Shown here piece by piece: positions 1 to 64,000 of a stretch of DNA of 64,000 nt (position 1 is its first letter; each line of letters starts with the position of its first letter). The notes under the pieces are model-generated. The model was not told the origin of the DNA. It was given only the letters and a program-made list of their open reading frames with translations, and searched no databases. The DNA is taken from contig JAENZL010000003.1 of assembly GCA_016841265.1 (NCBI GenBank), positions 124,001 to 188,000 on the forward strand. Reading direction: 5' to 3'. Made by a program: the position numbers and the translations under genes. The DNA is from Methanobacteriota archaeon. Lineage in GTDB: Archaea; Halobacteriota; Methanosarcinia; Methanosarcinales; Methanosarcinaceae.

Positions 1-1906
1 TCATCTATCTGTTCGGACATGAGGCCTGTGGGGTGGGCATGTGCGGCGCACCAGTCAATTAGTTCGAGAGCCCGGTCCAGGTTTCCGACTGCAGAGTGCC
101 ACTGGGAGAGCCAGAGGGTGCAGATGATCCAGCTGTTCATGTACCCGTAATAGTTGTCGTGCTGGTAGCGGGCAATGCCCCCGGAGGGTCGGGTGAGTTC
201 ACGCTCGATTGCTTCCATTGTGCGGACGACTTTTGGGTCATTAGGGGGGAGAAGCCCGAAGTACCAGACCGCAAACACCGAAGAGTCCAGGGTAGGGTCG
301 TCCAGAGAGCGCCGGAAGCGTTTCAGTTCCTGATCGTAGAGCTTTTCCAGGATTGCCTGTTTAACGCGGCTGGAGGCTTCTTCCCAGATGTCCGCATTGT
401 CATAGTCCCCTAGAGACCGGGCCAGTTCGGAGGCTCCCTGGAGGCCCGCATAGACCGTGCAGGCACTGTAAGTGTGCACACCTTTTCGCTCTTCCCAGAG
501 GTCAAAACTTGAGACCGGAAGGCCTGTTTTTTCGTCAAGGGCCTTTGTGAGGTAGTTTGCGGTGGGAAGCAGGAGGGATCTGCTGTAACGACCCGTGGTC
601 CAGACATTCCTTGCAATTTTCCAGTTGTGGTAAAGGGCGTAGAGGGGAAGCCCCGTCTCATCGATCTGGACCATGGGGACAGGGTGCCAGGTGCTCCCAA
701 AATCCCCTGCAGGGGTGTATTTGTGAAGGAAGTTCCCTTTGTTTGTACGAATTTTTGAAAAAAACTCAAAGGTTTCCCTGCTCAGATAATGGTAACGAGC
801 CCTGTCCAGGGAGATGCAGATCCAGGCAGCGTCTCTCGGCCAGCAGTAAGTGTAAAGATCAGCCCCAAACTGCTTGATGTCCGAGTCGCAGGAAGCGATC
901 ACCGAACCCGAGATGTCCATATGGGCGACCACTGCAAGCAGGCTCCGGTAAAAACAGTTCACAACCCTTTCGGGGAGCTGGGGCATCCGGGAATATTCAG
1001 GAAGGATGGACACCCTTTCGGTAAAGGAGTTCCAGAAATTGAAATTGTGGTGAAAAAGGGTGTTTTTCCCGGCTGCCTTTACCCGCTTATGTATCTTGAG
1101 CACATTGCAGTACTTTTTCCCGAGCACGATCCAGAAATACACTCTGCTGGATTCTCCTGGTTTCAGTTCCGGCAGGGTCCAGCCAAGGGTAGAATCCACT
1201 GAGCCATGAGCCACGGGGTTGCCGCTTAGATGAGCGTTGTTTTCCATGTCTTTCCAGGTGCCTTCCATTCCTTTCCATTCCGCAGTCCCAACCGCGTACT
1301 GGTCAAATTCCGGCTCGCTCCCGTGCAGGAAATAGCGGTCGCGCTTATAATGGATCAAAGTTTGTTTGTCGATTACTGCCGTTTCCCCTATCTTGTTTTC
1401 AAGTATTCGGTAATTCTGGTTGGAAAAAAGGCGCAGGTGCCGTGAAGTGTCCGATATGTTCTTAACCTCAAATGCCCGGTAGAAGACATTTGTTGAGGGG
1501 TGAACTGCTTCCCATACCGTTACCCTGACCCCGGCATCCGGGTTTTCGAAAACTGATTCCCCTATGTTGGAGACCACTTCCCGGCAGGTATCCGTTCCTT
1601 TTTGGGAAATTTTTCTCTCCCCCTTTTCTTCCGGAATGGGTGCACTTCCTGATATTTCCAAAAAGCGTTCACAAAAGTTTTCCTCAAACACGGATTTATA
1701 CCGCTGCCGGACCTTCCAGTTTTCAAGCCAGCTGCAGTAAAGGGAATCAAGGTCACATATACCAACTTTTATTGAGTTTCCGTGGTTTTCAAGCCCCACA
1801 TAAGGAAAATAAACATCCTGCACGGTTCCTTTTTCATCCTCGCAGATCAGTATTCTTCCGTTCCCAAAGATAAGCGGTCTCGTCCGGGAACACCCCCTGT
1901 ACTCAT
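1..1906 (-). CDS. GH15 glucoamylase-type glycoside hydrolase (partial, start frameshifted)
   Basis: Reading the minus strand gives an open frame of about 635 codons that leaves the window at base 1. It carries hallmarks of glycoside hydrolase family 15: an N-terminal stretch GNGRILICEDEKGTVQDVYF, a mid-protein QIDETGLPLYAL (general-acid glutamate region, about 640-680) and, at the window edge, GLMSEQID (catalytic-base Glu). GH15 enzymes release glucose from alpha-glucans or trehalose; in methanogens a cytosolic role in storage glycogen use is a reasonable inference. The frame lacks any ATG, GTG or TTG before the conserved N-terminus. An ATG at 1904-1906 with a GAAGGT ribosome site sits one base out of frame, and restoring one base just after it gives MEYRGCSRTRPLIFGNG. 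The C-terminus is not visible. Confidence 0.85.
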
Positions 1907-1967
1907 ATTAAACCTTCAATCTCATGTTTCTATCATGAGAATTGAATTTATAAATAAGAGCGTAAAA

Positions 1968-1990
1968 CCCCCAGGTCTTTAGCCTAGGGG
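1968..1990. other. Left-end subterminal hairpin of the IS605-type element
   Basis: CCCCCAGG and CCTAGGGG are near-complementary arms around a CTTTA-containing loop. Subterminal hairpins of this kind are what the Y1 transposase TnpA recognises. A TTTAT stands a short way outside it (about 1947-1951). Confidence 0.6.
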
Positions 1991-2004
1991 ATATAAACGT
2001 AAAC

Positions 2005-2399
2005 TTAACCCTGATTCCGTATATACATTTCTAAAGTTTCCCTGCTAACGTTCCTTATAGTGCAAGCAAAATACCCATCACTCCATAATGTGTTTTCCTT
2101 TCTGTAGAACTGTTTTAGATATTGTTTTTGAGTTTTCCATAACCTATATGTTGTTAGCTGTTTTAACTTTCTTACTATTGAAAGTGCGCTAATTTTAGGT
2201 TTGCTTTTTACAAGTAAATGGATATGCTCTTTGTCTGTTTCCATCTCTACAATTTCAAAATCTGAACTTTCATAAATCAAATAGATTAAGTCTTTTGTTC
2301 CTGATCTATTGGTTGTAGCAATTTTTTTCTATATTTACACACAAAAATAATATGGTACATTAACAAAAATTTGCTATGATCCTCTTTCTCATAGTTCAC
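2005..2399 (-). pseudogene. tnpA: IS200-type TnpA (Y1/HUH transposase), frameshifted
   Basis: From a GTG at 2399 the minus strand reads VNYEKEDHSKFLLMYHIIF, then VCKYRKKLLQPIDQE, a typical TnpA N-terminus. It stops soon after, and the homologous sequence resumes in another frame at about 2300 (DLIYLIYESSDFEIVEMETD). The rest is complete: the HUH motif EHIHLLV and, near the C-terminus, MYIRNQG with the catalytic Tyr and the Gln four residues on. Adding one base in the GAACAAAAGAC stretch would restore a protein of about 131 residues, normal for the family. TnpA performs single-strand excision and insertion. As read, this copy cannot make a full transposase, so the element would be immobile unless helped in trans. 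Confidence 0.8.
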
Positions 2400-2448
2400 A
2401 TTCTTTTATTTACCTCAGAGTATATAAACCGTTAAAGCATATAGTTGT

Positions 2449-3564
2449 ATGATGTTAAAAGCCTATAAATTCAGGTTGTATCCTACAACTGAACAAAAAA
2501 CAATGATAGCAAAACATATAGGTAGCTGTCGATTTGTTTTTAATTGGGCTTTAGAACTAAAAATTAAATCATATCAAGAAGAAGGAAAATCATTTTCCAG
2601 ATTCGACATTAATAAAATGATTCCTGAACTAAAAAAAGAACATGAATGGTTAAAGGAATCAAATTCTCAGTCATTGCAAGCAATGACTAAAAATGTAGAA
2701 AATGCTTTTACTAAGTTCTATAAAGAAAAAGCAGGTTTTTCAAACTTTAAATCAAAAAAGAATCCTGTTAAATCCTTTGAAATACCTCAACATTACACAG
2801 TTGACTTTGATAAAAATATAATAAAACTTCCTAAGATCGGGGAAGTTAAAGCAGTACTTCACAGGACTTTTGAAGGCAAACTAAAAACAGCAACAGTATC
2901 CAGAACTTCAACAGAAAAATATTTCATTAGTATTCTTGTGGATGATGGAAAAGAAGTTCCTGAAAGGTCCAAATTCACAGAACAGAATACTATCGGTGTT
3001 GATGTTGGCATTAAGGAGTTTGCTGTTTTGTCAAATGGGGAAAAAATAGATAATCCCAAATACCTTCAAAAATCTTTAAAACGCCTTAAAGTAGTTAGCA
3101 AGCAGTTAAGCCGAAAGAAAAAAGGCTCTAAGAACCGGGAAAAGGCTAAGAAAAGGCTTGCCAAAATTCACGAAAAAGTGACAAATCAAAGAACAGACTT
3201 TCAGCACAAAGTTTCACTAAAATTAATCAGCGAGAACCAAGCAATAGCGTTTGAAACTCTGAAAGTCAAGAACATGGTAAAAAATCACTGTCTTGCACAG
3301 GCTATAAGTGATGCTTCATGGTCAAGCTTCATTACAAAAATGGAGTATAAAGCCGAATGGTACGGAAAAACCATTCTGAGAATAGGACAATTTGAACCAT
3401 CAACAAAGTTGTGTAATGTTTGCGGCTATCATAATAAGGACATAACTCTAGAAATAAGGGAATGGGTTTGCCCTGAATGTAAAACAGAACATGATAGGGA
3501 CATAAACGCAGCCATAAACATTAAAAAGTTTGCTCTGCAAGAGCAAAATTTGATAGTAATCTAA
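2449..3564 (+). CDS. tnpB: TnpB RNA-guided endonuclease (IS605 OrfB)
   Basis: This 371-residue protein has the full TnpB architecture: an N-terminal helix-turn-helix/OrfB region (AYKFRLYPTTEQKTMIAKHI), then a RuvC-like nuclease with Asp in IGVDVGIKEFAVLSNG, Glu in IAFETLKVKNM and the final Asp in HDRDINAAINI. A four-Cys zinc ribbon (CNVCGYHNKD and CPECK) sits between the last two. All three acidic catalytic positions are present, so the nuclease looks functional. TnpB proteins cut DNA guided by an RNA made from the element's right end and help the element persist at its donor site. It starts at either of two adjacent ATGs (2449 or 2452) and is divergent from the broken tnpA. It shares its domain plan and many motifs with the TnpB at 59068. 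Confidence 0.95.
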   Translation: MMLKAYKFRLYPTTEQKTMIAKHIGSCRFVFNWALELKIKSYQEEGKSFSRFDINKMIPELKKEHEWLKESNSQSLQAMTKNVENAFTKFYKEKAGFSNFKSKKNPVKSFEIPQHYTVDFDKNIIKLPKIGEVKAVLHRTFEGKLKTATVSRTSTEKYFISILVDDGKEVPERSKFTEQNTIGVDVGIKEFAVLSNGEKIDNPKYLQKSLKRLKVVSKQLSRKKKGSKNREKAKKRLAKIHEKVTNQRTDFQHKVSLKLISENQAIAFETLKVKNMVKNHCLAQAISDASWSSFITKMEYKAEWYGKTILRIGQFEPSTKLCNVCGYHNKDITLEIREWVCPECKTEHDRDINAAINIKKFALQEQNLIVI

Positions 3565-3667
3565 TCTTCCCTGCGGAACGTGGGGTTAAGCTTGTGGATT
3601 CGTCTGGGGTACTAGGGAAAATGAAGCAAGAAGTCCGTTAAATCTTTAGATTTATCGGGCAGTTCAC
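3500..3667 (+). ncRNA. Putative omega/reRNA of the first TnpB element
   Basis: The tnpB 3' end and the following 100 bases form the right end, where TnpB guide RNAs are encoded. It contains TGTGGATTCGT (about 3593-3603) and ATGAAGCAAGAAGTCC (3621-3636), both nearly identical to the right end at 60181-60363, plus a hairpin at 3640-3653. If GTTCAC (to 3667) is the scaffold end, the guide would begin TCCTTCAAATAATTTC. The 5' boundary is a guess. Confidence 0.6.
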
Positions 3668-3780
3668 TCCTTCAAATAATTTCTGGGGAGCCCTTTCCCG
3701 GAGAGACAAACGGATTCAAAACAAACATTAATCTCTCTCAATATAATATCTCTTAATATATATTTATAAATTTCATAAGA

Positions 3781-3792
3781 AAGTTTATATTT
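3781..3792 (+). promoter_or_regulatory. Candidate TATA box ahead of the zinc-ribbon gene
   Basis: AAGTTTATATTT lies in an otherwise AT-rich spacer about 90 bases before the ATG at 3877. It resembles an archaeal TATA element. Another TATA-like run is at about 3758-3772, so the choice is uncertain. Confidence 0.35.
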
Positions 3793-3876
3793 TATCATGT
3801 CCATCTTACTTATGCATTATAAAAACGATGAATCATCAGAAAAAATCACATACTAACAAAATGTGTGTGTTTCCAA

Positions 3877-4029
3877 ATGGTTTACGTGAAAAAAATCTGT
3901 CCCGTCTGCGGGAGCGAGTTTTTTGTCCTTAAGAATGCTGAGGAAAAAGCTGTGTACTGCACTCTGGCATGCCTGACAAAAGCCCAGGAGAATCTGGAGC
4001 AAAAGGCTCTCTGCATGGGCACAGTCTGA
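3877..4029 (+). CDS. Small zinc-ribbon protein (50 aa)
   Basis: The frame begins MVYVKKICPVCGSEFFVLKN and continues to YCTLACLTKAQENLEQ. Cys8 and Cys11 (CPVCG) and Cys28 and Cys32 (CTLAC) form a plausible four-Cys zinc site, as in the many tiny CPxCG proteins of methanogens, whose roles are largely unknown. Codon use and the clean Cys spacing support coding despite the size. The last 16 codons lie in the first copy of a 53-bp tandem duplication, and the TGA stop is at the junction with the second copy, so the C-terminus may have been altered by that duplication. It is not part of an obvious operon. Confidence 0.7.
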   Translation: MVYVKKICPVCGSEFFVLKNAEEKAVYCTLACLTKAQENLEQKALCMGTV

Positions 4030-4082
4030 CATAAGCCCAGGAGAATCTGGAGCAAAAGGCTCTTTGCATGGGCACAGCCTGA
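3973..4082. repeat. 53-bp imperfect tandem duplication
   Basis: Copy 1 spans 3973-4025 and copy 2 spans 4026-4078, with the next four bases (CTGA) starting a third. They differ at only a few positions, for example CTCTCTGC against CTCTTTGC. Because 53 is not a multiple of three, the duplication shifts frame and sets the stop of the zinc-ribbon gene. Confidence 0.9.
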
Positions 4083-4265
4083 AGCGTTTATTAGGGGGTA
4101 AAAGGGGATAACAGTTAGGGGGGAAATACATTCGAATATAAGGGAAGTGTTTTCCCATATCTTTTATTCAAAAACTTCTTTACCGAAAATCTCTTCTAGT
4201 AAAAACCGTTTTTCATAAAAATAAAGTAAATTTCTTTTAAAGCTCTTAAGTTCCTATTCTAATCA

Positions 4266-4895
4266 TTATTTTTGAGCCAGTTTCTTTGCTATTTCGGTCA
4301 CATGCAGTCCCTGGTAGCGAGCCATTGCAAGTTCATTTTCGGAAGGCTGGCGACTCCCGTCCCCACCTGCAATAGTTGATGCACCGTAGGGGCTTCCCCC
4401 CGTTATTTCATCCATCCTCGTCTGCCTCTTCTCCGTATAGGGCAAGCCCACAATGACCATCCCGTGGTGAAGCAGGGTAAAATGGAAACTGATAATCGTG
4501 GACTCCTGCCCGCCGTGCTGGGTGCCACTGGAAGTAAACACGCTTCCGACTTTTCCTACAAGGGCGTCTCTACTCCACAGCCCTCCTGTCCCGTCCAGCA
4601 TGGCCCGCATCTGGGCAGGCATGTTTCCAAAGCGTGTGGGACTTCCAAAAATAAGTGCATCGGCACCTGCAAGCACCTCCTCATACATATCCCGGGTGAC
4701 TACCGGGATATGGGCAAAAGCTCTTTTAGTCTCAGTTGCCCCCATTTTTGCAATTACTTCCTCAGGCAAGGTTTCAGGGACCTGATAGATTCCTACTTCC
4801 GCACCTTCGACTTCTCGTGCCCCTTCGACAACGGCTTCTGCCATTTTGTGGATGTGCCCGTATAGACTGTAAAATATAACGTTAACTTTAACCAT
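4266..4895 (-). CDS. wrbA: WrbA-type NAD(P)H:quinone oxidoreductase
   Basis: This 209-residue protein matches the WrbA family over its whole length: an FMN-binding N-terminus ([19 protein letters not shown]), the central [19 protein letters not shown], then [11 protein letters not shown] and the [18 protein letters not shown] segment typical of WrbA. These tetrameric flavodoxin-like cytosolic enzymes carry out two-electron quinone reduction and protect against oxidative stress. The minus-strand start at 4895 follows a GGAGGG ribosome site about seven bases away. It is a single-gene unit, convergent with the small zinc-ribbon gene. Confidence 0.93.
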
Positions 4896-5362
4896 ACTAT
4901 CCCTCCATCCAAATCTGTTAAAAAAACTTATGTAATAACTTAAAATCCGTTAATTCCGGAACCCACTATGAGTGCCGGTAAACTCAGGATTCCCCTTTTA
5001 AAAATAGTTTTTCGATTCGTTATATATGTTGTCAGTAAAGATAATTTTCTGCTTTCCGGGTTTCGCGCTTCATAGTTCACTAATTGTAGTTCACTAATTG
5101 TAGTTCACTAATTGTAGTTCACGAATAAACCTTCTGCTCCAGGTTTTTGCTGCCAATAGAAACAATCCTTTGTTTCAGAGCTCTGTTACCAATAAAGCCA
5201 GTCGTTTGATTACGGACTCTGCTTTCATTACAACGGTAAATTTCACTTCGGGTTTCATTACACCTGTTCCCTACCTTCAGGTCTATGAAGCTTTTAATAA
5301 CAAAATTTCGGTATCGAGTTTTTATTGAGCCCACGGCATCAAAATAGTTATTAAGTAACACG
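4896..5362. other. Intergenic region before the glycan cluster
   Basis: It holds the WrbA promoter side, a TATA-like GTTATATATG at about 5026-5035 pointing toward the glycan genes, and the 14-bp tandem repeat at 5073-5122. Overlapping open frames on the minus strand have no recognisable content. No RNA gene was seen. Confidence 0.5.
5073..5122. repeat. 14-bp tandem repeat, about 3.6 copies
   Basis: The unit TAGTTCACTAATTG occurs at 5073, 5087 and 5101, with a truncated copy from 5115. It lies in the probable 5' leader of the first glycosyltransferase gene. The unit contains TAGTTCAC, which is also the terminal sequence of the TnpB element at 60356-60363. Confidence 0.9.
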
Positions 5363-6508
5363 ATGTATAAACCGAGTATGCCTTCACTTTCTATCGTCAT
5401 GCCTTCTATGAATGAAGAAGAAACAATACAAATCTGCATAGAGAAGGCTCATGAAATATTCAAAATATATGGGATAGAAGGGGAGGTTATCCTGGCTGAC
5501 AATTCTTTGGACAGGACCGCCAGGATTGCGGCGGCTATGGGGGCAAAGGTGATAGGTCCTGTCAAAGGCTACGGAAACGCTTACCTCAAGGGCCTCGCCC
5601 ATGCAAAAGGGGACTACATAGCCATCGCTGATGCGGACAATACCTATGATTTGCTGGAACTGTCGGACTTTCTGGACCCGCTTATGAAAGGTGAAGCGGA
5701 TTTTGTAATCGGAAGCCGGCTCAAGGGAAACATTAAAAAAGGCTCCATGCCCTGGCTGCACCGGTACATCGGAAATCCTCTCCTGACGGCCATGCTTAAC
5801 CTGCTTTTCAAGACAAGTATCTCGGATGCCCACTGCGGGATGAGAGCTTTTACAAAAGAAGCCCTGGAAAAAATGAACCTTAAATCCCGGGGAATGGAAA
5901 TGGCATCTGAAATGGTAATAGAGGCTTCCAAAAACGAGCTCCGAATTATGGAAGTCCCGATAAGCTACCATCCCCGGAAGACTCCTTCCAAACTGCGTTC
6001 CTTCCAGGACGGCTGGCGGCATGTGCGCTTCATGATGCTATACCGCCCAATCCCATTCCTCTACCTGCCGGGAGCTTTTGTCTTCATCCTGGGTTTTCTC
6101 ATTACCACCACCCTCCTGCTGACAGGAAATGCCGTAGCAAACAGGCTTCACTCCTTTATTCTAGGCAGCATGCTCTTAATCATTGGCGGGCAGATCCTGG
6201 CCACTGGTGGTTATATGAAAACATACGGCATGATCCATGGAATCTACCAGAGGGACAACAGAAGTTCGAAGAAATGGCTGAGCTACCATTCCCTTGAAAA
6301 AGAACTGCTTGGCGGCTCCCTTATCCTGGGCTCCGGCCTCATCCTTGGGCTGAAAGTTGCCTACAACTGGATCATTTCCGGATACGGTTCTCTTGCAGAG
6401 GTGGAATCCGCAGTAATTTCAATGGTCCTTGCGGCAATCGGGCTCCAGTTGATCTTTTCTGCAATCTTTGTAAGCGTAATGCTCCTTGATACGGACACTG
6501 ATTGGTGA
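5363..6508 (+). CDS. GT2 glycosyltransferase with C-terminal membrane domain
   Basis: The first 230 residues are a GT-A fold of family GT2: LSIVMPSMNEEETI at the start, ADADNTYD as the metal-binding DxD, then DAHCGMRAFTKEAL and a substrate-loop region (YHPRKTPSKLRSFQDGWRH). Four hydrophobic segments follow (about residues 235-255, 265-285, 320-340 and 355-378). This plan fits polyprenyl/dolichyl-phosphate hexose synthases that charge lipid carriers with sugar at the membrane. An alternative start is the ATG at 5378. It heads a forward run of six tightly packed genes. The donor sugar cannot be read from sequence. Confidence 0.9.
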   Translation: MYKPSMPSLSIVMPSMNEEETIQICIEKAHEIFKIYGIEGEVILADNSLDRTARIAAAMGAKVIGPVKGYGNAYLKGLAHAKGDYIAIADADNTYDLLELSDFLDPLMKGEADFVIGSRLKGNIKKGSMPWLHRYIGNPLLTAMLNLLFKTSISDAHCGMRAFTKEALEKMNLKSRGMEMASEMVIEASKNELRIMEVPISYHPRKTPSKLRSFQDGWRHVRFMMLYRPIPFLYLPGAFVFILGFLITTTLLLTGNAVANRLHSFILGSMLLIIGGQILATGGYMKTYGMIHGIYQRDNRSSKKWLSYHSLEKELLGGSLILGSGLILGLKVAYNWIISGYGSLAEVESAVISMVLAAIGLQLIFSAIFVSVMLLDTDTDW

Positions 6509-6512
6509 AATA

Positions 6513-7676
6513 ATGAAAATTGCCTTCGTTTACGACGCTGTCTATCCCTGGGTCAAAGGTGGCGCAGAAATGCGTATCCATGAACTTGGAAAGCGCCTGG
6601 CAGCCCAGGGACACGAAGTGCACCTCTTCGGGATCAAATGGTGGGAAGGCGAAGATATTATCGAGTATGAGGGGATGACCCTGCACGGGGTCTGCGAAGC
6701 GAGAGAACTGTACGTAGGCGGCAAGCGCTCGATCTCCGAAGCAATTGTGTTTTCCCTGAAACTTTTTCCCAGGCTCCGGAAAGAAAAGTTCGACCTGGTC
6801 GATGTGAGTGTCTTTCCCTACTTTTCCTGTTTTACCGTGAAAGCAGTATCCGTATTGAAAAAAACCCCGGTGGTGTTCACATGGCACGAAGTCTGGGGCG
6901 GGTACTGGTCTGAATACCTCGGACGCTGGATGGGGTTTTTCGGGCAGATGGTCGAAAAAGCGGTTGCAAAAATTTCGAGGAATAACATCGCAGTTTCTGT
7001 CTGGACAAAAAAAAGGCTGGAAGCCCTCGGGGTCCCCGGAGAAGAAATTGCAGTTGTCCCGAACGGGATCGACTTAAAAAGAATTTCTGAAATTGAACCT
7101 GAAGGCGGCTGGACTTTTGCCGACCCGGAGAGGAAGATTTATGATATAATATTTGCCGGCAGGCTCATAAAAGAAAAAAATGTAGATGTCCTGGTCCGGG
7201 CGGTGGCTCTCCTTAAAGTCGATTTCCCGGGGATCAGGTGCTGCATTGTCGGGGACGGCCCTGAAAAAGAGGCGCTGCTGAAACTTGCAGATGGACTGGA
7301 GGTGAGGGGTCATGTGGATTTTGCAGGCTTTCAGGAATACGAGGCACTGATAGCTAAGATGAAGGCTTCAAAGGTGCTTGTGCTGCCATCTTCCAGGGAA
7401 GGGTTCGGGATGGTCGTGATAGAGGCCTTTGCCTGCGGAGTGCCGGTGCTTACGGTAAGGGAGAAGTACAACGCGGCGCAGGGGCTTGTTGAGGATGGAG
7501 TGGATGGGTTTGTTGTGGAGCTTGGGGAGAGGGAGCTTGCTGAAGGGGTTCAAAAGATACTTGGGGAGTGTTCCAGTTATAGAAATATGTCAGAATATGC
7601 AACAAGGAAAACCGAAAAATATGAATGGGAAGAAGTCCTCACAAAACTTAATTCTTTTTATGAGGAATTGATGTGA
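6513..7676 (+). CDS. GT4 glycosyltransferase
   Basis: A GT-B fold enzyme that begins MKIAFVYDAVYPWVKGGAEM, the glycine-rich acceptor-side loop of family GT4. Near residue 300 it has SSREGFGMVVIEAFACG, the E(x7)E donor-binding motif. PNGID in mid-protein marks the domain junction. It should transfer a sugar from a nucleotide donor to the growing lipid-linked glycan on the cytosolic face. The ATG at 6513 is chosen because the conserved N-terminus starts there; an upstream in-frame ATG at 6486 would overlap the preceding gene. It overlaps the next gene by four bases. Confidence 0.92.
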   Translation: MKIAFVYDAVYPWVKGGAEMRIHELGKRLAAQGHEVHLFGIKWWEGEDIIEYEGMTLHGVCEARELYVGGKRSISEAIVFSLKLFPRLRKEKFDLVDVSVFPYFSCFTVKAVSVLKKTPVVFTWHEVWGGYWSEYLGRWMGFFGQMVEKAVAKISRNNIAVSVWTKKRLEALGVPGEEIAVVPNGIDLKRISEIEPEGGWTFADPERKIYDIIFAGRLIKEKNVDVLVRAVALLKVDFPGIRCCIVGDGPEKEALLKLADGLEVRGHVDFAGFQEYEALIAKMKASKVLVLPSSREGFGMVVIEAFACGVPVLTVREKYNAAQGLVEDGVDGFVVELGERELAEGVQKILGECSSYRNMSEYATRKTEKYEWEEVLTKLNSFYEELM

Positions 7677-8767
7677 ACGTTGCAATCTTCCATGACTACA
7701 TCGGAGCGATAGGGGGGGGAGAGAAACTGGTCCTGACCCTTGCGAGAGGACTCGAGGCTGATGTCATTACAACGGATGTGGACATGGATTCTGTTACGAA
7801 GATGGGATTTGAGGACATAAATATCATAAGCCTCGGAACTACCTTGAAGATGCCCCCCTTAAAGCAGATAGATGCTTCTATTAAGTTTGCAACTTCTAAT
7901 TTTTCAAAAGAATACGAATTTTTTATTTTTTCCGGCAACTGGGCGCTTTTTGCAGCGAAAAAACATAAACCTAACCTTTATTATTGCCATACGCCTACAA
8001 GGGCGTTCTATGACCTTTACGATAATTATTTGAAAAAACATTCTTTTTTTGTCGCTGTACCATTTGTTATCTGGGTGCATTTCCATAAAAAATTCTCTGA
8101 AAATTATCTTGAGCATGTGTGCAAGATTGTAACGAATTCGGAAAACACAAAAAGAAGAATTAGGAAATATTTGCATAGAGAAGCAGAACTTATCTATCCC
8201 CCGATCGATGTTTCAAGATTTAAATTAAAAGAATACGGGGATTTCTGGCTTTCGGTAAATCGGCTCTACCCCGAAAAGCGGGTTGAACTGCAAATTGAAG
8301 CTTTCAGGAAGATGCCGGACAAAAAACTGCTTATCGTTGGGGGATACGCAACAGGGGATCATGCATCAGGATACGCATCCGAAATAACGGATAATCTCCC
8401 TGAGAATATAAAATTACTCGGAAGTGTTTCGGAAGAAAAACTGCTTGAATTGTATGCTAGCTGCAAAGGGTTCATAACGACCGCAATGGATGAGGACTTT
8501 GGGATGACACCGGTTGAAGCCATGGCATCAGGCAAACCCGTGGTAGCTGTGAAGGAAGGGGGATATCTGGAGAGTGTAATCGATGGGGAGACCGGAATTC
8601 TTACAAAACCAAACGTTAAAGATATAATTGAAGCCGTAAAGACTGTTTCTGAAAATCCCAAATCTTATAAAAACGCATGTATAGAAAGGGCAAAAATGTT
8701 TGATAAATCAATATTTATCAAAAAAATAATTGAAGCTGTGAATCAGGTAAAAGACAGTAATAAATAA
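7673..8767 (+). CDS. GT4 glycosyltransferase
   Basis: This 364-residue GT-B enzyme starts at a GTG inside ATGTGA, translationally coupled to the gene before it. The N-terminus NVAIFHDYIGAIGGGEKLVL has the GT4 glycine loop, CHTPTRAFYDLYDNY is typical of mannosyltransferase-like GT4 members, and MDEDFGMTPVEAMASGKP carries the E(x7)E motif. It is expected to extend the same surface glycan as its neighbours. The exact sugar is unknown. Confidence 0.92.
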   Translation: MNVAIFHDYIGAIGGGEKLVLTLARGLEADVITTDVDMDSVTKMGFEDINIISLGTTLKMPPLKQIDASIKFATSNFSKEYEFFIFSGNWALFAAKKHKPNLYYCHTPTRAFYDLYDNYLKKHSFFVAVPFVIWVHFHKKFSENYLEHVCKIVTNSENTKRRIRKYLHREAELIYPPIDVSRFKLKEYGDFWLSVNRLYPEKRVELQIEAFRKMPDKKLLIVGGYATGDHASGYASEITDNLPENIKLLGSVSEEKLLELYASCKGFITTAMDEDFGMTPVEAMASGKPVVAVKEGGYLESVIDGETGILTKPNVKDIIEAVKTVSENPKSYKNACIERAKMFDKSIFIKKIIEAVNQVKDSNK

Positions 8768-8847
8768 TTTAATATTCAATAGATGCTGTCCTAATAATTA
8801 TACATAATTACCACTTGAACTAAGGTTGTACTCCTATGAGGTCTTTT

Positions 8848-9939
8848 ATGAATGCAACAAAGAGGTCCTTAATTCTTATTTTAACCATATTATTGATTCC
8901 TTCTCCGGTAATAGCAGGTGGAGTAGGGGAGAATCACATATTCTTTGATCTTTCAACTGAAGGATTTTTCGGGCTGCAAAGCAGAGGACCCGCTGGTTTC
9001 AGTGAACTTGCAGAAGACCTTGAAAGTTTAGGATATATTGTGAATGACAATTTTATGAGTAACTCAAATTTTGGTTATTTAGCAGAACCGAGTTTGCGTG
9101 AATCTGACATTGTTGTAATTATTAATCCTGGAAGAAGTCTTGGCAATATCGAAACTTTAGACTTAATGAATTTTGTTGAAAATGGCGGAAATTTGATCGT
9201 AATCTGTGATTCTCCTGACTCCGTATTCAATTCCAATCTGATTCTTGATCCATATGACATCTATTTCAAACGGGAATATCTTTTGAATACGAATGTTAAC
9301 ATCTCCAGTAACAAATCTATAAATTTAGGCTATTCCATCCCCCTGGATGAATGGGCTATTTATACGGGCCATCCTAAAGAATTTGATGAAAACCCTCTCC
9401 GGTTAAAGGGAATTCCCGAGGTTTCAAGAGACCTGTTCTCTGAAGAAATATCTGAGGAAGAGCACACAATACTTATTGCAAAGAACTTCCAGCAAGGAAA
9501 AGTAATTGCTCTGGGGAACAAGGATTTTCTTACGAATTACAGATTCAATGAAAATAAAGAGCTTTTGTATTTTATCCTGAATTACATTGAATACGAAGTT
9601 GATGAGGGACTTCAGGGATTGTCACATAACCCTTCCGAACTTTACATTCCGCTTAAAGATGGGAAAATAAGTTTTGTGGGATTATCCCTGGAAAACAAAA
9701 ACAATAAAAGTGCCGCATACGGATCTGTAGAGATACCGGAAATTCTTAAAGATGTCGTGGTACCCGTTGAAAGTAACTTCACAATAGGTCCCAATGAAAT
9801 TCTGGAACTGAACTTCCCGTGCCAGAACTTAAGCAGTGAATACTGGTACATCAAAACTAAAATCGTGCTTAAAGTCCGGTACAATGAATTCAGCGAACCC
9901 TATATATACAAAATACCTATCGAGGTCGTCCGTAAATGA
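8848..9939 (+). CDS. Secreted protein of unknown function (DUF4350-like N-terminal fold)
   Basis: A signal peptide (KRSLILILTILLIPSPVIAGG) precedes a domain of about 220 residues. Its strands resemble the GATase/DUF4350-like fold seen in some exported archaeal proteins (FDLSTEGFFGLQSRGPAGF, then DIVVIINPGRSLG and GGNLIVICDSPDS). The C-terminal 120 residues look like an Ig-type beta domain (SFVGLSLENKNNKSAAYGSV). The ATG at 8848 is preferred over 8836 because GAGGT lies five bases before it. It overlaps the next gene by four bases, so the two probably act together outside or at the membrane. The function is not known. Confidence 0.75.
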   Translation: MNATKRSLILILTILLIPSPVIAGGVGENHIFFDLSTEGFFGLQSRGPAGFSELAEDLESLGYIVNDNFMSNSNFGYLAEPSLRESDIVVIINPGRSLGNIETLDLMNFVENGGNLIVICDSPDSVFNSNLILDPYDIYFKREYLLNTNVNISSNKSINLGYSIPLDEWAIYTGHPKEFDENPLRLKGIPEVSRDLFSEEISEEEHTILIAKNFQQGKVIALGNKDFLTNYRFNENKELLYFILNYIEYEVDEGLQGLSHNPSELYIPLKDGKISFVGLSLENKNNKSAAYGSVEIPEILKDVVVPVESNFTIGPNEILELNFPCQNLSSEYWYIKTKIVLKVRYNEFSEPYIYKIPIEVVRK

Positions 9940-11081
9940 AGAAATATCCTGTCATGATTTGCGCTTTGATTCTTTTATCCATGATGATTTCAGTGGCTTC
10001 AGCTTCTGAAGACATCAGCATTAATTATTATCAGGCAGATATCGGGGACGTAAATCGATACTGGTATGGGGAAGGAGAAATCTTTGTCACAGATCTCGGG
10101 AATTCTTTTGAACTATACAAAAATGGAAATGAGATCATATCCTATGCCTCAGAAGCAAATGTGGTTAATGTCTCTGAAGAACAAATCCGATTTCTGGCCG
10201 ATAAAGATGAGAATGAACTACACGCACTCTTCATGAGTCCAAAACCGGGCGGTCACGGGTTATTCACACTTGAATTTTCGAACCCTTACGTGTCTGAAAA
10301 CGGGAAAAAGAACATAACCATAAGTATTGAAAATGCGGAAAGGGTCCTTTATCTTAATGGTCCTGTATTTTTTGAAAAAGAAAATATCTATTCGGAAGGC
10401 AATTTCAAGATCATCCAGCTTGAAACTTCACAAAAAGACTTTAAGGTCATATACATGACCGAACTTGCCTACGGGCTCTTTTCAAGCATAATCGGGGTCT
10501 CGGTGTTCGGTTTTGTACTTTTTGTTCTGATTATTTTCAGAAGAAAGGCAATAACTAACAAAACGAAAAAGAGGCTACAGGCATTAATCAGGAGCACCCC
10601 GATTGGCATTTCAGAAGTGGATAACGGAATTGAATTTAAGCTTAAAAGAAAAAGTTCCCCTTTATTCTCAAATTATATAAAGAAGGAAGATATAGGAAAT
10701 GGCAAAAGCAACACTTTACTAAATGTTCCCAGGGAGATCATTGCAGGCATTTTTGTGCTGATGCTTTCATACATAATTTACAGGTCACTGGTTGCAATGA
10801 TTACCGATTATGTTGCGGATATGGGGGCAGTAACCTACCTGATCCTGGCGATGCTTGCAGGTGTGGGCTTAATGATGTTCCTCCTGCTTTTAAGCATTGA
10901 AAGCGCAAAGGAATTCAACGTAACCATGTCTGTATTTGTGGGCGGGATCATGCTTGTTATGTTCAGCAGGCTTGGAATCATCATGATTCCTGTGGCAGCC
11001 CTCACGACCCTGGTGGTCTACGGGCTTAGCAAAGTGTTCTTCCTTAATCTTGATGATCCGGATGAGGAGCCACATGAATGA
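9936..11081 (+). CDS. Membrane protein of unknown function
   Basis: A signal peptide (YPVMICALILLSMMISVASA) is followed by about 150 extracellular residues of beta character, a membrane segment at about 178-200 (LFSSIIGVSVFGFVLFVLII), a basic cytosolic stretch of about 60 residues, then four hydrophobic segments to the C-terminus. I recognise no enzyme motif. It overlaps both the secreted-protein gene before it and the GT4 gene after it by four bases. Such tight coupling in a glycan operon suggests a role in assembling or exporting the glycan or its protein acceptor. Confidence 0.75.
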   Translation: MKKYPVMICALILLSMMISVASASEDISINYYQADIGDVNRYWYGEGEIFVTDLGNSFELYKNGNEIISYASEANVVNVSEEQIRFLADKDENELHALFMSPKPGGHGLFTLEFSNPYVSENGKKNITISIENAERVLYLNGPVFFEKENIYSEGNFKIIQLETSQKDFKVIYMTELAYGLFSSIIGVSVFGFVLFVLIIFRRKAITNKTKKRLQALIRSTPIGISEVDNGIEFKLKRKSSPLFSNYIKKEDIGNGKSNTLLNVPREIIAGIFVLMLSYIIYRSLVAMITDYVADMGAVTYLILAMLAGVGLMMFLLLLSIESAKEFNVTMSVFVGGIMLVMFSRLGIIMIPVAALTTLVVYGLSKVFFLNLDDPDEEPHE

Positions 11082-12187
11082 AAATTTTTGCATCAGAAGA
11101 AAATCTCCTAACTCCTCTGGGAGGAGGGGAACTTTCTTTTGAAACACTTATATCCGGGCTCAGTAAAAATAATGAAGTACTTACAGTCGGAAAGCATGTG
11201 AAAAACCCGCATACAGTACCTTTTCCCTCATCCTCCGTCCGTCTTTTTGAAACAAATACTCACATGTTCAACAAATACTTCGTTTTTAAACAGCTTGAGT
11301 GTTCCTTAAGCCGGAAAATGAAACATTTTTCCCCGGACCTCGTCATCACACAGCAGGACTTTGCAGCCCCGACAATAAAAACCGCTTATGAGAAAAAGAT
11401 ACCTTCCATAATTTTCATGCGAAACTACGAACATATCTGCCTCTGCGCAAACCCCGACAGCAACTGCAGCAGAAAATGTTCGGTTTGCTATGGTTACTCT
11501 TCTCTAAACCCTTACAGGTATTTTGTAGACGCTGTTTTCCGGTACGAAAAAAAATGGGTCCCCAGAGCATCACTTATTATTTCAAACAGTCAGTATATGG
11601 CTTCGGTTGTTAAAGATTGGCTTGGTGTGGAATCTCAGGTAATCTATCCTTTCGTCAGGGAAATCAGTGTTAGAGCGCAACATCCTGAATACATCACGTT
11701 GATCAGCGCCGCAAAGCATAAGGGAATCGGGACCTTTTTGGAAATTGCAAAAATACTCCCTGAAAAAAAATTCCTGGTTGTGGGGCATAATCCCGAATCA
11801 ATCGATTTTTCAGGTTTTCCCAATATCACATATATGCCCTGGGCGGATGATCCCGAAACCTTCTATTCAAAGACAAAAATCCTGCTCGTGCCCTCCCTGT
11901 GGCCGGAACCTTTCGGGAGAGTCTGTGTGGAAGCTGCCTTTTGCGGGATTCCTTCGATTGCAAGCAAAATCGGAGGACTTCCGGAGGCAGTGGGGGAGGG
12001 AGGGATATTGATTGATAATTTTAAGGATCCTGAGCAATGGGTAAAAGCTATCAATCTGCTGGAAAACGATGAGACCTATAACGAATTTTCCGAAAAAGCC
12101 AGAATCCATTCCCGAAGATTTACAATTGAAAATACACTGGGACAATTCAAATCCCTGCTCTGGAATACCCTTGCATTAAAAATTTAA
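11078..12187 (+). CDS. GT4 glycosyltransferase
   Basis: A 369-residue GT-B enzyme. PLGGGELSFETLISGLSK is the acceptor-side glycine loop, and WPEPFGRVCVEAAFCGIP holds the E(x7)E donor motif. A cysteine-rich insert (CLCANPDSNCSRKCSVCYGY) at about residues 120-140 is unusual and could bind a metal; Cys-rich inserts occur in a subset of GT4 enzymes. It is the last gene of the forward run and overlaps the preceding membrane-protein gene. It ends 15 bases from the convergent flippase gene. Confidence 0.9.
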   Translation: MKIFASEENLLTPLGGGELSFETLISGLSKNNEVLTVGKHVKNPHTVPFPSSSVRLFETNTHMFNKYFVFKQLECSLSRKMKHFSPDLVITQQDFAAPTIKTAYEKKIPSIIFMRNYEHICLCANPDSNCSRKCSVCYGYSSLNPYRYFVDAVFRYEKKWVPRASLIISNSQYMASVVKDWLGVESQVIYPFVREISVRAQHPEYITLISAAKHKGIGTFLEIAKILPEKKFLVVGHNPESIDFSGFPNITYMPWADDPETFYSKTKILLVPSLWPEPFGRVCVEAAFCGIPSIASKIGGLPEAVGEGGILIDNFKDPEQWVKAINLLENDETYNEFSEKARIHSRRFTIENTLGQFKSLLWNTLALKI

Positions 12188-12202
12188 CTTTGCAGGCAGG
12201 GG

Positions 12203-13711
12203 TCACTTGACTTCCTGTTTAAGACTCAGATCACCATGAGCTATTTTTAACAGGTCATTAAAAGATATTGTTTTCGTGAGGTCCAGCAGCGCAACGTAAA
12301 TAAGCACTCCGGATCCGATTGTTAGCACAAGGCCCGGTATGCCTCCCCCGGAAACAACCATTATGGTATAACAAAGAACTGCCATAATCACTGATGAAGC
12401 AACTATTTTGAGGTTCTTTATAATTGACTCCCTCTCGATCCGGATCCGGAAAGCTCTGATTATATAGAATAGCATTGAAAATGTAAGAACCGTGTGGGAA
12501 ATTACTCTGGCTAACGCTGCCCCGTAAACCCCGAATACAGGGATAAGGGTCCCGAGTAAAAAGAGGTTTAGAAGCATTGCTCCAAAGGTATAGTTCATAA
12601 ACGTTTTCGCTTTGTTTGCTCCTATAAGATATGCGCCGTTTAAAACTGCCAGAGTCTTTGTAAGTATGAAAGGGGTTAGTGCCATCAGTATCAGGCCGGA
12701 ATCCATAAACTCCGGGCCGTATACCTCTGTTACAAAACTGCGTGCCACCACCAGCAGGCCGAAAATTACCGGCATCATAAAAAAGAAACCGTTTGTAAGG
12801 GTCTGGTTAAAAAGCTTGCTTAAATTTGTTCTGCTTTCTTTTTTACCATACAGGGAAGCCGCAATTGGCATAACTGCGGTTTCAATGGCTGCCACGGGGA
12901 TTAACAGGTTATCGATTAAACCCACTGCAAGACTGTAATGTCCTACGTCAGTTGTTTCTCCGAAATATCCAAGGGCAAGGATGTCAAACCTCGTATACAT
13001 TATAAAGAAGATTGTTGAAAAAAGAATTGGAGGGCTATATCTAATAATTTCTCCGGTAAGGTTCCTATGGGACCGGTTAATATTTCCCGGTTTAACAACC
13101 CCAAAATATACAACGATGGTCAGGATTATGGAAACCACCAGGGTTGAGGCGGCATAACCGGCTATAATACCAGCTACATCCAGACCCATGTAAATGATTA
13201 CAACCGTAAATATTAACTTTAAACCAGCTTCCAGCACGTTTGCCAGGCAGATCTTCTTAAAGCACTCATACCCCTGAAGCACTGTCTGGTTGAATTCCAG
13301 GAAAATGATGGCTGCAAGTAGCAAAGCTCCTATTTTTATGACAGGTTCCAGGGTCTCGGTATGAAAGACCTCTGATAAGACCGGAGCGCCTGCGTAAAGA
13401 ATTATTAGGCCGGCTAAACCCGAAAGTGCCTTTATTGATAATATGCTCTTGTAAGCCTGCTGTATGGATGCCCGATCTTCTCCCAGGTACTGGGAGATAT
13501 GCTTTTGAACGGACCTGTTGATTCCGGCATCGCTTATGACTGATGCAAACGCTATGATTGTCAGTGCCAGGGAAAGCTCTCCAAAAGCTTCCGCCCCAAG
13601 ATACCTGGCCACGATTATCGAGAGCAGGAAAAGGGTAGCAGAGGATATTGTCCTTCCTATAAATGAATATCTTGTACCTGCAATGTTTCTCTGTTCGATA
13701 TCGTCTGTCAT
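12203..13711 (-). CDS. Wzx/RfbX-type flippase (MOP superfamily)
   Basis: A 502-residue protein with 13-14 predicted membrane helices. Its N-terminus (YSFIGRTISSATLFLLSIIV, then ARYLGAEAFGELSLALTI) is typical of polysaccharide transporters of the MATE/MOP superfamily. These proteins flip lipid-linked oligosaccharides across the cytoplasmic membrane. Its start overlaps the end of the GT39 gene by four bases, so the two are co-transcribed. A second, diverged flippase is at 19915-21162. Confidence 0.92.
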   Translation of the reverse strand: MTDDIEQRNIAGTRYSFIGRTISSATLFLLSIIVARYLGAEAFGELSLALTIIAFASVISDAGINRSVQKHISQYLGEDRASIQQAYKSILSIKALSGLAGLIILYAGAPVLSEVFHTETLEPVIKIGALLLAAIIFLEFNQTVLQGYECFKKICLANVLEAGLKLIFTVVIIYMGLDVAGIIAGYAASTLVVSIILTIVVYFGVVKPGNINRSHRNLTGEIIRYSPPILFSTIFFIMYTRFDILALGYFGETTDVGHYSLAVGLIDNLLIPVAAIETAVMPIAASLYGKKESRTNLSKLFNQTLTNGFFFMMPVIFGLLVVARSFVTEVYGPEFMDSGLILMALTPFILTKTLAVLNGAYLIGANKAKTFMNYTFGAMLLNLFLLGTLIPVFGVYGAALARVISHTVLTFSMLFYIIRAFRIRIERESIIKNLKIVASSVIMAVLCYTIMVVSGGGIPGLVLTIGSGVLIYVALLDLTKTISFNDLLKIAHGDLSLKQEVK

Positions 13712-15255
13712 TGTTTTTCCTGCTCTGCTTTCTTTTCGAACCTGTAAACTTTGATCGTATCGTCCGAACCTTCCGGAACAAAGGTCATATTTTCATAGAC
13801 ATATGAAAGAACCTCCGGGTCCGTGAAATAAGAGTCAAGTTTCTGGTCCCCGATCACCCACCCGTTTTTCCCTTCAATCTCCTTCCTGAACGTAGGATAG
13901 TCTTTGAGAATAAGTGCTCCTGTGTACCGGTCCCTCAATACCCCTTCGGGGGCCTCGAAAGAATAATACTCGTTTTGCCTGAGCCAGTAATCGGTCTGCC
14001 CCAGGTAATACAAAGTGCATATGGGCATCGTGCTGAGCACTACATCTCCCTCATTTGTATTTTTTTGCACGTATTCCGAAGCATACTGCCAGTGGGGATG
14101 GGGGTCTTCGAAAGGAATCGGCTGGTAAGCATCACATGTTACCCTGTAGAGCCCTGCTCCCGTCCGTACCAGAAGAATCGTGATCATGAAAACCAGAAAA
14201 TATTTTGCAGCCCTTTTGTGCCTGACAGTTTTAATGTATTCCCACGCTTCAAGAATTCCGTTCGAGGCGAGAGCAATAAACAGAGGAAACGCAAAGAACA
14301 GGTACCTTGAATTTTTTGCATCCAGGAAGAGTGTAAGCAGAATAAAAGGAACAAAAAAACCCAAAAAAAGTAAAGCCCCCTGATTTTTTCTGTTCCCTGC
14401 CCCCAGTCCTGATCCCAGAACGGAAAAAAAAGCAAACACTGAGAGCACCGTGAAATACCTGGCAAGTAGCAGAACATAGAAGCCTGTGCCAAATTGCATG
14501 CCTATGGGAGCAAAAGCAGGAGCAAAAGGAATTTTTGAAAAGATTATCCGAATAAATATCAAAAGCGCGGAAAACAGGAGAACAAACCAGATCAGATGAT
14601 TTCCTTTTTCAAACAGTTTTTTTCCAGATATAAACTTCCCGAAAATCAAATAAATAATGTAAGTAAGCCCTGTAGTGGCAAAGAGTTGATAAAACTGATG
14701 AATGTAAGAACTCAGGAAAACAACAAGAGCCGAAGCCACAAAAAAAAGTGCCATTTTCTTTTTATTATAAGCATTATTTGAAAGCTTTAATTCAACCTCT
14801 CTGAAAAAACCATATCCCAAAAGCAGGAACAAGACGTACAAATACTGCAAAAGGATATACATCCGGGCATTCAAAGCCCAGTTAATCTGCCATGAAGAGA
14901 GAGACAATAGAATAACAGTTAGAAGTGCCGTATTCCGGTCGAACGTGTTCTTTACAAGATAGTATGTGGCTACTATCGAAAAAACACCAATCACCAGAAA
15001 AGGCAACCTGCCCGTAAGCTCTGAGATCCCGAATAATTTGAAAGAAGCAGCAACAAGTAACGTAGTGGGCAGGGAACGTTCGTAGGGAAGCCCCGATGGG
15101 AGCATCGGCTTACCGGTTTCAATTATACTTTCAGCTGCAAAGATATGGAACATTTCATCGACCCAGAAGTTGAGGGGATGGATGAACCTGATCAAAGCAA
15201 GAATCAGGAAGATAGAAAGAGGAATGAGTATTAGGGGATCTCTCTTGTTCTTCAT
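13708..15255 (-). CDS. GT39-type membrane glycosyltransferase
   Basis: A 515-residue protein with about 10-12 hydrophobic segments. The first outer loop has WVDEMFHIFAAESIIETGKP, the acidic motif (VDE) expected of dolichyl-phosphate-dependent mannosyltransferase/ArnT-like GT-C enzymes. The soluble C-terminal 120 residues (DVVLSTMPICTLYYLGQTDY) lie outside. Such enzymes move a sugar from a lipid phosphate to a glycan or protein outside the cell. It is coupled to the flippase gene. A distant relative with the same VDEYFHIF motif is at 16757-18520. Confidence 0.85.
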   Translation of the reverse strand: MKNKRDPLILIPLSIFLILALIRFIHPLNFWVDEMFHIFAAESIIETGKPMLPSGLPYERSLPTTLLVAASFKLFGISELTGRLPFLVIGVFSIVATYYLVKNTFDRNTALLTVILLSLSSWQINWALNARMYILLQYLYVLFLLLGYGFFREVELKLSNNAYNKKKMALFFVASALVVFLSSYIHQFYQLFATTGLTYIIYLIFGKFISGKKLFEKGNHLIWFVLLFSALLIFIRIIFSKIPFAPAFAPIGMQFGTGFYVLLLARYFTVLSVFAFFSVLGSGLGAGNRKNQGALLFLGFFVPFILLTLFLDAKNSRYLFFAFPLFIALASNGILEAWEYIKTVRHKRAAKYFLVFMITILLVRTGAGLYRVTCDAYQPIPFEDPHPHWQYASEYVQKNTNEGDVVLSTMPICTLYYLGQTDYWLRQNEYYSFEAPEGVLRDRYTGALILKDYPTFRKEIEGKNGWVIGDQKLDSYFTDPEVLSYVYENMTFVPEGSDDTIKVYRFEKKAEQEKQ

Positions 15256-15364
15256 GGCTCGTGGTAATATTCTTCTATTAGTTAAAATAAGTTAGGGAAG
15301 AGTTTCTGTTTTTGTGAGTTAATTGATATCTCAACTTAACAACTTTCTTGGGAACTCCTCTTTT

Positions 15365-16459
15365 TTATGATCCAATTATGATCTCACTATAAGGCAAATG
15401 CTTGATTAAGTGCACGCTGATGGAACTCAACAGTAAAGTGGATATGAAAAGTAAGGGATAAAACACCCATTGAGTTCTATATATGTCGATGTAAGGAAAT
15501 AGTAGTTTGACATTTATGTGCAAAAACAGTGCATGGACAAGATAAATTCCAAAAGAGTCTTTCCCCAGTCTCAAAACAAAGTCTGAAAAAATGCTTCTAC
15601 TTTTTGAAAGATTTATCCCGATCAAAAGTAACACAACGAAAATAAAAGTGAAATATGCGGGGTACAACATATGCGGTATACCAACATAATAGTTGGGAAT
15701 TTTGAAGTAGTCTTTGAACTGAAGCAAACCGTATATCCAGAAGCTTGCCATGAATAATGTCACTGGAACCAGTGCAAACAGATGACTCCTTCTTAATCCT
15801 AAAACTCTCTTTTTAAGCACTTCGTAATTTTGGGAGAAATAGATTCCAAGCACAAAATAAAATAAATGAGATACAAATGCTCTGTCCATTATAACATTAA
15901 GTGCGGAATATGAGTATTGGCTGAAAAGAGAAGCCATAACTATCCAGATATCCTGAAGAAAAGCGCATAAAACCAGAAGTATCAGAGGGTTCCTTTTTTC
16001 GGCAAACTTCTTGTATATAATTATTATAGCTGGGTACAGGACATAAAACTGAAGAATCAGGGGAATATACCACAGGTGACCATAACTATTTCCTGAAAAA
16101 AGGTTTATGAGAAATTCTTCCACTGAAGGAAATTTCAACTGCCCGTTGAACAAATACCTGGGAACAATGAGATAAATCGCAGAAAATATAACATATGGAG
16201 GTATAACTGCCCTGGCCCTATTTACAAAAAAAGTTTTCTTTGAGAAGTTGGTCCCATACTTCAAATCCAGGACAAAACCCGATACAAATACAAATAAAGG
16301 AACTGCAAACCTTACAAATACGTAAAAGATCAGATCTGTAATGACCAGAGCGTTAACCTCGGGAATATACCTAAAATAATCCAGCGTATGAATGCTGATT
16401 ACTGCAAGTATGGCAAAGGCCCGAAGATAGTCAACCTCTGTTATTCTTTTGGTCTGCAT
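15365..16459 (-). CDS. Acyltransferase 3 family membrane protein
   Basis: This 364-residue protein has about ten hydrophobic segments and starts with the family signature VDYLRAFAILAVISIHTLDY, in which the His is the proposed catalytic residue. RFAVPLFVFVSGFVLDLKYG and YGHLWYIPLILQFYVLYP are further family landmarks. Members put acetyl or other acyl groups on sugars of surface polysaccharides. It is likely to decorate the local glycan. It stands alone on the minus strand, about 110 bases downstream of no other gene, with its own AT-rich upstream region. Confidence 0.9.
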   Translation of the reverse strand: MQTKRITEVDYLRAFAILAVISIHTLDYFRYIPEVNALVITDLIFYVFVRFAVPLFVFVSGFVLDLKYGTNFSKKTFFVNRARAVIPPYVIFSAIYLIVPRYLFNGQLKFPSVEEFLINLFSGNSYGHLWYIPLILQFYVLYPAIIIIYKKFAEKRNPLILLVLCAFLQDIWIVMASLFSQYSYSALNVIMDRAFVSHLFYFVLGIYFSQNYEVLKKRVLGLRRSHLFALVPVTLFMASFWIYGLLQFKDYFKIPNYYVGIPHMLYPAYFTFIFVVLLLIGINLSKSRSIFSDFVLRLGKDSFGIYLVHALFLHINVKLLFPYIDIYRTQWVFYPLLFISTLLLSSISVHLIKHLPYSEIIIGS

Positions 16460-16756
16460 TTACTGCTCCATTATAAAGAATATATTAATGTAAAAGGACA
16501 TGGCAAATATAAATAGTTCGAAAGTATTATAGAGACAGGGCAACTTATAAGACTTATTCAAGAAACAAGCTACATCAAAACCTTGGTGACTCGGAATGTT
16601 GACCATCCACCTTTATAAGTATCATACTAAAAGATAGAATAGGAGGATTTAAATAACCCATTTTATACTTTTCTGAAATAGTTTTGTTTCGTGCAACGAT
16701 ATTGTATAAATAATTATACAATGATATAGATATCGTATTTTCAACAGGGGTCTAAC
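16460..16756. promoter_or_regulatory. Divergent promoter region with an inverted repeat
   Basis: This spacer serves the acyltransferase (left) and the GT39-like gene (right). It contains a perfect nine-base inverted repeat, ATTGTATAA (16701-16709) and TTATACAAT (16714-16722), about 35 bases before the GTG start at 16757. It is a candidate operator or TATA-overlapping site. No gene was seen in it. Confidence 0.45.
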
Positions 16757-18520
16757 GTGTCTAATATATCCACTTTATACATTATCTTAACAGTCCTTAT
16801 GGGAGTATTAACCTATCATTTGTTTAAAATTAATTTGGATGTATTTCACAATACGAATGACCAATATTATACTGAAAAAGTCAAAACAGAGACTTGTTGT
16901 AATGAATTGGAAACAAATACAACGAAAATAAGTAGAACTCCATTTTTTAAACCTATAAAAGTGAGGGTGGATAATGAAATATGGCAATATTCAGTTGCTC
17001 TTATATTAATTACTATATTATTTGTGTCAGTGAAAACTCTAATGATATTAGTATATAATGGCTCCTATGTGGATGAATACTTCCATATATTTAGCGGAAT
17101 ATCTTTTTTCGAAACTGGAAAGTTTGCTCAATTTTACATTTTTCAAGAAGAATATCTAAGAGGTGAATATGTATCCTTCTTAGTAGGGTTATACATGAAG
17201 GTGTTCGGAAAAACAATTTTTGCTGCAAAATTACTTCCAATGAGTGTAGGTATTGTTAATTATTTTTTACTTTATTATATAGCTGAGAAAATTATTCCCA
17301 GAAAAGAATTTGTTTTACTACTTCTATTGGTTTACACAACAAATCCTTGGATCCTCTTCAATCACTTTTATATCAGGATGTATGTTTTTTATGAAATGTT
17401 CCTATTGCTTTCACTTTTCTTATTTTATAAATTGACATCTGAACTAAAAATAAATAATGTGTTTATGGCCATATTTTATTTCATATTAATGATTGCATTA
17501 AATTGGATTAATTATTTTTATAGCAATGATTCAGGTAAATATTTAATACTCCTTGTTAACGGATTAATATTTCTTTACGTTTTTCTATTTGAGATCCATA
17601 AGTTAGAATTAGAAAATAAATCAGGGCTATTTCAATTAATCAATAAATGCATTCATATAGATACACGTAAAAAACTACTTATTGTTTTTATAGCTCTAAT
17701 TTTTTTCAGTATTATATTTGATATTCAAGAAAAGATTAATTTTTTGATTAATGGAGATTTGCTTTATACTTCATCTGAAGACAATAAATATAACACATTC
17801 TTTTTTATAAAAAATCTAGTTTTTGTCCCGTTTTTTTTCCTTTCCTTGATAAGTTCACTTTTTATGAAGGACAGTTATCAAAAAATGGTTCATTTTATTG
17901 GAGGTATCCTGTTTACCATACATATTTCATCAAGTTTGGATTTGCAAATAATAAGAGGAGTTGTCTATTTTTTACCTTTGTTCTACTTAATTTCAATTTA
18001 TTCAGCAAGTAAAGCAATATATCTATTTAATAACACATATTTCAAAAAGAGATTTTTCATATGTATCTCTCTGTTGATGTTACTATCCAACTTTGCTAAC
18101 TACCCTGCAGACTTCTTCGAAAAACCAGGGGTGCCATCTGAAGTACATTATATTGATTATGCTAACACTTACGCTTGTATCAATGAATACTTTGAGGATT
18201 ATTTGATAATTGAGTCTTCACCCTTCCCACATATCTCATACTTATATAATGTATCTCCAGATTTTGTGTTAATTACTCAGACTGAAACTTTAAAGCAAGA
18301 ATCATATTATTTTGATGAAAATGATCTTACATACAAAACAATTTACAGAAATATTCCCGTAATTACTGATTTATCAAAAATAAAAAATTCGAATGAAAAA
18401 ATTTGTATCATTGTAAGGGAACCATCAAAAGATCAATATATAGATCAGAAAACATATAATTATTTGAGAAACCAATATTCTTACAAAATGTATAAAAATA
18501 TGTTAATATTCTTTAACTAA
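16757..18520 (+). CDS. GT39-like integral membrane glycosyltransferase, AT-rich
   Basis: A 587-residue protein with a hydrophobic N-terminus, about 12 further membrane segments and the motif YVDEYFHIFSGISFFETGKF. This mirrors VDEMFHIFAAESIIETGKP in the GT39 protein at 13708 and points to a GT-C, lipid-phosphate-sugar-dependent transferase. It starts with GTG after AGGGG. Base composition is much richer in A and T than its counterpart, with heavy use of ATA and TTA codons, which suggests it came from elsewhere. The soluble C-terminal 130 residues resemble the tail of the other copy in position. Confidence 0.8.
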   Translation: MSNISTLYIILTVLMGVLTYHLFKINLDVFHNTNDQYYTEKVKTETCCNELETNTTKISRTPFFKPIKVRVDNEIWQYSVALILITILFVSVKTLMILVYNGSYVDEYFHIFSGISFFETGKFAQFYIFQEEYLRGEYVSFLVGLYMKVFGKTIFAAKLLPMSVGIVNYFLLYYIAEKIIPRKEFVLLLLLVYTTNPWILFNHFYIRMYVFYEMFLLLSLFLFYKLTSELKINNVFMAIFYFILMIALNWINYFYSNDSGKYLILLVNGLIFLYVFLFEIHKLELENKSGLFQLINKCIHIDTRKKLLIVFIALIFFSIIFDIQEKINFLINGDLLYTSSEDNKYNTFFFIKNLVFVPFFFLSLISSLFMKDSYQKMVHFIGGILFTIHISSSLDLQIIRGVVYFLPLFYLISIYSASKAIYLFNNTYFKKRFFICISLLMLLSNFANYPADFFEKPGVPSEVHYIDYANTYACINEYFEDYLIIESSPFPHISYLYNVSPDFVLITQTETLKQESYYFDENDLTYKTIYRNIPVITDLSKIKNSNEKICIIVREPSKDQYIDQKTYNYLRNQYSYKMYKNMLIFFN

Positions 18521-18545
18521 AATTTTTCCTAGAATCCCTTGCATA

Positions 18546-18611
18546 GGCTTTGTGTATAAAATAGATTTTTGCCTTGATTTTTTACATAAAAACATTTTTA
18601 CACAAAGCCAC
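18546..18611. repeat. Direct repeat copy A flanking an acyltransferase gene
   Basis: About 66 bases, related along their length to 19850-19916; both share TGATTTTTTACA and TTTGTG near the left edge. Copy A also has an inverted repeat, GGCTTTGTGTA at 18546-18556 and TACACAAAGCC at 18599-18609. The pair brackets the acyltransferase gene at 18693-19739. Confidence 0.65.
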
Positions 18612-18692
18612 AAGGTGGTACAGATGAGTTTGGATTGAATTATTAGGGGAAAATTTATTTAATATATGGGTGTCGAAAGGAGTTAAAACACA

Positions 18693-19739
18693 ATGAAAAC
18701 AAAGAGAATAGGCTGGGTCGACTCTTTAAAAGGTTTTGGAATTCTACTCGTCATATTGGGGCATATCAGCACGAGTAATATTTTATTTTTTAACTTTGAC
18801 CCCGTTTTATTAAAAAATTATATATTTTCCTTTCACATGCCGCTATTTTTCTTCATTTCAGGATTTCTTTTCAATTCTAAAAAATGGTTGCCAATGCCGA
18901 AAAAGTTTTTAGAATCACGAGTTAATCAAATTCTGGTCCCATATCTGAATTTCACAGTTATTGCAATATTGTTCATGGCTTTAGTTAGGGTGTTATTCAA
19001 TCATCATCATGTATTTTTAGATCTATCACTCGATGAAATGTTTTATAATACCATATTCGCACATTATGAAAAAATTATCAATGGGCATTTATGGTTTCTC
19101 CCGGCATTATTCATAACTGAAATGCTTTATTTTCTTTGTGTGAAATTATTGAAAAATAAATACTTAGTGGGGGTGGCGGTACTCTCCTTAGCTGCGGTAG
19201 GTGCTCATTATAGTTCTTTGACCTTGCCCTGGCACCTCAATTCTGCACTATTTGCATTATTGTTTTATGCATCAGGAAAGGCATTTCAGAAAAAACAAGA
19301 CACGTTACTTGATTGTGGTTTGTGGACTCCTGCACTGATAACTTGTATTCATTATAGTTTAGCATTCTCAGCAAAATATGATCTGCAGTTGAGGGCATTC
19401 GGCAATGAATATTTATGTTATTTGACGGCAATGTCAGGGATATTATTTTATTCGTATGTGTTCTACACATTGGAAAAATATGGGGCAGGTATGCATCCCC
19501 TGCAATGGTTCGGGAAAAATTCAATTATCATACTGAGTACGCACGGAATATTATTTTTACTGATCAAGCTTCTAACTGGGATATCATCAGGGGATGAATT
19601 ATTTTTCATTACCGTGTTGCTGGAAATCCCGACAATAAAGCTAATCAATAAATATACTCCATGGGTGATTGGAAAACCTTTTAAAATATCAGGTCTCATA
19701 TTAAAATTCAGAAAAAATAGTATTTCGGCACTTAAGTAA
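18693..19739 (+). CDS. Acyltransferase 3 family membrane protein
   Basis: A 348-residue protein with about ten hydrophobic segments. The N-terminus IGWVDSLKGFGILLVILGHI has the catalytic His context of acyltransferase-3 enzymes, and FHMPLFFFISGFLFNSKKW and NGHLWFLPALFITEML are family landmarks. It is closer to the O-acetyltransferase/OatA-like branch in its start than the copy at 15365. A GAAAGGAG ribosome site precedes the ATG. It is AT-rich and bracketed by the two direct repeats at 18546 and 19850, so it may have moved as a cassette. It probably O-acylates a surface sugar. Confidence 0.9.
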   Translation: MKTKRIGWVDSLKGFGILLVILGHISTSNILFFNFDPVLLKNYIFSFHMPLFFFISGFLFNSKKWLPMPKKFLESRVNQILVPYLNFTVIAILFMALVRVLFNHHHVFLDLSLDEMFYNTIFAHYEKIINGHLWFLPALFITEMLYFLCVKLLKNKYLVGVAVLSLAAVGAHYSSLTLPWHLNSALFALLFYASGKAFQKKQDTLLDCGLWTPALITCIHYSLAFSAKYDLQLRAFGNEYLCYLTAMSGILFYSYVFYTLEKYGAGMHPLQWFGKNSIIILSTHGILFLLIKLLTGISSGDELFFITVLLEIPTIKLINKYTPWVIGKPFKISGLILKFRKNSISALK

Positions 19740-19849
19740 AAAGGGGTTTGCTGAGAAAATAGATGGAAATCCCGGTACACAATACAACTAAAAAAAACTG
19801 ATTGCGAGTTTAAAAGTAAATTTAGAATTAAAAAGATTGTGGACATCCT

Positions 19850-19916
19850 AGTTTTGTGAAAAAATGGGTTTTTTACCTGATTTTTTACACAAAATCTACG
19901 TTTTACATAAACCCCT
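19850..19916. repeat. Direct repeat copy B flanking an acyltransferase gene
   Basis: Diverged copy of 18546-18611 in the same orientation: TTTTGTG, then TGATTTTTTACACA and a TTTTACATAAA tail. It lies in the gap between the acyltransferase gene and the end of the flippase gene. Confidence 0.65.
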
Positions 19917-21162
19917 ATGTATAAAAAAATTTATATATAAATATAAATTTTATTAGGTTTGTTAGATTATGAACAATGACAGTACTAATTACTATTCCTA
20001 TATAACCAAACAGATGTAAAAAAACAAGATCCAATATTATGTTGATAATGCCTCCAATTAGAATTGTATATGTCAATATTCTCACATATCCAAGTGCTGT
20101 TATAAAGCCAGTTGCCAAAAGAGCTTCTATAGTAGCCAGAGGAATTGTAAACAAAAAAATATAAAAGATAGATAAAAAGTCCGATGTATAATAGTTGCCC
20201 AAAAAATTTTTTATAAATATTGGAATCAAAAAATACAATAAAAGGCTAATTATAATTCCTGCAATTAATGACAAAAAAAAACTGAAATTAATTCTTTTTT
20301 GAATTTGATCCATTTTTTTAAGCATGAAGAGACGAATGTTATCCGGTGCAACTACTGCGCCTGCTATAGAGAAAGGCATGAGTGAAAATTTGAAAATTTT
20401 TTGAATTATCTCATAATATCCAATTTCCTCAATAAATCCAAATTGTCCAAGAATCACGATATCGATTCGTGTGTATAAAAAATAACCAATATTTGCCAAT
20501 CCGACTAAAAAGGAATAATGAGCTATTTTTTTCATTAAGTTTTTATCAATTGCAAATTTAAAGTCCTTGTAACCAGCAGCCAATGCAAAAAACAATAGGA
20601 GATAGTATAAATTTTGAGCTATTAAGGCACCAATTAAACCATATTTAGCAATCAAAGTATATACAAAGCTCAGTGAAAAGGCGCCTATGATTAGAAAAAT
20701 TCTTGATAAATATTTAAATTTTTTTAATCCCCGATAGATCCCATCATACAAAGAAGTAATTGGTGCTAGAAATACCAAAGGGATGATGTAAAGTACATAA
20801 ACATATTTATCACCTAGATAATATTTGCCAATTGTCAAAGTTGTTAATAGAAGAGCTAATGTCAGAGCTGCTATTATAAACCCGGAATTAAATAATACTA
20901 ATTTTAACTTTTCTTTATCGATAGTATTGTATTCTGCAACATATCTACTGGTTGCAGTTGAAATTCCAAAATCACCAAACATAATCAAGAAGAAAACAAT
21001 TGCCATAATATAGTTATAAATCCCAAATTCATAGGGATTTAACATTTTGGCACAAATTATAAAAATTAGAAAACTAACTCCTTCTTTTCCAAATATTTGG
21101 ATAAGTCTCCAAATAAGATTGTTGATTAATTCTTTATGCTTGGAGTATTTTAATATTAACAT
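19915..21162 (-). CDS. Wzx-type flippase, second copy, AT-rich
   Basis: About 415 residues with 12-13 hydrophobic segments. The start (NNLIWRLIQIFGKEGVSFLI) and MLNPYEFGIYNYIMAIVFFL mark a MOP-superfamily polysaccharide flippase. The likely start is the ATG at 21162 (MLILKYSKHKE), because a further in-frame ATG at 21198 would overlap the neighbouring GT2 gene. It is clearly diverged from the flippase at 12203 and much more AT-rich. It forms the end of a minus-strand run with three glycosyltransferase genes, so it probably exports a different lipid-linked glycan. Confidence 0.9.
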   Translation of the reverse strand: MLILKYSKHKELINNLIWRLIQIFGKEGVSFLIFIICAKMLNPYEFGIYNYIMAIVFFLIMFGDFGISTATSRYVAEYNTIDKEKLKLVLFNSGFIIAALTLALLLTTLTIGKYYLGDKYVYVLYIIPLVFLAPITSLYDGIYRGLKKFKYLSRIFLIIGAFSLSFVYTLIAKYGLIGALIAQNLYYLLLFFALAAGYKDFKFAIDKNLMKKIAHYSFLVGLANIGYFLYTRIDIVILGQFGFIEEIGYYEIIQKIFKFSLMPFSIAGAVVAPDNIRLFMLKKMDQIQKRINFSFFLSLIAGIIISLLLYFLIPIFIKNFLGNYYTSDFLSIFYIFLFTIPLATIEALLATGFITALGYVRILTYTILIGGIINIILDLVFLHLFGYIGIVISTVIVHNLTNLIKFIFIYKFFYT

Positions 21163-21169
21163 GGTAATC

Positions 21170-22033
21170 TCATTTAAAAATTCTTTTCCAAAAATCATTG
21201 GAATATTTTATAACTTCTTTATCCCGAATTTTTTTATTATTACTAAAAAACCCAGTTATATAACCTGCAAAGAACACGATTCCCGAAAATATATAAGGTT
21301 TTTTCTTGAATCCATGTTTTAAGGATATAAGCAAAACATGAATAGGATTATTACACAAGATATATTTACTTCTACCGTGCTTAAAATACCCTTTCAGTTG
21401 ATTTTCTTTTCCAAAAGACTCTCTATGCTGGTATGCTTTTGCAGATGTTAATGCCGTAGTTATATAACCGAGATTATTGATTTTTAGATCTGAAATTCGA
21501 TCCCAATTTGGCGTTTTTGGAATTCCACCAATATCTTGAATTGCATCGAATAAATATAGCCTTGCTCCACCTCTTGGTTCTTTTGAATTATACTCAGAAA
21601 TCCAAACATTTTCTTTTTTTATAAGTATATCTCCACTAATAACACCTATATTCTCATTTTTTTTAAGCTCACTGATTAATTTTTCAAAATACGACATTTC
21701 AACAGTTATGTCGGAATCTAATATTCCTAAGTATTTAACTTCACCAATTTTCCTCGAAACCAATAAAGTTTCTAATTTTTTCATTCCCTCATTTAATACA
21801 CTACTAATAGCTAACCAATTGTATGAAGAATTTATTTCTTTGTTAATTACATAAATCCAATCTTCGTTTTTTGTTTCTATATCCAGTATTTTTTGGGAGT
21901 TGTCAGTGGAACCATCATTAACTATTATCCATAAAGATGGGCGAATTGATTGTCTTTTTACAGAATCAATAACTTGTTTAATAGTGATTTCTTCATTTTT
22001 GAGAGGAGTAATAAGAACATAATTATCTTTCAT
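21170..22033 (-). CDS. GT2 glycosyltransferase
   Basis: A 287-residue GT-A enzyme. YVLITPLKNEEITIKQVIDS and WIIVNDGSTDNSQKIL form the nucleotide-binding half, and LGILDSDITVEMSYFEKL has the DxD metal motif. A hydrophobic segment near residues 245-265 (YIFSGIVFFAGYITGFFS) may anchor it. It lies between a flippase and another GT2 gene, with gaps of 7 and 9 bases, so the block is one transcription unit. The substrate is unknown. Confidence 0.88.
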   Translation of the reverse strand: MKDNYVLITPLKNEEITIKQVIDSVKRQSIRPSLWIIVNDGSTDNSQKILDIETKNEDWIYVINKEINSSYNWLAISSVLNEGMKKLETLLVSRKIGEVKYLGILDSDITVEMSYFEKLISELKKNENIGVISGDILIKKENVWISEYNSKEPRGGARLYLFDAIQDIGGIPKTPNWDRISDLKINNLGYITTALTSAKAYQHRESFGKENQLKGYFKHGRSKYILCNNPIHVLLISLKHGFKKKPYIFSGIVFFAGYITGFFSNNKKIRDKEVIKYSNDFWKRIFK

Positions 22034-22042
22034 AATGTATCC

Positions 22043-23002
22043 TCAAGTTTTCACCAATCCATATTTCCAGAGACTTTTACCTAACTGAACTGTGCACTTA
22101 AAAAGGGGGGGAAAATATGTTAATGTATACATCAAATAATATTTAAACAATTTAGAAGAAAAATTGGAAATTTTAAAGCCTTTCATAAAATATGATCTGC
22201 CATCTACAAAATTAGAATTTAATGAACAAAACTGCCCCAGTTGCAAATAAATTTTTTTTGATATATGCTTTATTTGCTCTTGATTGAAGATATACTGGCC
22301 CGATTCAGCCTTTTCCAAGACTTTTTTATATCCCACTATTTTCTTTTCATAATCGCAAGATATTCTGTTTCCACTCAATGTTTTATGAATTTTTGTTAAT
22401 TCATCTTTTATGAATAAAATTCTATTTTTTGTTAAAACCCTTAATATGAAATCTAAATCATTTGCTGTTGGTAGTTCTTCGTCAAATAGAAATTCTCGGC
22501 AAAGATCTTTCCTAAATAGCATTAAACTAGCAGAAAGCGGTATTTCATTGTTTATTACTTGTTCTTCAGATACTAAAAAATTATTGTTATATTTATTTTT
22601 AGTTGACTGATTTTCATTTATTATTGCACAGTTACTTACTGAAAAAATTGAATTTGAAGCCTTCATAATGTTTATTTGGATACTTAATTTATCAGGGGAA
22701 AATTCATCGTCACTATCTAACAAAGCTATATATTCACCATTTGCTTTTTCTATACCCAGATTTCTTGCCGCACAAACACCTTTATTCTTCTGGAAAATAT
22801 AAAATATATTCTCATTTTTTAAATAAGATTCTATAATATTTCTAGTGTTATCTGTAGATCCATCATCAACTATTATTATCTCATACCTATCGTACTCTTG
22901 ATTAAGCACTGACTTTATAGCTCTAAGTAAAGTCTTTTCTCTATTGTACGTGGGAATTATTATAGAAACCAGAGGAATGCTTTTATTTATCATAGAATTC
23001 AT
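22043..23002 (-). CDS. GT2 glycosyltransferase
   Basis: A 319-residue family GT2 protein. PLVSIIIPTYNREKTLLRAI and IIIVDDGSTDNTRNIIESYL are the classical N-terminal motifs, and ANGEYIALLDSDDEFSPDKL carries the metal-binding acidic cluster. No membrane anchor is evident beyond a hydrophobic patch near the C-terminus. It overlaps the end of the GT4 gene by 20 bases, which supports co-transcription. Either M1 or M4 could be the start. Confidence 0.9.
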   Translation of the reverse strand: MNSMINKSIPLVSIIIPTYNREKTLLRAIKSVLNQEYDRYEIIIVDDGSTDNTRNIIESYLKNENIFYIFQKNKGVCAARNLGIEKANGEYIALLDSDDEFSPDKLSIQINIMKASNSIFSVSNCAIINENQSTKNKYNNNFLVSEEQVINNEIPLSASLMLFRKDLCREFLFDEELPTANDLDFILRVLTKNRILFIKDELTKIHKTLSGNRISCDYEKKIVGYKKVLEKAESGQYIFNQEQIKHISKKIYLQLGQFCSLNSNFVDGRSYFMKGFKISNFSSKLFKYYLMYTLTYFPPLFKCTVQLGKSLWKYGLVKT

Positions 23003-24116
23003 CAGTGCCCATTATTTTTGAATATTTTTGATATAAAAGCTCATAATCCCGTGAAATTGTTTTCCATGAAAAATTTTGTTCTACTTTTCTTCTTGCCATG
23101 AGTCCCAATTCATTTCTGAGTTTGTCTTCATTTATCAACCTTAGTAAAGCATATTTTATATCATCAGAATTTTTTGGTCTTACCAATAATGCTGCATCAT
23201 TTACAACTTCCGCGCATCCAGAAGAGTTGGAAGTGATAATAGCACACCCTGAAGACATTGCTTCTAGCAAGACCATTCCAAAACTTTCAGCAGAAGAAGG
23301 ATGCACAAATATAGAGGAACTTTCAAATAAATATTTATATTGCGGAGATTCATTATCCAACCACCCTACAAAATTTATTTTTGCCTCAATGCCCTTCGCT
23401 TTCTCCATCAATGCTTCTCTATAAGGGCCATCTCCAACAATATTAATCTCATAATCAATCTCAATATTTTTTATAGCATCTAAAAAATATTGGTAACCTT
23501 TAAATTCAACTAGTCGACCAACTAACAAAATCTTCTTCTCTTTTTTCTTGGGGCTTAATTCAAATGAATTGAAACCATTATTGATTACTTTTATATTATC
23601 AGTATTGATATTTTTAATAATTAGGTCTTTCAGGTATTCAGAAGGAGTTATTATTTTACACGAACTTTTGATAATCCTGTTCCAGAAAGGTTTTACCAAT
23701 TTGTGTTCAAAAGAAAACTTATCGGGATTATGGCCTGGCACATCACTTCCGTGAGATGTGATAACATATGGGATATTTTTTCTGTTTAAATAAGACACAA
23801 TCCCTGTGGGGATAATAAAATGAGTGTGGTTAATGTCATATACATTTTCCCGAAGTAATTTTTGCAAAAAGCTATTTGCAGAAATGCAGTATGATAACAT
23901 TTCATACGATTTACATGCCTCTTTTTTTTTCCGTATACAGGAAAGCCTGTAAATGTTTACACCATTTATTACTTCGACCTTTTTTAAACCCTTAAATCCC
24001 ATAGTCACGACATCAACAGAATGACCTGATGCTACTAATTCTTCAGCAAGTGCTTTAGTTACATTCCCCCCACCCCCTCCAAGAGGGGGATACTCATAAT
24101 TTAGCATCAGTATCTT
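22983..24116 (-). CDS. GT4 glycosyltransferase
   Basis: A GT-B enzyme of about 377 residues. MKILMLNYEYPPLGGGGGNV is a textbook GT4 N-terminus, which is why the ATG at 24116 is preferred to the upstream one at 24161. SYVITSHGSDVPGHNPDKF-like sequence follows (ITSHGSDVPG). SAESFGMVLLEAMSSGCA holds the E(x7)E motif. The five-glycine run is encoded by a pure GGN stretch. It leads the AT-rich minus-strand block of three glycosyltransferases and a flippase. Confidence 0.92.
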   Translation of the reverse strand, partial: KILMLNYEYPPLGGGGGNVTKALAEELVASGHSVDVVTMGFKGLKKVEVINGVNIYRLSCIRKKKEACKSYEMLSYCISANSFLQKLLRENVYDINHTHFIIPTGIVSYLNRKNIPYVITSHGSDVPGHNPDKFSFEHKLVKPFWNRIIKSSCKIITPSEYLKDLIIKNINTDNIKVINNGFNSFELSPKKKEKKILLVGRLVEFKGYQYFLDAIKNIEIDYEINIVGDGPYREALMEKAKGIEAKINFVGWLDNESPQYKYLFESSSIFVHPSSAESFGMVLLEAMSSGCAIITSNSSGCAEVVNDAALLVRPKNSDDIKYALLRLINEDKLRNELGLMARRKVEQNFSWKTISRDYELLYQKYSKIMGTDEFYDK

Positions 24117-24180
24117 CATTGTACCACATATGCTCCTTTTATTATCTGAGACTTCCTTCAATATAAAGGAACACAGACCT

Positions 24181-25110
24181 TTAAATCAGGTAGTTCTTCC
24201 TTCCATTCTGCCCGTAATAGATCTTCAACAGGATGTCTGCAAGAATTCCGGTTGCAAGAAACTGCACACCCACAATAATCAAAAAAATACCCACAAGAAA
24301 TAATGGTCTATTGCTTAAAGGTCTTCCAAAAAATAGCCTTAATATTCCAAGGTGCATGGATATCACAAAACCCGTAAAACTAAAAACGATGCCTGCACCA
24401 CCAAATACATGCATTGGCCTGACAGAATACCTTTCCCAGAAGGTAACTACGAGCAGGTCTAGAAAACCCCTGACCAGCCGCTTCCAGTTGTATTTGGTTG
24501 TGCCATACTGTCTTTCCCTGTGGTTGCTCTTGATTTCGCCGATTTTGTATCCTTTCCAGCCGAGCATTGCAGGGATGTAGCGGTGAAGTTCTCCGTAAAG
24601 TTCCAGATCTTTTACGCATTCTTTTTTGTAGACGCGGAGGGTGCAGCCGGAGTCGTGGATCTTTTCATTTGTCAGTTTTTTTCGGAGGCAGTTGGCGAAC
24701 TTTGAGTGTATTTTTTTTGAAAAAGTATCTTTCCTATTATAACGCCAGCCGCAGACCACGTCAAAGTCTGCTGATTCCAGCTTCTGGAGGAGGGCAGGGA
24801 TGTCATGGGGGTCGTTCTGGAGGTCTGCATCCAGGGTTATGATGTACCTGCCTTCGGCATGGTCGAAGCCGGCTCTCAGGGCGGCGCTCTGTCCAAAATT
24901 TTTCCTTAATTTCAGGACTCTTAATAAACTGTCATTCTTGCTGAGATCCTGAAGTATCTTAAAAGTTGAATCTGTCGAGCCGTCGTCTACAAATATGATT
25001 TCATAACTTTTGCCAAGAGGGTCAAGGGCTTCCTTTATTTCCCGGTAGCAGGGAATGACACTTTCCTCTTCATTATAAGCGGGGATTACGACTGAAAGTT
25101 CGACATCCAT
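24181..25110 (-). CDS. GT2 polyprenyl-phosphate glycosyltransferase (DPM/GtrB type)
   Basis: A 309-residue protein. VELSVVIPAYNEEESVIPCY and EIIFVDDGSTDSTFKILQDL start a GT-A domain, TLDADLQNDPHD is the metal site, and HRERQYGTTKYNWKRLVRGF is the GtrB/DPM-type loop. Two membrane helices near the C-terminus match membrane-anchored dolichyl-phosphate hexose synthases, which feed GT-C enzymes such as the two GT39 proteins nearby. GC content returns to the local norm here. It overlaps the epimerase gene by 25 bases. Confidence 0.93.
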   Translation of the reverse strand: MDVELSVVIPAYNEEESVIPCYREIKEALDPLGKSYEIIFVDDGSTDSTFKILQDLSKNDSLLRVLKLRKNFGQSAALRAGFDHAEGRYIITLDADLQNDPHDIPALLQKLESADFDVVCGWRYNRKDTFSKKIHSKFANCLRKKLTNEKIHDSGCTLRVYKKECVKDLELYGELHRYIPAMLGWKGYKIGEIKSNHRERQYGTTKYNWKRLVRGFLDLLVVTFWERYSVRPMHVFGGAGIVFSFTGFVISMHLGILRLFFGRPLSNRPLFLVGIFLIIVGVQFLATGILADILLKIYYGQNGRKNYLI

Positions 25111-26042
25111 TTTGCATACCTCTCAAGGCCCTCTTCAACTGTTATTTCGGGTTTCCAGGCAAGTTCTTTAAGGGCTTTTTCCGAACTTGCAAGAGTATGC
25201 TCGGCGTCTCCTTTTACCGAGTCTGAATACACAATCTCCGACTTGCTTTCATTGATCTCGATGATCTTTCTGGCAAGGTCATTGATGCTGATCGAATTTC
25301 CGGCGCCGATGTTATAGACCCCACTTCCTTTTTCCATGCAGACCAGGTTTGCCCTTACAATATCATCTACGTAGGTAAAGTCTCTTGTTTTCTTCCCGTC
25401 TCCAAAAATGGTAATGGGTTCATTTTTCAAGGCAGCTTTCGTAAAGATGTTAATCGCGAGGTCCGGCCTCATCCTTGGGCCGTAGACCGTAAAATAGCGT
25501 AAGGAAACGCTTTTCAATCCGTAGAGTTCTTCAAAGACCCTGCAGTAGTGTTCTACGAGGAGCTTGGAAACGCCGTAAGGGGAAACGGGCTGGTTAGGAT
25601 GAGCCTCGTCAAAGGGGAGATATTCTACTCTACCATAAACAGAAGAAGAAGAAGCATTTATAAGTTTTCTGACGTCAGAATCAAGCACGGATTCGAGTAG
25701 ATTTAATGTGCCCGTAGCGTTAATTTCGTGAGGTTTCATGGGATCCTCAACAGAGATCCTGACCCCTGCCTGGGCAGCTTCGTGAAAAACATATTCGACC
25801 CCATCAAGAGTCCGGTTCAAAAGGGCCTTATCACGGATATCGCCTTCAACAAGTTTGAAACGGGCATTTTTCATGAAAGGCTCTATATTTTTCCCCTTTA
25901 ACTGTGGAGAGTAATAGGCGTCAAAGTTGTCAAGACAGACAACCTCATGTCCGAGATTCAGTAAGTTCTCGATAATATGAGAACCTATAAATCCCGCTCC
26001 ACCTGTTACCAAGCATTTTGTCATTTTCATAATTTTCAACAT
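25086..26042 (-). CDS. Nucleotide-sugar 4-epimerase (extended SDR)
   Basis: The protein starts CLVTGGAGFIGSHIIENL, the NAD-binding glycine motif. It has SSSSVYG with the catalytic Ser and SPYGVSKLLVEHY with the YxxxK pair, and ends with the substrate-binding half typical of UDP-glucose or UDP-glucuronate 4-epimerases (VCLDNFDAYYSPQLK). It supplies epimerised sugar nucleotides to the glycosyltransferases. Three closely spaced Met codons (26042, 26030 and 26024) could start it; a longer frame to 26120 adds a segment not expected in the family. It is coupled to the DPM-type gene. Confidence 0.9.
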   Translation of the reverse strand: MLKIMKMTKCLVTGGAGFIGSHIIENLLNLGHEVVCLDNFDAYYSPQLKGKNIEPFMKNARFKLVEGDIRDKALLNRTLDGVEYVFHEAAQAGVRISVEDPMKPHEINATGTLNLLESVLDSDVRKLINASSSSVYGRVEYLPFDEAHPNQPVSPYGVSKLLVEHYCRVFEELYGLKSVSLRYFTVYGPRMRPDLAINIFTKAALKNEPITIFGDGKKTRDFTYVDDIVRANLVCMEKGSGVYNIGAGNSISINDLARKIIEINESKSEIVYSDSVKGDAEHTLASSEKALKELAWKPEITVEEGLERYAKWMSNFQS

Positions 26043-26266
26043 TTCATTAAGTTCAAGGTTTATAACTATTTTGAAAAGAATGTCTAAATACACTGCACAC
26101 ATCAAAGTATATATAATCATATTCTCTGAAACTTTCCGATACAGCTCCTAACAGATTCAAAAATTTATTATTATAGCGAATTATTTACATACATGATCAT
26201 ATATCAACCTGAATAAAAAGATATGGATTAATGTGTCGTCAAGAACATCTTTAAAACAACGGAAAA

Positions 26267-26279
26267 TTTTTTATATATA
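26267..26279 (+). promoter_or_regulatory. Candidate aglB TATA box
   Basis: TTTTTTATATATA is a strong archaeal TATA-like element in an AT-rich spacer about 130 bases before the chosen aglB start. It would leave a leader of about 100 bases. No strong ribosome site precedes the ATG. Confidence 0.45.
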
Positions 26280-26404
26280 CGAAATAACAACACCACACTC
26301 AAAAATCACTTTACTTGTTAAAATTCCACTGAAAACCCGGCAAAAATAGTACAAATACGAAAGAGAATACAAATTCAACAGAGTTGGTCATTACGAATAA
26401 AATC

Positions 26405-28975
26405 ATGAGGTCTCCAGAGTCGAAGCAATCCGCTCACAATTCCAAACTCGGGATAATTTCCTTAATTGCAATTATCTCAGTCGCTTTCCTCATGCGCATG
26501 CTCTCCTACACTGCGGTCACCGCTAACGGCCGTATCACTCCTGTAGGCTTTGACGCGTTTTACCACATGCGGCGCATCATCTATACTACTTCCAACTTCC
26601 CGGAGTACATCCGCTTTGACTCTTACCTCAACTACCCTTCCGGTTTTGAGATTGGCTGGCCGCCTCTCTATGACCTGCTGGGGGCAGGCCTTGCCCTGAT
26701 TCTGGGGGCAGGGAATCCCGATACCCACACGATAGAACTGGCAGGGGCTCTTTTACCGGTGCTGCTGGGAACCCTTACGGTCATTCCGGTCTACGTGGCG
26801 GCCTCGGCTCTGTTTAACAGGAAGATAGGGGTTTTCAGTGCTGCTATTTTTGCCGTTATCCCGGTGCATGTATATACTTCCCAGTTCGGGATGGTTGACC
26901 ACCACGTGGCAGAGGTACTCCTCTCAACGGCGGCTTTTGCTTTTTTCATCCTTGCTCTGAAAGCTGCCAGAGATACCGGGCTCTCGTTTACAGCCCTCAA
27001 AAACCTTCCCTCTGAAAGAAAACTTGCACTGCCCATAGTTCTTTCGGCATGCAGCGGAGTCTGTTTTGCCCTCCTTGTGTATACCTGGATCGGGGCACCC
27101 ATACTCATAGGGTTCATTGCCCTTTACTTTTTTTTGCAGTCCGTGCTTGACCTGAAAGCAGGCAGAAAGTCCGATTACCTCGTAATATGTTCCGCCTCAA
27201 ACCTTCTTACGGTACTCCTGCTCTCAGCCCCTCTTTGCGTGGGAGTCGCGCGGCCCGGACTTGAGTTGAGTGCGATGTTCCTTTCCTGGTTCCAGATCTG
27301 CTATGTCCTGGCCCTGCTCGCGGGAGTCCTGCTGCTCGGAGTTTTTTCCACATACATAGCCAGCAGGAAGCTTGACTGGTGGTACTACCCGATCCTTACT
27401 TTGTTTGCCTTTGGCGCAGGGCTTTTCATCCTCCGCAGCTTTTCAGGTGAGTCCTACGGCTTTGTAATCGAAGGGCTAAAGTACTTCTCGGGAAAAGGAG
27501 GAATTCTTAGCTCTATTTCCGAGGCAGGTCCCTTATTTTTTACCACTAGCGGGAAGTTTTCCCTTGCAGCGGTGATCGGAAATTTCGGGCTCGGCTTTCC
27601 GGCTGCACTTGCAGCTGTTTTCCTGCTTGGCCTGGAGTGGAGAGGAGAAAAATTCCTGCCCGAAAGGGTATTTTTCCTGCTCTGGACCGGGTTTGCAGCA
27701 TACCTTGCCATTTCCCAGAGGCGGTTTTCTTATCTGTTCTCAGTGAACATTGCCATTCTTACCGCATACCTTTTGATGGTCCTGTTTGAATCCCTGAATG
27801 TTGAAAATGAAGTGAAAAAACTTTTCAGAAAAGGGATAAAAACCGAAAACATACCCGAACCGAATCCGGACACCGGGAAAAAATCAAAAGCAAAAAGAAA
27901 GGTAAAAGGAAAGGCAAAAGAGTACTCAAAGGCAGAAACGAAGCAAAAGGCAAAAGCGGCAAGGAAATCAAAATCCCTGCTTGCAGCCTCAAAACCGGAT
28001 TATTTCAAACTTGTCTCTGCCCTGGTCCTTATCGGGATCATATTTTTGCCCTGCATAGGGATTGTTGCAGGGTTTTCAAAGCAGGCTGTCCTGATTGACG
28101 AGGACTGGCAGGACTCCTTGCAGTGGCTTGAAACTTCCACTCCAGTCACTTCCCATTACACCGAACCTTCAAAAACCCCTGAATACGGGGTCCTCAGCTG
28201 GTGGGACTACGGGAACTGGATCGTATACCTGGGCAAAAGACCCGCAGTCTCGAACAACTTCCAGACTGGGGTGGAGGACTCAGCCATCTTTTTCACTTCC
28301 GGGTCAGAAGAGCAGGCAAATTCAGTCCTGAACAGACTAAATGTAAAATACGTCATTACGGATTCAAAAATGATAGAGGGGAAATTCAGGTACATAGCCG
28401 GACTTGCAGGAAAAAAGATTGAGGATTATTACGAGTTCCGGAAGGTACAAAGCGGAACCGGATACCAGACAACTGCCACTTTAAAAGAAGAACTTAAAGC
28501 CACGGAACTGTACAAACTGCACCAGCTTGACGGCGCATCCCTCGGAAACCTCCGGCTTGTCCACGAAAGCGTGAGAAGCACAGCTAATGGGAATAAAGCC
28601 GGAGATGGAAACACAGTAAAAGTATTTGAGTACGTACCGGGAGCAAAGCTTTCAGGTACTTCCACCCCTAACCAGACAGTAAAAGCAGAACTTGAAATCA
28701 GTTCAAACACCGGCAGGAGCTTCCTCTACTACAACACTGCAACTGCAGACGAAAACGGCTACTTTGAAATTGCCGTGCCTTACCCAACCGAAAACACCGG
28801 AAACGGAAACAAAGCAGGAGAAGGAAATGAAGTCACAGCAGGAGACGGAAGAGTGACAGCAGCAACTACCTCAGGTTATACCCTGACCGTGGGGGAAAAT
28901 TCCACCAGAACAGGAATCCAGGTCAAAGAAAGTGATGTGCTCAACGGCAACAGAATAGAAACTGAGTTTTCCTGA
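26405..28975 (+). CDS. aglB: AglB oligosaccharyltransferase (N-glycosylation)
   Basis: A large STT3-family GT-C enzyme of about 856 residues that moves a lipid-linked glycan to Asn in Asn-X-Ser/Thr sequons outside the cell. The first outer loop has GFDAFYHMRRIIYTT (catalytic acidic/metal motif), some 13 membrane helices follow, and the soluble part begins with GVLSWWDYGNWIVYLGKRP, the invariant WWDYG sequon-binding motif near residue 600. A Lys-rich, low-complexity insert of about 60 residues (about 485-545) sits between membrane segments. The ATG at 26405 is favoured over a TTG at 26384. It closes the glycan region and is transcribed separately from the minus-strand block. Confidence 0.95.
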   Translation: MRSPESKQSAHNSKLGIISLIAIISVAFLMRMLSYTAVTANGRITPVGFDAFYHMRRIIYTTSNFPEYIRFDSYLNYPSGFEIGWPPLYDLLGAGLALILGAGNPDTHTIELAGALLPVLLGTLTVIPVYVAASALFNRKIGVFSAAIFAVIPVHVYTSQFGMVDHHVAEVLLSTAAFAFFILALKAARDTGLSFTALKNLPSERKLALPIVLSACSGVCFALLVYTWIGAPILIGFIALYFFLQSVLDLKAGRKSDYLVICSASNLLTVLLLSAPLCVGVARPGLELSAMFLSWFQICYVLALLAGVLLLGVFSTYIASRKLDWWYYPILTLFAFGAGLFILRSFSGESYGFVIEGLKYFSGKGGILSSISEAGPLFFTTSGKFSLAAVIGNFGLGFPAALAAVFLLGLEWRGEKFLPERVFFLLWTGFAAYLAISQRRFSYLFSVNIAILTAYLLMVLFESLNVENEVKKLFRKGIKTENIPEPNPDTGKKSKAKRKVKGKAKEYSKAETKQKAKAARKSKSLLAASKPDYFKLVSALVLIGIIFLPCIGIVAGFSKQAVLIDEDWQDSLQWLETSTPVTSHYTEPSKTPEYGVLSWWDYGNWIVYLGKRPAVSNNFQTGVEDSAIFFTSGSEEQANSVLNRLNVKYVITDSKMIEGKFRYIAGLAGKKIEDYYEFRKVQSGTGYQTTATLKEELKATELYKLHQLDGASLGNLRLVHESVRSTANGNKAGDGNTVKVFEYVPGAKLSGTSTPNQTVKAELEISSNTGRSFLYYNTATADENGYFEIAVPYPTENTGNGNKAGEGNEVTAGDGRVTAATTSGYTLTVGENSTRTGIQVKESDVLNGNRIETEFS

Positions 28976-29191
28976 AGAGTTCTGAAAAAAATCCGGAACT
29001 TTCGAGTAGGTCTGAAACCTTCAGGAGAAGTTGGAATCTTCCGGATATGCTGGAATCTTCGAAGAGATCTGGATCCTTCGATATAATTAATAATTTAAAA
29101 ATGATCTTCGGGATGAAAAAGGGTTTGAGAGCTTTTCCATCCGGAAATATTCTTAAAAGGTATCGATTTTCAAAAAGCCTTCAACCTTATT

Positions 29192-30658
29192 TTACTCTCC
29201 TGCCTCTTCCACTCCTACGGCGTTAAGGAACTTCTTGACCACCGCCTCGTTGACAAGCCGGAGCAGGGTCTGCCTGTCCTTTGTGGCACTGAATACGCCG
29301 AGCGGGATCTGGGCACCTGCGGCTGTCGCATGTCCCCCGGCATCTTCCCCGAAGGCCTGGCGCATTATTTCACCAAGGTTGATCCTGATATCGTTGCTGC
29401 GGCCCGAGATATAGATCCTCTCCTCGGTAACCCCGAAGACCACTGTCGTGGAGATTCCTTCAAGGCTCATGAGATAGTCCGCGGCCTGGGGGAGGGTGTC
29501 CCTGTCCCTGATGTTCCCTACATTCGAAAGGAGATAACTCCCTATGACCTGCCGGTTCCGGATTGCTTCCCCGAGCACGTCCAGGGTCTCGATTGCCATG
29601 GAAGGGCGCTCAAGCTGTTCCAGGATCTCATGGTCGGCAAGGGGGTAGAGGTAAGATGCGGCCGAGAGGTCTGCAGGGTCGGTTTTTCGTTTGAAATCCT
29701 GGGTATCGGTCCTTATCCCGTAGAGGAGGGCAGTTGCCAGGGTCTTTGAAATATTGATGTTAAGCTGCTGCAGGTACTTTGTCATGATGGTGGCCGTGGC
29801 TCCGAAGTTCGGGCGGATGTCGATATATTCCGCCTTGATTTCGGCATCTCCCGGAGGGTGGTGGTCGATTACGATCCCAACGTAAGAGTTGGGGGGTAGC
29901 ATGTTGTTTACCCCGGGGATGGCACAGTCGATCAGGGCCATTTTGTCAAAGTTTTCAGGGTCGTGTTCTTCCATCTTGCTAAGGTCGATTCCCAGAAGGT
30001 TTACGAAAGCTTTGTTTTCCTGGTGTCCGATCTTCCCGTGATAGAGGATGTTTGCCTCAACCCCCAGGTTTTTTGCAATTTCTTTCAGGGCAAGCCCACT
30101 GGAGATTGCGTCCGGGTCCGGGTTGTCGTGGATGACAATGGCAAGTTTTTTGCCTTTTGTCCCTTCCAGCCACTGGGCCAGCCTGTTGCCCCTGTGGGCG
30201 GACTCGGTCCTTTCCAGGGACCTGGAGAGGGAACTTGCCACGACCCTCGAGGGCATGAATACAAAATCAGCCCCTAACAACCCCATTTCTTCTTTCTTGA
30301 TTATATCGGAAGCCCGGGAAAAAAGGTGGACATCAGGGCTAATAAGGTCTTTGAAATTTTCGATCCCTTTTTTGTTTACCTCGCTGTCGGAACTAAGGAA
30401 AAGGATTGCAACAATGTTCCTGAGATCTATCTGTTTTGGGAGTTCAGGGTCTGCAATGTCCCCTACGATTGCCTCATACCCCTCTTCCCGGAGGGTTTCA
30501 ACCTTGGCTTCATCCTTATCTACGAGGATGACCGCCTTGTTAATTTCCCTGAGCTCTTTTGCAAGCGCAAAACCAATACTTCCACTGCCAAGGATCAAAT
30601 ATCTGGGTTTAACAGTACTCTTCAGGCTACTATCCGAATCTTTTGAAAAACTAGACAA
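29192..30658 (-). CDS. RCK (TrkA-N)-DHH-DHHA1 phosphoesterase
   Basis: A 488-residue fusion. Residues 20-140 are a Rossmann RCK/TrkA-N domain (RYLILGSGSIGFALAKEL), 165-340 a DHH phosphoesterase (IHDNPDPDAISSGLAL, DCAIPGVNN, IDHHPPGD), and the end is DHHA1 (DAGGHATAAGAQIPLG). Archaeal proteins of this build are predicted to hydrolyse small phosphodiesters such as cyclic or linear dinucleotides, perhaps controlled by a nucleotide bound to the RCK part. That function is inferred. It starts at a TTG after GGGAGG; no ATG in frame is better placed. Divergent from nnr. Confidence 0.88.
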   Translation of the reverse strand: MSSFSKDSDSSLKSTVKPRYLILGSGSIGFALAKELREINKAVILVDKDEAKVETLREEGYEAIVGDIADPELPKQIDLRNIVAILFLSSDSEVNKKGIENFKDLISPDVHLFSRASDIIKKEEMGLLGADFVFMPSRVVASSLSRSLERTESAHRGNRLAQWLEGTKGKKLAIVIHDNPDPDAISSGLALKEIAKNLGVEANILYHGKIGHQENKAFVNLLGIDLSKMEEHDPENFDKMALIDCAIPGVNNMLPPNSYVGIVIDHHPPGDAEIKAEYIDIRPNFGATATIMTKYLQQLNINISKTLATALLYGIRTDTQDFKRKTDPADLSAASYLYPLADHEILEQLERPSMAIETLDVLGEAIRNRQVIGSYLLSNVGNIRDRDTLPQAADYLMSLEGISTTVVFGVTEERIYISGRSNDIRINLGEIMRQAFGEDAGGHATAAGAQIPLGVFSATKDRQTLLRLVNEAVVKKFLNAVGVEEAGE

Positions 30659-31180
30659 AAACAGTGCCTCCCTGTCTCATGTGCATCTGGACACTTCCAA
30701 AGGAGAATGAACATATGGTATAATGTACAATTGTATACAATTTTACCATTACGTTTCCAGCTATCATAGCAGTACCTTGCTGGCAACCCCGGACTTCCGG
30801 AAACCGCTATAAGGTCCGGGAACCGTTCCAGGGGTTGACATAAATAAGGGTCTAAAAAGCCATAAGGTGCCGATTATTACTATGCTCAAGCCTATGTTCT
30901 TTGCAATTACTTTTCTCTTCAATTAACTTCGCATTTCTTTTTAGTATAACATGTTATATTGAAATGTACCGTATATAGTTAATGATACAAAATAAGTTTT
31001 CCTTTCCATAAATATAAAAATATACTTCATTCAAAAATATACTTCATTCAAAAACATACTTTGTTCCGGAACCCCGGGTGAAAGTTTCACAAGCTACGTT
31101 TTTAACCAGGGTTGAAACCGGATTCAAACAGTTCAAAAACATATCATGAGAATCACCAGAAAACACCAGCGGCGTTTAAC
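30659..31180. promoter_or_regulatory. Divergent spacer with palindromes and a short repeat
   Basis: No gene was recognised. The DHH side has overlapping palindromes TACAATTGTA (30726-30735) and TTGTATACAA (30731-30740). A perfect 14-base palindrome, TATAACATGTTATA, is at 30945-30958. A 17-bp unit (TATACTTCATTCAAAAA) repeats at 31021 and 31038 and partly at 31055, before the nnr start. Confidence 0.6.
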
Positions 31181-32683
31181 ATGAAAAGTATAAGTTCTTC
31201 ATGGATGAGGGCAATCGATCGAAACTGCGCAGGTCTGGGTCTGCTCCCGCTACAGTTAATGGAAAATGCAGGAGCAGGAGTTGCCCGCTGTGTAAGAGAG
31301 AAGCTTGAGGACGGGACGGTGCTCTTTGTGGCGGGCAGGGGGAACAACGGGGGAGATGCTTTTGTGGCAGCCAGGCACCTGGCAGGTTTTCCCGCTTATA
31401 GGGTCAGGGTAATCCTGCTCGGGAAAGCCGCGGAAATCAGGACAGAAGACGCTGCGTGTAACTACTCCCTGCTTAAGTTCAGCCGGGTGGAGGTACTTGA
31501 GATAAGGGATTCCAGCCAGCTTGAAACCTGCGGCTGGTTTTCCGAAGCAGACCTCCTGGTTGATGCTGTTTTCGGGACCGGGGTCAAAGGAAAGGTCCGG
31601 GAACCCGAATCCACGGCCATTGACCTTATTAACGAAGCCGGCAAAGCCGGGAAAACCGTGGTCTCAGTGGATATCCCCTCGGGGCTTGACCCGGACGGTG
31701 AAAGTTTCGAAAAGTCGGTCCGTGCCGACCTTACCGTAAGCTTCCACCGCATGAAAACCGGGCTCTTAGGTGAAGGGGCAAAAGAGTACACTGGCACGGT
31801 CAGGGTTGTGGGAATAGGGGTCTGTGCGGATGCCGAAAGTTATGTCGGGGCCGGGAACCTGCAGCTGCTCCGCGGTCGAAAGGCCGGAGGGCACAAAGGG
31901 GATTCCGGAAAAATTCTTGTAATAGGGGGAGGACCGTATTCAGGAGCTCCGGCCCTTGCAGCCCTTGCAGCCCTTCGGACAGGGGCGGACCTTGTAACCG
32001 TTGCTGTCCCGGGATCGGTTGCAGAAACAGTGGCAGCTTATTCTCCCAACCTGATTGTCCGGCCCCTGTCCTCAAATGTCCTCTGTCCCGAAGACCTGCC
32101 TCTCCTCACGGACCTGCTGAACACAAATGACGTTGTTGTGCTCGGACCGGGCCTGGGCAGAGCCCCTAAAACCCTTGAAGCGGTCCGGAAGGTCCTGCCC
32201 TTCTGCAGAAAGGCTGTCCTTGACGCCGATGCCCTCTCAGCCCTTTCTTCCCCCCTCTTCGAAACCCTTGCCGGAAACTGCGAACTTATTATCACTCCGC
32301 ATTCAGGGGAATTTGCCCGTTTGAGGGGCATGGAAACCCCGGCTGACCCCGAGACTCGCCGGAAAATTGTGAGGGAATTTTCAGAAGAAAACGGGGTCAT
32401 AACCCTTCTTAAAGGAGCCGTTGACATTATTTCGGATGGAAAGCATACCCTCCTGAACAGGACCGGAAACGCCGGAATGACCGTCGGAGGGACGGGAGAC
32501 GTCCTTTCAGGGGTTGCAGGAACCCTCTTTGCCCTGAATCCTCCATTTATAGCTGCTGCCTGCGCGGCGTACATCAACGGAGCAGCCGGGGACCTGGCGT
32601 TTGAAGCTTTTGGAAATGGACTGCTTGCAACGGACGTGCTCGAAAAAATCCCCGAAATGATTAAAGAGGTGGAGAGGGGATAA
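31181..32683 (+). CDS. nnr: Bifunctional NAD(P)H-hydrate epimerase/dehydratase
   Basis: About 500 residues in two domains that repair damaged, hydrated NAD(P)H. The N-terminal half is a YjeF_N epimerase (VAGRGNNGGDAFVAARHLAG, VDAVFGTGVKGKV, SVDIPSGLDPDGE). The C-terminal half is a ribokinase-like ADP-dependent dehydratase (VVLGPGLGRAPKTLEAV, NAGMTVGGTGDVLSGVAGTL). The start at 31181 (MKSISSSWMRAID) gives the usual N-terminus; the frame extends 23 codons upstream without conserved features. A fused nnr is normal in archaea. It appears to be the only gene of its unit. Confidence 0.94.
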   Translation: MKSISSSWMRAIDRNCAGLGLLPLQLMENAGAGVARCVREKLEDGTVLFVAGRGNNGGDAFVAARHLAGFPAYRVRVILLGKAAEIRTEDAACNYSLLKFSRVEVLEIRDSSQLETCGWFSEADLLVDAVFGTGVKGKVREPESTAIDLINEAGKAGKTVVSVDIPSGLDPDGESFEKSVRADLTVSFHRMKTGLLGEGAKEYTGTVRVVGIGVCADAESYVGAGNLQLLRGRKAGGHKGDSGKILVIGGGPYSGAPALAALAALRTGADLVTVAVPGSVAETVAAYSPNLIVRPLSSNVLCPEDLPLLTDLLNTNDVVVLGPGLGRAPKTLEAVRKVLPFCRKAVLDADALSALSSPLFETLAGNCELIITPHSGEFARLRGMETPADPETRRKIVREFSEENGVITLLKGAVDIISDGKHTLLNRTGNAGMTVGGTGDVLSGVAGTLFALNPPFIAAACAAYINGAAGDLAFEAFGNGLLATDVLEKIPEMIKEVERG

Positions 32684-32697
32684 ACAAATACAGGGAC

Positions 32698-32755
32698 AGA
32701 GTTCCACAGGAATAAGTTCCACAGGAATAAGTTCCACAGGAATAAGTTCCATGGA
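32698..32755. repeat. 15-bp tandem repeat downstream of nnr
   Basis: The unit GTTCCACAGGAATAA occurs about three and a half times in a row, just after the nnr stop, ending in GTTCCATGG. Nothing else is evident in this gap apart from a TATA-like ATTTTTATAAA at about 32758-32770 ahead of the next gene. Confidence 0.85.
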
Positions 32756-32855
32756 AAAAATATTTTTATAAAAAACATTCTGGTGAAAAATAATTTTTAT
32801 GAAAAGTTATCTGGAGAATGGTTTCTGAATAAAAGTTACGGGGAGGTAATGGAGT

Positions 32856-33041
32856 ATGGTTCAGGAAAGTGACCGAAAAATCAAAGTTGAAATAGAACGG
32901 AACAGGGTAAGAATCGCGGTTTATCACGGGGAAGATGAAGAAATAATAAAGTTCAGTCTTGAGGAAGCAGGGGATCTGGCTGAAAAACTTAATAAGGCAC
33001 TTGAGGATTATTCCAGACGCAAGCAGGTTCGAATTGACTGA
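32856..33041 (+). CDS. Small conserved-looking protein upstream of moaC (61 aa)
   Basis: The protein runs MVQESDRKIKVEIERNRVRI and ends SRRKQVRID, with a charged beta-then-helix pattern but no known motif. A GGGGAGGT ribosome site lies upstream of the ATG. Its stop overlaps the TTG start of moaC by eight bases, so translation is coupled. This tight link suggests a role with molybdopterin synthesis, but I do not recognise the family. Confidence 0.75.
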   Translation: MVQESDRKIKVEIERNRVRIAVYHGEDEEIIKFSLEEAGDLAEKLNKALEDYSRRKQVRID

Positions 33042-33543
33042 AAAAGCTAAGACGACGAAAAACGCGGTGATTTTTTTGGAAAAGATTTTTACACATATCG
33101 AAGCTGGCAAAGCAAGGATGGTGGACATCAGTGAAAAGCCCGAGGTTGGCAGGAGAGCGAAGGCAGCAGGGGAAATCATGCTTTCCGAAGGAACTCTCAA
33201 AAAGATACGTTCGGGCACTGTTGAGAAAGGAAACGTCCTTGCGACAGCAAGAGTCGCTGCCGTGCTTGCGGTGAAAAGGACGCCCGACACCATTCCCATG
33301 TGCCACCAGATTCCGATTACGAGTATAGATGTTGATTTTGAGATCGGGGAAGAAACGATTGAGGCTGTTGTGGAAGTCCGATCCGTGGGAAAGACAGGGG
33401 TGGAAATGGAAGCCCTTACAGGGGTTTCGGCGGCCCTGCTTACTATCTGGGACATGGTAAAATCGGCAGAGAAAGATTCCAGCGGGAACTATCCGCACAC
33501 TGCTATCAGGAACATAAGGGTGCTTGAGAAGGTCAAAGGCTGA
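33034..33543 (+). CDS. moaC: Cyclic pyranopterin monophosphate synthase MoaC
   Basis: About 169 residues. MVDISEKPEVGRRAKAAGEI, the signature KRTPDTIPMCHQIPITSIDV and the active-site region GKTGVEMEALTGVSAALLTI identify MoaC, which converts 3',8-cyclo-7,8-dihydroGTP to cyclic pyranopterin monophosphate in molybdenum/tungsten cofactor synthesis. Methanogens need this cofactor for formylmethanofuran dehydrogenase. The start is a TTG at 33034 with AGGT before it; a longer frame upstream belongs to the overlapping small gene. Translation is probably coupled to that gene. Confidence 0.93.
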   Translation: MTEKAKTTKNAVIFLEKIFTHIEAGKARMVDISEKPEVGRRAKAAGEIMLSEGTLKKIRSGTVEKGNVLATARVAAVLAVKRTPDTIPMCHQIPITSIDVDFEIGEETIEAVVEVRSVGKTGVEMEALTGVSAALLTIWDMVKSAEKDSSGNYPHTAIRNIRVLEKVKG

Positions 33544-33626
33544 GACTGAGAGAAAAGCCTGTGGTCCACTAAAAGAAGCTTTTTAAAGGATGGGATATAT
33601 CAAGTCGGAAAACTGAGGTATCTAAC

Positions 33627-34478
33627 TTGAAGATCATAGGTGGACCAGCATCACAGTTACTTGCAAGCCGCACAGCCCGGGCTTTAGGGAAAGAACCGGT
33701 GCTCTGCGAGTTTAACCGCTTCCCTGATGGGGAACTGTACCTTCGAATAGCCGACGAGACTGAAAATGAAGAAGTAACCCTGATCCAGAGCACCCCCACG
33801 GATTCTGACTTTGCGGCCCTGCTCCAGCTTATCGACGCCTGCGAAGGGGCAGCCGAAATAAATGTGGTGATCCCCTACATGGGCTATGCCAGGCAGGACA
33901 AGAAGTTCAAGTCCGGAGAGCCTATCAGTGCCAGGGCGATGGCCCGCTGCATCAATGCCGATAGGGTTTTTACCGTCAACATCCACGAAAAGAGCGTGCT
34001 CGAGTATTTCCCCTGTCCCTCCGAAGACCTGGACGCAGCAAAGCTTCTCGGGGAACACATTGCAGGCCTGGCCCTGGAAGAACCCCTCCTTGTAGCTCCC
34101 GATGCCGGCGCCGGTAACCTCGTAAATAATGTCGCAGGAGATCTTGGTTTTGCCTGTGACTTCCTCCAGAAAACCAGGCTTAGCGGGGATACTGTTGAAA
34201 TAAAGACAAAGAATGTGGAAGTTGCCGGCAGGCATATTGTCCTGGTCGATGACATGATCGCGACCGGCGGGACCATGGCCGAGTCTATCCGCATGCTCAG
34301 AGGGCAGGGAGCAGCCGATGTCTACCTGGCCTGTGTGCATCCGGTCCTTGCAAGAAATGCTGTAGTCAGGCTTTTCAATGCCGGGGTAAAGGACATCATC
34401 ACCAGTGATACCCTGGAAAAAGCCGAGAGCAGGGTGAGTGTAGCACCCCTTATTGCAAAAGCTCTGCAAAAGCTCTGA
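33627..34478 (+). CDS. prs: Ribose-phosphate pyrophosphokinase
   Basis: A 283-residue PRPP synthetase that makes phosphoribosyl pyrophosphate from ribose 5-phosphate and ATP. PFDG-like FNRFPDGELYLRIADE, the ATP-site region VVIPYMGYARQDKKFKSGEP and the PRPP loop IVLVDDMIATGGTMAESIRM are all present. It is somewhat shorter than bacterial forms, as is common in archaea. It starts at a TTG preceded by GAGGT. It is 84 bases after moaC, so the two could share a transcript but need not. Confidence 0.94.
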   Translation: MKIIGGPASQLLASRTARALGKEPVLCEFNRFPDGELYLRIADETENEEVTLIQSTPTDSDFAALLQLIDACEGAAEINVVIPYMGYARQDKKFKSGEPISARAMARCINADRVFTVNIHEKSVLEYFPCPSEDLDAAKLLGEHIAGLALEEPLLVAPDAGAGNLVNNVAGDLGFACDFLQKTRLSGDTVEIKTKNVEVAGRHIVLVDDMIATGGTMAESIRMLRGQGAADVYLACVHPVLARNAVVRLFNAGVKDIITSDTLEKAESRVSVAPLIAKALQKL

Positions 34479-34538
34479 GCTTCAATTCAAATATTATTAC
34501 CGTTAAGTATTTTTTATATTCTGCACATTACCAATACT

Positions 34539-35303
34539 ATGACACTCCCAGATGTCTGCCCTCTTGACAGTTCCCAAAAATGCAAAGGAAAAGAATGCCA
34601 CCTTTTCCGTGTGGAATGGCGAACAAACGAACCCATTTGTGAGATTGGTTACAGCTCGACCAGCAAAGTAAACTCCGGAAGGGCCGGCCGTAAGCAGGAC
34701 ACTTATGCCGAAGAGACTTTCCGGAAGCTAAACAAGAAGCAGCCACCTGCCCTGGCCAGCCGGATAACCCGCTCTGAAAAAGGAGACTGGGTCCCCTCAC
34801 ACACAGTTCCCTCACGTGCCAGGCCCGAAGAACCTGCCTGGAGAACGGAGGAAAAACCAATCAGGGAGTCCACGGGAACAGCTCTCAAAGAAGGCTCTGC
34901 TGGAAAACCTGGCGGACGGTACCAGGAAAGTAATCTGGCAAACCTGAGCCCGGCTGAAAAGTTTGATCCCGAGCCCTATGAAGCCGAAAGAGCTTCACTA
35001 AGGCTTGAATCCCGCTTGAAAAGGGAACAGGCAGAAGAAGCCGAAAGGGTCATGGAAGTGAAAAAGGCCAGGGAAGCGGAAAGTTTGCCTCCCAAACCGA
35101 AGTTGCAGGAAAGGGTAACTTCCAGGAACAGGAACGCAACTATTATTGAAGCCTGTGACGGCTCTGAAGAGCCCTGTGAGTTTTCTCCGGGCAGAGGAGA
35201 CAAGCCGGGTAAGTCTGCGGAGTTCAAAGATAAGCACAAGAAACTTGACAAAGTCATGGACCTCGATCTCCCGGACAATTACGAAGAGGAATTCTGGAGT
35301 TGA
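34539..35303 (+). CDS. Cys-cluster protein with disordered tail (unknown)
   Basis: A 254-residue protein. Its first 40 residues contain four Cys (CPLDSSQKCKGKECHLF and ICEIGY; positions 7, 15, 20 and 34) that could bind zinc or an Fe-S cluster. The remaining 210 residues are rich in Glu, Lys, Arg, Ser and Pro and look disordered. A TATA-like TTTTTTATATT lies 30 bases before the ATG, consistent with a nearly leaderless mRNA. It ends FWS at the edge of a 28-bp tandem repeat. No function can be assigned. Confidence 0.7.
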   Translation: MTLPDVCPLDSSQKCKGKECHLFRVEWRTNEPICEIGYSSTSKVNSGRAGRKQDTYAEETFRKLNKKQPPALASRITRSEKGDWVPSHTVPSRARPEEPAWRTEEKPIRESTGTALKEGSAGKPGGRYQESNLANLSPAEKFDPEPYEAERASLRLESRLKREQAEEAERVMEVKKAREAESLPPKPKLQERVTSRNRNATIIEACDGSEEPCEFSPGRGDKPGKSAEFKDKHKKLDKVMDLDLPDNYEEEFWS

Positions 35304-35349
35304 TGTCGCTGTAGCTGATCGCTGGAGTTGATGTCGCTGTATCTGATAT
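35294..35349. repeat. 28-bp tandem duplication over the stop of the Cys-cluster gene
   Basis: CTGGAGTTGATGTCGCTGTA starts at 35294 and again at 35322. The first copy contains the TGA stop of the gene at 34539. Confidence 0.85.
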
Positions 35350-35365
35350 TAGAATCTCCTGAGTT

Positions 35366-35442
35366 TTGATTTCAAAACCATTTGATTTCAAAACCATTTG
35401 ATTTCAAAACCATTTGATTTCAAAACCATTTGATTTCAAAAT
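35366..35442. repeat. 16-bp tandem repeat, about 4.7 copies
   Basis: TTGATTTCAAAACCAT repeats exactly at 35366, 35382, 35398 and 35414, with a partial copy from 35430. It fills most of the spacer between the Cys-cluster gene and the TPD nuclease gene. No gene was seen in the rest of that spacer. Confidence 0.95.
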
Positions 35443-35603
35443 CTCCCGATGTTCGAACTTCTGATCTTTGATATTAAATCTTCCTGATGTTGGAAACTCC
35501 CATACGGAGCTTTAAATTCTGAATTTTAGAATGCAGATCCTATACTGTACCGGAAAAAGCTGTAAGGGGCGTATGTCTCTTAAAGAGGGCACGATGATTG
35601 AGA

Positions 35604-36392
35604 ATGGACAGCCATACATACCATAAAATTTACAACTTACTGCACGATTTTGAGGACGTCTTCTCTCTCTCGGAAGAATACGTCGAACCTGTAGGTGTGC
35701 TTGCCACAATTCTCAACCAGAAGGTTGTGAAAATGACAAGGTTCAGGCACAGGAAGATCTATTCCAGGGAAGATGAACTTTTTTCAAAATGGAAATATGG
35801 GCATCCGATTCTTGAACTTGCAAAAAATTTCCACTTTCCTCCGACCCTTATGGCGTCTCTCATCATGAAAAAATACGGTTTTTCACGAAAGGCTACAAAC
35901 TGCCTATTTAAGTGCCCCGACGAAATTGAGACCCGCCGCCTGAGAAATGAAGTGAAAAAAGCCCTGGAAGCCGACTACTTCTTTTCTCCCCGCGCCCATG
36001 CGCTCCAGGGAAAGAAAGGAGAAATGGGAGAAGACATTATCCGTAAATGGCTCGACGACAGGGAGCTTTCCTATCTCACGGAGAACGAACTCAGGGAACA
36101 GGGCGATGGCAAGACCCCCGATTTTGTGTTGAAACAGCCCCTTTGTATCGAAGGCCTGAACATAAACTGGATTGAGAGCAAAGCCCTTTTCGGGGACGAT
36201 TTCGAACACAAACACTATTCCAAGAAACAGTTCGGGGAATATTTCAAAATTTTCGGAGAAGGCATGGTTGTCTACTGGTACGGCTGCCTGGAAGAGCTCC
36301 CTGCAAATGGCTACCTGGTTAAAGATTACAGCTTTTTTGAGGGATGCGAAGAGGAAGTCGAAGCCCTGTTCAACTACCTTGTATACTGGTGA
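35604..36392 (+). CDS. TPD-domain protein (CDIN1/C15orf41-like predicted nuclease)
   Basis: A protein of 262 residues. The N-terminal half is helical (HKIYNLLHDFEDVFSLSEEY). The C-terminal half is a PD-(D/E)xK nuclease-like fold: GEMGEDIIRKWLDDRELSYL, then GDGKTPDFVLKQPL, where TPD gives the family its name, and NWIESKALFGDDFEHKHY with the ExK pair. Homologues in animals (CDIN1) are linked to congenital dyserythropoietic anaemia; the archaeal role is unknown. The ATG at 35604 is chosen over a TTG two codons earlier. It precedes the convergent rad50-mre11 pair. Confidence 0.85.
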   Translation: MDSHTYHKIYNLLHDFEDVFSLSEEYVEPVGVLATILNQKVVKMTRFRHRKIYSREDELFSKWKYGHPILELAKNFHFPPTLMASLIMKKYGFSRKATNCLFKCPDEIETRRLRNEVKKALEADYFFSPRAHALQGKKGEMGEDIIRKWLDDRELSYLTENELREQGDGKTPDFVLKQPLCIEGLNINWIESKALFGDDFEHKHYSKKQFGEYFKIFGEGMVVYWYGCLEELPANGYLVKDYSFFEGCEEEVEALFNYLVYW

Positions 36393-37068
36393 ATTCTCCT
36401 CAAACCTTTTTTGATCTGTTTATCAGGTGCTTGCCCTCTCACCTGCCTTCTCGCCTTTCCTCTCACCTGCGGCAAAGCCGGAGTCTTTTACAAAAATTAA
36501 ATTTGAGGATTGAATTCAAGCACAGCATCATGGTGGGTTGGAAATCCATCATTAAAGGAAACTGTGTGGCCGAGATGAGATGCATAAGAATTTTTAATGT
36601 TACTCCGATGACTGGGATTAACAGGGTCATGACTGTGTCGGGTACTGGGGTGACTTAAAAGGGTATTCCACTGACTTTCAATAGTGCCCAGATGGCTGTG
36701 CTGGGTACCGGGATGACTTAAAAGGGCATTCCAATAACTTAAAAGGGCATTCCAATGACTTTCCATAGTATCCAGATGGCTTTGCAGGGTACTGGGGTGA
36801 CTTAAAAGGGTATGCCAGTGACTCTGTGAATTGTATTTGAACACTCAAAAAGAAAAGCTGGGGGCTAATAAGGAGTCCTGATTCAAGAAAAGGATAAAAC
36901 TTCATCGGCAGGAAGTCCCCATCCCTAACTGCCAAAAGCAGGAAGTCAGAAAAGTGGGAGGGCAGGAAGGCAGGAAGTGGAAATTTTCCCTGAAATTGAT
37001 GTGCCAGTTGATTGCAAGCTGCATTCCTATTAATTTCCCTGCCAGCTTAACCAGCCCCACTTTAAATT
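36393..37068. other. Spacer between TPD gene and rad50, mostly a 21-bp array
   Basis: Two convergent genes end here. The spacer holds the 21-bp array at 36610-36830. Open frames across the array are periodic by construction and are not taken as genes. The rest (36393-36609 and 36831-37068) shows nothing recognisable. Confidence 0.6.
36610..36830. repeat. 21-bp tandem array with a three-unit (63-bp) higher-order pattern
   Basis: About ten and a half units begin at 36610 and every 21 bases to 36820, with no indels. Three unit types recur: GACTGTG/GGCTGTG...GGTACYGGGGT or GGGAT, GACTTAAAAGGG...TTCCA, and GACTTTC...CCAGAT. The order is roughly a-b-c-a-b-b-c-a-b. It therefore expanded by duplicating a trimer and once a single unit. 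Confidence 0.9.
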
Positions 37069-40000
37069 TCAGCGCCGGGAAATCGAGGACCGGTTTGTCA
37101 GGGAGTCTTTTTCCACCTGGAATACGTGGTCTGCGGAATCGATCAGGGACTCGTCGTGGGAGACTACTATGATCTGGCCCACGCCGATGTCCCGCATCAT
37201 GTCGATGAGTTTGAGCAGCTGCCTTATGTGCCCGCGGTCCAGGAAAACGGTGGGTTCGTCCAGGATCATCGGGGGAAGCCCGTCGGCCCGGTCTCCTCCA
37301 AAGCCCAGTGCCAGCAGCCGGTAGATGGCGCAGCGCAGGATGAGGTTGAAGATGGCGCGTTCTCCACCGCTCAGGAGTTTGGGCTCAAGGGGTATCCCGT
37401 CCTTCCTGTAAACGGTCAGGTTGTACTCGGAGTCCAGATCAATGCGGGAGTAGGCGTTGTTTGTGTACATGAAAGCAAACATCTCGTTAAGGAGAGTTGA
37501 AAGGGCACCTATGTTCCGGGTCCTCATGTCAGCCCGGATGCGCATGTAGGTGTTTTCGAGCTCTTCGGCATTCCGGTACACGGCTTCCAGGTAGAGCCGC
37601 CTGTTCTCAAGAGCCCGGAGTTCCTCTTTGAGTTCCTTAAGGCGTTTTAAGCTGTTTTCAACCATGCCGATTTCTTTCAGGCCCCTGTCTTTTTCCTCGC
37701 TTATTTCCCGGATGTTTTTCATTATGTTTGCCTGGGCATCCGCATACTGGGCGCGCATTTTCTGGAGTTCTTCAATTTCGCTTCCTCCAGCTTTTTCCTC
37801 AAACTGCCTGATCCTTTCGCTGCGCTCCAGGATATCCCGGTCGAAAAAGCCTACCTTTTCAGCAAGGTTCTTGATCCCGGTTTCGAGTTCGGAGATTCTT
37901 TGCTTTATGGAATCCATGCGGAGCAGGTTTGCCTGAAGCTTTTTTACCTGCCCGAGAAGTTTTTCGCTTGCCTCATGGACCTTTACTGCTTCCTCTTCTT
38001 TTTTTCGCAGGGCTTCGACTTCCAGCTCGAGTTCTTTTAGCTTTTCCTTTACGTTGTTTTCCCGCTCCCCGATGCCTCTGGACTTTTCTTCCAGTTCCTT
38101 AATCCTCTGTTCGTAATTTTCACTCAGTGCCCGAGAAGTCCCTATTTTCCCCTTCAGCTTCTCGATTTCCGAAGCAGAATCGGCAAGTTTCTTTTCAAGA
38201 GCTTTCGCCTCACGGAGAGTCTTTTCACTTTCCCCGTGGGCCTTTACCGCAGCTTCGACCCAGCCTTCCAGGGCCTTGATGTCCGAAAGGAACTGCTGCC
38301 TGCCGGATTCAAGCTCCTGTTTTCGCTTTTCAAACCCTTCGAGTTTCCGGCTTTCTTCCTCGACCCGGGCTTTGTGGGTTTCCAGGAGCTTTTCCAGAGC
38401 TTTTGCCTTGTCCCTGAGCTTTTCGGTCTGCACGTCGTAGTCCAGGACTTTCTTCTCAAGTTTCCTCGCATCCCTGAGGCGGTTGAGCTTTTTGTCTATT
38501 TCCGCCTGCTGGACCTTTATTTCCATGAGCTGTGCGGAAAGTTTCTCTTTTTCCTGCCCGGCTTCCTCGGCCGTGCTTGCAAGCTCCGAACCTTTCAGTT
38601 CCTGCCCGCAGGTGGGGCACTTCCCCTCGGCAAGGAGTTCCCGGTTTTTCCGGAGGCTCTTTTCAAGTTCCCTTATCCGGGTCCCGATTTCGGCTTCAGT
38701 TCCACTCAGCCGGTTTTTGGTCTCAAGCAAAAGTTCCCCGAGATCTTCCAGGCTTTTGAGCTGTTCCTCGGAAAAACCAAGCCCTTTGAACCCGACAAGA
38801 GCTCCGGACTTCTGGTCCTGGACTTCCAGGACTGCCCTGGAGTTTTGCCCAAGTTCCTCTTCGAGAAGATCTATATCGGTCTTGCCCTTCCGGATCGTTT
38901 CCCTGCATCCCTTCAGCTCTTTTTCAAGCTCATTTAAATTTCCGTCTCCGGCCTCTTTGTCTTTCAGGGCAAGGGCAAGCTTCCCGGAAACCTCGTTTTT
39001 CCGGTCCCGAAGGAGGCTTTCCTTTTCTTCAAAGTCTTTTATCAACGCAGGGATATCAACATCCGGGTCCCCTGCTCCGAGATTCTCCCTTAACCGCACA
39101 CTTTCTTCTTCCAGCGTCCGGATATTAGCCTGATAACTTTCGATATCTTTCTTTGCAGCCTCTATGTCCGACCTGCACTTCACAACCGCTTTTTCGGACT
39201 CCTTCCTTTCAGCTTCAAGTTCCTTTAGAGCCTGCTCCCTGGCTTCTTTTTCCTTCAGGAGAAGAGCAAGTTCCTTTGCGGCAGTGTTCACTTTTTCCTT
39301 TGCCAGGGATTCCTCTTTTTCTTTGCCGGCTAACAGGGCTTCGATTTCAAGGTCCCCGAACCCGCATTCTTCCCGAATCCCGGAATTTTCTTCCCCGAGT
39401 TCAAGCAAAGCTTCCCTGTGCTTCTGGATCTCCCCGGAAAAGCTCTCTTTTTCTTTGAAACACCCGGCTTTTTTCTCCTGGGCCTCTTTGATAGCCTGCC
39501 TGAGCTTCCCGATTTCTTCGAGGCGCTCCTTATGTTCCGCAATCAAGAGGTCTAGTTTTTCCTTCCGTGCCCCTGCACGCTCTTTCTTTTCGTTCAGCTC
39601 TTTTAAGGAGGCGTCACTTTCCTTCACTTTTTGCCTGAGCCGGTTCAGGGCTGCAAAAGGTTCCGTATTTTCGATTTCCCCAATTTCGGCTTTCGTGTCC
39701 GTAAGGCTGGTCTTTGCGTCCCGCTCAAGCCTGCTGATTCCGGTCTTTGCGCTGTGAACCCTTTCCCGGTACTCCTCAAGCTTCCCGAGTTGCAAAAGGT
39801 CATCGATCATCCGCTGCCGGTCCTTTGGCTTTGCGTTTATGAGCACATCGATCTCCCCCTGCCGGATGTAGGCGCAGTTCCGGTACGCCTCTTCATCCAT
39901 GTTCAGGAGAGCGCAGACTTCCTCATAGGTCCTGGTGGCCTGGTCGATCACACTTTCCCCGTCCGCATAGAGCACACACTTCGAGTTTGACGCATTTTCG

Positions 40001-40284
40001 CTTTTCTGGGAATAGCGGAAACCCTGCTCAATCCGGTAGTCCCGACCCAGATGCTCAAAGTCAAGGACAAGCTTTGCGTTTTCCGCTCCCTTGAATATCA
40101 TGTCCGCAAGCACGAAGTCCTTTGAAAGGATCTTGCTTCCGAAAAGCCCCATGAAACAGGCCTCAAGCAGGCTGGACTTCCCACTTCCGTTAACCCCTGA
40201 GATTACGGTCACCCCGTCCTCAAAGGCCAGGTCAAGTTTCTTATAGCTCCGGATATTTTCGACGTGCAGGTTTTTCAACTTCAC
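37069..40284 (-). CDS. rad50: Rad50 DNA double-strand-break repair ATPase
   Basis: A 1071-residue SMC-like ATPase: Walker A SGVNGSGKSSLLEACF near residue 30, a long coiled coil, the zinc hook CPTCGQEL near 555, the signature LLSGGERAIFNL near 970 and Walker B PPMILDEPTVFLD near 1005. Rad50 binds Mre11 and ATP to hold and process broken DNA ends. Its first four bases overlap the end of mre11, the usual archaeal order (mre11 then rad50). No herA-nurA pair is seen in this window. Length is in the normal range. Confidence 0.97.
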   Translation of the reverse strand: MKLKNLHVENIRSYKKLDLAFEDGVTVISGVNGSGKSSLLEACFMGLFGSKILSKDFVLADMIFKGAENAKLVLDFEHLGRDYRIEQGFRYSQKSENASNSKCVLYADGESVIDQATRTYEEVCALLNMDEEAYRNCAYIRQGEIDVLINAKPKDRQRMIDDLLQLGKLEEYRERVHSAKTGISRLERDAKTSLTDTKAEIGEIENTEPFAALNRLRQKVKESDASLKELNEKKERAGARKEKLDLLIAEHKERLEEIGKLRQAIKEAQEKKAGCFKEKESFSGEIQKHREALLELGEENSGIREECGFGDLEIEALLAGKEKEESLAKEKVNTAAKELALLLKEKEAREQALKELEAERKESEKAVVKCRSDIEAAKKDIESYQANIRTLEEESVRLRENLGAGDPDVDIPALIKDFEEKESLLRDRKNEVSGKLALALKDKEAGDGNLNELEKELKGCRETIRKGKTDIDLLEEELGQNSRAVLEVQDQKSGALVGFKGLGFSEEQLKSLEDLGELLLETKNRLSGTEAEIGTRIRELEKSLRKNRELLAEGKCPTCGQELKGSELASTAEEAGQEKEKLSAQLMEIKVQQAEIDKKLNRLRDARKLEKKVLDYDVQTEKLRDKAKALEKLLETHKARVEEESRKLEGFEKRKQELESGRQQFLSDIKALEGWVEAAVKAHGESEKTLREAKALEKKLADSASEIEKLKGKIGTSRALSENYEQRIKELEEKSRGIGERENNVKEKLKELELEVEALRKKEEEAVKVHEASEKLLGQVKKLQANLLRMDSIKQRISELETGIKNLAEKVGFFDRDILERSERIRQFEEKAGGSEIEELQKMRAQYADAQANIMKNIREISEEKDRGLKEIGMVENSLKRLKELKEELRALENRRLYLEAVYRNAEELENTYMRIRADMRTRNIGALSTLLNEMFAFMYTNNAYSRIDLDSEYNLTVYRKDGIPLEPKLLSGGERAIFNLILRCAIYRLLALGFGGDRADGLPPMILDEPTVFLDRGHIRQLLKLIDMMRDIGVGQIIVVSHDESLIDSADHVFQVEKDSLTNRSSISRR

Positions 40285-42371
40285 AGGTAATCACCAAGGT
40301 TATACTGACGGAGGGCTGAAGGTTTGCCTTTTCCCTTACCCTTTTCCTTTTCCTTTCCGGGCTCCGCGGATTTTCCGGAATCTTCCGAAGACTGTTCCTG
40401 CTTCTTTTCCGGTTCCTGTTCAGGAAACTCTCCTTTGAGACCTCCTTTATCCCCGGAATCCGGTCCGCCTTTAGCTCTCGGTTCCCCCGCAATGAAACTA
40501 TCCAGACCCCTGGCTGGAGTTTCGGGGCTTTTATTTTTGGAGGAAGCAAAAGCCGTAAATGGGTCTTCTTCCCCTGCACCGGCTTTAAGGGATGGTTCGG
40601 AAGACTCCGTTCTTACCCCGGATGAAGCCGCAGGTTTCCAGAATACAGGGCCTTCGTTTCGTTCTTCCTTTTCCGGCTGATTCATTTCTTTTTCCGGAGG
40701 AACATTTTCAGGCACATCCGGCACGTCAACTTTTTCGGGAACTTCAGACTTTTCCGGGACTTTGGGTGCTTCAGGAACTTTGGGTGCTTCAGAAACTCCT
40801 GATTCTTCAGAAACTTCGGATTCTTCTGAGACCTCGGATTCTTCTGAGACCTCTGATTTTTCAAAATTCTCAACCGGTTCAGAGCTTTCTACCAGCTCAA
40901 GAGCTTCTACAGATTCCGGCACCGTATTCGCTTCCGAGACCATAACTTTGTCAGAAGGCAAAGCTGGTTCTAAGGGCAAAGCTGGTTCTGAGGATACAAC
41001 TTCTTCGGAAAAAGCGGTTGATTCAGGGGTTTCAAGTGCTTTCGGAAACTCAACAGGTTCGGGGTCTTCGGCAATTTCAGAGCCTTCAGGAGTTTCGGGA
41101 TTTTCAGCATACCCGAATTCACTTCCAATTTTGGGAACTCCGGCCTTTCCGGAATCTCCTTTTTCGGTTTCCTCCAAAGTCACGGGAACAGACTCCGGGG
41201 CAGGCATTTCTATTTTGAAATCGGGGTCTTTGAAATCAATGGCAGAAATCAATTCCATAAGCCGGTTTTCAGTTTCTTCGTCCACCCTTGACCTGACAAC
41301 GTTCGGGTTTCGGACGATTTCATCAACAATCAGCCCGCCATCGGTAAGGCTCATCTTTTTGATTTCCTCGGCAACTGCGTGGTCAGGATCCGAGAAACTG
41401 ATGTTTAAGGCTTCTTCCGGGAGCGCTTCTTTTACTCTCAGGTCCCTGACCCTGGCTACTAGAGCCCCTTTATTTAGCAGGTACTCCTCGATTTCACTGA
41501 AGGAAAGGACCCCCGTTGGTTCCCCGGAAATTTCCACGAAGACCACGGATTCCGGAAGGTTCTCCTGGTACTCGTCAATGGCTGTAAAAATCTGTTCGTA
41601 AGGCTTTTCTTCCCCTTTCAGGTTTATGGAAATAAACACAAAATCCCGGGTCGGAATGGTACGCCGGGAGATTTCAAGCCCGGGTCCGGAAAGCGTGATA
41701 ATGTTGTAGGAACGGGGCTCATTTTCGGAGGCGCTGTTCCTTTCGGTGCTGCCTGGATATGTGACCCAGGTATCCTCTACTTTTATTTTCTCATACTTGT
41801 GATAATCGCCCAGGAGAACCGCGTCCACTTTGAAGGGCAGGTTTTCGAGCACTTCCTCACAGCTCCATTCCCCGTAAGGAAACGGCTGCATGATCTGGTG
41901 CATTACGAGCAGGTTTTTCCCGCCCTCCGGAAGGTTTTCGGGGACCTCGAAATCCGAGTAGTCGAAGATAGGGATCTTTGATTTCGGGACACTGTCGATC
42001 CCGTAGATTGCTGCATCTCCGACCATGCAGGGCTTTTTCCCGAGCCGGCATGCGATGCCCATCCCCTCGAAGAGGTCTAGCCACTGGGTATTCTGCTTGC
42101 TCTCGTGGTTCCCGACAATTGACAGAAAAGGTATGCCTGCAGCCTTCAACCGGGATATGATATTGATCGCATCCAGAAGGTCTTCCAGGGTCGGGTTCCT
42201 GGAATCGAATAAGTCTCCCGCATGCACGACAGCGTCAACCTGCATCTCCAGAGCGTCGTCCACGACGTTTGAAAAAGCATTAAAAAAGTCCTGCCTCCGG
42301 ACCTCGCTGTGGTACTGCCTGTATCCCAGGTGCGTATCTGCGGTGTGGAGTATCCTGATTTCCCTGGTCAT
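40281..42371 (-). CDS. mre11: Mre11 nuclease with long acidic C-terminal tail
   Basis: The N-terminal 350-400 residues are a calcineurin-like phosphoesterase with all Mre11 motifs: LHTADTHLGYRQYHSEVRR, HAGDLFDSRNPTLEDLL, IVGNHESKQNTQWLD and LLGDYHKYEKI. It acts as a manganese-dependent nuclease on broken ends with Rad50. The last 300 residues are low-complexity, rich in Glu, Pro and Ser, and repeat short blocks such as EVSEESEVSEESEVSEESG and EAPKVPEAPKVPEKSEVPE. That tail makes it 696 residues, well above the 350-450 usual for archaeal Mre11. The end YNLGDYL could be a conserved terminal peptide. Confidence 0.96.
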   Translation of the reverse strand: MTREIRILHTADTHLGYRQYHSEVRRQDFFNAFSNVVDDALEMQVDAVVHAGDLFDSRNPTLEDLLDAINIISRLKAAGIPFLSIVGNHESKQNTQWLDLFEGMGIACRLGKKPCMVGDAAIYGIDSVPKSKIPIFDYSDFEVPENLPEGGKNLLVMHQIMQPFPYGEWSCEEVLENLPFKVDAVLLGDYHKYEKIKVEDTWVTYPGSTERNSASENEPRSYNIITLSGPGLEISRRTIPTRDFVFISINLKGEEKPYEQIFTAIDEYQENLPESVVFVEISGEPTGVLSFSEIEEYLLNKGALVARVRDLRVKEALPEEALNISFSDPDHAVAEEIKKMSLTDGGLIVDEIVRNPNVVRSRVDEETENRLMELISAIDFKDPDFKIEMPAPESVPVTLEETEKGDSGKAGVPKIGSEFGYAENPETPEGSEIAEDPEPVEFPKALETPESTAFSEEVVSSEPALPLEPALPSDKVMVSEANTVPESVEALELVESSEPVENFEKSEVSEESEVSEESEVSEESGVSEAPKVPEAPKVPEKSEVPEKVDVPDVPENVPPEKEMNQPEKEERNEGPVFWKPAASSGVRTESSEPSLKAGAGEEDPFTAFASSKNKSPETPARGLDSFIAGEPRAKGGPDSGDKGGLKGEFPEQEPEKKQEQSSEDSGKSAEPGKEKEKGKGKGKPSALRQYNLGDYL

Positions 42372-42543
42372 GGTATCGTCTGTTTCTAGTTTTTTGTGTT
42401 ATAAGGATTTGTATGTTAGTATTTAAGGGATTTCCATGCGTACCCGGGAGGAACCAGAGAACATTGAAAATATAATAAGGAAGGAGTGGGGAAAAAGAAG
42501 ACGGAAAAATAAATTAAAAAAGGAAAGGCAGAAATGCTTTTTA

Positions 42544-45078
42544 TTAAAGCATCCGCCTTCTCAAGCAAACAGCCGATACAGCCAGTCCGGCAGCCGCAAA
42601 TATTGATCCGAATCCTGGAGAGCCTTCGGATTCCCCTTCTTCCGGATTATCCTTACCTGGGACTTCTTCTCCCAATATTTCATCTTCCTGAATTTCCTGT
42701 TCTTCGGGAGTTATTTCCAGACCGGATATTTTCTCCTCTGCAGTTCTCGCATCCTGTTCTGTTACGTCCGAATCTTCATCGCTACTGATAATTACAGCAT
42801 GGCCAAAACCGGATCCTCCGTTATGTGTTTCGGTTTCGGTTTTGACTGCCTCCGGGATCAGTGCTCCGGTCAAAGAATAAGAGCTCAAATGTTTTACCTT
42901 GACCCATACCGAGCCCTGCCCATCACCTGTTATCGGGGATCTGCCGGCATCAATTACCCAGTCGGGTTTTCCTTTTAAGAGCTTAATCCAGTTGCCGCTC
43001 GATTCATTATACCAGTAAACAGACAGGGAAGCTTCATCGAGGTCTCCTGGTCCGATTTCTCCGTCCCCGTCCAGGTCCAGGTCGTCTTTACTGTAGAAAA
43101 GGGATATACGCACATACCGGACCTGGGACTCGTTTGAACCGTCAAGGCCCCCGGTAGCATTTATTTCAACCATTTTGCCTACCGCGAGTTCCCCAAATGC
43201 CGAACTTGAATTATTCAGGCTTCCCATCACTGTTTCGTTTGTTATCGCATTTACTGTGAAAGTCACATTAGTTGCGTTAACATCCGATACAAATTCAATT
43301 GAGGTCCCGGTTTCATTGACATAATCAATTTCCACTGCTTCACTTTCATTGACGGTGGGAATCGTTTCCTGCATGGTATTATTTTCGACGTATACTGTTT
43401 TTCCGGAGATATTGGTATTGCCTGCAATATCGTATGCAATTAACTCCAGCGTATTCAGCTGTTCCGGATAGTATTCCACACGCTCTCTGAAGCTGTTGTC
43501 CGGCAGGATGCTGAGCTCATACCGGCTTACCACAACATCTGTTTCGTTCTTCACGACGAGGGTCGCTGATTCGAGGTTGGTATCCGATACCGTACCTTTT
43601 ACAATGTTGTCAACGAACCAGGTCCGTTCCCCGGCAGGTTGCGTTATATTCAGGACGGGAGGGATAGCATCAACTGTAATGTTCAGCTCCTCAGTGCCGA
43701 TGTTCCCGGCTTTGTCCGTTGCAAGCACGGTTATGAGGTTTTCCCCATCTACCAGAGGCAAGCCGGTTGCGGAATATGAATTATTCTCTTCGTTTGTTGC
43801 CGCAGAAACACCATTAACAACAACTGAAGCAATGCCTGCCCCTTCTTCTACAAAAGTCCCGTTGATCAGGACGCTTGCATTGGCCGGGGAGGGCACGGGA
43901 TCAAAGGCTATCGCCGGTGCAATCGTGTCCACAAGGAAGTCCAGAGTCGCTTCACTGGTATTCCCTTCTGAATCCTTTGCATAAACCGTGATATTGTGCA
44001 TTCCGTCATCAAGCTGCGGTAATGTGACGGTCAGGTTGTATGTGTTAGTTTGATTGGTTCCGTTATTTCCGTCAAGTACATACCATGCCAGAACCGCCGG
44101 GTTAAAAGTTTTCGGGTCAAAAGTTGCATTCAGCAGGGGAGTGCTGTCATTTGTGATAGCCTGCGGAGAATGTATCTTCACCGGATTGAACCATAGAATA
44201 GTGTTATGAAGAATTGTCGGGTAATCTCCCGTCCATGAATGTCCATCACCTGGCCATGAGTTGATCCCGACCACCGATTCTTTTGTAGCAATAAATTCCT
44301 CACCATCGTTCCATCCAGCTACCAGTTCGGCTCCCGTGGTAAGTACAACGCTGTCCCGTAAATAATCGGACATAGTACTCACGCCGGCCATTATGGAGTG
44401 AGATGCATCATACAGGCCAAGAGAAGCAGTTGAATAGTGATTGCCATTAACCCCGTCCTGTACAAATGGGCTGTATCCTTCTGATATTAGTCTTCCCTGA
44501 AGATTCCAGTTTGGTCCATACCAGGAAGCCACCTGGAGAATTACTTTTCCGCCGCTATCAACATAATCAGCCAGTACATCACCGAGTGCTACTTTGTCGT
44601 TGTAATAATAATTACTCCATACTATTGCAACATCATACTGCTGGAGCTCGGCAAGAGTAGGAGTTCCGGAGGCAGCATTAAAGAAGTTCACCGTTCCTAT
44701 GTCAGGGAAACCTGTCAGAATGGATGTAAGCGAATCAGCACTGTAATCTGCCCCTACCAGTAATACATCCAACTGTGAAGTGGAGATTCCGACAGAATCG
44801 ATTTCCAGAGTCCGGGACTCAAGCTCAGATGTTTCTGCAAACAAAGCCGGATTATTTTCTGGTACCGGATTTATAATTCCGGGGTCTTGAGACGTTGCCA
44901 TGGTAATTACTTCCCTGGCTTCGTCATCAATTTCATCATCAGATGCATTCATGCTTATAGCTGATACCGTACATGAAAATAAGGCGATTAACAGGAGTAA
45001 TGTACAGCAAGCTGTTAAAAATTCAAATCCAAATTTTTTAAAATTGCTACTGGAGTTTTCAGCCACATTTTTCACCAC
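42544..45078 (-). CDS. Surface protein with Ig-like repeats and PGF-CTERM-type anchor
   Basis: An 844-residue exported protein. A signal peptide (about residues 20-42) is followed by a ThuA/class-I-GATase-like domain (LDVLLVGADYSADSLTSI, GGKVILQVASWYG), then Ig-like domains rich in Asn-X-Ser/Thr sites (DGMHNITVYAKDSEGNTSEA), then a PGF-pre-PGF-type region with an EF-hand-like DLDGDGEIGPGDLDE. The C-terminus has SPGFGSIFAAAGLAVSA followed by CLRRRML, matching an archaeosortase PGF-CTERM signal. Its sequons make it a natural AglB substrate. A strong AAGGTGGTG ribosome site precedes the ATG. Confidence 0.9.
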   Translation of the reverse strand: MVKNVAENSSSNFKKFGFEFLTACCTLLLLIALFSCTVSAISMNASDDEIDDEAREVITMATSQDPGIINPVPENNPALFAETSELESRTLEIDSVGISTSQLDVLLVGADYSADSLTSILTGFPDIGTVNFFNAASGTPTLAELQQYDVAIVWSNYYYNDKVALGDVLADYVDSGGKVILQVASWYGPNWNLQGRLISEGYSPFVQDGVNGNHYSTASLGLYDASHSIMAGVSTMSDYLRDSVVLTTGAELVAGWNDGEEFIATKESVVGINSWPGDGHSWTGDYPTILHNTILWFNPVKIHSPQAITNDSTPLLNATFDPKTFNPAVLAWYVLDGNNGTNQTNTYNLTVTLPQLDDGMHNITVYAKDSEGNTSEATLDFLVDTIAPAIAFDPVPSPANASVLINGTFVEEGAGIASVVVNGVSAATNEENNSYSATGLPLVDGENLITVLATDKAGNIGTEELNITVDAIPPVLNITQPAGERTWFVDNIVKGTVSDTNLESATLVVKNETDVVVSRYELSILPDNSFRERVEYYPEQLNTLELIAYDIAGNTNISGKTVYVENNTMQETIPTVNESEAVEIDYVNETGTSIEFVSDVNATNVTFTVNAITNETVMGSLNNSSSAFGELAVGKMVEINATGGLDGSNESQVRYVRISLFYSKDDLDLDGDGEIGPGDLDEASLSVYWYNESSGNWIKLLKGKPDWVIDAGRSPITGDGQGSVWVKVKHLSSYSLTGALIPEAVKTETETHNGGSGFGHAVIISSDEDSDVTEQDARTAEEKISGLEITPEEQEIQEDEILGEEVPGKDNPEEGESEGSPGFGSIFAAAGLAVSAVCLRRRML

Positions 45079-45547
45079 CTTACAGGAATTTTTATTTTCA
45101 TCAATACTTAATTAACTATTTTCTTAACTTTCTCCATGGGTCTGTTTTTTATGGGTTTTTGATGAAAAAAGTTTGATTATATGGAAATTGATTTTAACTT
45201 TTAATCAATTCTAAAACAGATCTTGTAATGAATATAATCGAGTGGTAATAACGTAACATTAGCATATAAATCTTATCAATATTATTAAGGAGTATTGAAA
45301 CTCAAAATATCATAGATTTAAAATATGAGGTCGTTTTTCCTTCTACTTGTTTGCATAGAACGAGCCCTGATGATGGCGTAATCAATAGCAAATTTTGAAG
45401 AACTCTGAATAAATAAAAAACTAGGGTAATTATTTATTACAAAAAATCCCCTTCCAAGTCATTAATAATTTATTAAAAGTAAAAAGAGGATACGAAAAGA
45501 GTTTAATTTTTGAATTGCCCTCATATACTTTCAAAAAAAGAAAACGA
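45079..45547. other. AT-rich spacer upstream of the surface-protein gene
   Basis: It contains the surface-protein promoter region and a small hairpin, AATTGATT (45186-45193) and AATCAATT (45203-45210). No coding sequence or RNA gene was recognised. Confidence 0.5.
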
Positions 45548-46020
45548 TTAAAATTTTTCCGCCTTTTTCTTAAGCGCGCGGTTCATTTCCCCAAAACTCT
45601 GTTTAGTGCCTTTTTCAATGGACCATGACGCAGTGATGATGGGAATAGCCAGGCCGTTGAAGATTTCTTTCTGGATAAAGCGGACTTTCCGGGTCCCTGT
45701 TTCTTCGAGGATTAAACTGTGCTCCCCGTCAAGCACCCCCGGGAGGAAGAAACTTCCCTTCCAGGTGAGCTCTTTTCTGGGTTCCAGGCGGAGGACTCGG
45801 GGATGGAGGGTCGTACCCTTTTTTTCCCATTCCGGTTTCATGTAGACTTTCAGTTTATGCCCCACTTTCACTTCTCCGCTGATTTCCTGAATGTAGGGGT
45901 TCCACTTCGGATATGCCGCAAAATCCATGAGAATTTCCCAGATACGTTCGGCAGGGGCGAAAATTTCGATTTCGGTGCTTATTTCTTTTGTGAACCGGCT
46001 GATTCCAATCCCTCTTTCAT
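45548..46020 (-). CDS. SRPBCC (START-like) domain protein, possibly frameshifted near the start
   Basis: From an ATG at 45928 the frame gives 126 residues beginning MDFAAYPKWNPYIQEISGEV, but that lacks the first strand and helix of the fold. The same frame upstream reads KEISTEIEIFAPAERIWEIL, clearly the missing SRPBCC N-terminus, yet has no ATG, GTG or TTG. An ATG at 46018-46020 in another frame reads MKEGLESAGSQKK and then stops; one extra A in the AAGAAATAAGC stretch would join it to ISTEIEIF. SRPBCC proteins bind hydrophobic ligands; the ligand here is unknown. Confidence 0.7.
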
Positions 46021-46160
46021 TTTTTATTCGGAATTATTTCTTTCCTTCTTGGTCCGGAACTATTAATTCCCTTTCCTGCTAGCAGTTATGAAGACAAACT
46101 TCTTAACCTTGCTTATTTTAACCGGTTGAAAAGAAGTTTTAAGGATAAACAGCCCCGGAT

Positions 46161-46835
46161 TCAGGTAATTCTATAAATTTTTGTCTTGATCTTCCTTTTT
46201 ACGCTCCCGGCCGTCTGCCTGAGGATTATCGGGGTCGGAGTCTTTTTCCCGGCAGGGGAAACTTTTCCTTCCCGGATTGCCTGTAGCACGGCGTTCACCG
46301 TGTTTTCGGGGGCGTCAATTTCCGTGTACGCCTGCCCTACCATCTCCGGGATATGGGAATCACTTCCTGCAACAGGCGGGATGCCAAGCCTCTCGGCTTC
46401 TAAGAGGGCTTTTTTGTTTGCGCCGTTGAAGAGGCAGCGGGAGTTAAAGACCTCTGCGGCATCAATGTTAAGCCCCTCAAAGCTCCCGATCCCGTGGGAA
46501 CTGCTCTTGAAGGGATGAGGAATAATTACCGTGCCCCCGAGTATCCGGGCTTGCCGGATTGTTTCCTCAGGACTCAGCAAGGGTTCGATATCCTTTTCGA
46601 TCCCGAGGACCAGGATATGTCCCTTCGAGGAACTCACCTCGACGCCGGGAATAACAGTTATTCCTATCCCCAGTTCCCGGGCTCTCCTTGCGCAGGCAAG
46701 CCCTCCATCCACTGTATCGTGGTCGCAGATCGCAAGCCCGTCAAGTCCCCTTGCCCTTGCAACGGTGAGAATGGCGTCCAGGTCCGAGTTGCTGTCCCTT
46801 GAATAACGAGAATGGACGTGAAGATCGAATTTCAT
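46161..46835 (-). CDS. PHP-family metal-dependent phosphoesterase
   Basis: About 224 residues. MKFDLHVHSRYSRDSNSDLD, ICDHDTVDGGLACARRA, VIPGVEVSSSKGHILV, IPHPF and AGSDSHIPE are the metal-binding motifs of the PHP fold in order. Such stand-alone PHP proteins hydrolyse small phosphoesters (for example nucleoside 3',5'-bisphosphates); the exact substrate is not evident. The ATG at 46835 is favoured over 46913 because the family begins there and a minus-strand TATA-like run (46861-46872) lies about 30 bases upstream, consistent with a leaderless mRNA. Confidence 0.88.
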   Translation of the reverse strand: MKFDLHVHSRYSRDSNSDLDAILTVARARGLDGLAICDHDTVDGGLACARRARELGIGITVIPGVEVSSSKGHILVLGIEKDIEPLLSPEETIRQARILGGTVIIPHPFKSSSHGIGSFEGLNIDAAEVFNSRCLFNGANKKALLEAERLGIPPVAGSDSHIPEMVGQAYTEIDAPENTVNAVLQAIREGKVSPAGKKTPTPIILRQTAGSVKRKIKTKIYRIT

Positions 46836-47021
46836 GCCGGGGATATGAACGACAGGAGGATTTATATATATTTTGAACGGGCGCTGAGGATAATGGGAAC
46901 AAAGAGGAAACAAAAGGGAAAGCCTGGAAGTCGGAAAAGAGAGCTAATAAAAAAGAAACGCACAAAAACAGTGAGAAATAACAGCAAATAGATTATTTAA
47001 AAAGAAATATAAAAAAATAGT

Positions 47022-47152
47022 TCGCGAACGGCTGGGATATGGGGATCTTGGGGATAGTTAATGGGGGTATTGGCTCCAAAAAGAAAATTTCCGTCCGCAT
47101 TTGTATAATAGTCGGGGTATAATAAATACTTTTCGTCTACTTACGAACAAAT
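47022..47152. repeat. Intergenic paralogous unit, copy 1
   Basis: It runs from GCGAACGGCTGG to CTTACGAACAAATG. In order it shares a GGGG-T/A-GTT stretch, TATAATAAATACTTTTCGT and the terminal ACGAACAA with the unit at 47522-47665. The two are in the same orientation but only moderately similar. Confidence 0.5.
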
Positions 47153-47521
47153 GAAGTTTTCTGAGGGGATAAGCTCGGATGCTTACCTTTTTATAAATTA
47201 TTTCCACGTTTCTATCTCATTTCCACATCTCATTTATACAATTTTTACCTGATTATTTATTATTATTTGCATATTTTTTAATTTATTTTCGCATCTTTTT
47301 TATATGTTTTCTTTGTATTCCTTGCATATTTTTTTATATATTTTCACCTTTTTCCCTGGCCATCCCTTTGAGATCTGGCCTTGCAGCAAGACCTCGGGTT
47401 GCAAGCAAGAATCCAAAGTCAGGAATTGTTTTATCCGGAAAAAAGCCCATGCTCCTGAATCTTGACCCGGAGTAAATTAAAAGATGAAAATATGGTAAAA
47501 GAAATACTTAAAAAGGAAAAC

Positions 47522-47665
47522 TGCGAACGGACCAGATTGAAAAAAATTGGTGTAGGGGTAGTTTAGGATATTAGGAGGGTCTGATGTCTTCCAGTAGACG
47601 GCCCGTTCGTAACTGTACAAACGACTTCCGTATATAAATATCTTTCGTATTTATACGAACAATGT
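47522..47665. repeat. Intergenic paralogous unit, copy 2
   Basis: It runs from GCGAACGGACCAG to TTATACGAACAATG. Within it GTTCGTAA (about 47608) and TATACGAAC form an inverted pair around TATATAAATATCTTTCGT. See copy 1 at 47022. Confidence 0.5.
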
Positions 47666-47855
47666 TCGGGGCGGGGGAACGATACGCTGGGGGGGAAGAA
47701 TTGAAAAAAGTCCGGGTAATATTCAGATAATTTATATATTATTAGAAAAACTTTCAATTCTTCCGTCATGTCTGGAGAAAGTAGGGGAGTTTCTCAAAGT
47801 TATTCCTTCACTCTGAACCTGAACCCTAAACTCCAAGCAGGAACCTTACAGAAAC

Positions 47856-47940
47856 ACTAACCTTACATCTTAACAGAAGCATTAACCTCACATCTTAACA
47901 GAGACACTAACCTCACATCTTAACATAAGCATTAACCTGA
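47856..47940. repeat. 25-bp tandem repeat, about 3.3 copies
   Basis: Units beginning TAACC start at 47858, 47883, 47908 and 47933. The core is TAACCTCACATCTTAACA, and alternate units end AGAAGCAT- or GAGACAC-like, giving a 50-base dimer pattern. It lies just beyond the hflX stop. Confidence 0.85.
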
Positions 47941-47961
47941 AGCCTCGAACTCCCAGGCCTT

Positions 47962-49264
47962 TCATTCCGCAAGGTCCTGCTCCAGATTCATGGCCCTGCG
48001 GATGATCGAGGCCCTTGCTTCATACTCCACAGAAATTATTTCCCCGTAATCCACGTTGTGTACGATGCCTTCCTCATAGAGCCAGGAGAGGGCAGACATC
48101 CCTTCGGGCGAATTGGGGAGGGTAAGGGAACAGGTCTTCCAGGGGGGGAGGTGCCTGAAGATCTCGGCTTTAAGCTCCGGGATGCCCGTGCCATTTTTTG
48201 CGGAAACCAGGATGGGATTGGGGGCAAGGTATTTGATCTGCTCCAGGCGGGTTTCCAGTTCTTCAGGGTCCAGCCGATCGGTCTTATTCAGCACGGTGAT
48301 TACAGGGACGCCGTTGATCCGGTCCCAGAGAGTGTCGTGGCAGGTGGCAAGCTTTTGGTGGATGATTTCGGGTTTTTCGCTTACGTCTGCAACAAGGAGG
48401 ATGATATCCGAGAGGAAAATCCCGTCCAGGGTGGACTTGAAAGCGTCCACCATCCAGTGGGGAAGTTCCTCGATAAAACCCACGGTGTCGGTCAGAAGCG
48501 CCTTTCGCCCTCCCAGGTCCAGCGCCCGGGTCATGGGGACCAGGGTTGTAAAGAGCATGTTCATGGCTTCGGACTCTTCGTCCACCAGGGTGTTAAAAAG
48601 GGTGCTTTTCCCGGCATTCGTGTATCCGGCAAGAGAAATCAAAGAGAGGCCCTGCCTGTGTCGGTAGACCCGCAAGGACTCGTCGTCCTTTTCCGCAGTT
48701 TCCAGCTCGCTTTTTATCCGGGTAATCCTCTTCTTCAGGTCCTGTTCGTAGGAATCTTCATAGCCTCCGAGCCCCATGAACCCTGGCTTCTCTTCCTTTT
48801 TCAGGATAGACACGACAGCCCTGGCCCTCGGGAGCTCGTATTTAAGCTTTGCAAGTTCCACCTGGAGTTTGGAACGGTGGGTGGTGGCCCTTTTTGCAAA
48901 GATTTCAAGGATAAGCTGGAACTTGTCAATTACCCGGCACCGGCAGAGTTCCGAGATGTTATAGATCTGGGTTGTGGAGAGCTTGTTGTAAAAAATAACC
49001 TTTTCCGCCCCCGTGATTTCCACAAGTTCGGCAAGTTCCTCGACCTTCCCCCGTCCCAGCTGGTATCTCCGGTCAGGGAACCTGGTCTGGGCAATTTCTC
49101 CCACGGTACGGTAATCTGCAGCCTTTGCAAGTTCCCTGAGTTCCTCAAAAAGGTTTGCGTTACGTCCCCCTTCCGAGCGTGGTGAGTCTCTTTTTACGAG
49201 AATTACCTTAGTCCCGTTTCCGGGATTTCTTTCTGGGTTTATCGCTTTTATTGTCCGGCCTCAA
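47962..49264 (-). CDS. hflX: HflX-type ribosome-associated GTPase, possibly frameshifted near the start
   Basis: The body (from a GTG at 49104) is 380 residues. It includes the HflX N-terminal region DRRYQLGRGKVEELAELVEI, a coiled stretch ending LKKRITRIKSELE, and the G domain: G1 LAGYTNAGKSTLFNTL, G3 TDTVGFIEELPHWMV, G4 LNKTD, G5 VSAKNG. HflX binds ribosomes and rescues stalled ones. The same frame continues upstream (KVILVKRDSPRSEGGRNANL) without a start codon. A TTG at 49262-49264 in another frame gives LRPDNKSDKPRKKSRKRD and then a stop at 49208-49210; removing one base there fuses the two into a normal-looking N-terminus. Confidence 0.85.
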
Positions 49265-49649
49265 TGTTAAGTTCAGTTAAAAGTAAATTACGAGTACTCA
49301 GGGAGATGTGGTGGGCAAGCTCGATAGCTCGTCTTTCCCCGATTGATTCCTGATACTTGAACGCCAGGGTAAACATGCTATCAGGCACCCACTGGGGCTC
49401 GTTATACATGTCTCCTTTTTCCGTCACAATCGTGCCCTTAAACTCAATCTGGGCCACCGTATCCTCGATCAGCTGCACGATGTCCACCAGGCGGGGAGCT
49501 TCCTGGAGCCAGCGCGGCTGGATTTTGACCTGTTTGATCTTTTCGATGTGGGACGCGGAAATCTTAAGGGCAGCCGCAGCACAGACCATGTAGTAGCCGT
49601 CCTTTATCCTGTGCCTGCCCGAGATGTCAACTGCAATAATATCCCACAT
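49248..49649 (-). CDS. Small conserved archaeal protein (DUF2209-like)
   Basis: A 133-residue protein beginning MWDIIAVDISGRHRIKDGYY and including QPRWLQEAPRLVDIVQLIED. The beta-alpha pattern and the DISGRH start recall the methanogen family DUF2209, but I name it with caution. No catalytic motif is apparent. The IIAVDISG segment resembles the first strand of RNase H-like folds, which is only a hint. It lies upstream of and overlaps the proposed extended hflX start by 17 bases, so the two are probably one transcript. EndA is the next gene upstream. Confidence 0.75.
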   Translation of the reverse strand: MWDIIAVDISGRHRIKDGYYMVCAAAALKISASHIEKIKQVKIQPRWLQEAPRLVDIVQLIEDTVAQIEFKGTIVTEKGDMYNEPQWVPDSMFTLAFKYQESIGERRAIELAHHISLSTRNLLLTELNIEAGQ

Positions 49650-49766
49650 AGTATCTTACCTTCATTACCTTCTTTTGGCCTGTCTCTCAGCCTGCTCTTG
49701 GCCTGAATCTTCCCTTTTTACCTGTCATTTTACCTGCAACTTAACCTGCTTCCAGGCCTGCAGGTC

Positions 49767-50828
49767 TTACATTTTGACTCTGCCGATATCGAGGTATTCG
49801 ACCGTTTCCTCTTTTTCCACTGCAAAAAGCATCCTCTTCCGGACACTGTTTGCAAGGCGCACGGCTCCGGACATTACAGGCAGCCTGAACTCAAAATCCG
49901 CAGGTATGGCGTCTACCAGGTACTCCGAGTGGGGGATCTTTTGTATGGACTCAACCTTCCGGTAGACCCTGAAATGGGTTCCGAACTTAAAGCCGGTCTT
50001 GGCAACATTCCCGGAGTCCCTGAGATCTTTATACACATTGTATTTTTGCAGGAAAGATGTTTCAATCCCCGAGGCATTCTCCACGAATTCCTCGAATGTA
50101 AGTTTCTCCCCATTCCTGTCTTTTACCTCAATAACCCCTTTGGAGAAAAGGTAGAGAGATTCCACAAGGGAAAGCTGAAGCCGCTCAGTATCCAGCATTT
50201 TCCCGAAAAAGCCCCTGTTATAGAGGGTTTCGGAAACGGACGGGTCCCAGACAATCACCCTGTCTTCAAGAAAGGTCGCTTCGGAAAATACTTCAGGGTA
50301 CGGTTTTGCCATATCCCCCTCAGGGGCATTACTTTTTACTTCATAGAAGGTGATGTCGCTTTCCCCGTCCACGATAGCAAGGATTAGCTGCTTGTGCACG
50401 TTTTCCGCCGATGCCACAGCCTCCTGAAGGGCCTTTAGCGGAAGAGGCTGCCTTTCGGACTGGACCTGGACAAACAGGTTTGCCGCACTTTTCCCGGGGT
50501 GGCTGCCCCTGGGGTAGACCCGGAAGTCCGTGCTTGAGGGCTGGACATAGTACCCCCTTTCCTTCAGGTCCTTGTAAACAATATACTTCAGCTCAAAATT
50601 AGGCTGCCTGAGTGAAGCCTGTTCGAAAAAAGCCCTGAAATCCAGGGCTTTTCCTTCCAGCTCGATCTCGAGCTTCCCGCGGTACAGGAGAAATGCAGCT
50701 TCTACAAGCCGGAGTTCAAGCCCGTCACCTTTGGGCCGCCCGAAATAGCCGGTTTTATAAAGTTCGTTGACAGCTTCCTTTCCGGCCCGGACTCTGTCCC
50801 CATTCAGTTTTGCTTTCAATAACTTCAC
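49767..50828 (-). CDS. endA: tRNA-splicing endonuclease, tandem-domain type
   Basis: A 353-residue enzyme made of two similar halves. Each half has an N-terminal GYFGRPKGDGLELRLVEAAF or GFFGKMLDTERLQLSLVESL segment, then YxVYKDLKERGYYV or YNVYKDLRDSGNVA. The C-terminal half holds the catalytic Tyr, His and Lys (FGTHFRVY, HSEYLVDAI, RLANSVRKRML). Two such chains form the dimer that cuts introns from pre-tRNA at bulge-helix-bulge sites. This length and duplication are standard for euryarchaeal enzymes. It lies 100 bases downstream of cfbB on the same strand. Confidence 0.94.
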   Translation of the reverse strand: MKLLKAKLNGDRVRAGKEAVNELYKTGYFGRPKGDGLELRLVEAAFLLYRGKLEIELEGKALDFRAFFEQASLRQPNFELKYIVYKDLKERGYYVQPSSTDFRVYPRGSHPGKSAANLFVQVQSERQPLPLKALQEAVASAENVHKQLILAIVDGESDITFYEVKSNAPEGDMAKPYPEVFSEATFLEDRVIVWDPSVSETLYNRGFFGKMLDTERLQLSLVESLYLFSKGVIEVKDRNGEKLTFEEFVENASGIETSFLQKYNVYKDLRDSGNVAKTGFKFGTHFRVYRKVESIQKIPHSEYLVDAIPADFEFRLPVMSGAVRLANSVRKRMLFAVEKEETVEYLDIGRVKM

Positions 50829-50931
50829 CTGAAAATAAAATATAAAAATGAATAAAATCAGCTTTCAGTGATTAATCCCAGCTTTTAGTATGCTTTTATT
50901 TATATAATTCTTCATTTATCTAATACTTCAC

Positions 50932-52515
50932 TTACTTTTTCTCTGCCCGGTATTTCCTTACCGCTTCCACAAAGGAGCCTGCCAGTTCCCTGTAGGCAGC
51001 CCCGTGCAGGTGGGCGTAGGAACCAAGGGTATTTTCAACCGTAAGCCCGTCGAGGTCTTCCTTGATGCCGGTGCCCCGGGACAGTTTTATGGCAAACTTT
51101 GCGTCTTCCGGGATTTCCCTGATTTCGGAGTGATGGAACTCATGTCCCTTGAAGGTGTTGCCTTTTTTCCCTATCACACAGTCACAGGCAAGGGTCCCGA
51201 TGTTATAGCTGACAACCCGGGTCTGCCCCATGATGGTATGTCCCGGGAGCGCCCCGACCATTTCATATGTGGACTCCGGCATGCTGGCATCGTGGTAGGT
51301 ACCTTTTCCGGGAACCCCGGTGCTTATTTTATCGGTCAGGTACATGAGCCCGCCGCACTCGGCGTAGATCGGCATGCCCGAAGCAGAAGCTTCTTTGATT
51401 TCCCGGCGCATGGACTCATTGGCTTCCAGTTCGGCGGCGAAGAGTTCGGGGTAGCCGCCCCCTATGTAGAGTCCTTCTACATCGGGAAGCCGGGAATCTT
51501 TCACAGGGCTGAAATAGATGATTTCCGCCCCGTCCAGTTCAAGGAGATCGATATTGTCGCGGTAGTAAAAGTTAAACGCCTCATCCAGAGCTATCCCGAT
51601 CCTGGGTTTCCTGGATTTTGGAATCGATCCGGGAATTGAACCGGATATCGATTCGGGAACTGAAAGGGAACCTGTCCCGGACTCAACTCCGGTAAAGATA
51701 CTGTTTTCCAGGGATTCCAGAGGTTTTGCGCTTCCTGCGATGGCAAGGAACCGGTCTATATCCACCCCTTCTTTGATGATCTTTTCAATTCCTTCGAGCC
51801 GTTCATCGAAGTCCCCGAGCCTCCTTCTGCCTTCAAGGGCGGGCATGAGCCCCAGATGACGCATGGAAATCTGCATGGACGGGTCTCTCGGAATTATCCC
51901 GATAACCGGGACCCCGGCGTAGTATTCGATTGCCTGCTTTGCCTTTTCCGCATGTCTGCGGCTCCCTATATTGTTCAGTATGACTCCGGCAATTTCCACA
52001 TCGGGGTCAAAATTTTTGTACCCGTTTATAAGGGCCGCACTCGAACGGGTGATGCTCCGGGCGTTGATTACGAAGACCACGGGACATTTGAGGAGCTTTG
52101 CAATCTGCGCAGTACTCCCTACGTCGCTCAGGCTCTCGAAACCCTCGTAAAGCCCCCGGACTCCTTCGATAATCGCTATGTCCGCTCCTTCTCCTACTTC
52201 GCAGGCATGGGTGTAAACGTCCAGGATCCCGTTTTCGTCCATCAGGTAACCGTCGAGGTTCCGGCAGAACCTGCCCGTGATTTCTGTATGATAGCTGGAG
52301 TCGATGTAGTCCAGGGCAACTTTGAAGGGCTGGACCTTATAACCTCTGGAGGCAAGGACAGCCATCAGCCCCATGGAAATGGTTGTTTTCCCGGAGGAGG
52401 AACGGTCTGCGGAAATAAGGACCCTGGGAATTTTGCTAGCATCCTTTCCGGACTGCTGCTCATTCATTCCGGACCGCTGCTCATCCATTCCGGACTGCTG
52501 TTCTTTCGAATACAT
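50932..52515 (-). CDS. cfbB: Ni-sirohydrochlorin a,c-diamide synthase (F430 step 2)
   Basis: A 527-residue CbiA/CobB-type amidotransferase: an N-terminal ATP-binding domain (RVLISADRSSSGKTTISMGL) and a C-terminal GATase_3 domain with YAECGGLMYLTDK, whose Cys releases ammonia from glutamine. In the F430 pathway it converts Ni-sirohydrochlorin to the a,c-diamide. The match to CfbB rather than a cobalamin enzyme rests on its place beside cfbC, cfbD and cfbE. Its first 25 residues are variable and encoded by a 21-bp repeat, so the true start may be a later Met. It is the last gene of the cfb run. Confidence 0.93.
   Translation of the reverse strand: MYSKEQQSGMDEQRSGMNEQQSGKDASKIPRVLISADRSSSGKTTISMGLMAVLASRGYKVQPFKVALDYIDSSYHTEITGRFCRNLDGYLMDENGILDVYTHACEVGEGADIAIIEGVRGLYEGFESLSDVGSTAQIAKLLKCPVVFVINARSITRSSAALINGYKNFDPDVEIAGVILNNIGSRRHAEKAKQAIEYYAGVPVIGIIPRDPSMQISMRHLGLMPALEGRRRLGDFDERLEGIEKIIKEGVDIDRFLAIAGSAKPLESLENSIFTGVESGTGSLSVPESISGSIPGSIPKSRKPRIGIALDEAFNFYYRDNIDLLELDGAEIIYFSPVKDSRLPDVEGLYIGGGYPELFAAELEANESMRREIKEASASGMPIYAECGGLMYLTDKISTGVPGKGTYHDASMPESTYEMVGALPGHTIMGQTRVVSYNIGTLACDCVIGKKGNTFKGHEFHHSEIREIPEDAKFAIKLSRGTGIKEDLDGLTVENTLGSYAHLHGAAYRELAGSFVEAVRKYRAEKK
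52448..52507. repeat. 21-bp tandem repeat in the cfbB 5' coding region
   Basis: Units start at 52448, 52469 and 52490 (CCGGACYGCTGCTCATYCATT). In the protein they give repeated EQQSGMDEQRSGMNEQ-like residues ahead of the ATP-binding domain. They keep frame, so length can vary without harm. Confidence 0.85.
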
Positions 52516-52575
52516 AGTTTTTCAACGCCTCTGAGGTTTTTTAGTCCCCTTAGCTCCCTTATTGGGAGCTCATTT

Positions 52576-53373
52576 TTACTTTGTCATTTCCCTTAACCTT
52601 TCATCGGTAAGGGAATCTGCCATGACCTTCTTTTCGTTTTCCATGATCGCTTTTCCGAGCCTGCGGTAGACGTCGGCGATGTCGGAATCGGGGGCTTTTT
52701 CCATAACGGAGTAGCCGTTTCGCTCACAGTCCTGGACTATCTGGCTCTTGGGGATGAAAGCCATCAGCTGACTCCCGATTTCCTCTGAGAATTTGGTAAC
52801 TATTTCCTCTTCCCGGCTGGCATTTCTTGAGTTGCAGATAACGCCGCTGAGAGGCATGTTTATCTTGGTAAGCCCCTTGCAGATGTTGTTTGCGGCGTAG
52901 AGGGGCATGTATTCCCCGGAGGTCAGGACATAGGCTTCGTTTACGTACCCTTTCCGGATAGGGGCTACAAACCCTCCGCAGACAATGTCCCCGGGCACGT
53001 CATAGATGATCAGGTCCTGCTCTTTTATAAGCTCCGCAGAAACGCTTTTTAATTTCTGGACTGCCACGATGATACCCCTGCCCGCACAGCCGATCCCGGG
53101 CTCTGGCCCTCCGGCTTCTATGCATTTGACACCGGCGTAACCTTCGAAAACCATGTCTTCTTCCGTGACTTCAATGCCTTCCCTGAGGAGGTCAAGAATG
53201 GTTGGAATCCTTTTTCCCCCCAGGAGGGTGATGGACGAGTCACTCTTCGGATCGCAGCCGATGATCATGACCTTCTTTCCTGCTTCCGCACAGGCTGCTG
53301 CCACATTGGATGCGGTGCTTGATTTACCTATACCGCCTTTCCCGTAAATTGCAATGATCTTTTGTTTTTTCAC
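52576..53373 (-). CDS. cfbC: NifH-like reductase component CfbC (F430 step 3)
   Basis: A 265-residue iron protein. [19 protein letters not shown] is the ATP-binding loop, and GIGCAGRGI and [10 protein letters not shown] supply the two Cys that bridge a 4Fe-4S cluster in the dimer. It passes electrons with ATP hydrolysis to CfbD for the six-electron reduction and ring closure of Ni-sirohydrochlorin diamide. It is distinguished from nitrogenase NifH by the cfb context. It sits 60 bases before cfbB and 108 bases after cfbD. Confidence 0.96.
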
Positions 53374-53481
53374 AGGATCTTCCTCCCTTTTTTAAACTAT
53401 TTTCCTTTTTATCCCGAATTCGCCTTTTTCAGCCTTGAACTTCCTTTTCAGGTTTTTTCCAGGCTTCCTTTCAGGTTTTTT

Positions 53482-54606
53482 TCAGGCTTCCTTTCGGGTT
53501 TCCTTTGCAATTTCCCTTAAAGTGGCTCCAAACTCGGATTCCACGATGTTGCTGACCCCGAGGGTCTTTGGATGGAGGTCGATTTCCACCAGGACGTACT
53601 CATGTCCTATCTCTTTCAGGGGCAGGACCTGCCTGGGTCCGTTCGTAACTGAGATAAGTTCCATGCCCTCAATATTTTCCATGGGGATGGCATGCGGGAC
53701 ACCCGTAATTACCGCAAAGTCGTAATCACTGTACTTTTCTTTGATCAGCTCGCTGACCTTTTCCCCGGCTATCGGGTATTCGTCCATGCCCCCGATGATC
53801 TCGTGTATCTCAATGCCATGGGCTTTCAGGTCCCTCATAATGTATTCGGCATGCTTCCTGACCCTGGGAAGTCCCACGTTTTCATCTAGGTTTGCCATGT
53901 TCACGATGGAATCCTTTTTTCCGAGGGAGGCTGCGACTTCGTTTACTGCAAGAGTGATATCGGCAAACATGTAGCCGGTTTCCTTCTTTGCGTTCATTAT
54001 CGTGATTCCACGTTTGCCTTCCTTCAGGAGTTCGATAACCCTCTTTGCGACAGTGTACTTGATATCTCCCCTGGAAGGTGCCAGGTACTCCCTGCTTGCA
54101 GCCCCGAATTTCTTTTCGACTTCCGTTGCTTTTGCAAGCAGGTACTCCTGCCGCTCGAATTCCTTACGGTCGATGATCCCGGCATCAAGCGCTGATTCCA
54201 GGGCAAAGATCACGCCTTTCGTATTGTTGTGGTAGCCTGCGTGCACCTCAACCTCTATGACCGGGACGTCGGGGTTTGCCTCAAGCACGGCTTCGTGCAT
54301 CTCTTCCCCTATGATCATGCTGGCACAGGTCCCGACAACACCGATAATTTTCGGGGAGAAAAGTTCGACGGACTTGTTGATAAGCTGCACCAGCTTGTCA
54401 TGCCCTCCGAAGACAAAACCGTTCTCATCAAGGGCGGTGGTCACCACATGAATCCCGTCTTCCTCAAGAAGCCTTGCGTGTTTGAAGGAGCAGCCTGGAG
54501 GGCCGTGCAAGATGGCAACATCGACGTTCAGGTCCCTGAGGGTGTAAAGGGCCGCAACGATAGAACTCGGGCGGGGGTGAATTATTGAAATCTCTTTTCC
54601 GGTCAT
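53482..54606 (-). CDS. cfbD: NifD-like catalytic component CfbD (F430 step 3)
   Basis: A 374-residue member of the nitrogenase-like family: [20 protein letters not shown] at the start, [19 protein letters not shown] with a conserved Cys, and [19 protein letters not shown] with another; these likely bind its Fe-S cluster. With CfbC it makes 15,17(3)-seco-F430-17(3)-acid. The archaeal complex uses a single type of NifD-like chain, and only one such gene is present here. A 581-base spacer with a 24-bp repeat array separates it from cfbE upstream, so it may have its own promoter. Confidence 0.96.
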
Positions 54607-55187
54607 GACAAATCCTCTGTTTGTTGATTTTTCGGGATGTTGATAGGCATTTTCCTCCGGTTCCCTGTGGGTGGAAACGGCATTTGAGGAAAAGCAAGAG
54701 CCGTTAAAAGCCCGATTAAATGGTCAATGGGTTTGAATAAGCAACTGAAGTGTATTTTGAATAAGCAACTGAAGTGTATTTTGAATAAGCAACGGAATTT
54801 GGGTTCAAGTAATTAATTGAATTGGAGCTTGAATGTGCAAAGGAAACGTGCTTTGAATAAGCAACGGAATTTGGGTTCGAGTAATTAATTGAATTGGAGT
54901 TTGAATGCGCAACGAAAATATGCTTTGAATGCGCAACGGAGACGTGCTTTGAATGCGCAACGGAATTAGGTATGGATAATCAATGAAATTCAAATATGGA
55001 TGGGTAATGGAGTTCGAGTTTGAATAATCAACGAAATTGTGTTATCAATAGAAACGAATACAGATTGTAAGACCTTCTATAAAACAATATCATAAAAATA
55101 CGGAAAATAGAGGGAAATCCTAACAGAACCCCCCGGAAAAATCATATGAAAAAAATGAAAAATCATTTTTATTTCATCCGTTTTATT
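54607..55187. other. cfbE-cfbD spacer
   Basis: It holds the 24-bp array at 54733-55042 plus AT-rich flanks (about 55043-55140) and a short region before the cfbD start. No gene is recognised; open frames here are products of the repeat. It interrupts an otherwise compact cfb gene run. Confidence 0.6.
54733..55042. repeat. 24-bp tandem array, about 13 units, with 72-bp higher-order period
   Basis: Units begin at 54733 and then every 24 bases to 54997, then 55020. The consensus is close to TTGAATAAGCAACGGAATTT. A trimer of diverged units (starting TTGAATAAGC, TCAAGTAATT, TTGAATGTGC) at 54781-54852 recurs at 54853-54924, giving the 72-bp period. Conservation decays toward the right end. Confidence 0.93.
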
Positions 55188-56588
55188 TTACCGGAAACAC
55201 TTAACAGAAGAAATAATGATGTCTGTTTTCCCCGCAAGTTTCGAAGCTTTGGAAAGTCCCTCCGGAAGGCTTGCCGCATATGCCACGTTTCCTGCTCTTA
55301 TGTCCCGCATCCGCTCGCCCACAAGGACGATGCGTTCGAACTTTTTTCCGTATTTTTTCACAAAGCCCTGCACGGCTTCCGGGGGCAACCCTTCACAGAC
55401 CTGGGCGGCTTCTTCTCCCAGGACAAGGAAAATTTTCTGCTTTCGCTCATCCTTTTTCTTCAGGAGGGCATATTCGAGAGCCTTTTCAGCCGAGCGGATA
55501 TCCATGCCCGAGTTGGAGTTGTCGATCAGGGCTATTCCTTCCAGTTCTTTTTCCTGCATCCTGCCTGCAAGCCCCCCGAACTCTTCGAGGGTTTTAACCA
55601 CGGTCCTGTTTTCTACCCCGAGTTCCAGGGCTGCGGCAGACGCTGCCACGAAGGCTGTCCTGTAAGCCAGACTATTATATCCGGGTTGCAGGCGGGCAGT
55701 GAAGAGTTCCTGGTCCCGACAGAGGCAGTGGATGTTATCCTCTTCGGTTTCCAGGATAAAGTCAGCGTTTTCCCCCGCTTCGGGGTAGAAAGGGTCTCTG
55801 AATGTGATTTTTTTGACTGCTTCTGGAATTTTTTTCCCGGTATTTTCCAGAGCTTTTTCCACAGCTGCGTTGAGGATGAGGACAGTTCCGGGTCTTGCCG
55901 TGCGGACTAGCTGGAGCTTTGCCTCACCTGCAAGGGAGCTATTGTTTGCAATCCCGTAGTCAGGGGTAAGGGTGGTCAGAATCCCGAGGTCAGCATTTCC
56001 CGTGCCCCCGATCGAAATTTCAAATATGAAATATTCAGGCCTGATCCCGGCTTCGAAGGTCCTGTCAATTGCGACAAGGATGCTTCCGGGAGTAATACTC
56101 AGACCTTTGCGGATTTCGGAGGGTACCCCCCCTTTCCAGGCTTCAAGCCCCCGGGAAGTATGGAGGACTACCCGGGACTTGCGGGAGAGCATGTCCGCAA
56201 GCAGGGAAGCTGTACTGGTCTTTGCCTTTACGCCTGTGATTTCAATCGTCCGGGTCCCGGCCAGGTGTGGGTCCTTATCAAGAATCATTCCGACAATCCG
56301 GTGGTGAGAAAGGACAGGTTTTTTGGTCTTCCGGGCTTCGGCAAGCATGGGGTAAGCCGGGTCCAGGTGTACGGGTGCAGCCAGCAGGTCGAAAGTCCCG
56401 ACCGGCAGGGGCTCTCTGGAAGTCCTTATCCCGTACTTGTCTTTCAGTTCCGAGAGGGTGGTGGGGTCAACCGTATTGTACACGTCGACGGCAGAGACTT
56501 CTGCCCCGAGTTCTGCCAGTTTGATAGAAATAGGAATCCCGCCGTGCGTCAGGTCTAGCACAGCGATTTTTTTCCGGTCAAGGTCCAT
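55188..56588 (-). CDS. cfbE: Coenzyme F430 synthetase CfbE (Mur-ligase-like)
   Basis: A 466-residue Mur-ligase-like enzyme. [20 protein letters not shown] opens an N-terminal Rossmann part, [20 protein letters not shown] is the ATP-binding loop, and [20 protein letters not shown] with [11 protein letters not shown] marks the C-terminal domains. It closes the last ring of F430 by ATP-dependent activation of a propionate. It is 18 bases downstream of cfbA on the same strand. The Mur-ligase fold and context leave little doubt. Confidence 0.93.
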
Positions 56589-56606
56589 GAAAAATTAGAC
56601 GAAAGT

Positions 56607-57011
56607 TCAGGCAGTTATATTTTGCGCTTCCAGGACCCTCTTGAAAATGAGATCTGCGATCAGTTCATCGGCCCCGAGGGGTTTTGCGTAGCAAACAGGC
56701 ACTTCCTTGCCGTCGATATCGAGTTTCCCGCAGCCTGATTCGTCCAGGTCAAGTTCTCCGGGGATGTCTTTGGTGATATGGACTCCCGACGCAATAAAGA
56801 CCGGAACTGCGGCAATCCTGGTGACCCCTGTGCCTGAGAATTCTTTTACAGCTTCTTTGATCTTCGGGTCACTGTGTTCCACGAACCCGACTCTGATAAC
56901 ATCCTCAGGGTGCTTTTTTGCAATAATATCCGCGATTTCCAGGATTACTTCCTTGTTGTACTGAAGCCTGCTTCCGTGTCCGATTACCAGTATTCCGAGT
57001 TTTTCATCCAT
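56607..57011 (-). CDS. cfbA: CfbA-type sirohydrochlorin nickelochelatase
   Basis: A 134-residue small CbiX-type chelatase. [20 protein letters not shown] and [20 protein letters not shown] supply the two metal-handling His residues. It inserts nickel (and in vitro cobalt) into sirohydrochlorin, the first step of F430 synthesis. As a homodimer it is the ancestral half-size chelatase. It lies directly before cfbE. A close paralogue at 57403 shares the same motifs, and which of the two serves F430 cannot be told from sequence, although this one is the operon member. Confidence 0.93.
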
Positions 57012-57072
57012 CGCTCATTCCTCATTCTCCTGGCTCTTTAAGGCCCCTCTGGCTGTAGCATAAATAATATTT

Positions 57073-57087
57073 AAGTAAACTTTACTT
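57073..57087. promoter_or_regulatory. 15-base palindrome upstream of cfbA
   Basis: AAGTAAA and TTTACTT are perfect inverted arms around a single C, 62 bases upstream of the cfbA start. A related palindrome, CAAGTTAACTTG, is at 57183-57194. Both could be operators for a regulator of F430 synthesis; that is inference. Confidence 0.4.
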
Positions 57088-57339
57088 GATAATTATGAAT
57101 ATCCAACCTATATGAGTATTCTGATTAAAATGCTGTCAACTATCACTAAAAACAGTCTGAATTTTATAAACTGCAGGGAATACAAGTTAACTTGATTTAA
57201 ATCTCGACAGAGTTAACGGGGTAAACACAAAAGAAGAGGGAAGAAGGAAGAGGAAAGAAGGAAGAGGGAAAAGGGGGCGAGAAAGCTGCAAAAGCTAACT
57301 GAAGAAAACGGTAGAATGGGACGGGAAATATAAAAGACT

Positions 57340-57364
57340 CCGGGCCAAAAAACCCGAAGCCCGG
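57340..57364 (-). terminator. Hairpin terminator candidate after the second cfbA-type gene
   Basis: CCGGGC (57340-57345) and GCCCGG (57359-57364) form a six-pair GC stem. On the minus strand it lies about 40 bases beyond the stop of the gene at 57403 and is followed by AGTCTTTTATATTT. Confidence 0.5.
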
Positions 57365-57402
57365 AAAAAATTGCGGAAAACAAATTCCGCGGTTTGGAAG
57401 AC

Positions 57403-57801
57403 TTAGATTGCTTCTTCTACTCTCTTGTAGACGAGGTCTGCGATCAGCTTGTCGGCGCCCAGGGGTCCGGCATAGCAGATAGGTACTTCGGTCCCGTCAA
57501 CCATAAGGGTTCCACATCCGTTTTCGTCCAGGTTCAGAATGTTTGGGATGTCCTTTGTGATGTGCACACCCGAGGCTAAGAAGACCGGTACGGCTGCGAC
57601 TTTCGTGACCCCTGTCCCTGAGAAAGCTGCAATAGCTTCGTTCAGGGTAGGCTCGCTGTTCTCCATGAAACCGGCCCTTACGACCACGTCAGTGTGGTTC
57701 TGTGCAATGTAATCAGCGATCTGTGTAACAACTTCCTTGTTGTAAGGCAGCTTGCTCCCGTGCCCGATGGCCAGGATTCCGAGTTTTTCTGTCATTTTCA
57801 T
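57403..57801 (-). CDS. Second CfbA/CbiX-type sirohydrochlorin chelatase
   Basis: A 132-residue paralogue of the chelatase at 56607 with the same landmarks: [20 protein letters not shown] and [20 protein letters not shown], keeping both metal-handling His residues. The two proteins share the aligned stretch GTGVTxxAAVPVF as well. A methanogen needs both nickel insertion (F430) and cobalt insertion (cobamide), so one copy may be dedicated to cobalt; this is inference. It is separated from cfbA by a hairpin and a 391-base spacer, so it is probably a separate transcript. Confidence 0.9.
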
Positions 57802-57946
57802 AACCTCTTCATTTTTGTAATTAACACAATAATTTAGATTTGTAATATCTTGAAAGTTTTAGATACTTGGAATTGATGGAATATAACTTTTTTGAAAGCC
57901 TAAAGTTTCACATAAAAATTTCAAAAGAGGTTCCTGTCCCTTAACC

Positions 57947-58861
57947 TCAAAACTCAACGAGCCCGCCAGGATAGTATGCGACCCTCGCTCCTTCCAGGTA
58001 CATACCTCCCGGATGCAGGTAGCCGTTTGACCCGCTCCAGTCCAGGTTCATCCAGTACTGACTCTCCCCCTTTTCAAGGTCCCGTTCCGAATACCAGATG
58101 CTTTCCGCATAGGAATAGCGCTCGTATACATAATACAAAATCTCATACGTTGTGTCCTGATCGTCTCCTATATAAATTTCGGGATAAGCATGGCCGTAAG
58201 TCTCGGTTCTCACCGTAACGATCCGCGTATTGAAACCCATGTTCTCCATCAGTGCGGACATGACGATAGAATAGTCATCACAGTCTCCCTTATACCCGTC
58301 CCTTATCGTCTGTGCCGCCCCAAAGAAAAACTCGGAATTCTTATCATATCTGTACTCCCACTCCCCGTTCACATAATCAAAAACGGCACAGACATCTTCG
58401 ATATCGTACTCCGAGTCTTTCCCGGTTATCCTGTAGATCTCCCGGGAAATTTCTTCATCTTCGGGATCAACCGCCCTATTAAAATTCAAAGAAATTATCC
58501 GGTAGTCTTTGGGATAAACCGCACTTGATATTTCCTCGGTGTAAGTCGGGACTCCGGGTACTTCCACCGAAGAAGAAGGAGATGGAGACGAAGGGGACGA
58601 AGGTGGAGAAATCTCACTTTCCGGGTTCTCCCCTTCGATCTCACTTCCACCGGCTTCGCCGGAACCCGCCTCATCCTCAAGGACATGCTCCGCCCGGTCG
58701 GCTACGAAACGCTCAACTTCCCCAACGATGAGATTCCTCATTTCAGGAATTACCTCTTCGGCCTCATCCGTTGAAAAGGCAGGATAGTCTATGCAGCCGG
58801 AAGTAAGGAAAATAAGGAGAAATGTTATTGGGATGAGTTTGAAGGAGCTTAGTTGGGGCAT
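57947..58861 (-). CDS. Transglutaminase-like lipoprotein
   Basis: A 304-residue exported protein. Residues 9-23 end in a lipobox (LIFLTSGC), so Cys23 is probably lipidated. A linker rich in Ser and Pro (about 85-105) leads to a transglutaminase-like domain with the Cys-His-Asp set: YKGDCDDYSIVMSALMENMG, GHAYPEIYIGDD and YWMNLDWSG. Members can be proteases or peptide-linking enzymes acting at the cell surface; the substrate is unknown. It is a stand-alone gene between the cfb cluster and a TnpB element. Confidence 0.87.
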   Translation of the reverse strand: MPQLSSFKLIPITFLLIFLTSGCIDYPAFSTDEAEEVIPEMRNLIVGEVERFVADRAEHVLEDEAGSGEAGGSEIEGENPESEISPPSSPSSPSPSSSVEVPGVPTYTEEISSAVYPKDYRIISLNFNRAVDPEDEEISREIYRITGKDSEYDIEDVCAVFDYVNGEWEYRYDKNSEFFFGAAQTIRDGYKGDCDDYSIVMSALMENMGFNTRIVTVRTETYGHAYPEIYIGDDQDTTYEILYYVYERYSYAESIWYSERDLEKGESQYWMNLDWSGSNGYLHPGGMYLEGARVAYYPGGLVEF

Positions 58862-59067
58862 GGGGAAGACTCGCTAGTACTTTTCAATGAGTATATGGTT
58901 TTGAATGTATTTGATTTATCTCCGAAGGCGGGAAGACTCCTTCCTCGGAGGCCGCCGGCCGACAGGTGGGAGATGGGAGCCGTCAACTTCCCAACACTAC
59001 AATAAAATAACTCTCTATTAATAATATAAGAATTTCCTTATATAACTTCAAAACAATTTGTAATGTT

Positions 59068-60246
59068 ATGAAAAGGGGGAACGTGTACCGGATCTACCCG
59101 GATGATGAACAAAAGACGCTTATCGAAAAGCATATAGGTTGCGTTAGATTCATCTATAACCGTTTTCTAAGCATCAAAAAGACATTTTACGACAAGTTCA
59201 GGATTAACATTTCCCTGACTGAACTTGACAAGTATCTTCCCATGTTCAAGGAAATCTATCCCTGGTTGAAAGAGGTCAATTCTCAGTCTCTTCAAGAAGC
59301 CAGAAAAAACCTGCACGATGCCTATTCCCGGTTTTTCAAAGGACAAAACGGCTTTCCTCAATGGAAAACAAAGAAGGATAATAACAAGTCCTTCCAGATT
59401 CCCCAGAGGTACAGGCTCAACCTGACCACTTCGCAGGTGTTTCTTCCGGGAATTGGCTGGATGAAAATCAAGATGCACCGGGACCTGTTCAGTCCTGAGT
59501 TTTTTGAGAACCTGATCAAGACTACCGAAGTTAACGGGGAGATCATTGTCGAAAAGGACCGAAATGCTGAGTTCCTGAGAACGGCAACCGTAAGAAGAAC
59601 CCCTACAGGAAAGTACTTCATTAGCATCCTGACGGAAGACAGGGAAGAGTATCCTGAAATTCAGGAATACTCAGAACGTAGCACAGTCGGGGTTGACCTC
59701 GGGATCAAGGACTTTGCTATCCTTTCCACCGGAGAAAAGATAGAGAACCCTAAATTTCTGAAAAAGTCTTTGGGTCGCCTGAAAACTCTCCAGAGGAGGG
59801 TCAGCAGGAAACAAAAAGGGTCCAACAACAGGAAAAAAGCCGTAAAACAGCTTGCTCTAATCCATGAGAAAATCTCCAACCAGAGACACGATTTCCAGCA
59901 TAAGGAGTCAAACACTCTTTTGAGCGACAACCAAGCCCATGCTATTGCAGTGGAATCGTTGAACATCAAGGGGATGAAGAAAAACCATAAACTTGCTCAG
60001 GCTATCAGTGATTCGGCATGGGGAAGCTTTGTAAGTAAACTGGAATATAAGGCTAAAAGACTCGGCAAAACCGTGATAAGGATCGGGATGTGGGAGCCTT
60101 CTACAAAGACCTGTAACGTTTGCGGATACCACAACAAGGACATAACTCTGGCTGTCCGGGAGTGGGAATGCCCTGCCTGTGGAACGTTCCATGACAGGGA
60201 CATTAACGCCGCTATCAACATCAAAAAGTTTGCACTGGCAACTTAA
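59068..60246 (+). CDS. tnpB: TnpB RNA-guided endonuclease, second copy
   Basis: A 392-residue TnpB with an intact RuvC site: Asp in VGVDLGIKDFAILSTGEKI, Glu in IAVESLNIKGM, Asp in HDRDINAAINIKKFAL, and the zinc ribbon CNVCGYHNKD plus CPACG. The N-terminus (VYRIYPDDEQKTLIEKHIG) matches the TnpB at 2449. Compared with it, this copy has a short extra stretch around residues 150-175 (KTTEVNGEIIVEKD). GC content matches the host, unlike the AT-rich copy at 2449, so they probably arrived separately. The likely guide RNA follows at the 3' end. Confidence 0.95.
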   Translation: MKRGNVYRIYPDDEQKTLIEKHIGCVRFIYNRFLSIKKTFYDKFRINISLTELDKYLPMFKEIYPWLKEVNSQSLQEARKNLHDAYSRFFKGQNGFPQWKTKKDNNKSFQIPQRYRLNLTTSQVFLPGIGWMKIKMHRDLFSPEFFENLIKTTEVNGEIIVEKDRNAEFLRTATVRRTPTGKYFISILTEDREEYPEIQEYSERSTVGVDLGIKDFAILSTGEKIENPKFLKKSLGRLKTLQRRVSRKQKGSNNRKKAVKQLALIHEKISNQRHDFQHKESNTLLSDNQAHAIAVESLNIKGMKKNHKLAQAISDSAWGSFVSKLEYKAKRLGKTVIRIGMWEPSTKTCNVCGYHNKDITLAVREWECPACGTFHDRDINAAINIKKFALAT

Positions 60247-60363
60247 TCAAAAAAGCACCCGTGGGACACGGGGAAGAGCCTGTGGATTCGTGGAGGTTGC
60301 TCCGGAATATGAAGCAGGAAGCCCCTTCCTCGGCTCCGAAGGAGACAGGGAGGGGTAGTTCAC
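60181..60363 (+). ncRNA. Putative omega/reRNA of the second TnpB element
   Basis: It overlaps the end of tnpB and continues past its stop. Conserved blocks shared with 3500-3667 are TGTGGATTCGT (about 60280-60290) and ATGAAGCAGGAAGCCC (60309-60324). A stem of CCCCTTCCT and AGGGAGGGG follows, then TAGTTCAC. The guide would begin TTCAAATATCAAATTCAC. The 5' limit is approximate. Confidence 0.6.
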
Positions 60364-60957
60364 TTCAAATATCAAATTCACTTCAAATATCAAATTTTTT
60401 ACTTCAACCACCTCTTTGCTTCAACTTTCAAATTCAAACAAAATTTCGCATTCTAATATTTCAATAGGTACGTAGTAGCAATGAATAGAACTTGAAGCCT
60501 TCTTATTGCGGGAATCCTGAAGCCTTTTCCAGATGTCTTTTACACTCACTTACACTCACTTATTTCTCCCCCCCTCGTGATCTCAAAATGTCATACGCTC
60601 CAATAACAAACAAAAACGTAGTCATATGACCCCATACACTTCCTCACAAACGCAGATAAAAACAACACGTCACAAAATTTATCATCAAAACCTTTTGAGT
60701 GCTAAACCCGTAACAATGTTTAATAAATAAGAAAAAATACTTGTGAATACATTCTTTTAATTGGAAGAGAGAATAGCGCAAGCAAACCGGATATACCGGT
60801 GAAATGGGAATATGGTGGGAGATTAAGGAGCCTAGCGTAGTATGGGGGTACTGCATAGGGCAATTCCAACCTCCCTTCATCTGCCATACTTCATTTTCCA
60901 CACTTCATTTTCCACACTTCATTTGCTACACTTCATTTGCATTAAGTAACATTTCCC
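60364..60957. other. Spacer after the second TnpB element
   Basis: An 18-bp unit (CACTTCAAATATCAAATT) is present twice at 60361-60396 and begins with the last three bases of the element. A 15-bp repeat is at 60884-60942. The middle (60400-60880) shows scattered open frames without recognisable content, and no RNA gene was seen. Confidence 0.6.
60884..60942. repeat. 15-bp tandem repeat, about 4 copies
   Basis: Variants of CACACTTCATTTTC (CATACTTCATTTTC, CACACTTCATTTTC, CACACTTCATTTGC, TACACTTCATTTGC) follow one another just downstream of the AlkD-like gene stop. Confidence 0.85.
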
Positions 60958-61668
60958 TCATTTTTCCATAGCCATAGCCCTCATGTCCCCAGGAAGTTTC
61001 TCAATCGCATACCTGAGTGATGTCCGAGGCATCTCTTTCTTGTTTTTCATCACGTATTCAAAGACTTCCTGCCTGTGGGCTTTGCTCGCCTCTTTGAGCA
61101 TCCAACCGTAGCCCTTCCGGACAAGGTCGTCTTCGTCCTGTAGCAGGCTGTCGGAAATCTCAAAAATGTCTTCTAAGAACATGCCTTTCCGGGCAGGCAG
61201 AACCAGGGTCACGGCAGCAGCGCGCCTTAGCCACCTGTTCCCGGAAGTTGTCCAGGTTTTTAGTCTCTCTATGTACTCGGGGAACTGTTCGATAAAAGAG
61301 GCTACAGTATGGTTGCAGAGGGTATCGCATTTCGCCCAGTTGTTGACATACTTTTTAATCCAGTTTTCAAAGACCTGGAAATCTCCCTCATCATAATCTT
61401 TTCTTACAAGATACGCCCACTGGAATGCGATAAAAGCCTCTTCGCAGTAGTCCGACTTCAGAAGCTCTTCACACAGAGAAAAGATCTCTCTTTTGTTTTT
61501 TGGTTTGATTTCTTCATAATATTTCTTTGCAAGCTTTCCCACAACGGAACTCTTCACCCCGTAGCATTTTACCTCTTCCTTAAAAAAACGCTGATAATTG
61601 TTTTTCGTTTTCTCGTCCACGTTTTGCACTAAATCCTTTTTAATAATGGAGATTATGTCATCGGGCAT
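60958..61668 (-). CDS. AlkD-like DNA alkylation repair protein
   Basis: A 236-residue all-helical protein of the HEAT-repeat AlkD family: NNYQRFFKEEVKCYGVKSSV at the start, YCEEAFIAFQWAYLVRKDYD, the core WAKCDTLCNHTVASFIEQFP and WLRRAAAVTLVLPARKGMFL, and DEDDLVRKGYGWMLKEASKA near the end. AlkD glycosylases remove alkylated bases such as 3- and 7-methylpurines without base flipping. Conserved Trp, Asp and Arg positions appear kept, but activity cannot be judged from sequence alone. It is a single-gene unit. Confidence 0.9.
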   Translation of the reverse strand: MPDDIISIIKKDLVQNVDEKTKNNYQRFFKEEVKCYGVKSSVVGKLAKKYYEEIKPKNKREIFSLCEELLKSDYCEEAFIAFQWAYLVRKDYDEGDFQVFENWIKKYVNNWAKCDTLCNHTVASFIEQFPEYIERLKTWTTSGNRWLRRAAAVTLVLPARKGMFLEDIFEISDSLLQDEDDLVRKGYGWMLKEASKAHRQEVFEYVMKNKKEMPRTSLRYAIEKLPGDMRAMAMEK

Positions 61669-61891
61669 GTTTTAATAATTATTTAAGATGTTAAGTATAC
61701 TTTATTCAACGTGTTCAACTTACTTCTTTAAAAAAAATACAAACAAATTTATAATTGATTCAGAGTAAATTAGTTCATAATTAAATAAATTAAATTTGTG
61801 AAATTTGACAGAGTTAAATTCGCCAAAAGGAAAAACAGGGAATAAACGACGAGGAAAAGTTAAGAGGAAAAATAGAGAGGAGAAGGTAAAA

Positions 61892-63733
61892 ATGAAATGG
61901 CTAGACGTTGGATTAGGGGTCGCGACCTTCGGCCTGTATAATATAGGAAAGGCAGCCTACCAGGGAGGGAATGCTGCAGAAGATATGGGAAAAGCCGCGG
62001 AACAGGCGGGAACGGCTATTGCGGTTATCGGCTCGACTATCGAGGCGCTTGGCGAGCAGCTTTCCTCGTTTCTGGAAGAGACCGAGGAACTGATAACGAT
62101 CAAGAGGATGAGCCCGCGGGACGAGGACGAGCTCTGGGATGAGGAAAAGGAGAGGCTGGCCGACCTCAGGGAAGAAAAGGAAAAGATCGAAGCCAAACTC
62201 AAAGAGCTTGGGGTGGACAACCCGGAAAAGGTCGACTTCGACTTCTGGGACATGCTAACGGATTGGTCGAACACGTTAGAGATCTTCCAGCTGCTGGCAA
62301 GGCTTACGGCAGTCAAAAGCGAAATTGCAGGAATCCTCTACCAGGAACCCGGGGTGCTGACCGAGGGCATCTACTGTGCAAAAGAGGTGCTTGAACGCTT
62401 CAATACCCTGGAACAGCCCAAGATCGAGGATATTCTGGATTCCCTGGACGACAATCTTGAGGTCAGCGAAGAAGTCATGCAGGAGGTAAAAAAGCTCTTT
62501 GTCACGAAAAAGAAAGTGCTAATCCCGGAAATCGAGCTCTCTCCGGATGTGAAAGATAAGCTGGGAAAGCTTGAGCTTGACAAAAAGTACTACGAAGGCC
62601 TGCTCGGCAGGAAAGAGAAACTGGCCCTCCAGTTTGCCGGAGCAATTGAAAAGCTTCCTGAAAAGAAATTCGAGATCAACGGCAGTGGGATAAAAATTGT
62701 TGGTGCAGGTCTTCAAATTCCAGAAATCGATGGAATTCCGGAAATCGAAGGAATCTCTGAAATCGATGGAATCCCTGAAATCAATGGAATTCCGGAAATT
62801 GAAGGAATCCCTGGGACCTTAAAAGGCCCTGAAAATTTTCCGGACATCATAGGCAGTTTAAAGGTCTCGGAACTTTCCGGAAAAAGCCCTGATGAGGTCG
62901 TAAACGCTGCAAAACTCCTGAAAGAAACCGCAGCTATGAAACTTGCGAAAAGCGGGGCAGGAAAAGAAATCGCAAAGGAAATCCCCGGAAAAGCAATCGA
63001 AATTCCTGCTTCTGAAGGAGAAACTACACTTAGAAACTCAGTTCCTGAACCAGTTTCCAAACCAGTTCCTGAACCCGTTCCCGAACCCGTTCCCGAATCC
63101 GTTATTGAGTCCGGTTTTGCGGGAATGAAACCGGAACTCCTGGAAGGTCTGAAATTCTCACTGGCCGGAATGGAAAAATTCCCTGTCGGGGTCAGGCAGC
63201 CCCAGGCAGCAAGAATTTCGGCAAGTCTGAATACGAAATTTGACGGGTTCCAGAAAAATTATGAGTTTCTTAAAGCCCAGACCACTTTTTATGAGAGGCA
63301 GCTCCTGAAACTTGACCACAGGTTCGAGCTCCTTAACTACAGGTGGGAAGATGAGCCAGGGCTAATCCCGCAGACTCTTGATGAAGTGCATGGCGTGCTT
63401 GAACACCTGCACAGCGAAGAACAGCCAAGGGTCGATGTGGTACTTGACACCCTGAACGAGAACCTTGAAGGGTCAAAGGAAGCCATCTCAACCCTGAAAG
63501 AAAATCTGGAGGAGTCAAAAGAGGTCCTCTCGACTCTCAAAGAAAACCTTGAGGGATCGAAAGAAGCTATATCTAAAGTGAACGACTCCCTGGATTCCCT
63601 GCAGGGCAGTTTCTCCTTCTTCGAGAAAAACTCAAGCATGATCAAGACAGGTGCGCTCGTGCTGGGAGGGCTTGTGGTGCTGAACCTCTTCTTCGGGCTG
63701 ATCGTGCTGTTCAGGGCAGCCCTGGGGATTTGA
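61892..63733 (+). CDS. Tail-anchored coiled-coil protein with repeats (unknown)
   Basis: A 613-residue protein starting MKWLDVGLGVATFGLYNIGK after a strong GGAGAAGGT ribosome site. A TTG-initiated extension to 61805 is basic and unlikely. It has a Gly-rich N-terminus, a charged coiled coil (75-110), a module at about 128-203 that recurs at about 466-548 (EQPKIEDILDSLDDNLE and EQPRVDVVLDTLNENLE), a pentapeptide stretch of EIDGI/EINGI type (276-308), a PEPV stretch (385-405), a second coiled coil with SKEAISTLKENLE repeats, and a C-terminal membrane helix (587-608). I do not recognise the family. The architecture suggests a membrane-attached scaffold facing the cytosol. Confidence 0.8.
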   Translation: MKWLDVGLGVATFGLYNIGKAAYQGGNAAEDMGKAAEQAGTAIAVIGSTIEALGEQLSSFLEETEELITIKRMSPRDEDELWDEEKERLADLREEKEKIEAKLKELGVDNPEKVDFDFWDMLTDWSNTLEIFQLLARLTAVKSEIAGILYQEPGVLTEGIYCAKEVLERFNTLEQPKIEDILDSLDDNLEVSEEVMQEVKKLFVTKKKVLIPEIELSPDVKDKLGKLELDKKYYEGLLGRKEKLALQFAGAIEKLPEKKFEINGSGIKIVGAGLQIPEIDGIPEIEGISEIDGIPEINGIPEIEGIPGTLKGPENFPDIIGSLKVSELSGKSPDEVVNAAKLLKETAAMKLAKSGAGKEIAKEIPGKAIEIPASEGETTLRNSVPEPVSKPVPEPVPEPVPESVIESGFAGMKPELLEGLKFSLAGMEKFPVGVRQPQAARISASLNTKFDGFQKNYEFLKAQTTFYERQLLKLDHRFELLNYRWEDEPGLIPQTLDEVHGVLEHLHSEEQPRVDVVLDTLNENLEGSKEAISTLKENLEESKEVLSTLKENLEGSKEAISKVNDSLDSLQGSFSFFEKNSSMIKTGALVLGGLVVLNLFFGLIVLFRAALGI

Positions 63734-63881
63734 AAAAGTCCCCATTATTTTTTTGATCTCAAAGGGGAAGTACTCCGCCCCCTCCCCCCTTATCCGGGCT
63801 CGAGGTGCTTGAGTTGAAAGCATCCCAAAGTGCCGGGTTTCTTCCTCCTAAAAGTTTTTTTAAATTATTTCTGGTAGCTTT

Positions 63882-64000
63882 TCAAACCCAGCCCATAGCC
63901 TGGATGAAACTGTTCGCGTACCAGACGACCATGATATTGTTTATGGTTGCCATGATCCCTAAAAATTCGATAACTCGCTTGGTGAAGATCCATTTGACGG
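63882..64000 (-). CDS. C-terminal end of a membrane protein (partial)
   Basis: Minus-strand reading from the window edge gives IFTKRVIEFLGIMATINNIM and then VVWYANSFIQAMGWV, ending at a TGA (63882-63884). It is hydrophobic and looks like the last membrane segments of a larger protein lying beyond the window. It has no recognisable motif. The coiled-coil protein gene converges on it with a gap of about 150 bases that shows only a short CCCC/GGGG hairpin-like T-rich stretch. Confidence 0.55.
   Translation of the reverse strand, partial: VKWIFTKRVIEFLGIMATINNIMVVWYANSFIQAMGWV

Follow-up and report, generated by a model that had tools for sequence, protein, structure and literature searches.

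The tandem array between cfbE and cfbD in the window, which is the whole 64,000-nucleotide stretch of DNA analysed here, is probably a private and fast-changing satellite of neutral effect, lying in the leader of the cfbDCB genes in a satellite-rich lineage. The genome that contains the window is a draft assembly (3.65 Mb, 67 contigs). The coenzyme F430 gene run reads cfbE, array, cfbD, cfbC, cfbB on the minus strand, and the four gene names given in an earlier note on this DNA hold, all of them scoring over their NCBIfam cut-offs. The features are as follows.

55188 to 56588, minus strand: cfbE, coenzyme F430 synthase (NCBIfam NF033197, 412 bits, cut-off 250)
55047 to 55098, minus strand: conserved block, predicted promoter, present in 23 of 24 spacers and adjoining the upstream side of the array
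55037 to 55056, minus strand: predicted leader start, placed by a putative transcription start; the homologous Methanosarcina stretch resembles the array unit
54732 to 55042, minus strand: array, 13 units of 24 bp, partly in 72-bp trimers (TRF, anchored scan, self-match)
54607 to 54731, minus strand: stretch from the array to cfbD, which can be aligned among the 4 species of the genus
53482 to 54606, minus strand: cfbD, Ni-sirohydrochlorin a,c-diamide reductive cyclase catalytic subunit (NCBIfam TIGR03282, 579 bits, cut-off 268)
52576 to 53373, minus strand: cfbC, ATP-dependent reductase subunit of the enzyme of CfbD (NCBIfam NF033200, 415 bits, cut-off 402)
50932 to 52515, minus strand: cfbB, Ni-sirohydrochlorin a,c-diamide synthase (NCBIfam NF033195, 673 bits, cut-off 560)

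Three marks of a satellite were used in this analysis: units shorter than 30 bp arranged head to tail well above chance, a unit private to one locus at 0-1 mismatch, and a copy number that differs between relatives. The array shows each of them. Within the 581-bp cfbE-cfbD spacer of the window, TRF found overlapping 24- and 72-bp arrays at 54732-54965. A scan anchored in the sense of the genes (minus strand) recovered 11 units with at least 13 of 24 matches, and the gaps accommodate two further units, more diverged but in register, giving 13 in total, to about 55042; this agrees with the roughly 13 units of 24 bp with a 72-bp period given in the earlier note. The units follow each other head to tail, the step from the third to the fourth being 23 bp. 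Their mean pairwise identity was 0.56 (12 units in a fixed register) compared to 0.28 for 1000 dinucleotide shuffles (sd 0.011, maximum 0.32), and the spacer reached a TRF score of 265 against a best of 73 among 500 shuffles of it, 127 of which yielded some TRF row scoring at least 30. The array is a genuine tandem repeat, far above chance. Self-match amounted to 0.62, 0.57, 0.62 and 0.55 at lags of 24, 48, 72 and 96: the 72-bp order is real, but the 24-bp order is at least as strong. Read in the sense of the genes, the array is 35% T, 30% A, 25% C and 10% G. The unit, CGTTTCCGTTGCTTATTCAAA, is confined to this place, since all six matches found in the genome at 0-1 mismatch fell inside the array; at 2 mismatches, 17 matches lay outside it, compared to 6 for the reversed control. 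A likeness had also been claimed to a second array, near 36610, and it extends to the periods of the latter (21 and 84 bp, both multiples of three) and to nothing further. Reading frames of 104, 115 and 85 amino acids, called mechanically, overlap that array.

Copy number was compared between the window and three other species of its genus (L032, L004 and L033), with one genome per species. The array was present in all four, a presence that mild selection would also explain, and its flanks align at 73-91% identity. About 4 units were counted in L032 (UBA9310, whose CfbD is 97% identical to that of the window), about 4 in L004, 13 in the window and at least 17 in L033, the last count being a lower bound on account of an N gap inside the array; draft assemblies may moreover collapse array lengths. 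The variation in copy number that had been anticipated is thus seen, between species. Within the genus, a TRF score of 50 was reached by the window and L033 alone.

The wider comparison showed how common such arrays are at this locus. At 71 of 75 loci, a cfbE was located upstream of cfbD and in the same orientation; the others are L082 and three loci whose contig ends just before or within cfbD (L045, L085 and L098). Twenty-four spacers were studied closely: 4 from the genus of the window, 19 Methanosarcina-like and that of L050, from another genus. L045, whose contig starts 54 bases before cfbD, was omitted, and L003, L005, L006, L007 and L008, which are the same places as L032, L033, L036, L047 and L050, were counted once. 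These 24 spacers measure 299-728 bp. At the 49 loci outside Methanosarcina and the window genus where cfbE was found (L052 onward), the spacer measures 7-368 bp, and at most 38 bp in 18 of them. Different arrays occupy the same leader in 6 of the 20 spacers outside the genus (L034, L041, L042, L047, L048 and L097); L093 has an array upstream of the conserved block, and L050 has one without the block. In all, 10 of the 24 spacers reached a TRF score of at least 50, whereas 20 rounds of shuffling gave 0.05 of 24 on average. Arrays were also found in the cfbD-cfbC spacer at 6 of the 24 loci, and the window as a whole contains 17 arrays with a TRF score of at least 80, against none in 20 Markov windows.

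Several further observations were made along the gene run. A second array, of about 23 bp, spans the end of cfbD and the cfbD-cfbC spacer (53440-53501), a spacer whose length among the four species of the genus is 108, 119, 71 and 176 bp. A 21-bp array lies within the start of cfbB (52446-52507), and the window, L032, L033 and L004 have N-terminal CfbB peptides of different length and repeat content. Two cfbA-like genes stand in tandem at 56607-57011 and 57403-57801, both over the NCBIfam cut-off for sirohydrochlorin nickelochelatase. At eight Methanosarcina loci (L035, L037, L038, L044, L046, L051, L093 and L099) the best match to cfbE was no more than partial, and in several of these tandem repeats begin at the break, as if they had been inserted in cfbE.

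Satellites of Methanosarcina have been surveyed, reportedly by Subirana and Messeguer. In the part of the survey available, the genus is said to stand out, with 1908 satellites in nine species, and units shorter than 30 bp are given as the most numerous group (PMC6749651). The abundance of arrays in the window and in the leaders fits this reported richness. Like the satellites described in that part of the study (PMC6749651), the present array is made of head-to-tail units shorter than 30 bp in the same archaeal family; unlike them in general, it is considered at a defined place, a predicted F430 leader, with its copy number compared between species. It also recalls the tandem repeats of Borgs, as far as the accessible portion of PMC9879509 describes them, by its intergenic units of similar length in methane-cycling archaea. 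Borg units are however perfect, A-rich and recent (PMC9879509), whereas those of the window are diverged and richest in T; assignment to the Borg type, which requires perfect units, was rejected on the mean identity of the units.

In contrast to the array, the sequence just upstream of it hardly changes. The block of about 50 bp that adjoins it contains the TATA-like TTTTATA at 55078-55084, and its consensus, TATGATACAATTTTATACAGGCTCTTCCAATCTGTATTCGTTTCCATT, was matched at 40-48 of 48 positions in all 4 spacers of the genus and in 19 of the 20 outside it; the sole exception, L050, gave 20 matches of 48. Mean column identity was 0.85-0.97 in ten-base bins within the block and dropped to 0.41 at 90-99 bases from the block start. 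Allowing up to three mismatches, the block pattern had a single match in each of 9 of the 60 family genomes, covering 4 of 4 genomes of the window genus and 5 of 5 of a second genus (g8), and was absent from the other 51; in all nine it lies before cfbD. The distance from the end of the block to the cfbD ATG ranged from 150 to 553 nt among the 23 spacers, N removed. Scans for bacterial-type signals returned 2 promoter sites against 1.9 expected, a model that is uninformative for an archaeon, and 2 terminators against 0.4 expected. We also observed an inverted repeat, TACAG...CTGTA, within the block at 18 of the 19 Methanosarcina-like loci, the left half of which is altered in all four species of the window genus.

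In Methanolobus, the distance from promoter to transcription start is given as about 19-22 nt in the part of PMC5378194 available. Applied to the block, this distance would place the cfbD transcription start near 55056-55059, and the array would begin within about 20 nt of it. The suggestion that the array itself might hold a promoter was not supported, because the conserved TATA block lies upstream of it and is kept even where the array is short or absent. The statement of the earlier note that any cfbE-cfbD transcript would pass through the array is supported, and the same applies to a cfbD transcript. No transcript continuing from cfbE into cfbD is needed, since the block would let cfbDCB transcription begin immediately ahead of the array. 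Judged from the sequence, the most likely arrangement is that cfbDCB has a transcript of its own, with a 5' leader occupied by the array, and that the predicted promoter lies outside the array.

Variable-number tandem repeats occur in bacterial promoters. The present array is similar in that its copy number varies in a control region, and differs in that it lies downstream of the promoter-like block and that its variation is known at the species level. Its copy number might tune the output of cfbDCB through leader length, messenger stability or ribosome access, which we consider unlikely. Its position between the conserved block and cfbD and the differences in copy number by species are compatible with tuning, as are the long leaders of the related Methanolobus psychrophilus, where 24% of messengers are said to have leaders longer than 150 nt (PMC5378194, in the part available). 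The leaders of L032 and L033 folded slightly better than 40 shuffles (z = -1.83 and -1.27), but in the window the fold of neither leader nor array was better than that of its 100 shuffles (z = 0.85 and -0.16), and the predicted leaders outside the genus vary more than two-fold in length, from 150 to 323 nt, with different contents, which argues against tuning. Of the other leaders (24 folded, 40 shuffles), L047 and L050 folded better (z = -2.8 and -2.5) and L048 worse (z = 2.5); L047 and L050 are without the array of the window. A structured RNA leader or riboswitch was rejected on the fold of the window and on a search of positions 50000-58000, where no Rfam match was found at the gathering threshold.

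It is quite unlikely that cfbDCB transcription starts downstream of the array, which would then be an upstream region or the tail of read-through from cfbE. A second TATA-like stretch, TTTAATCGGGCTTTTAACGG, lies near 54700-54720 between array and cfbD; judging by its sequence, it could place the cfbD start after the array or act as a second promoter. It is identical in 3 of the 4 species of the genus, keeps 18 of 20 bases in L033, and sits 112-115 bases before the cfbD ATG. In the 20 spacers outside the genus, however, its best match was merely 11-14 of 20 bases, at scattered places, and the upstream block is present in all of these save that of L050.

Closer to cfbD, a Shine-Dalgarno-like GAGG is found at 54614-54617 (minus strand), which we take to be the ribosome site of the gene. 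A frame of 15 codons (54603-54650) follows a Shine-Dalgarno-like sequence, and its TGA stop overlaps the start codon of cfbD. Frames of this kind, with an ATG and such a TGA, were found at 4 of the 24 loci (window, L004, L034 and L044), preceded by a ribosome-site-like stretch in the window, L004 and L034; the frame was not retained as a conserved feature.

The unit itself resembles the sequence at the predicted start of the leader. Compared with the consensus leader start, CGTTTCCATTGCTTGTTTAAA, the unit CGTTTCCGTTGCTTATTCAAA agrees at 18 of 21 bases. Shuffling the unit gave agreement this good in 1 of 3000 trials and shuffling the consensus in none of 3000, which suggests local duplication as the origin of the array. 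The resemblance was weaker when the majority consensus of the window's own units was used, 49 of 3000 shuffles then matching the leader start equally well, and against the leader starts of single loci the unit beat all 60 shuffles at 9 of 19. The unit thus probably arose by duplication of the conserved leader start, an origin that is likely but not proven.

The same match, directly after the promoter-like block, would also fit an array in which a protein- or RNA-binding element of the leader start has been multiplied, so that a regulator of the F430 genes would meet many sites instead of one. We regard this as very unlikely, since no regulon appeared: in nine genomes, the leader-start pattern (up to three mismatches) gave 20 matches at places other than the array and the cfbD leader, where the reversed control gave 15, and the units of the window have drifted far apart. 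Dispersed regulon sites built on the unit itself were not supported, the unit being without another site in the genome at 0-1 mismatch. Less credible still is the more specific proposal that the array is the amplified initial transcribed element of cfbD, the first 20 nt of which a regulator would read as DNA or RNA, with 4 to more than 17 sites by which each species would set its cfbDCB output. Finally, the array is most improbable as the gene of a short repeat protein (24 being a multiple of three). A 62-residue frame with a TTG start spans part of it (54805-54993, minus strand), and all four species have stop-free stretches with similar peptides across parts of their arrays, which in L032, where the array is short, cover almost the whole of it. 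However, one-base shifts disrupt the frame in the window, L033 and L004 and leave partial open stretches, no single frame is open across the whole array in the window or L033, and a stop-free unit, once repeated, remains open by itself.

We propose that the array is a private satellite (a minisatellite) carried in the cfbDCB leader, in the following way. The conserved block at about 55047-55098 would start transcription some 12-20 nt before the array; the RNA would then cross about 310 nt of repeat, poor in G and with no stable structure detected, followed by another 125 nt of leader up to cfbD. The unit would have arisen from the duplicated leader start, probably, in a lineage whose genomes appear to form such arrays readily, and the array would grow and shrink by slippage or unequal recombination. 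Its main effect would be a longer and variable leader, probably tolerated rather than selected, the two ends of the leader (promoter-like block and ribosome site) being kept and the middle left free. An influence of leader length on cfbDCB expression is a possible, candidate effect.

As a satellite, the array is ordinary. Literature searches covering the F430 genes, mapped transcription starts, and repeats and leaders in methanogens brought up no paper that treats this locus. Expression of cfbE is said to track that of mcr in M. acetivorans, in the part of PMC11267899 available. A useful by-product of the analysis is the block between cfbE and cfbD, which is strongly conserved, gene-specific and promoter-like in Methanosarcina and in the genus of the window. 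It suggests that expression of cfbD, cfbC and cfbB, three genes for making the nickel cofactor used in methane formation, can be separate from that of cfbE, and it offers a precise place to probe the control of F430 synthesis.
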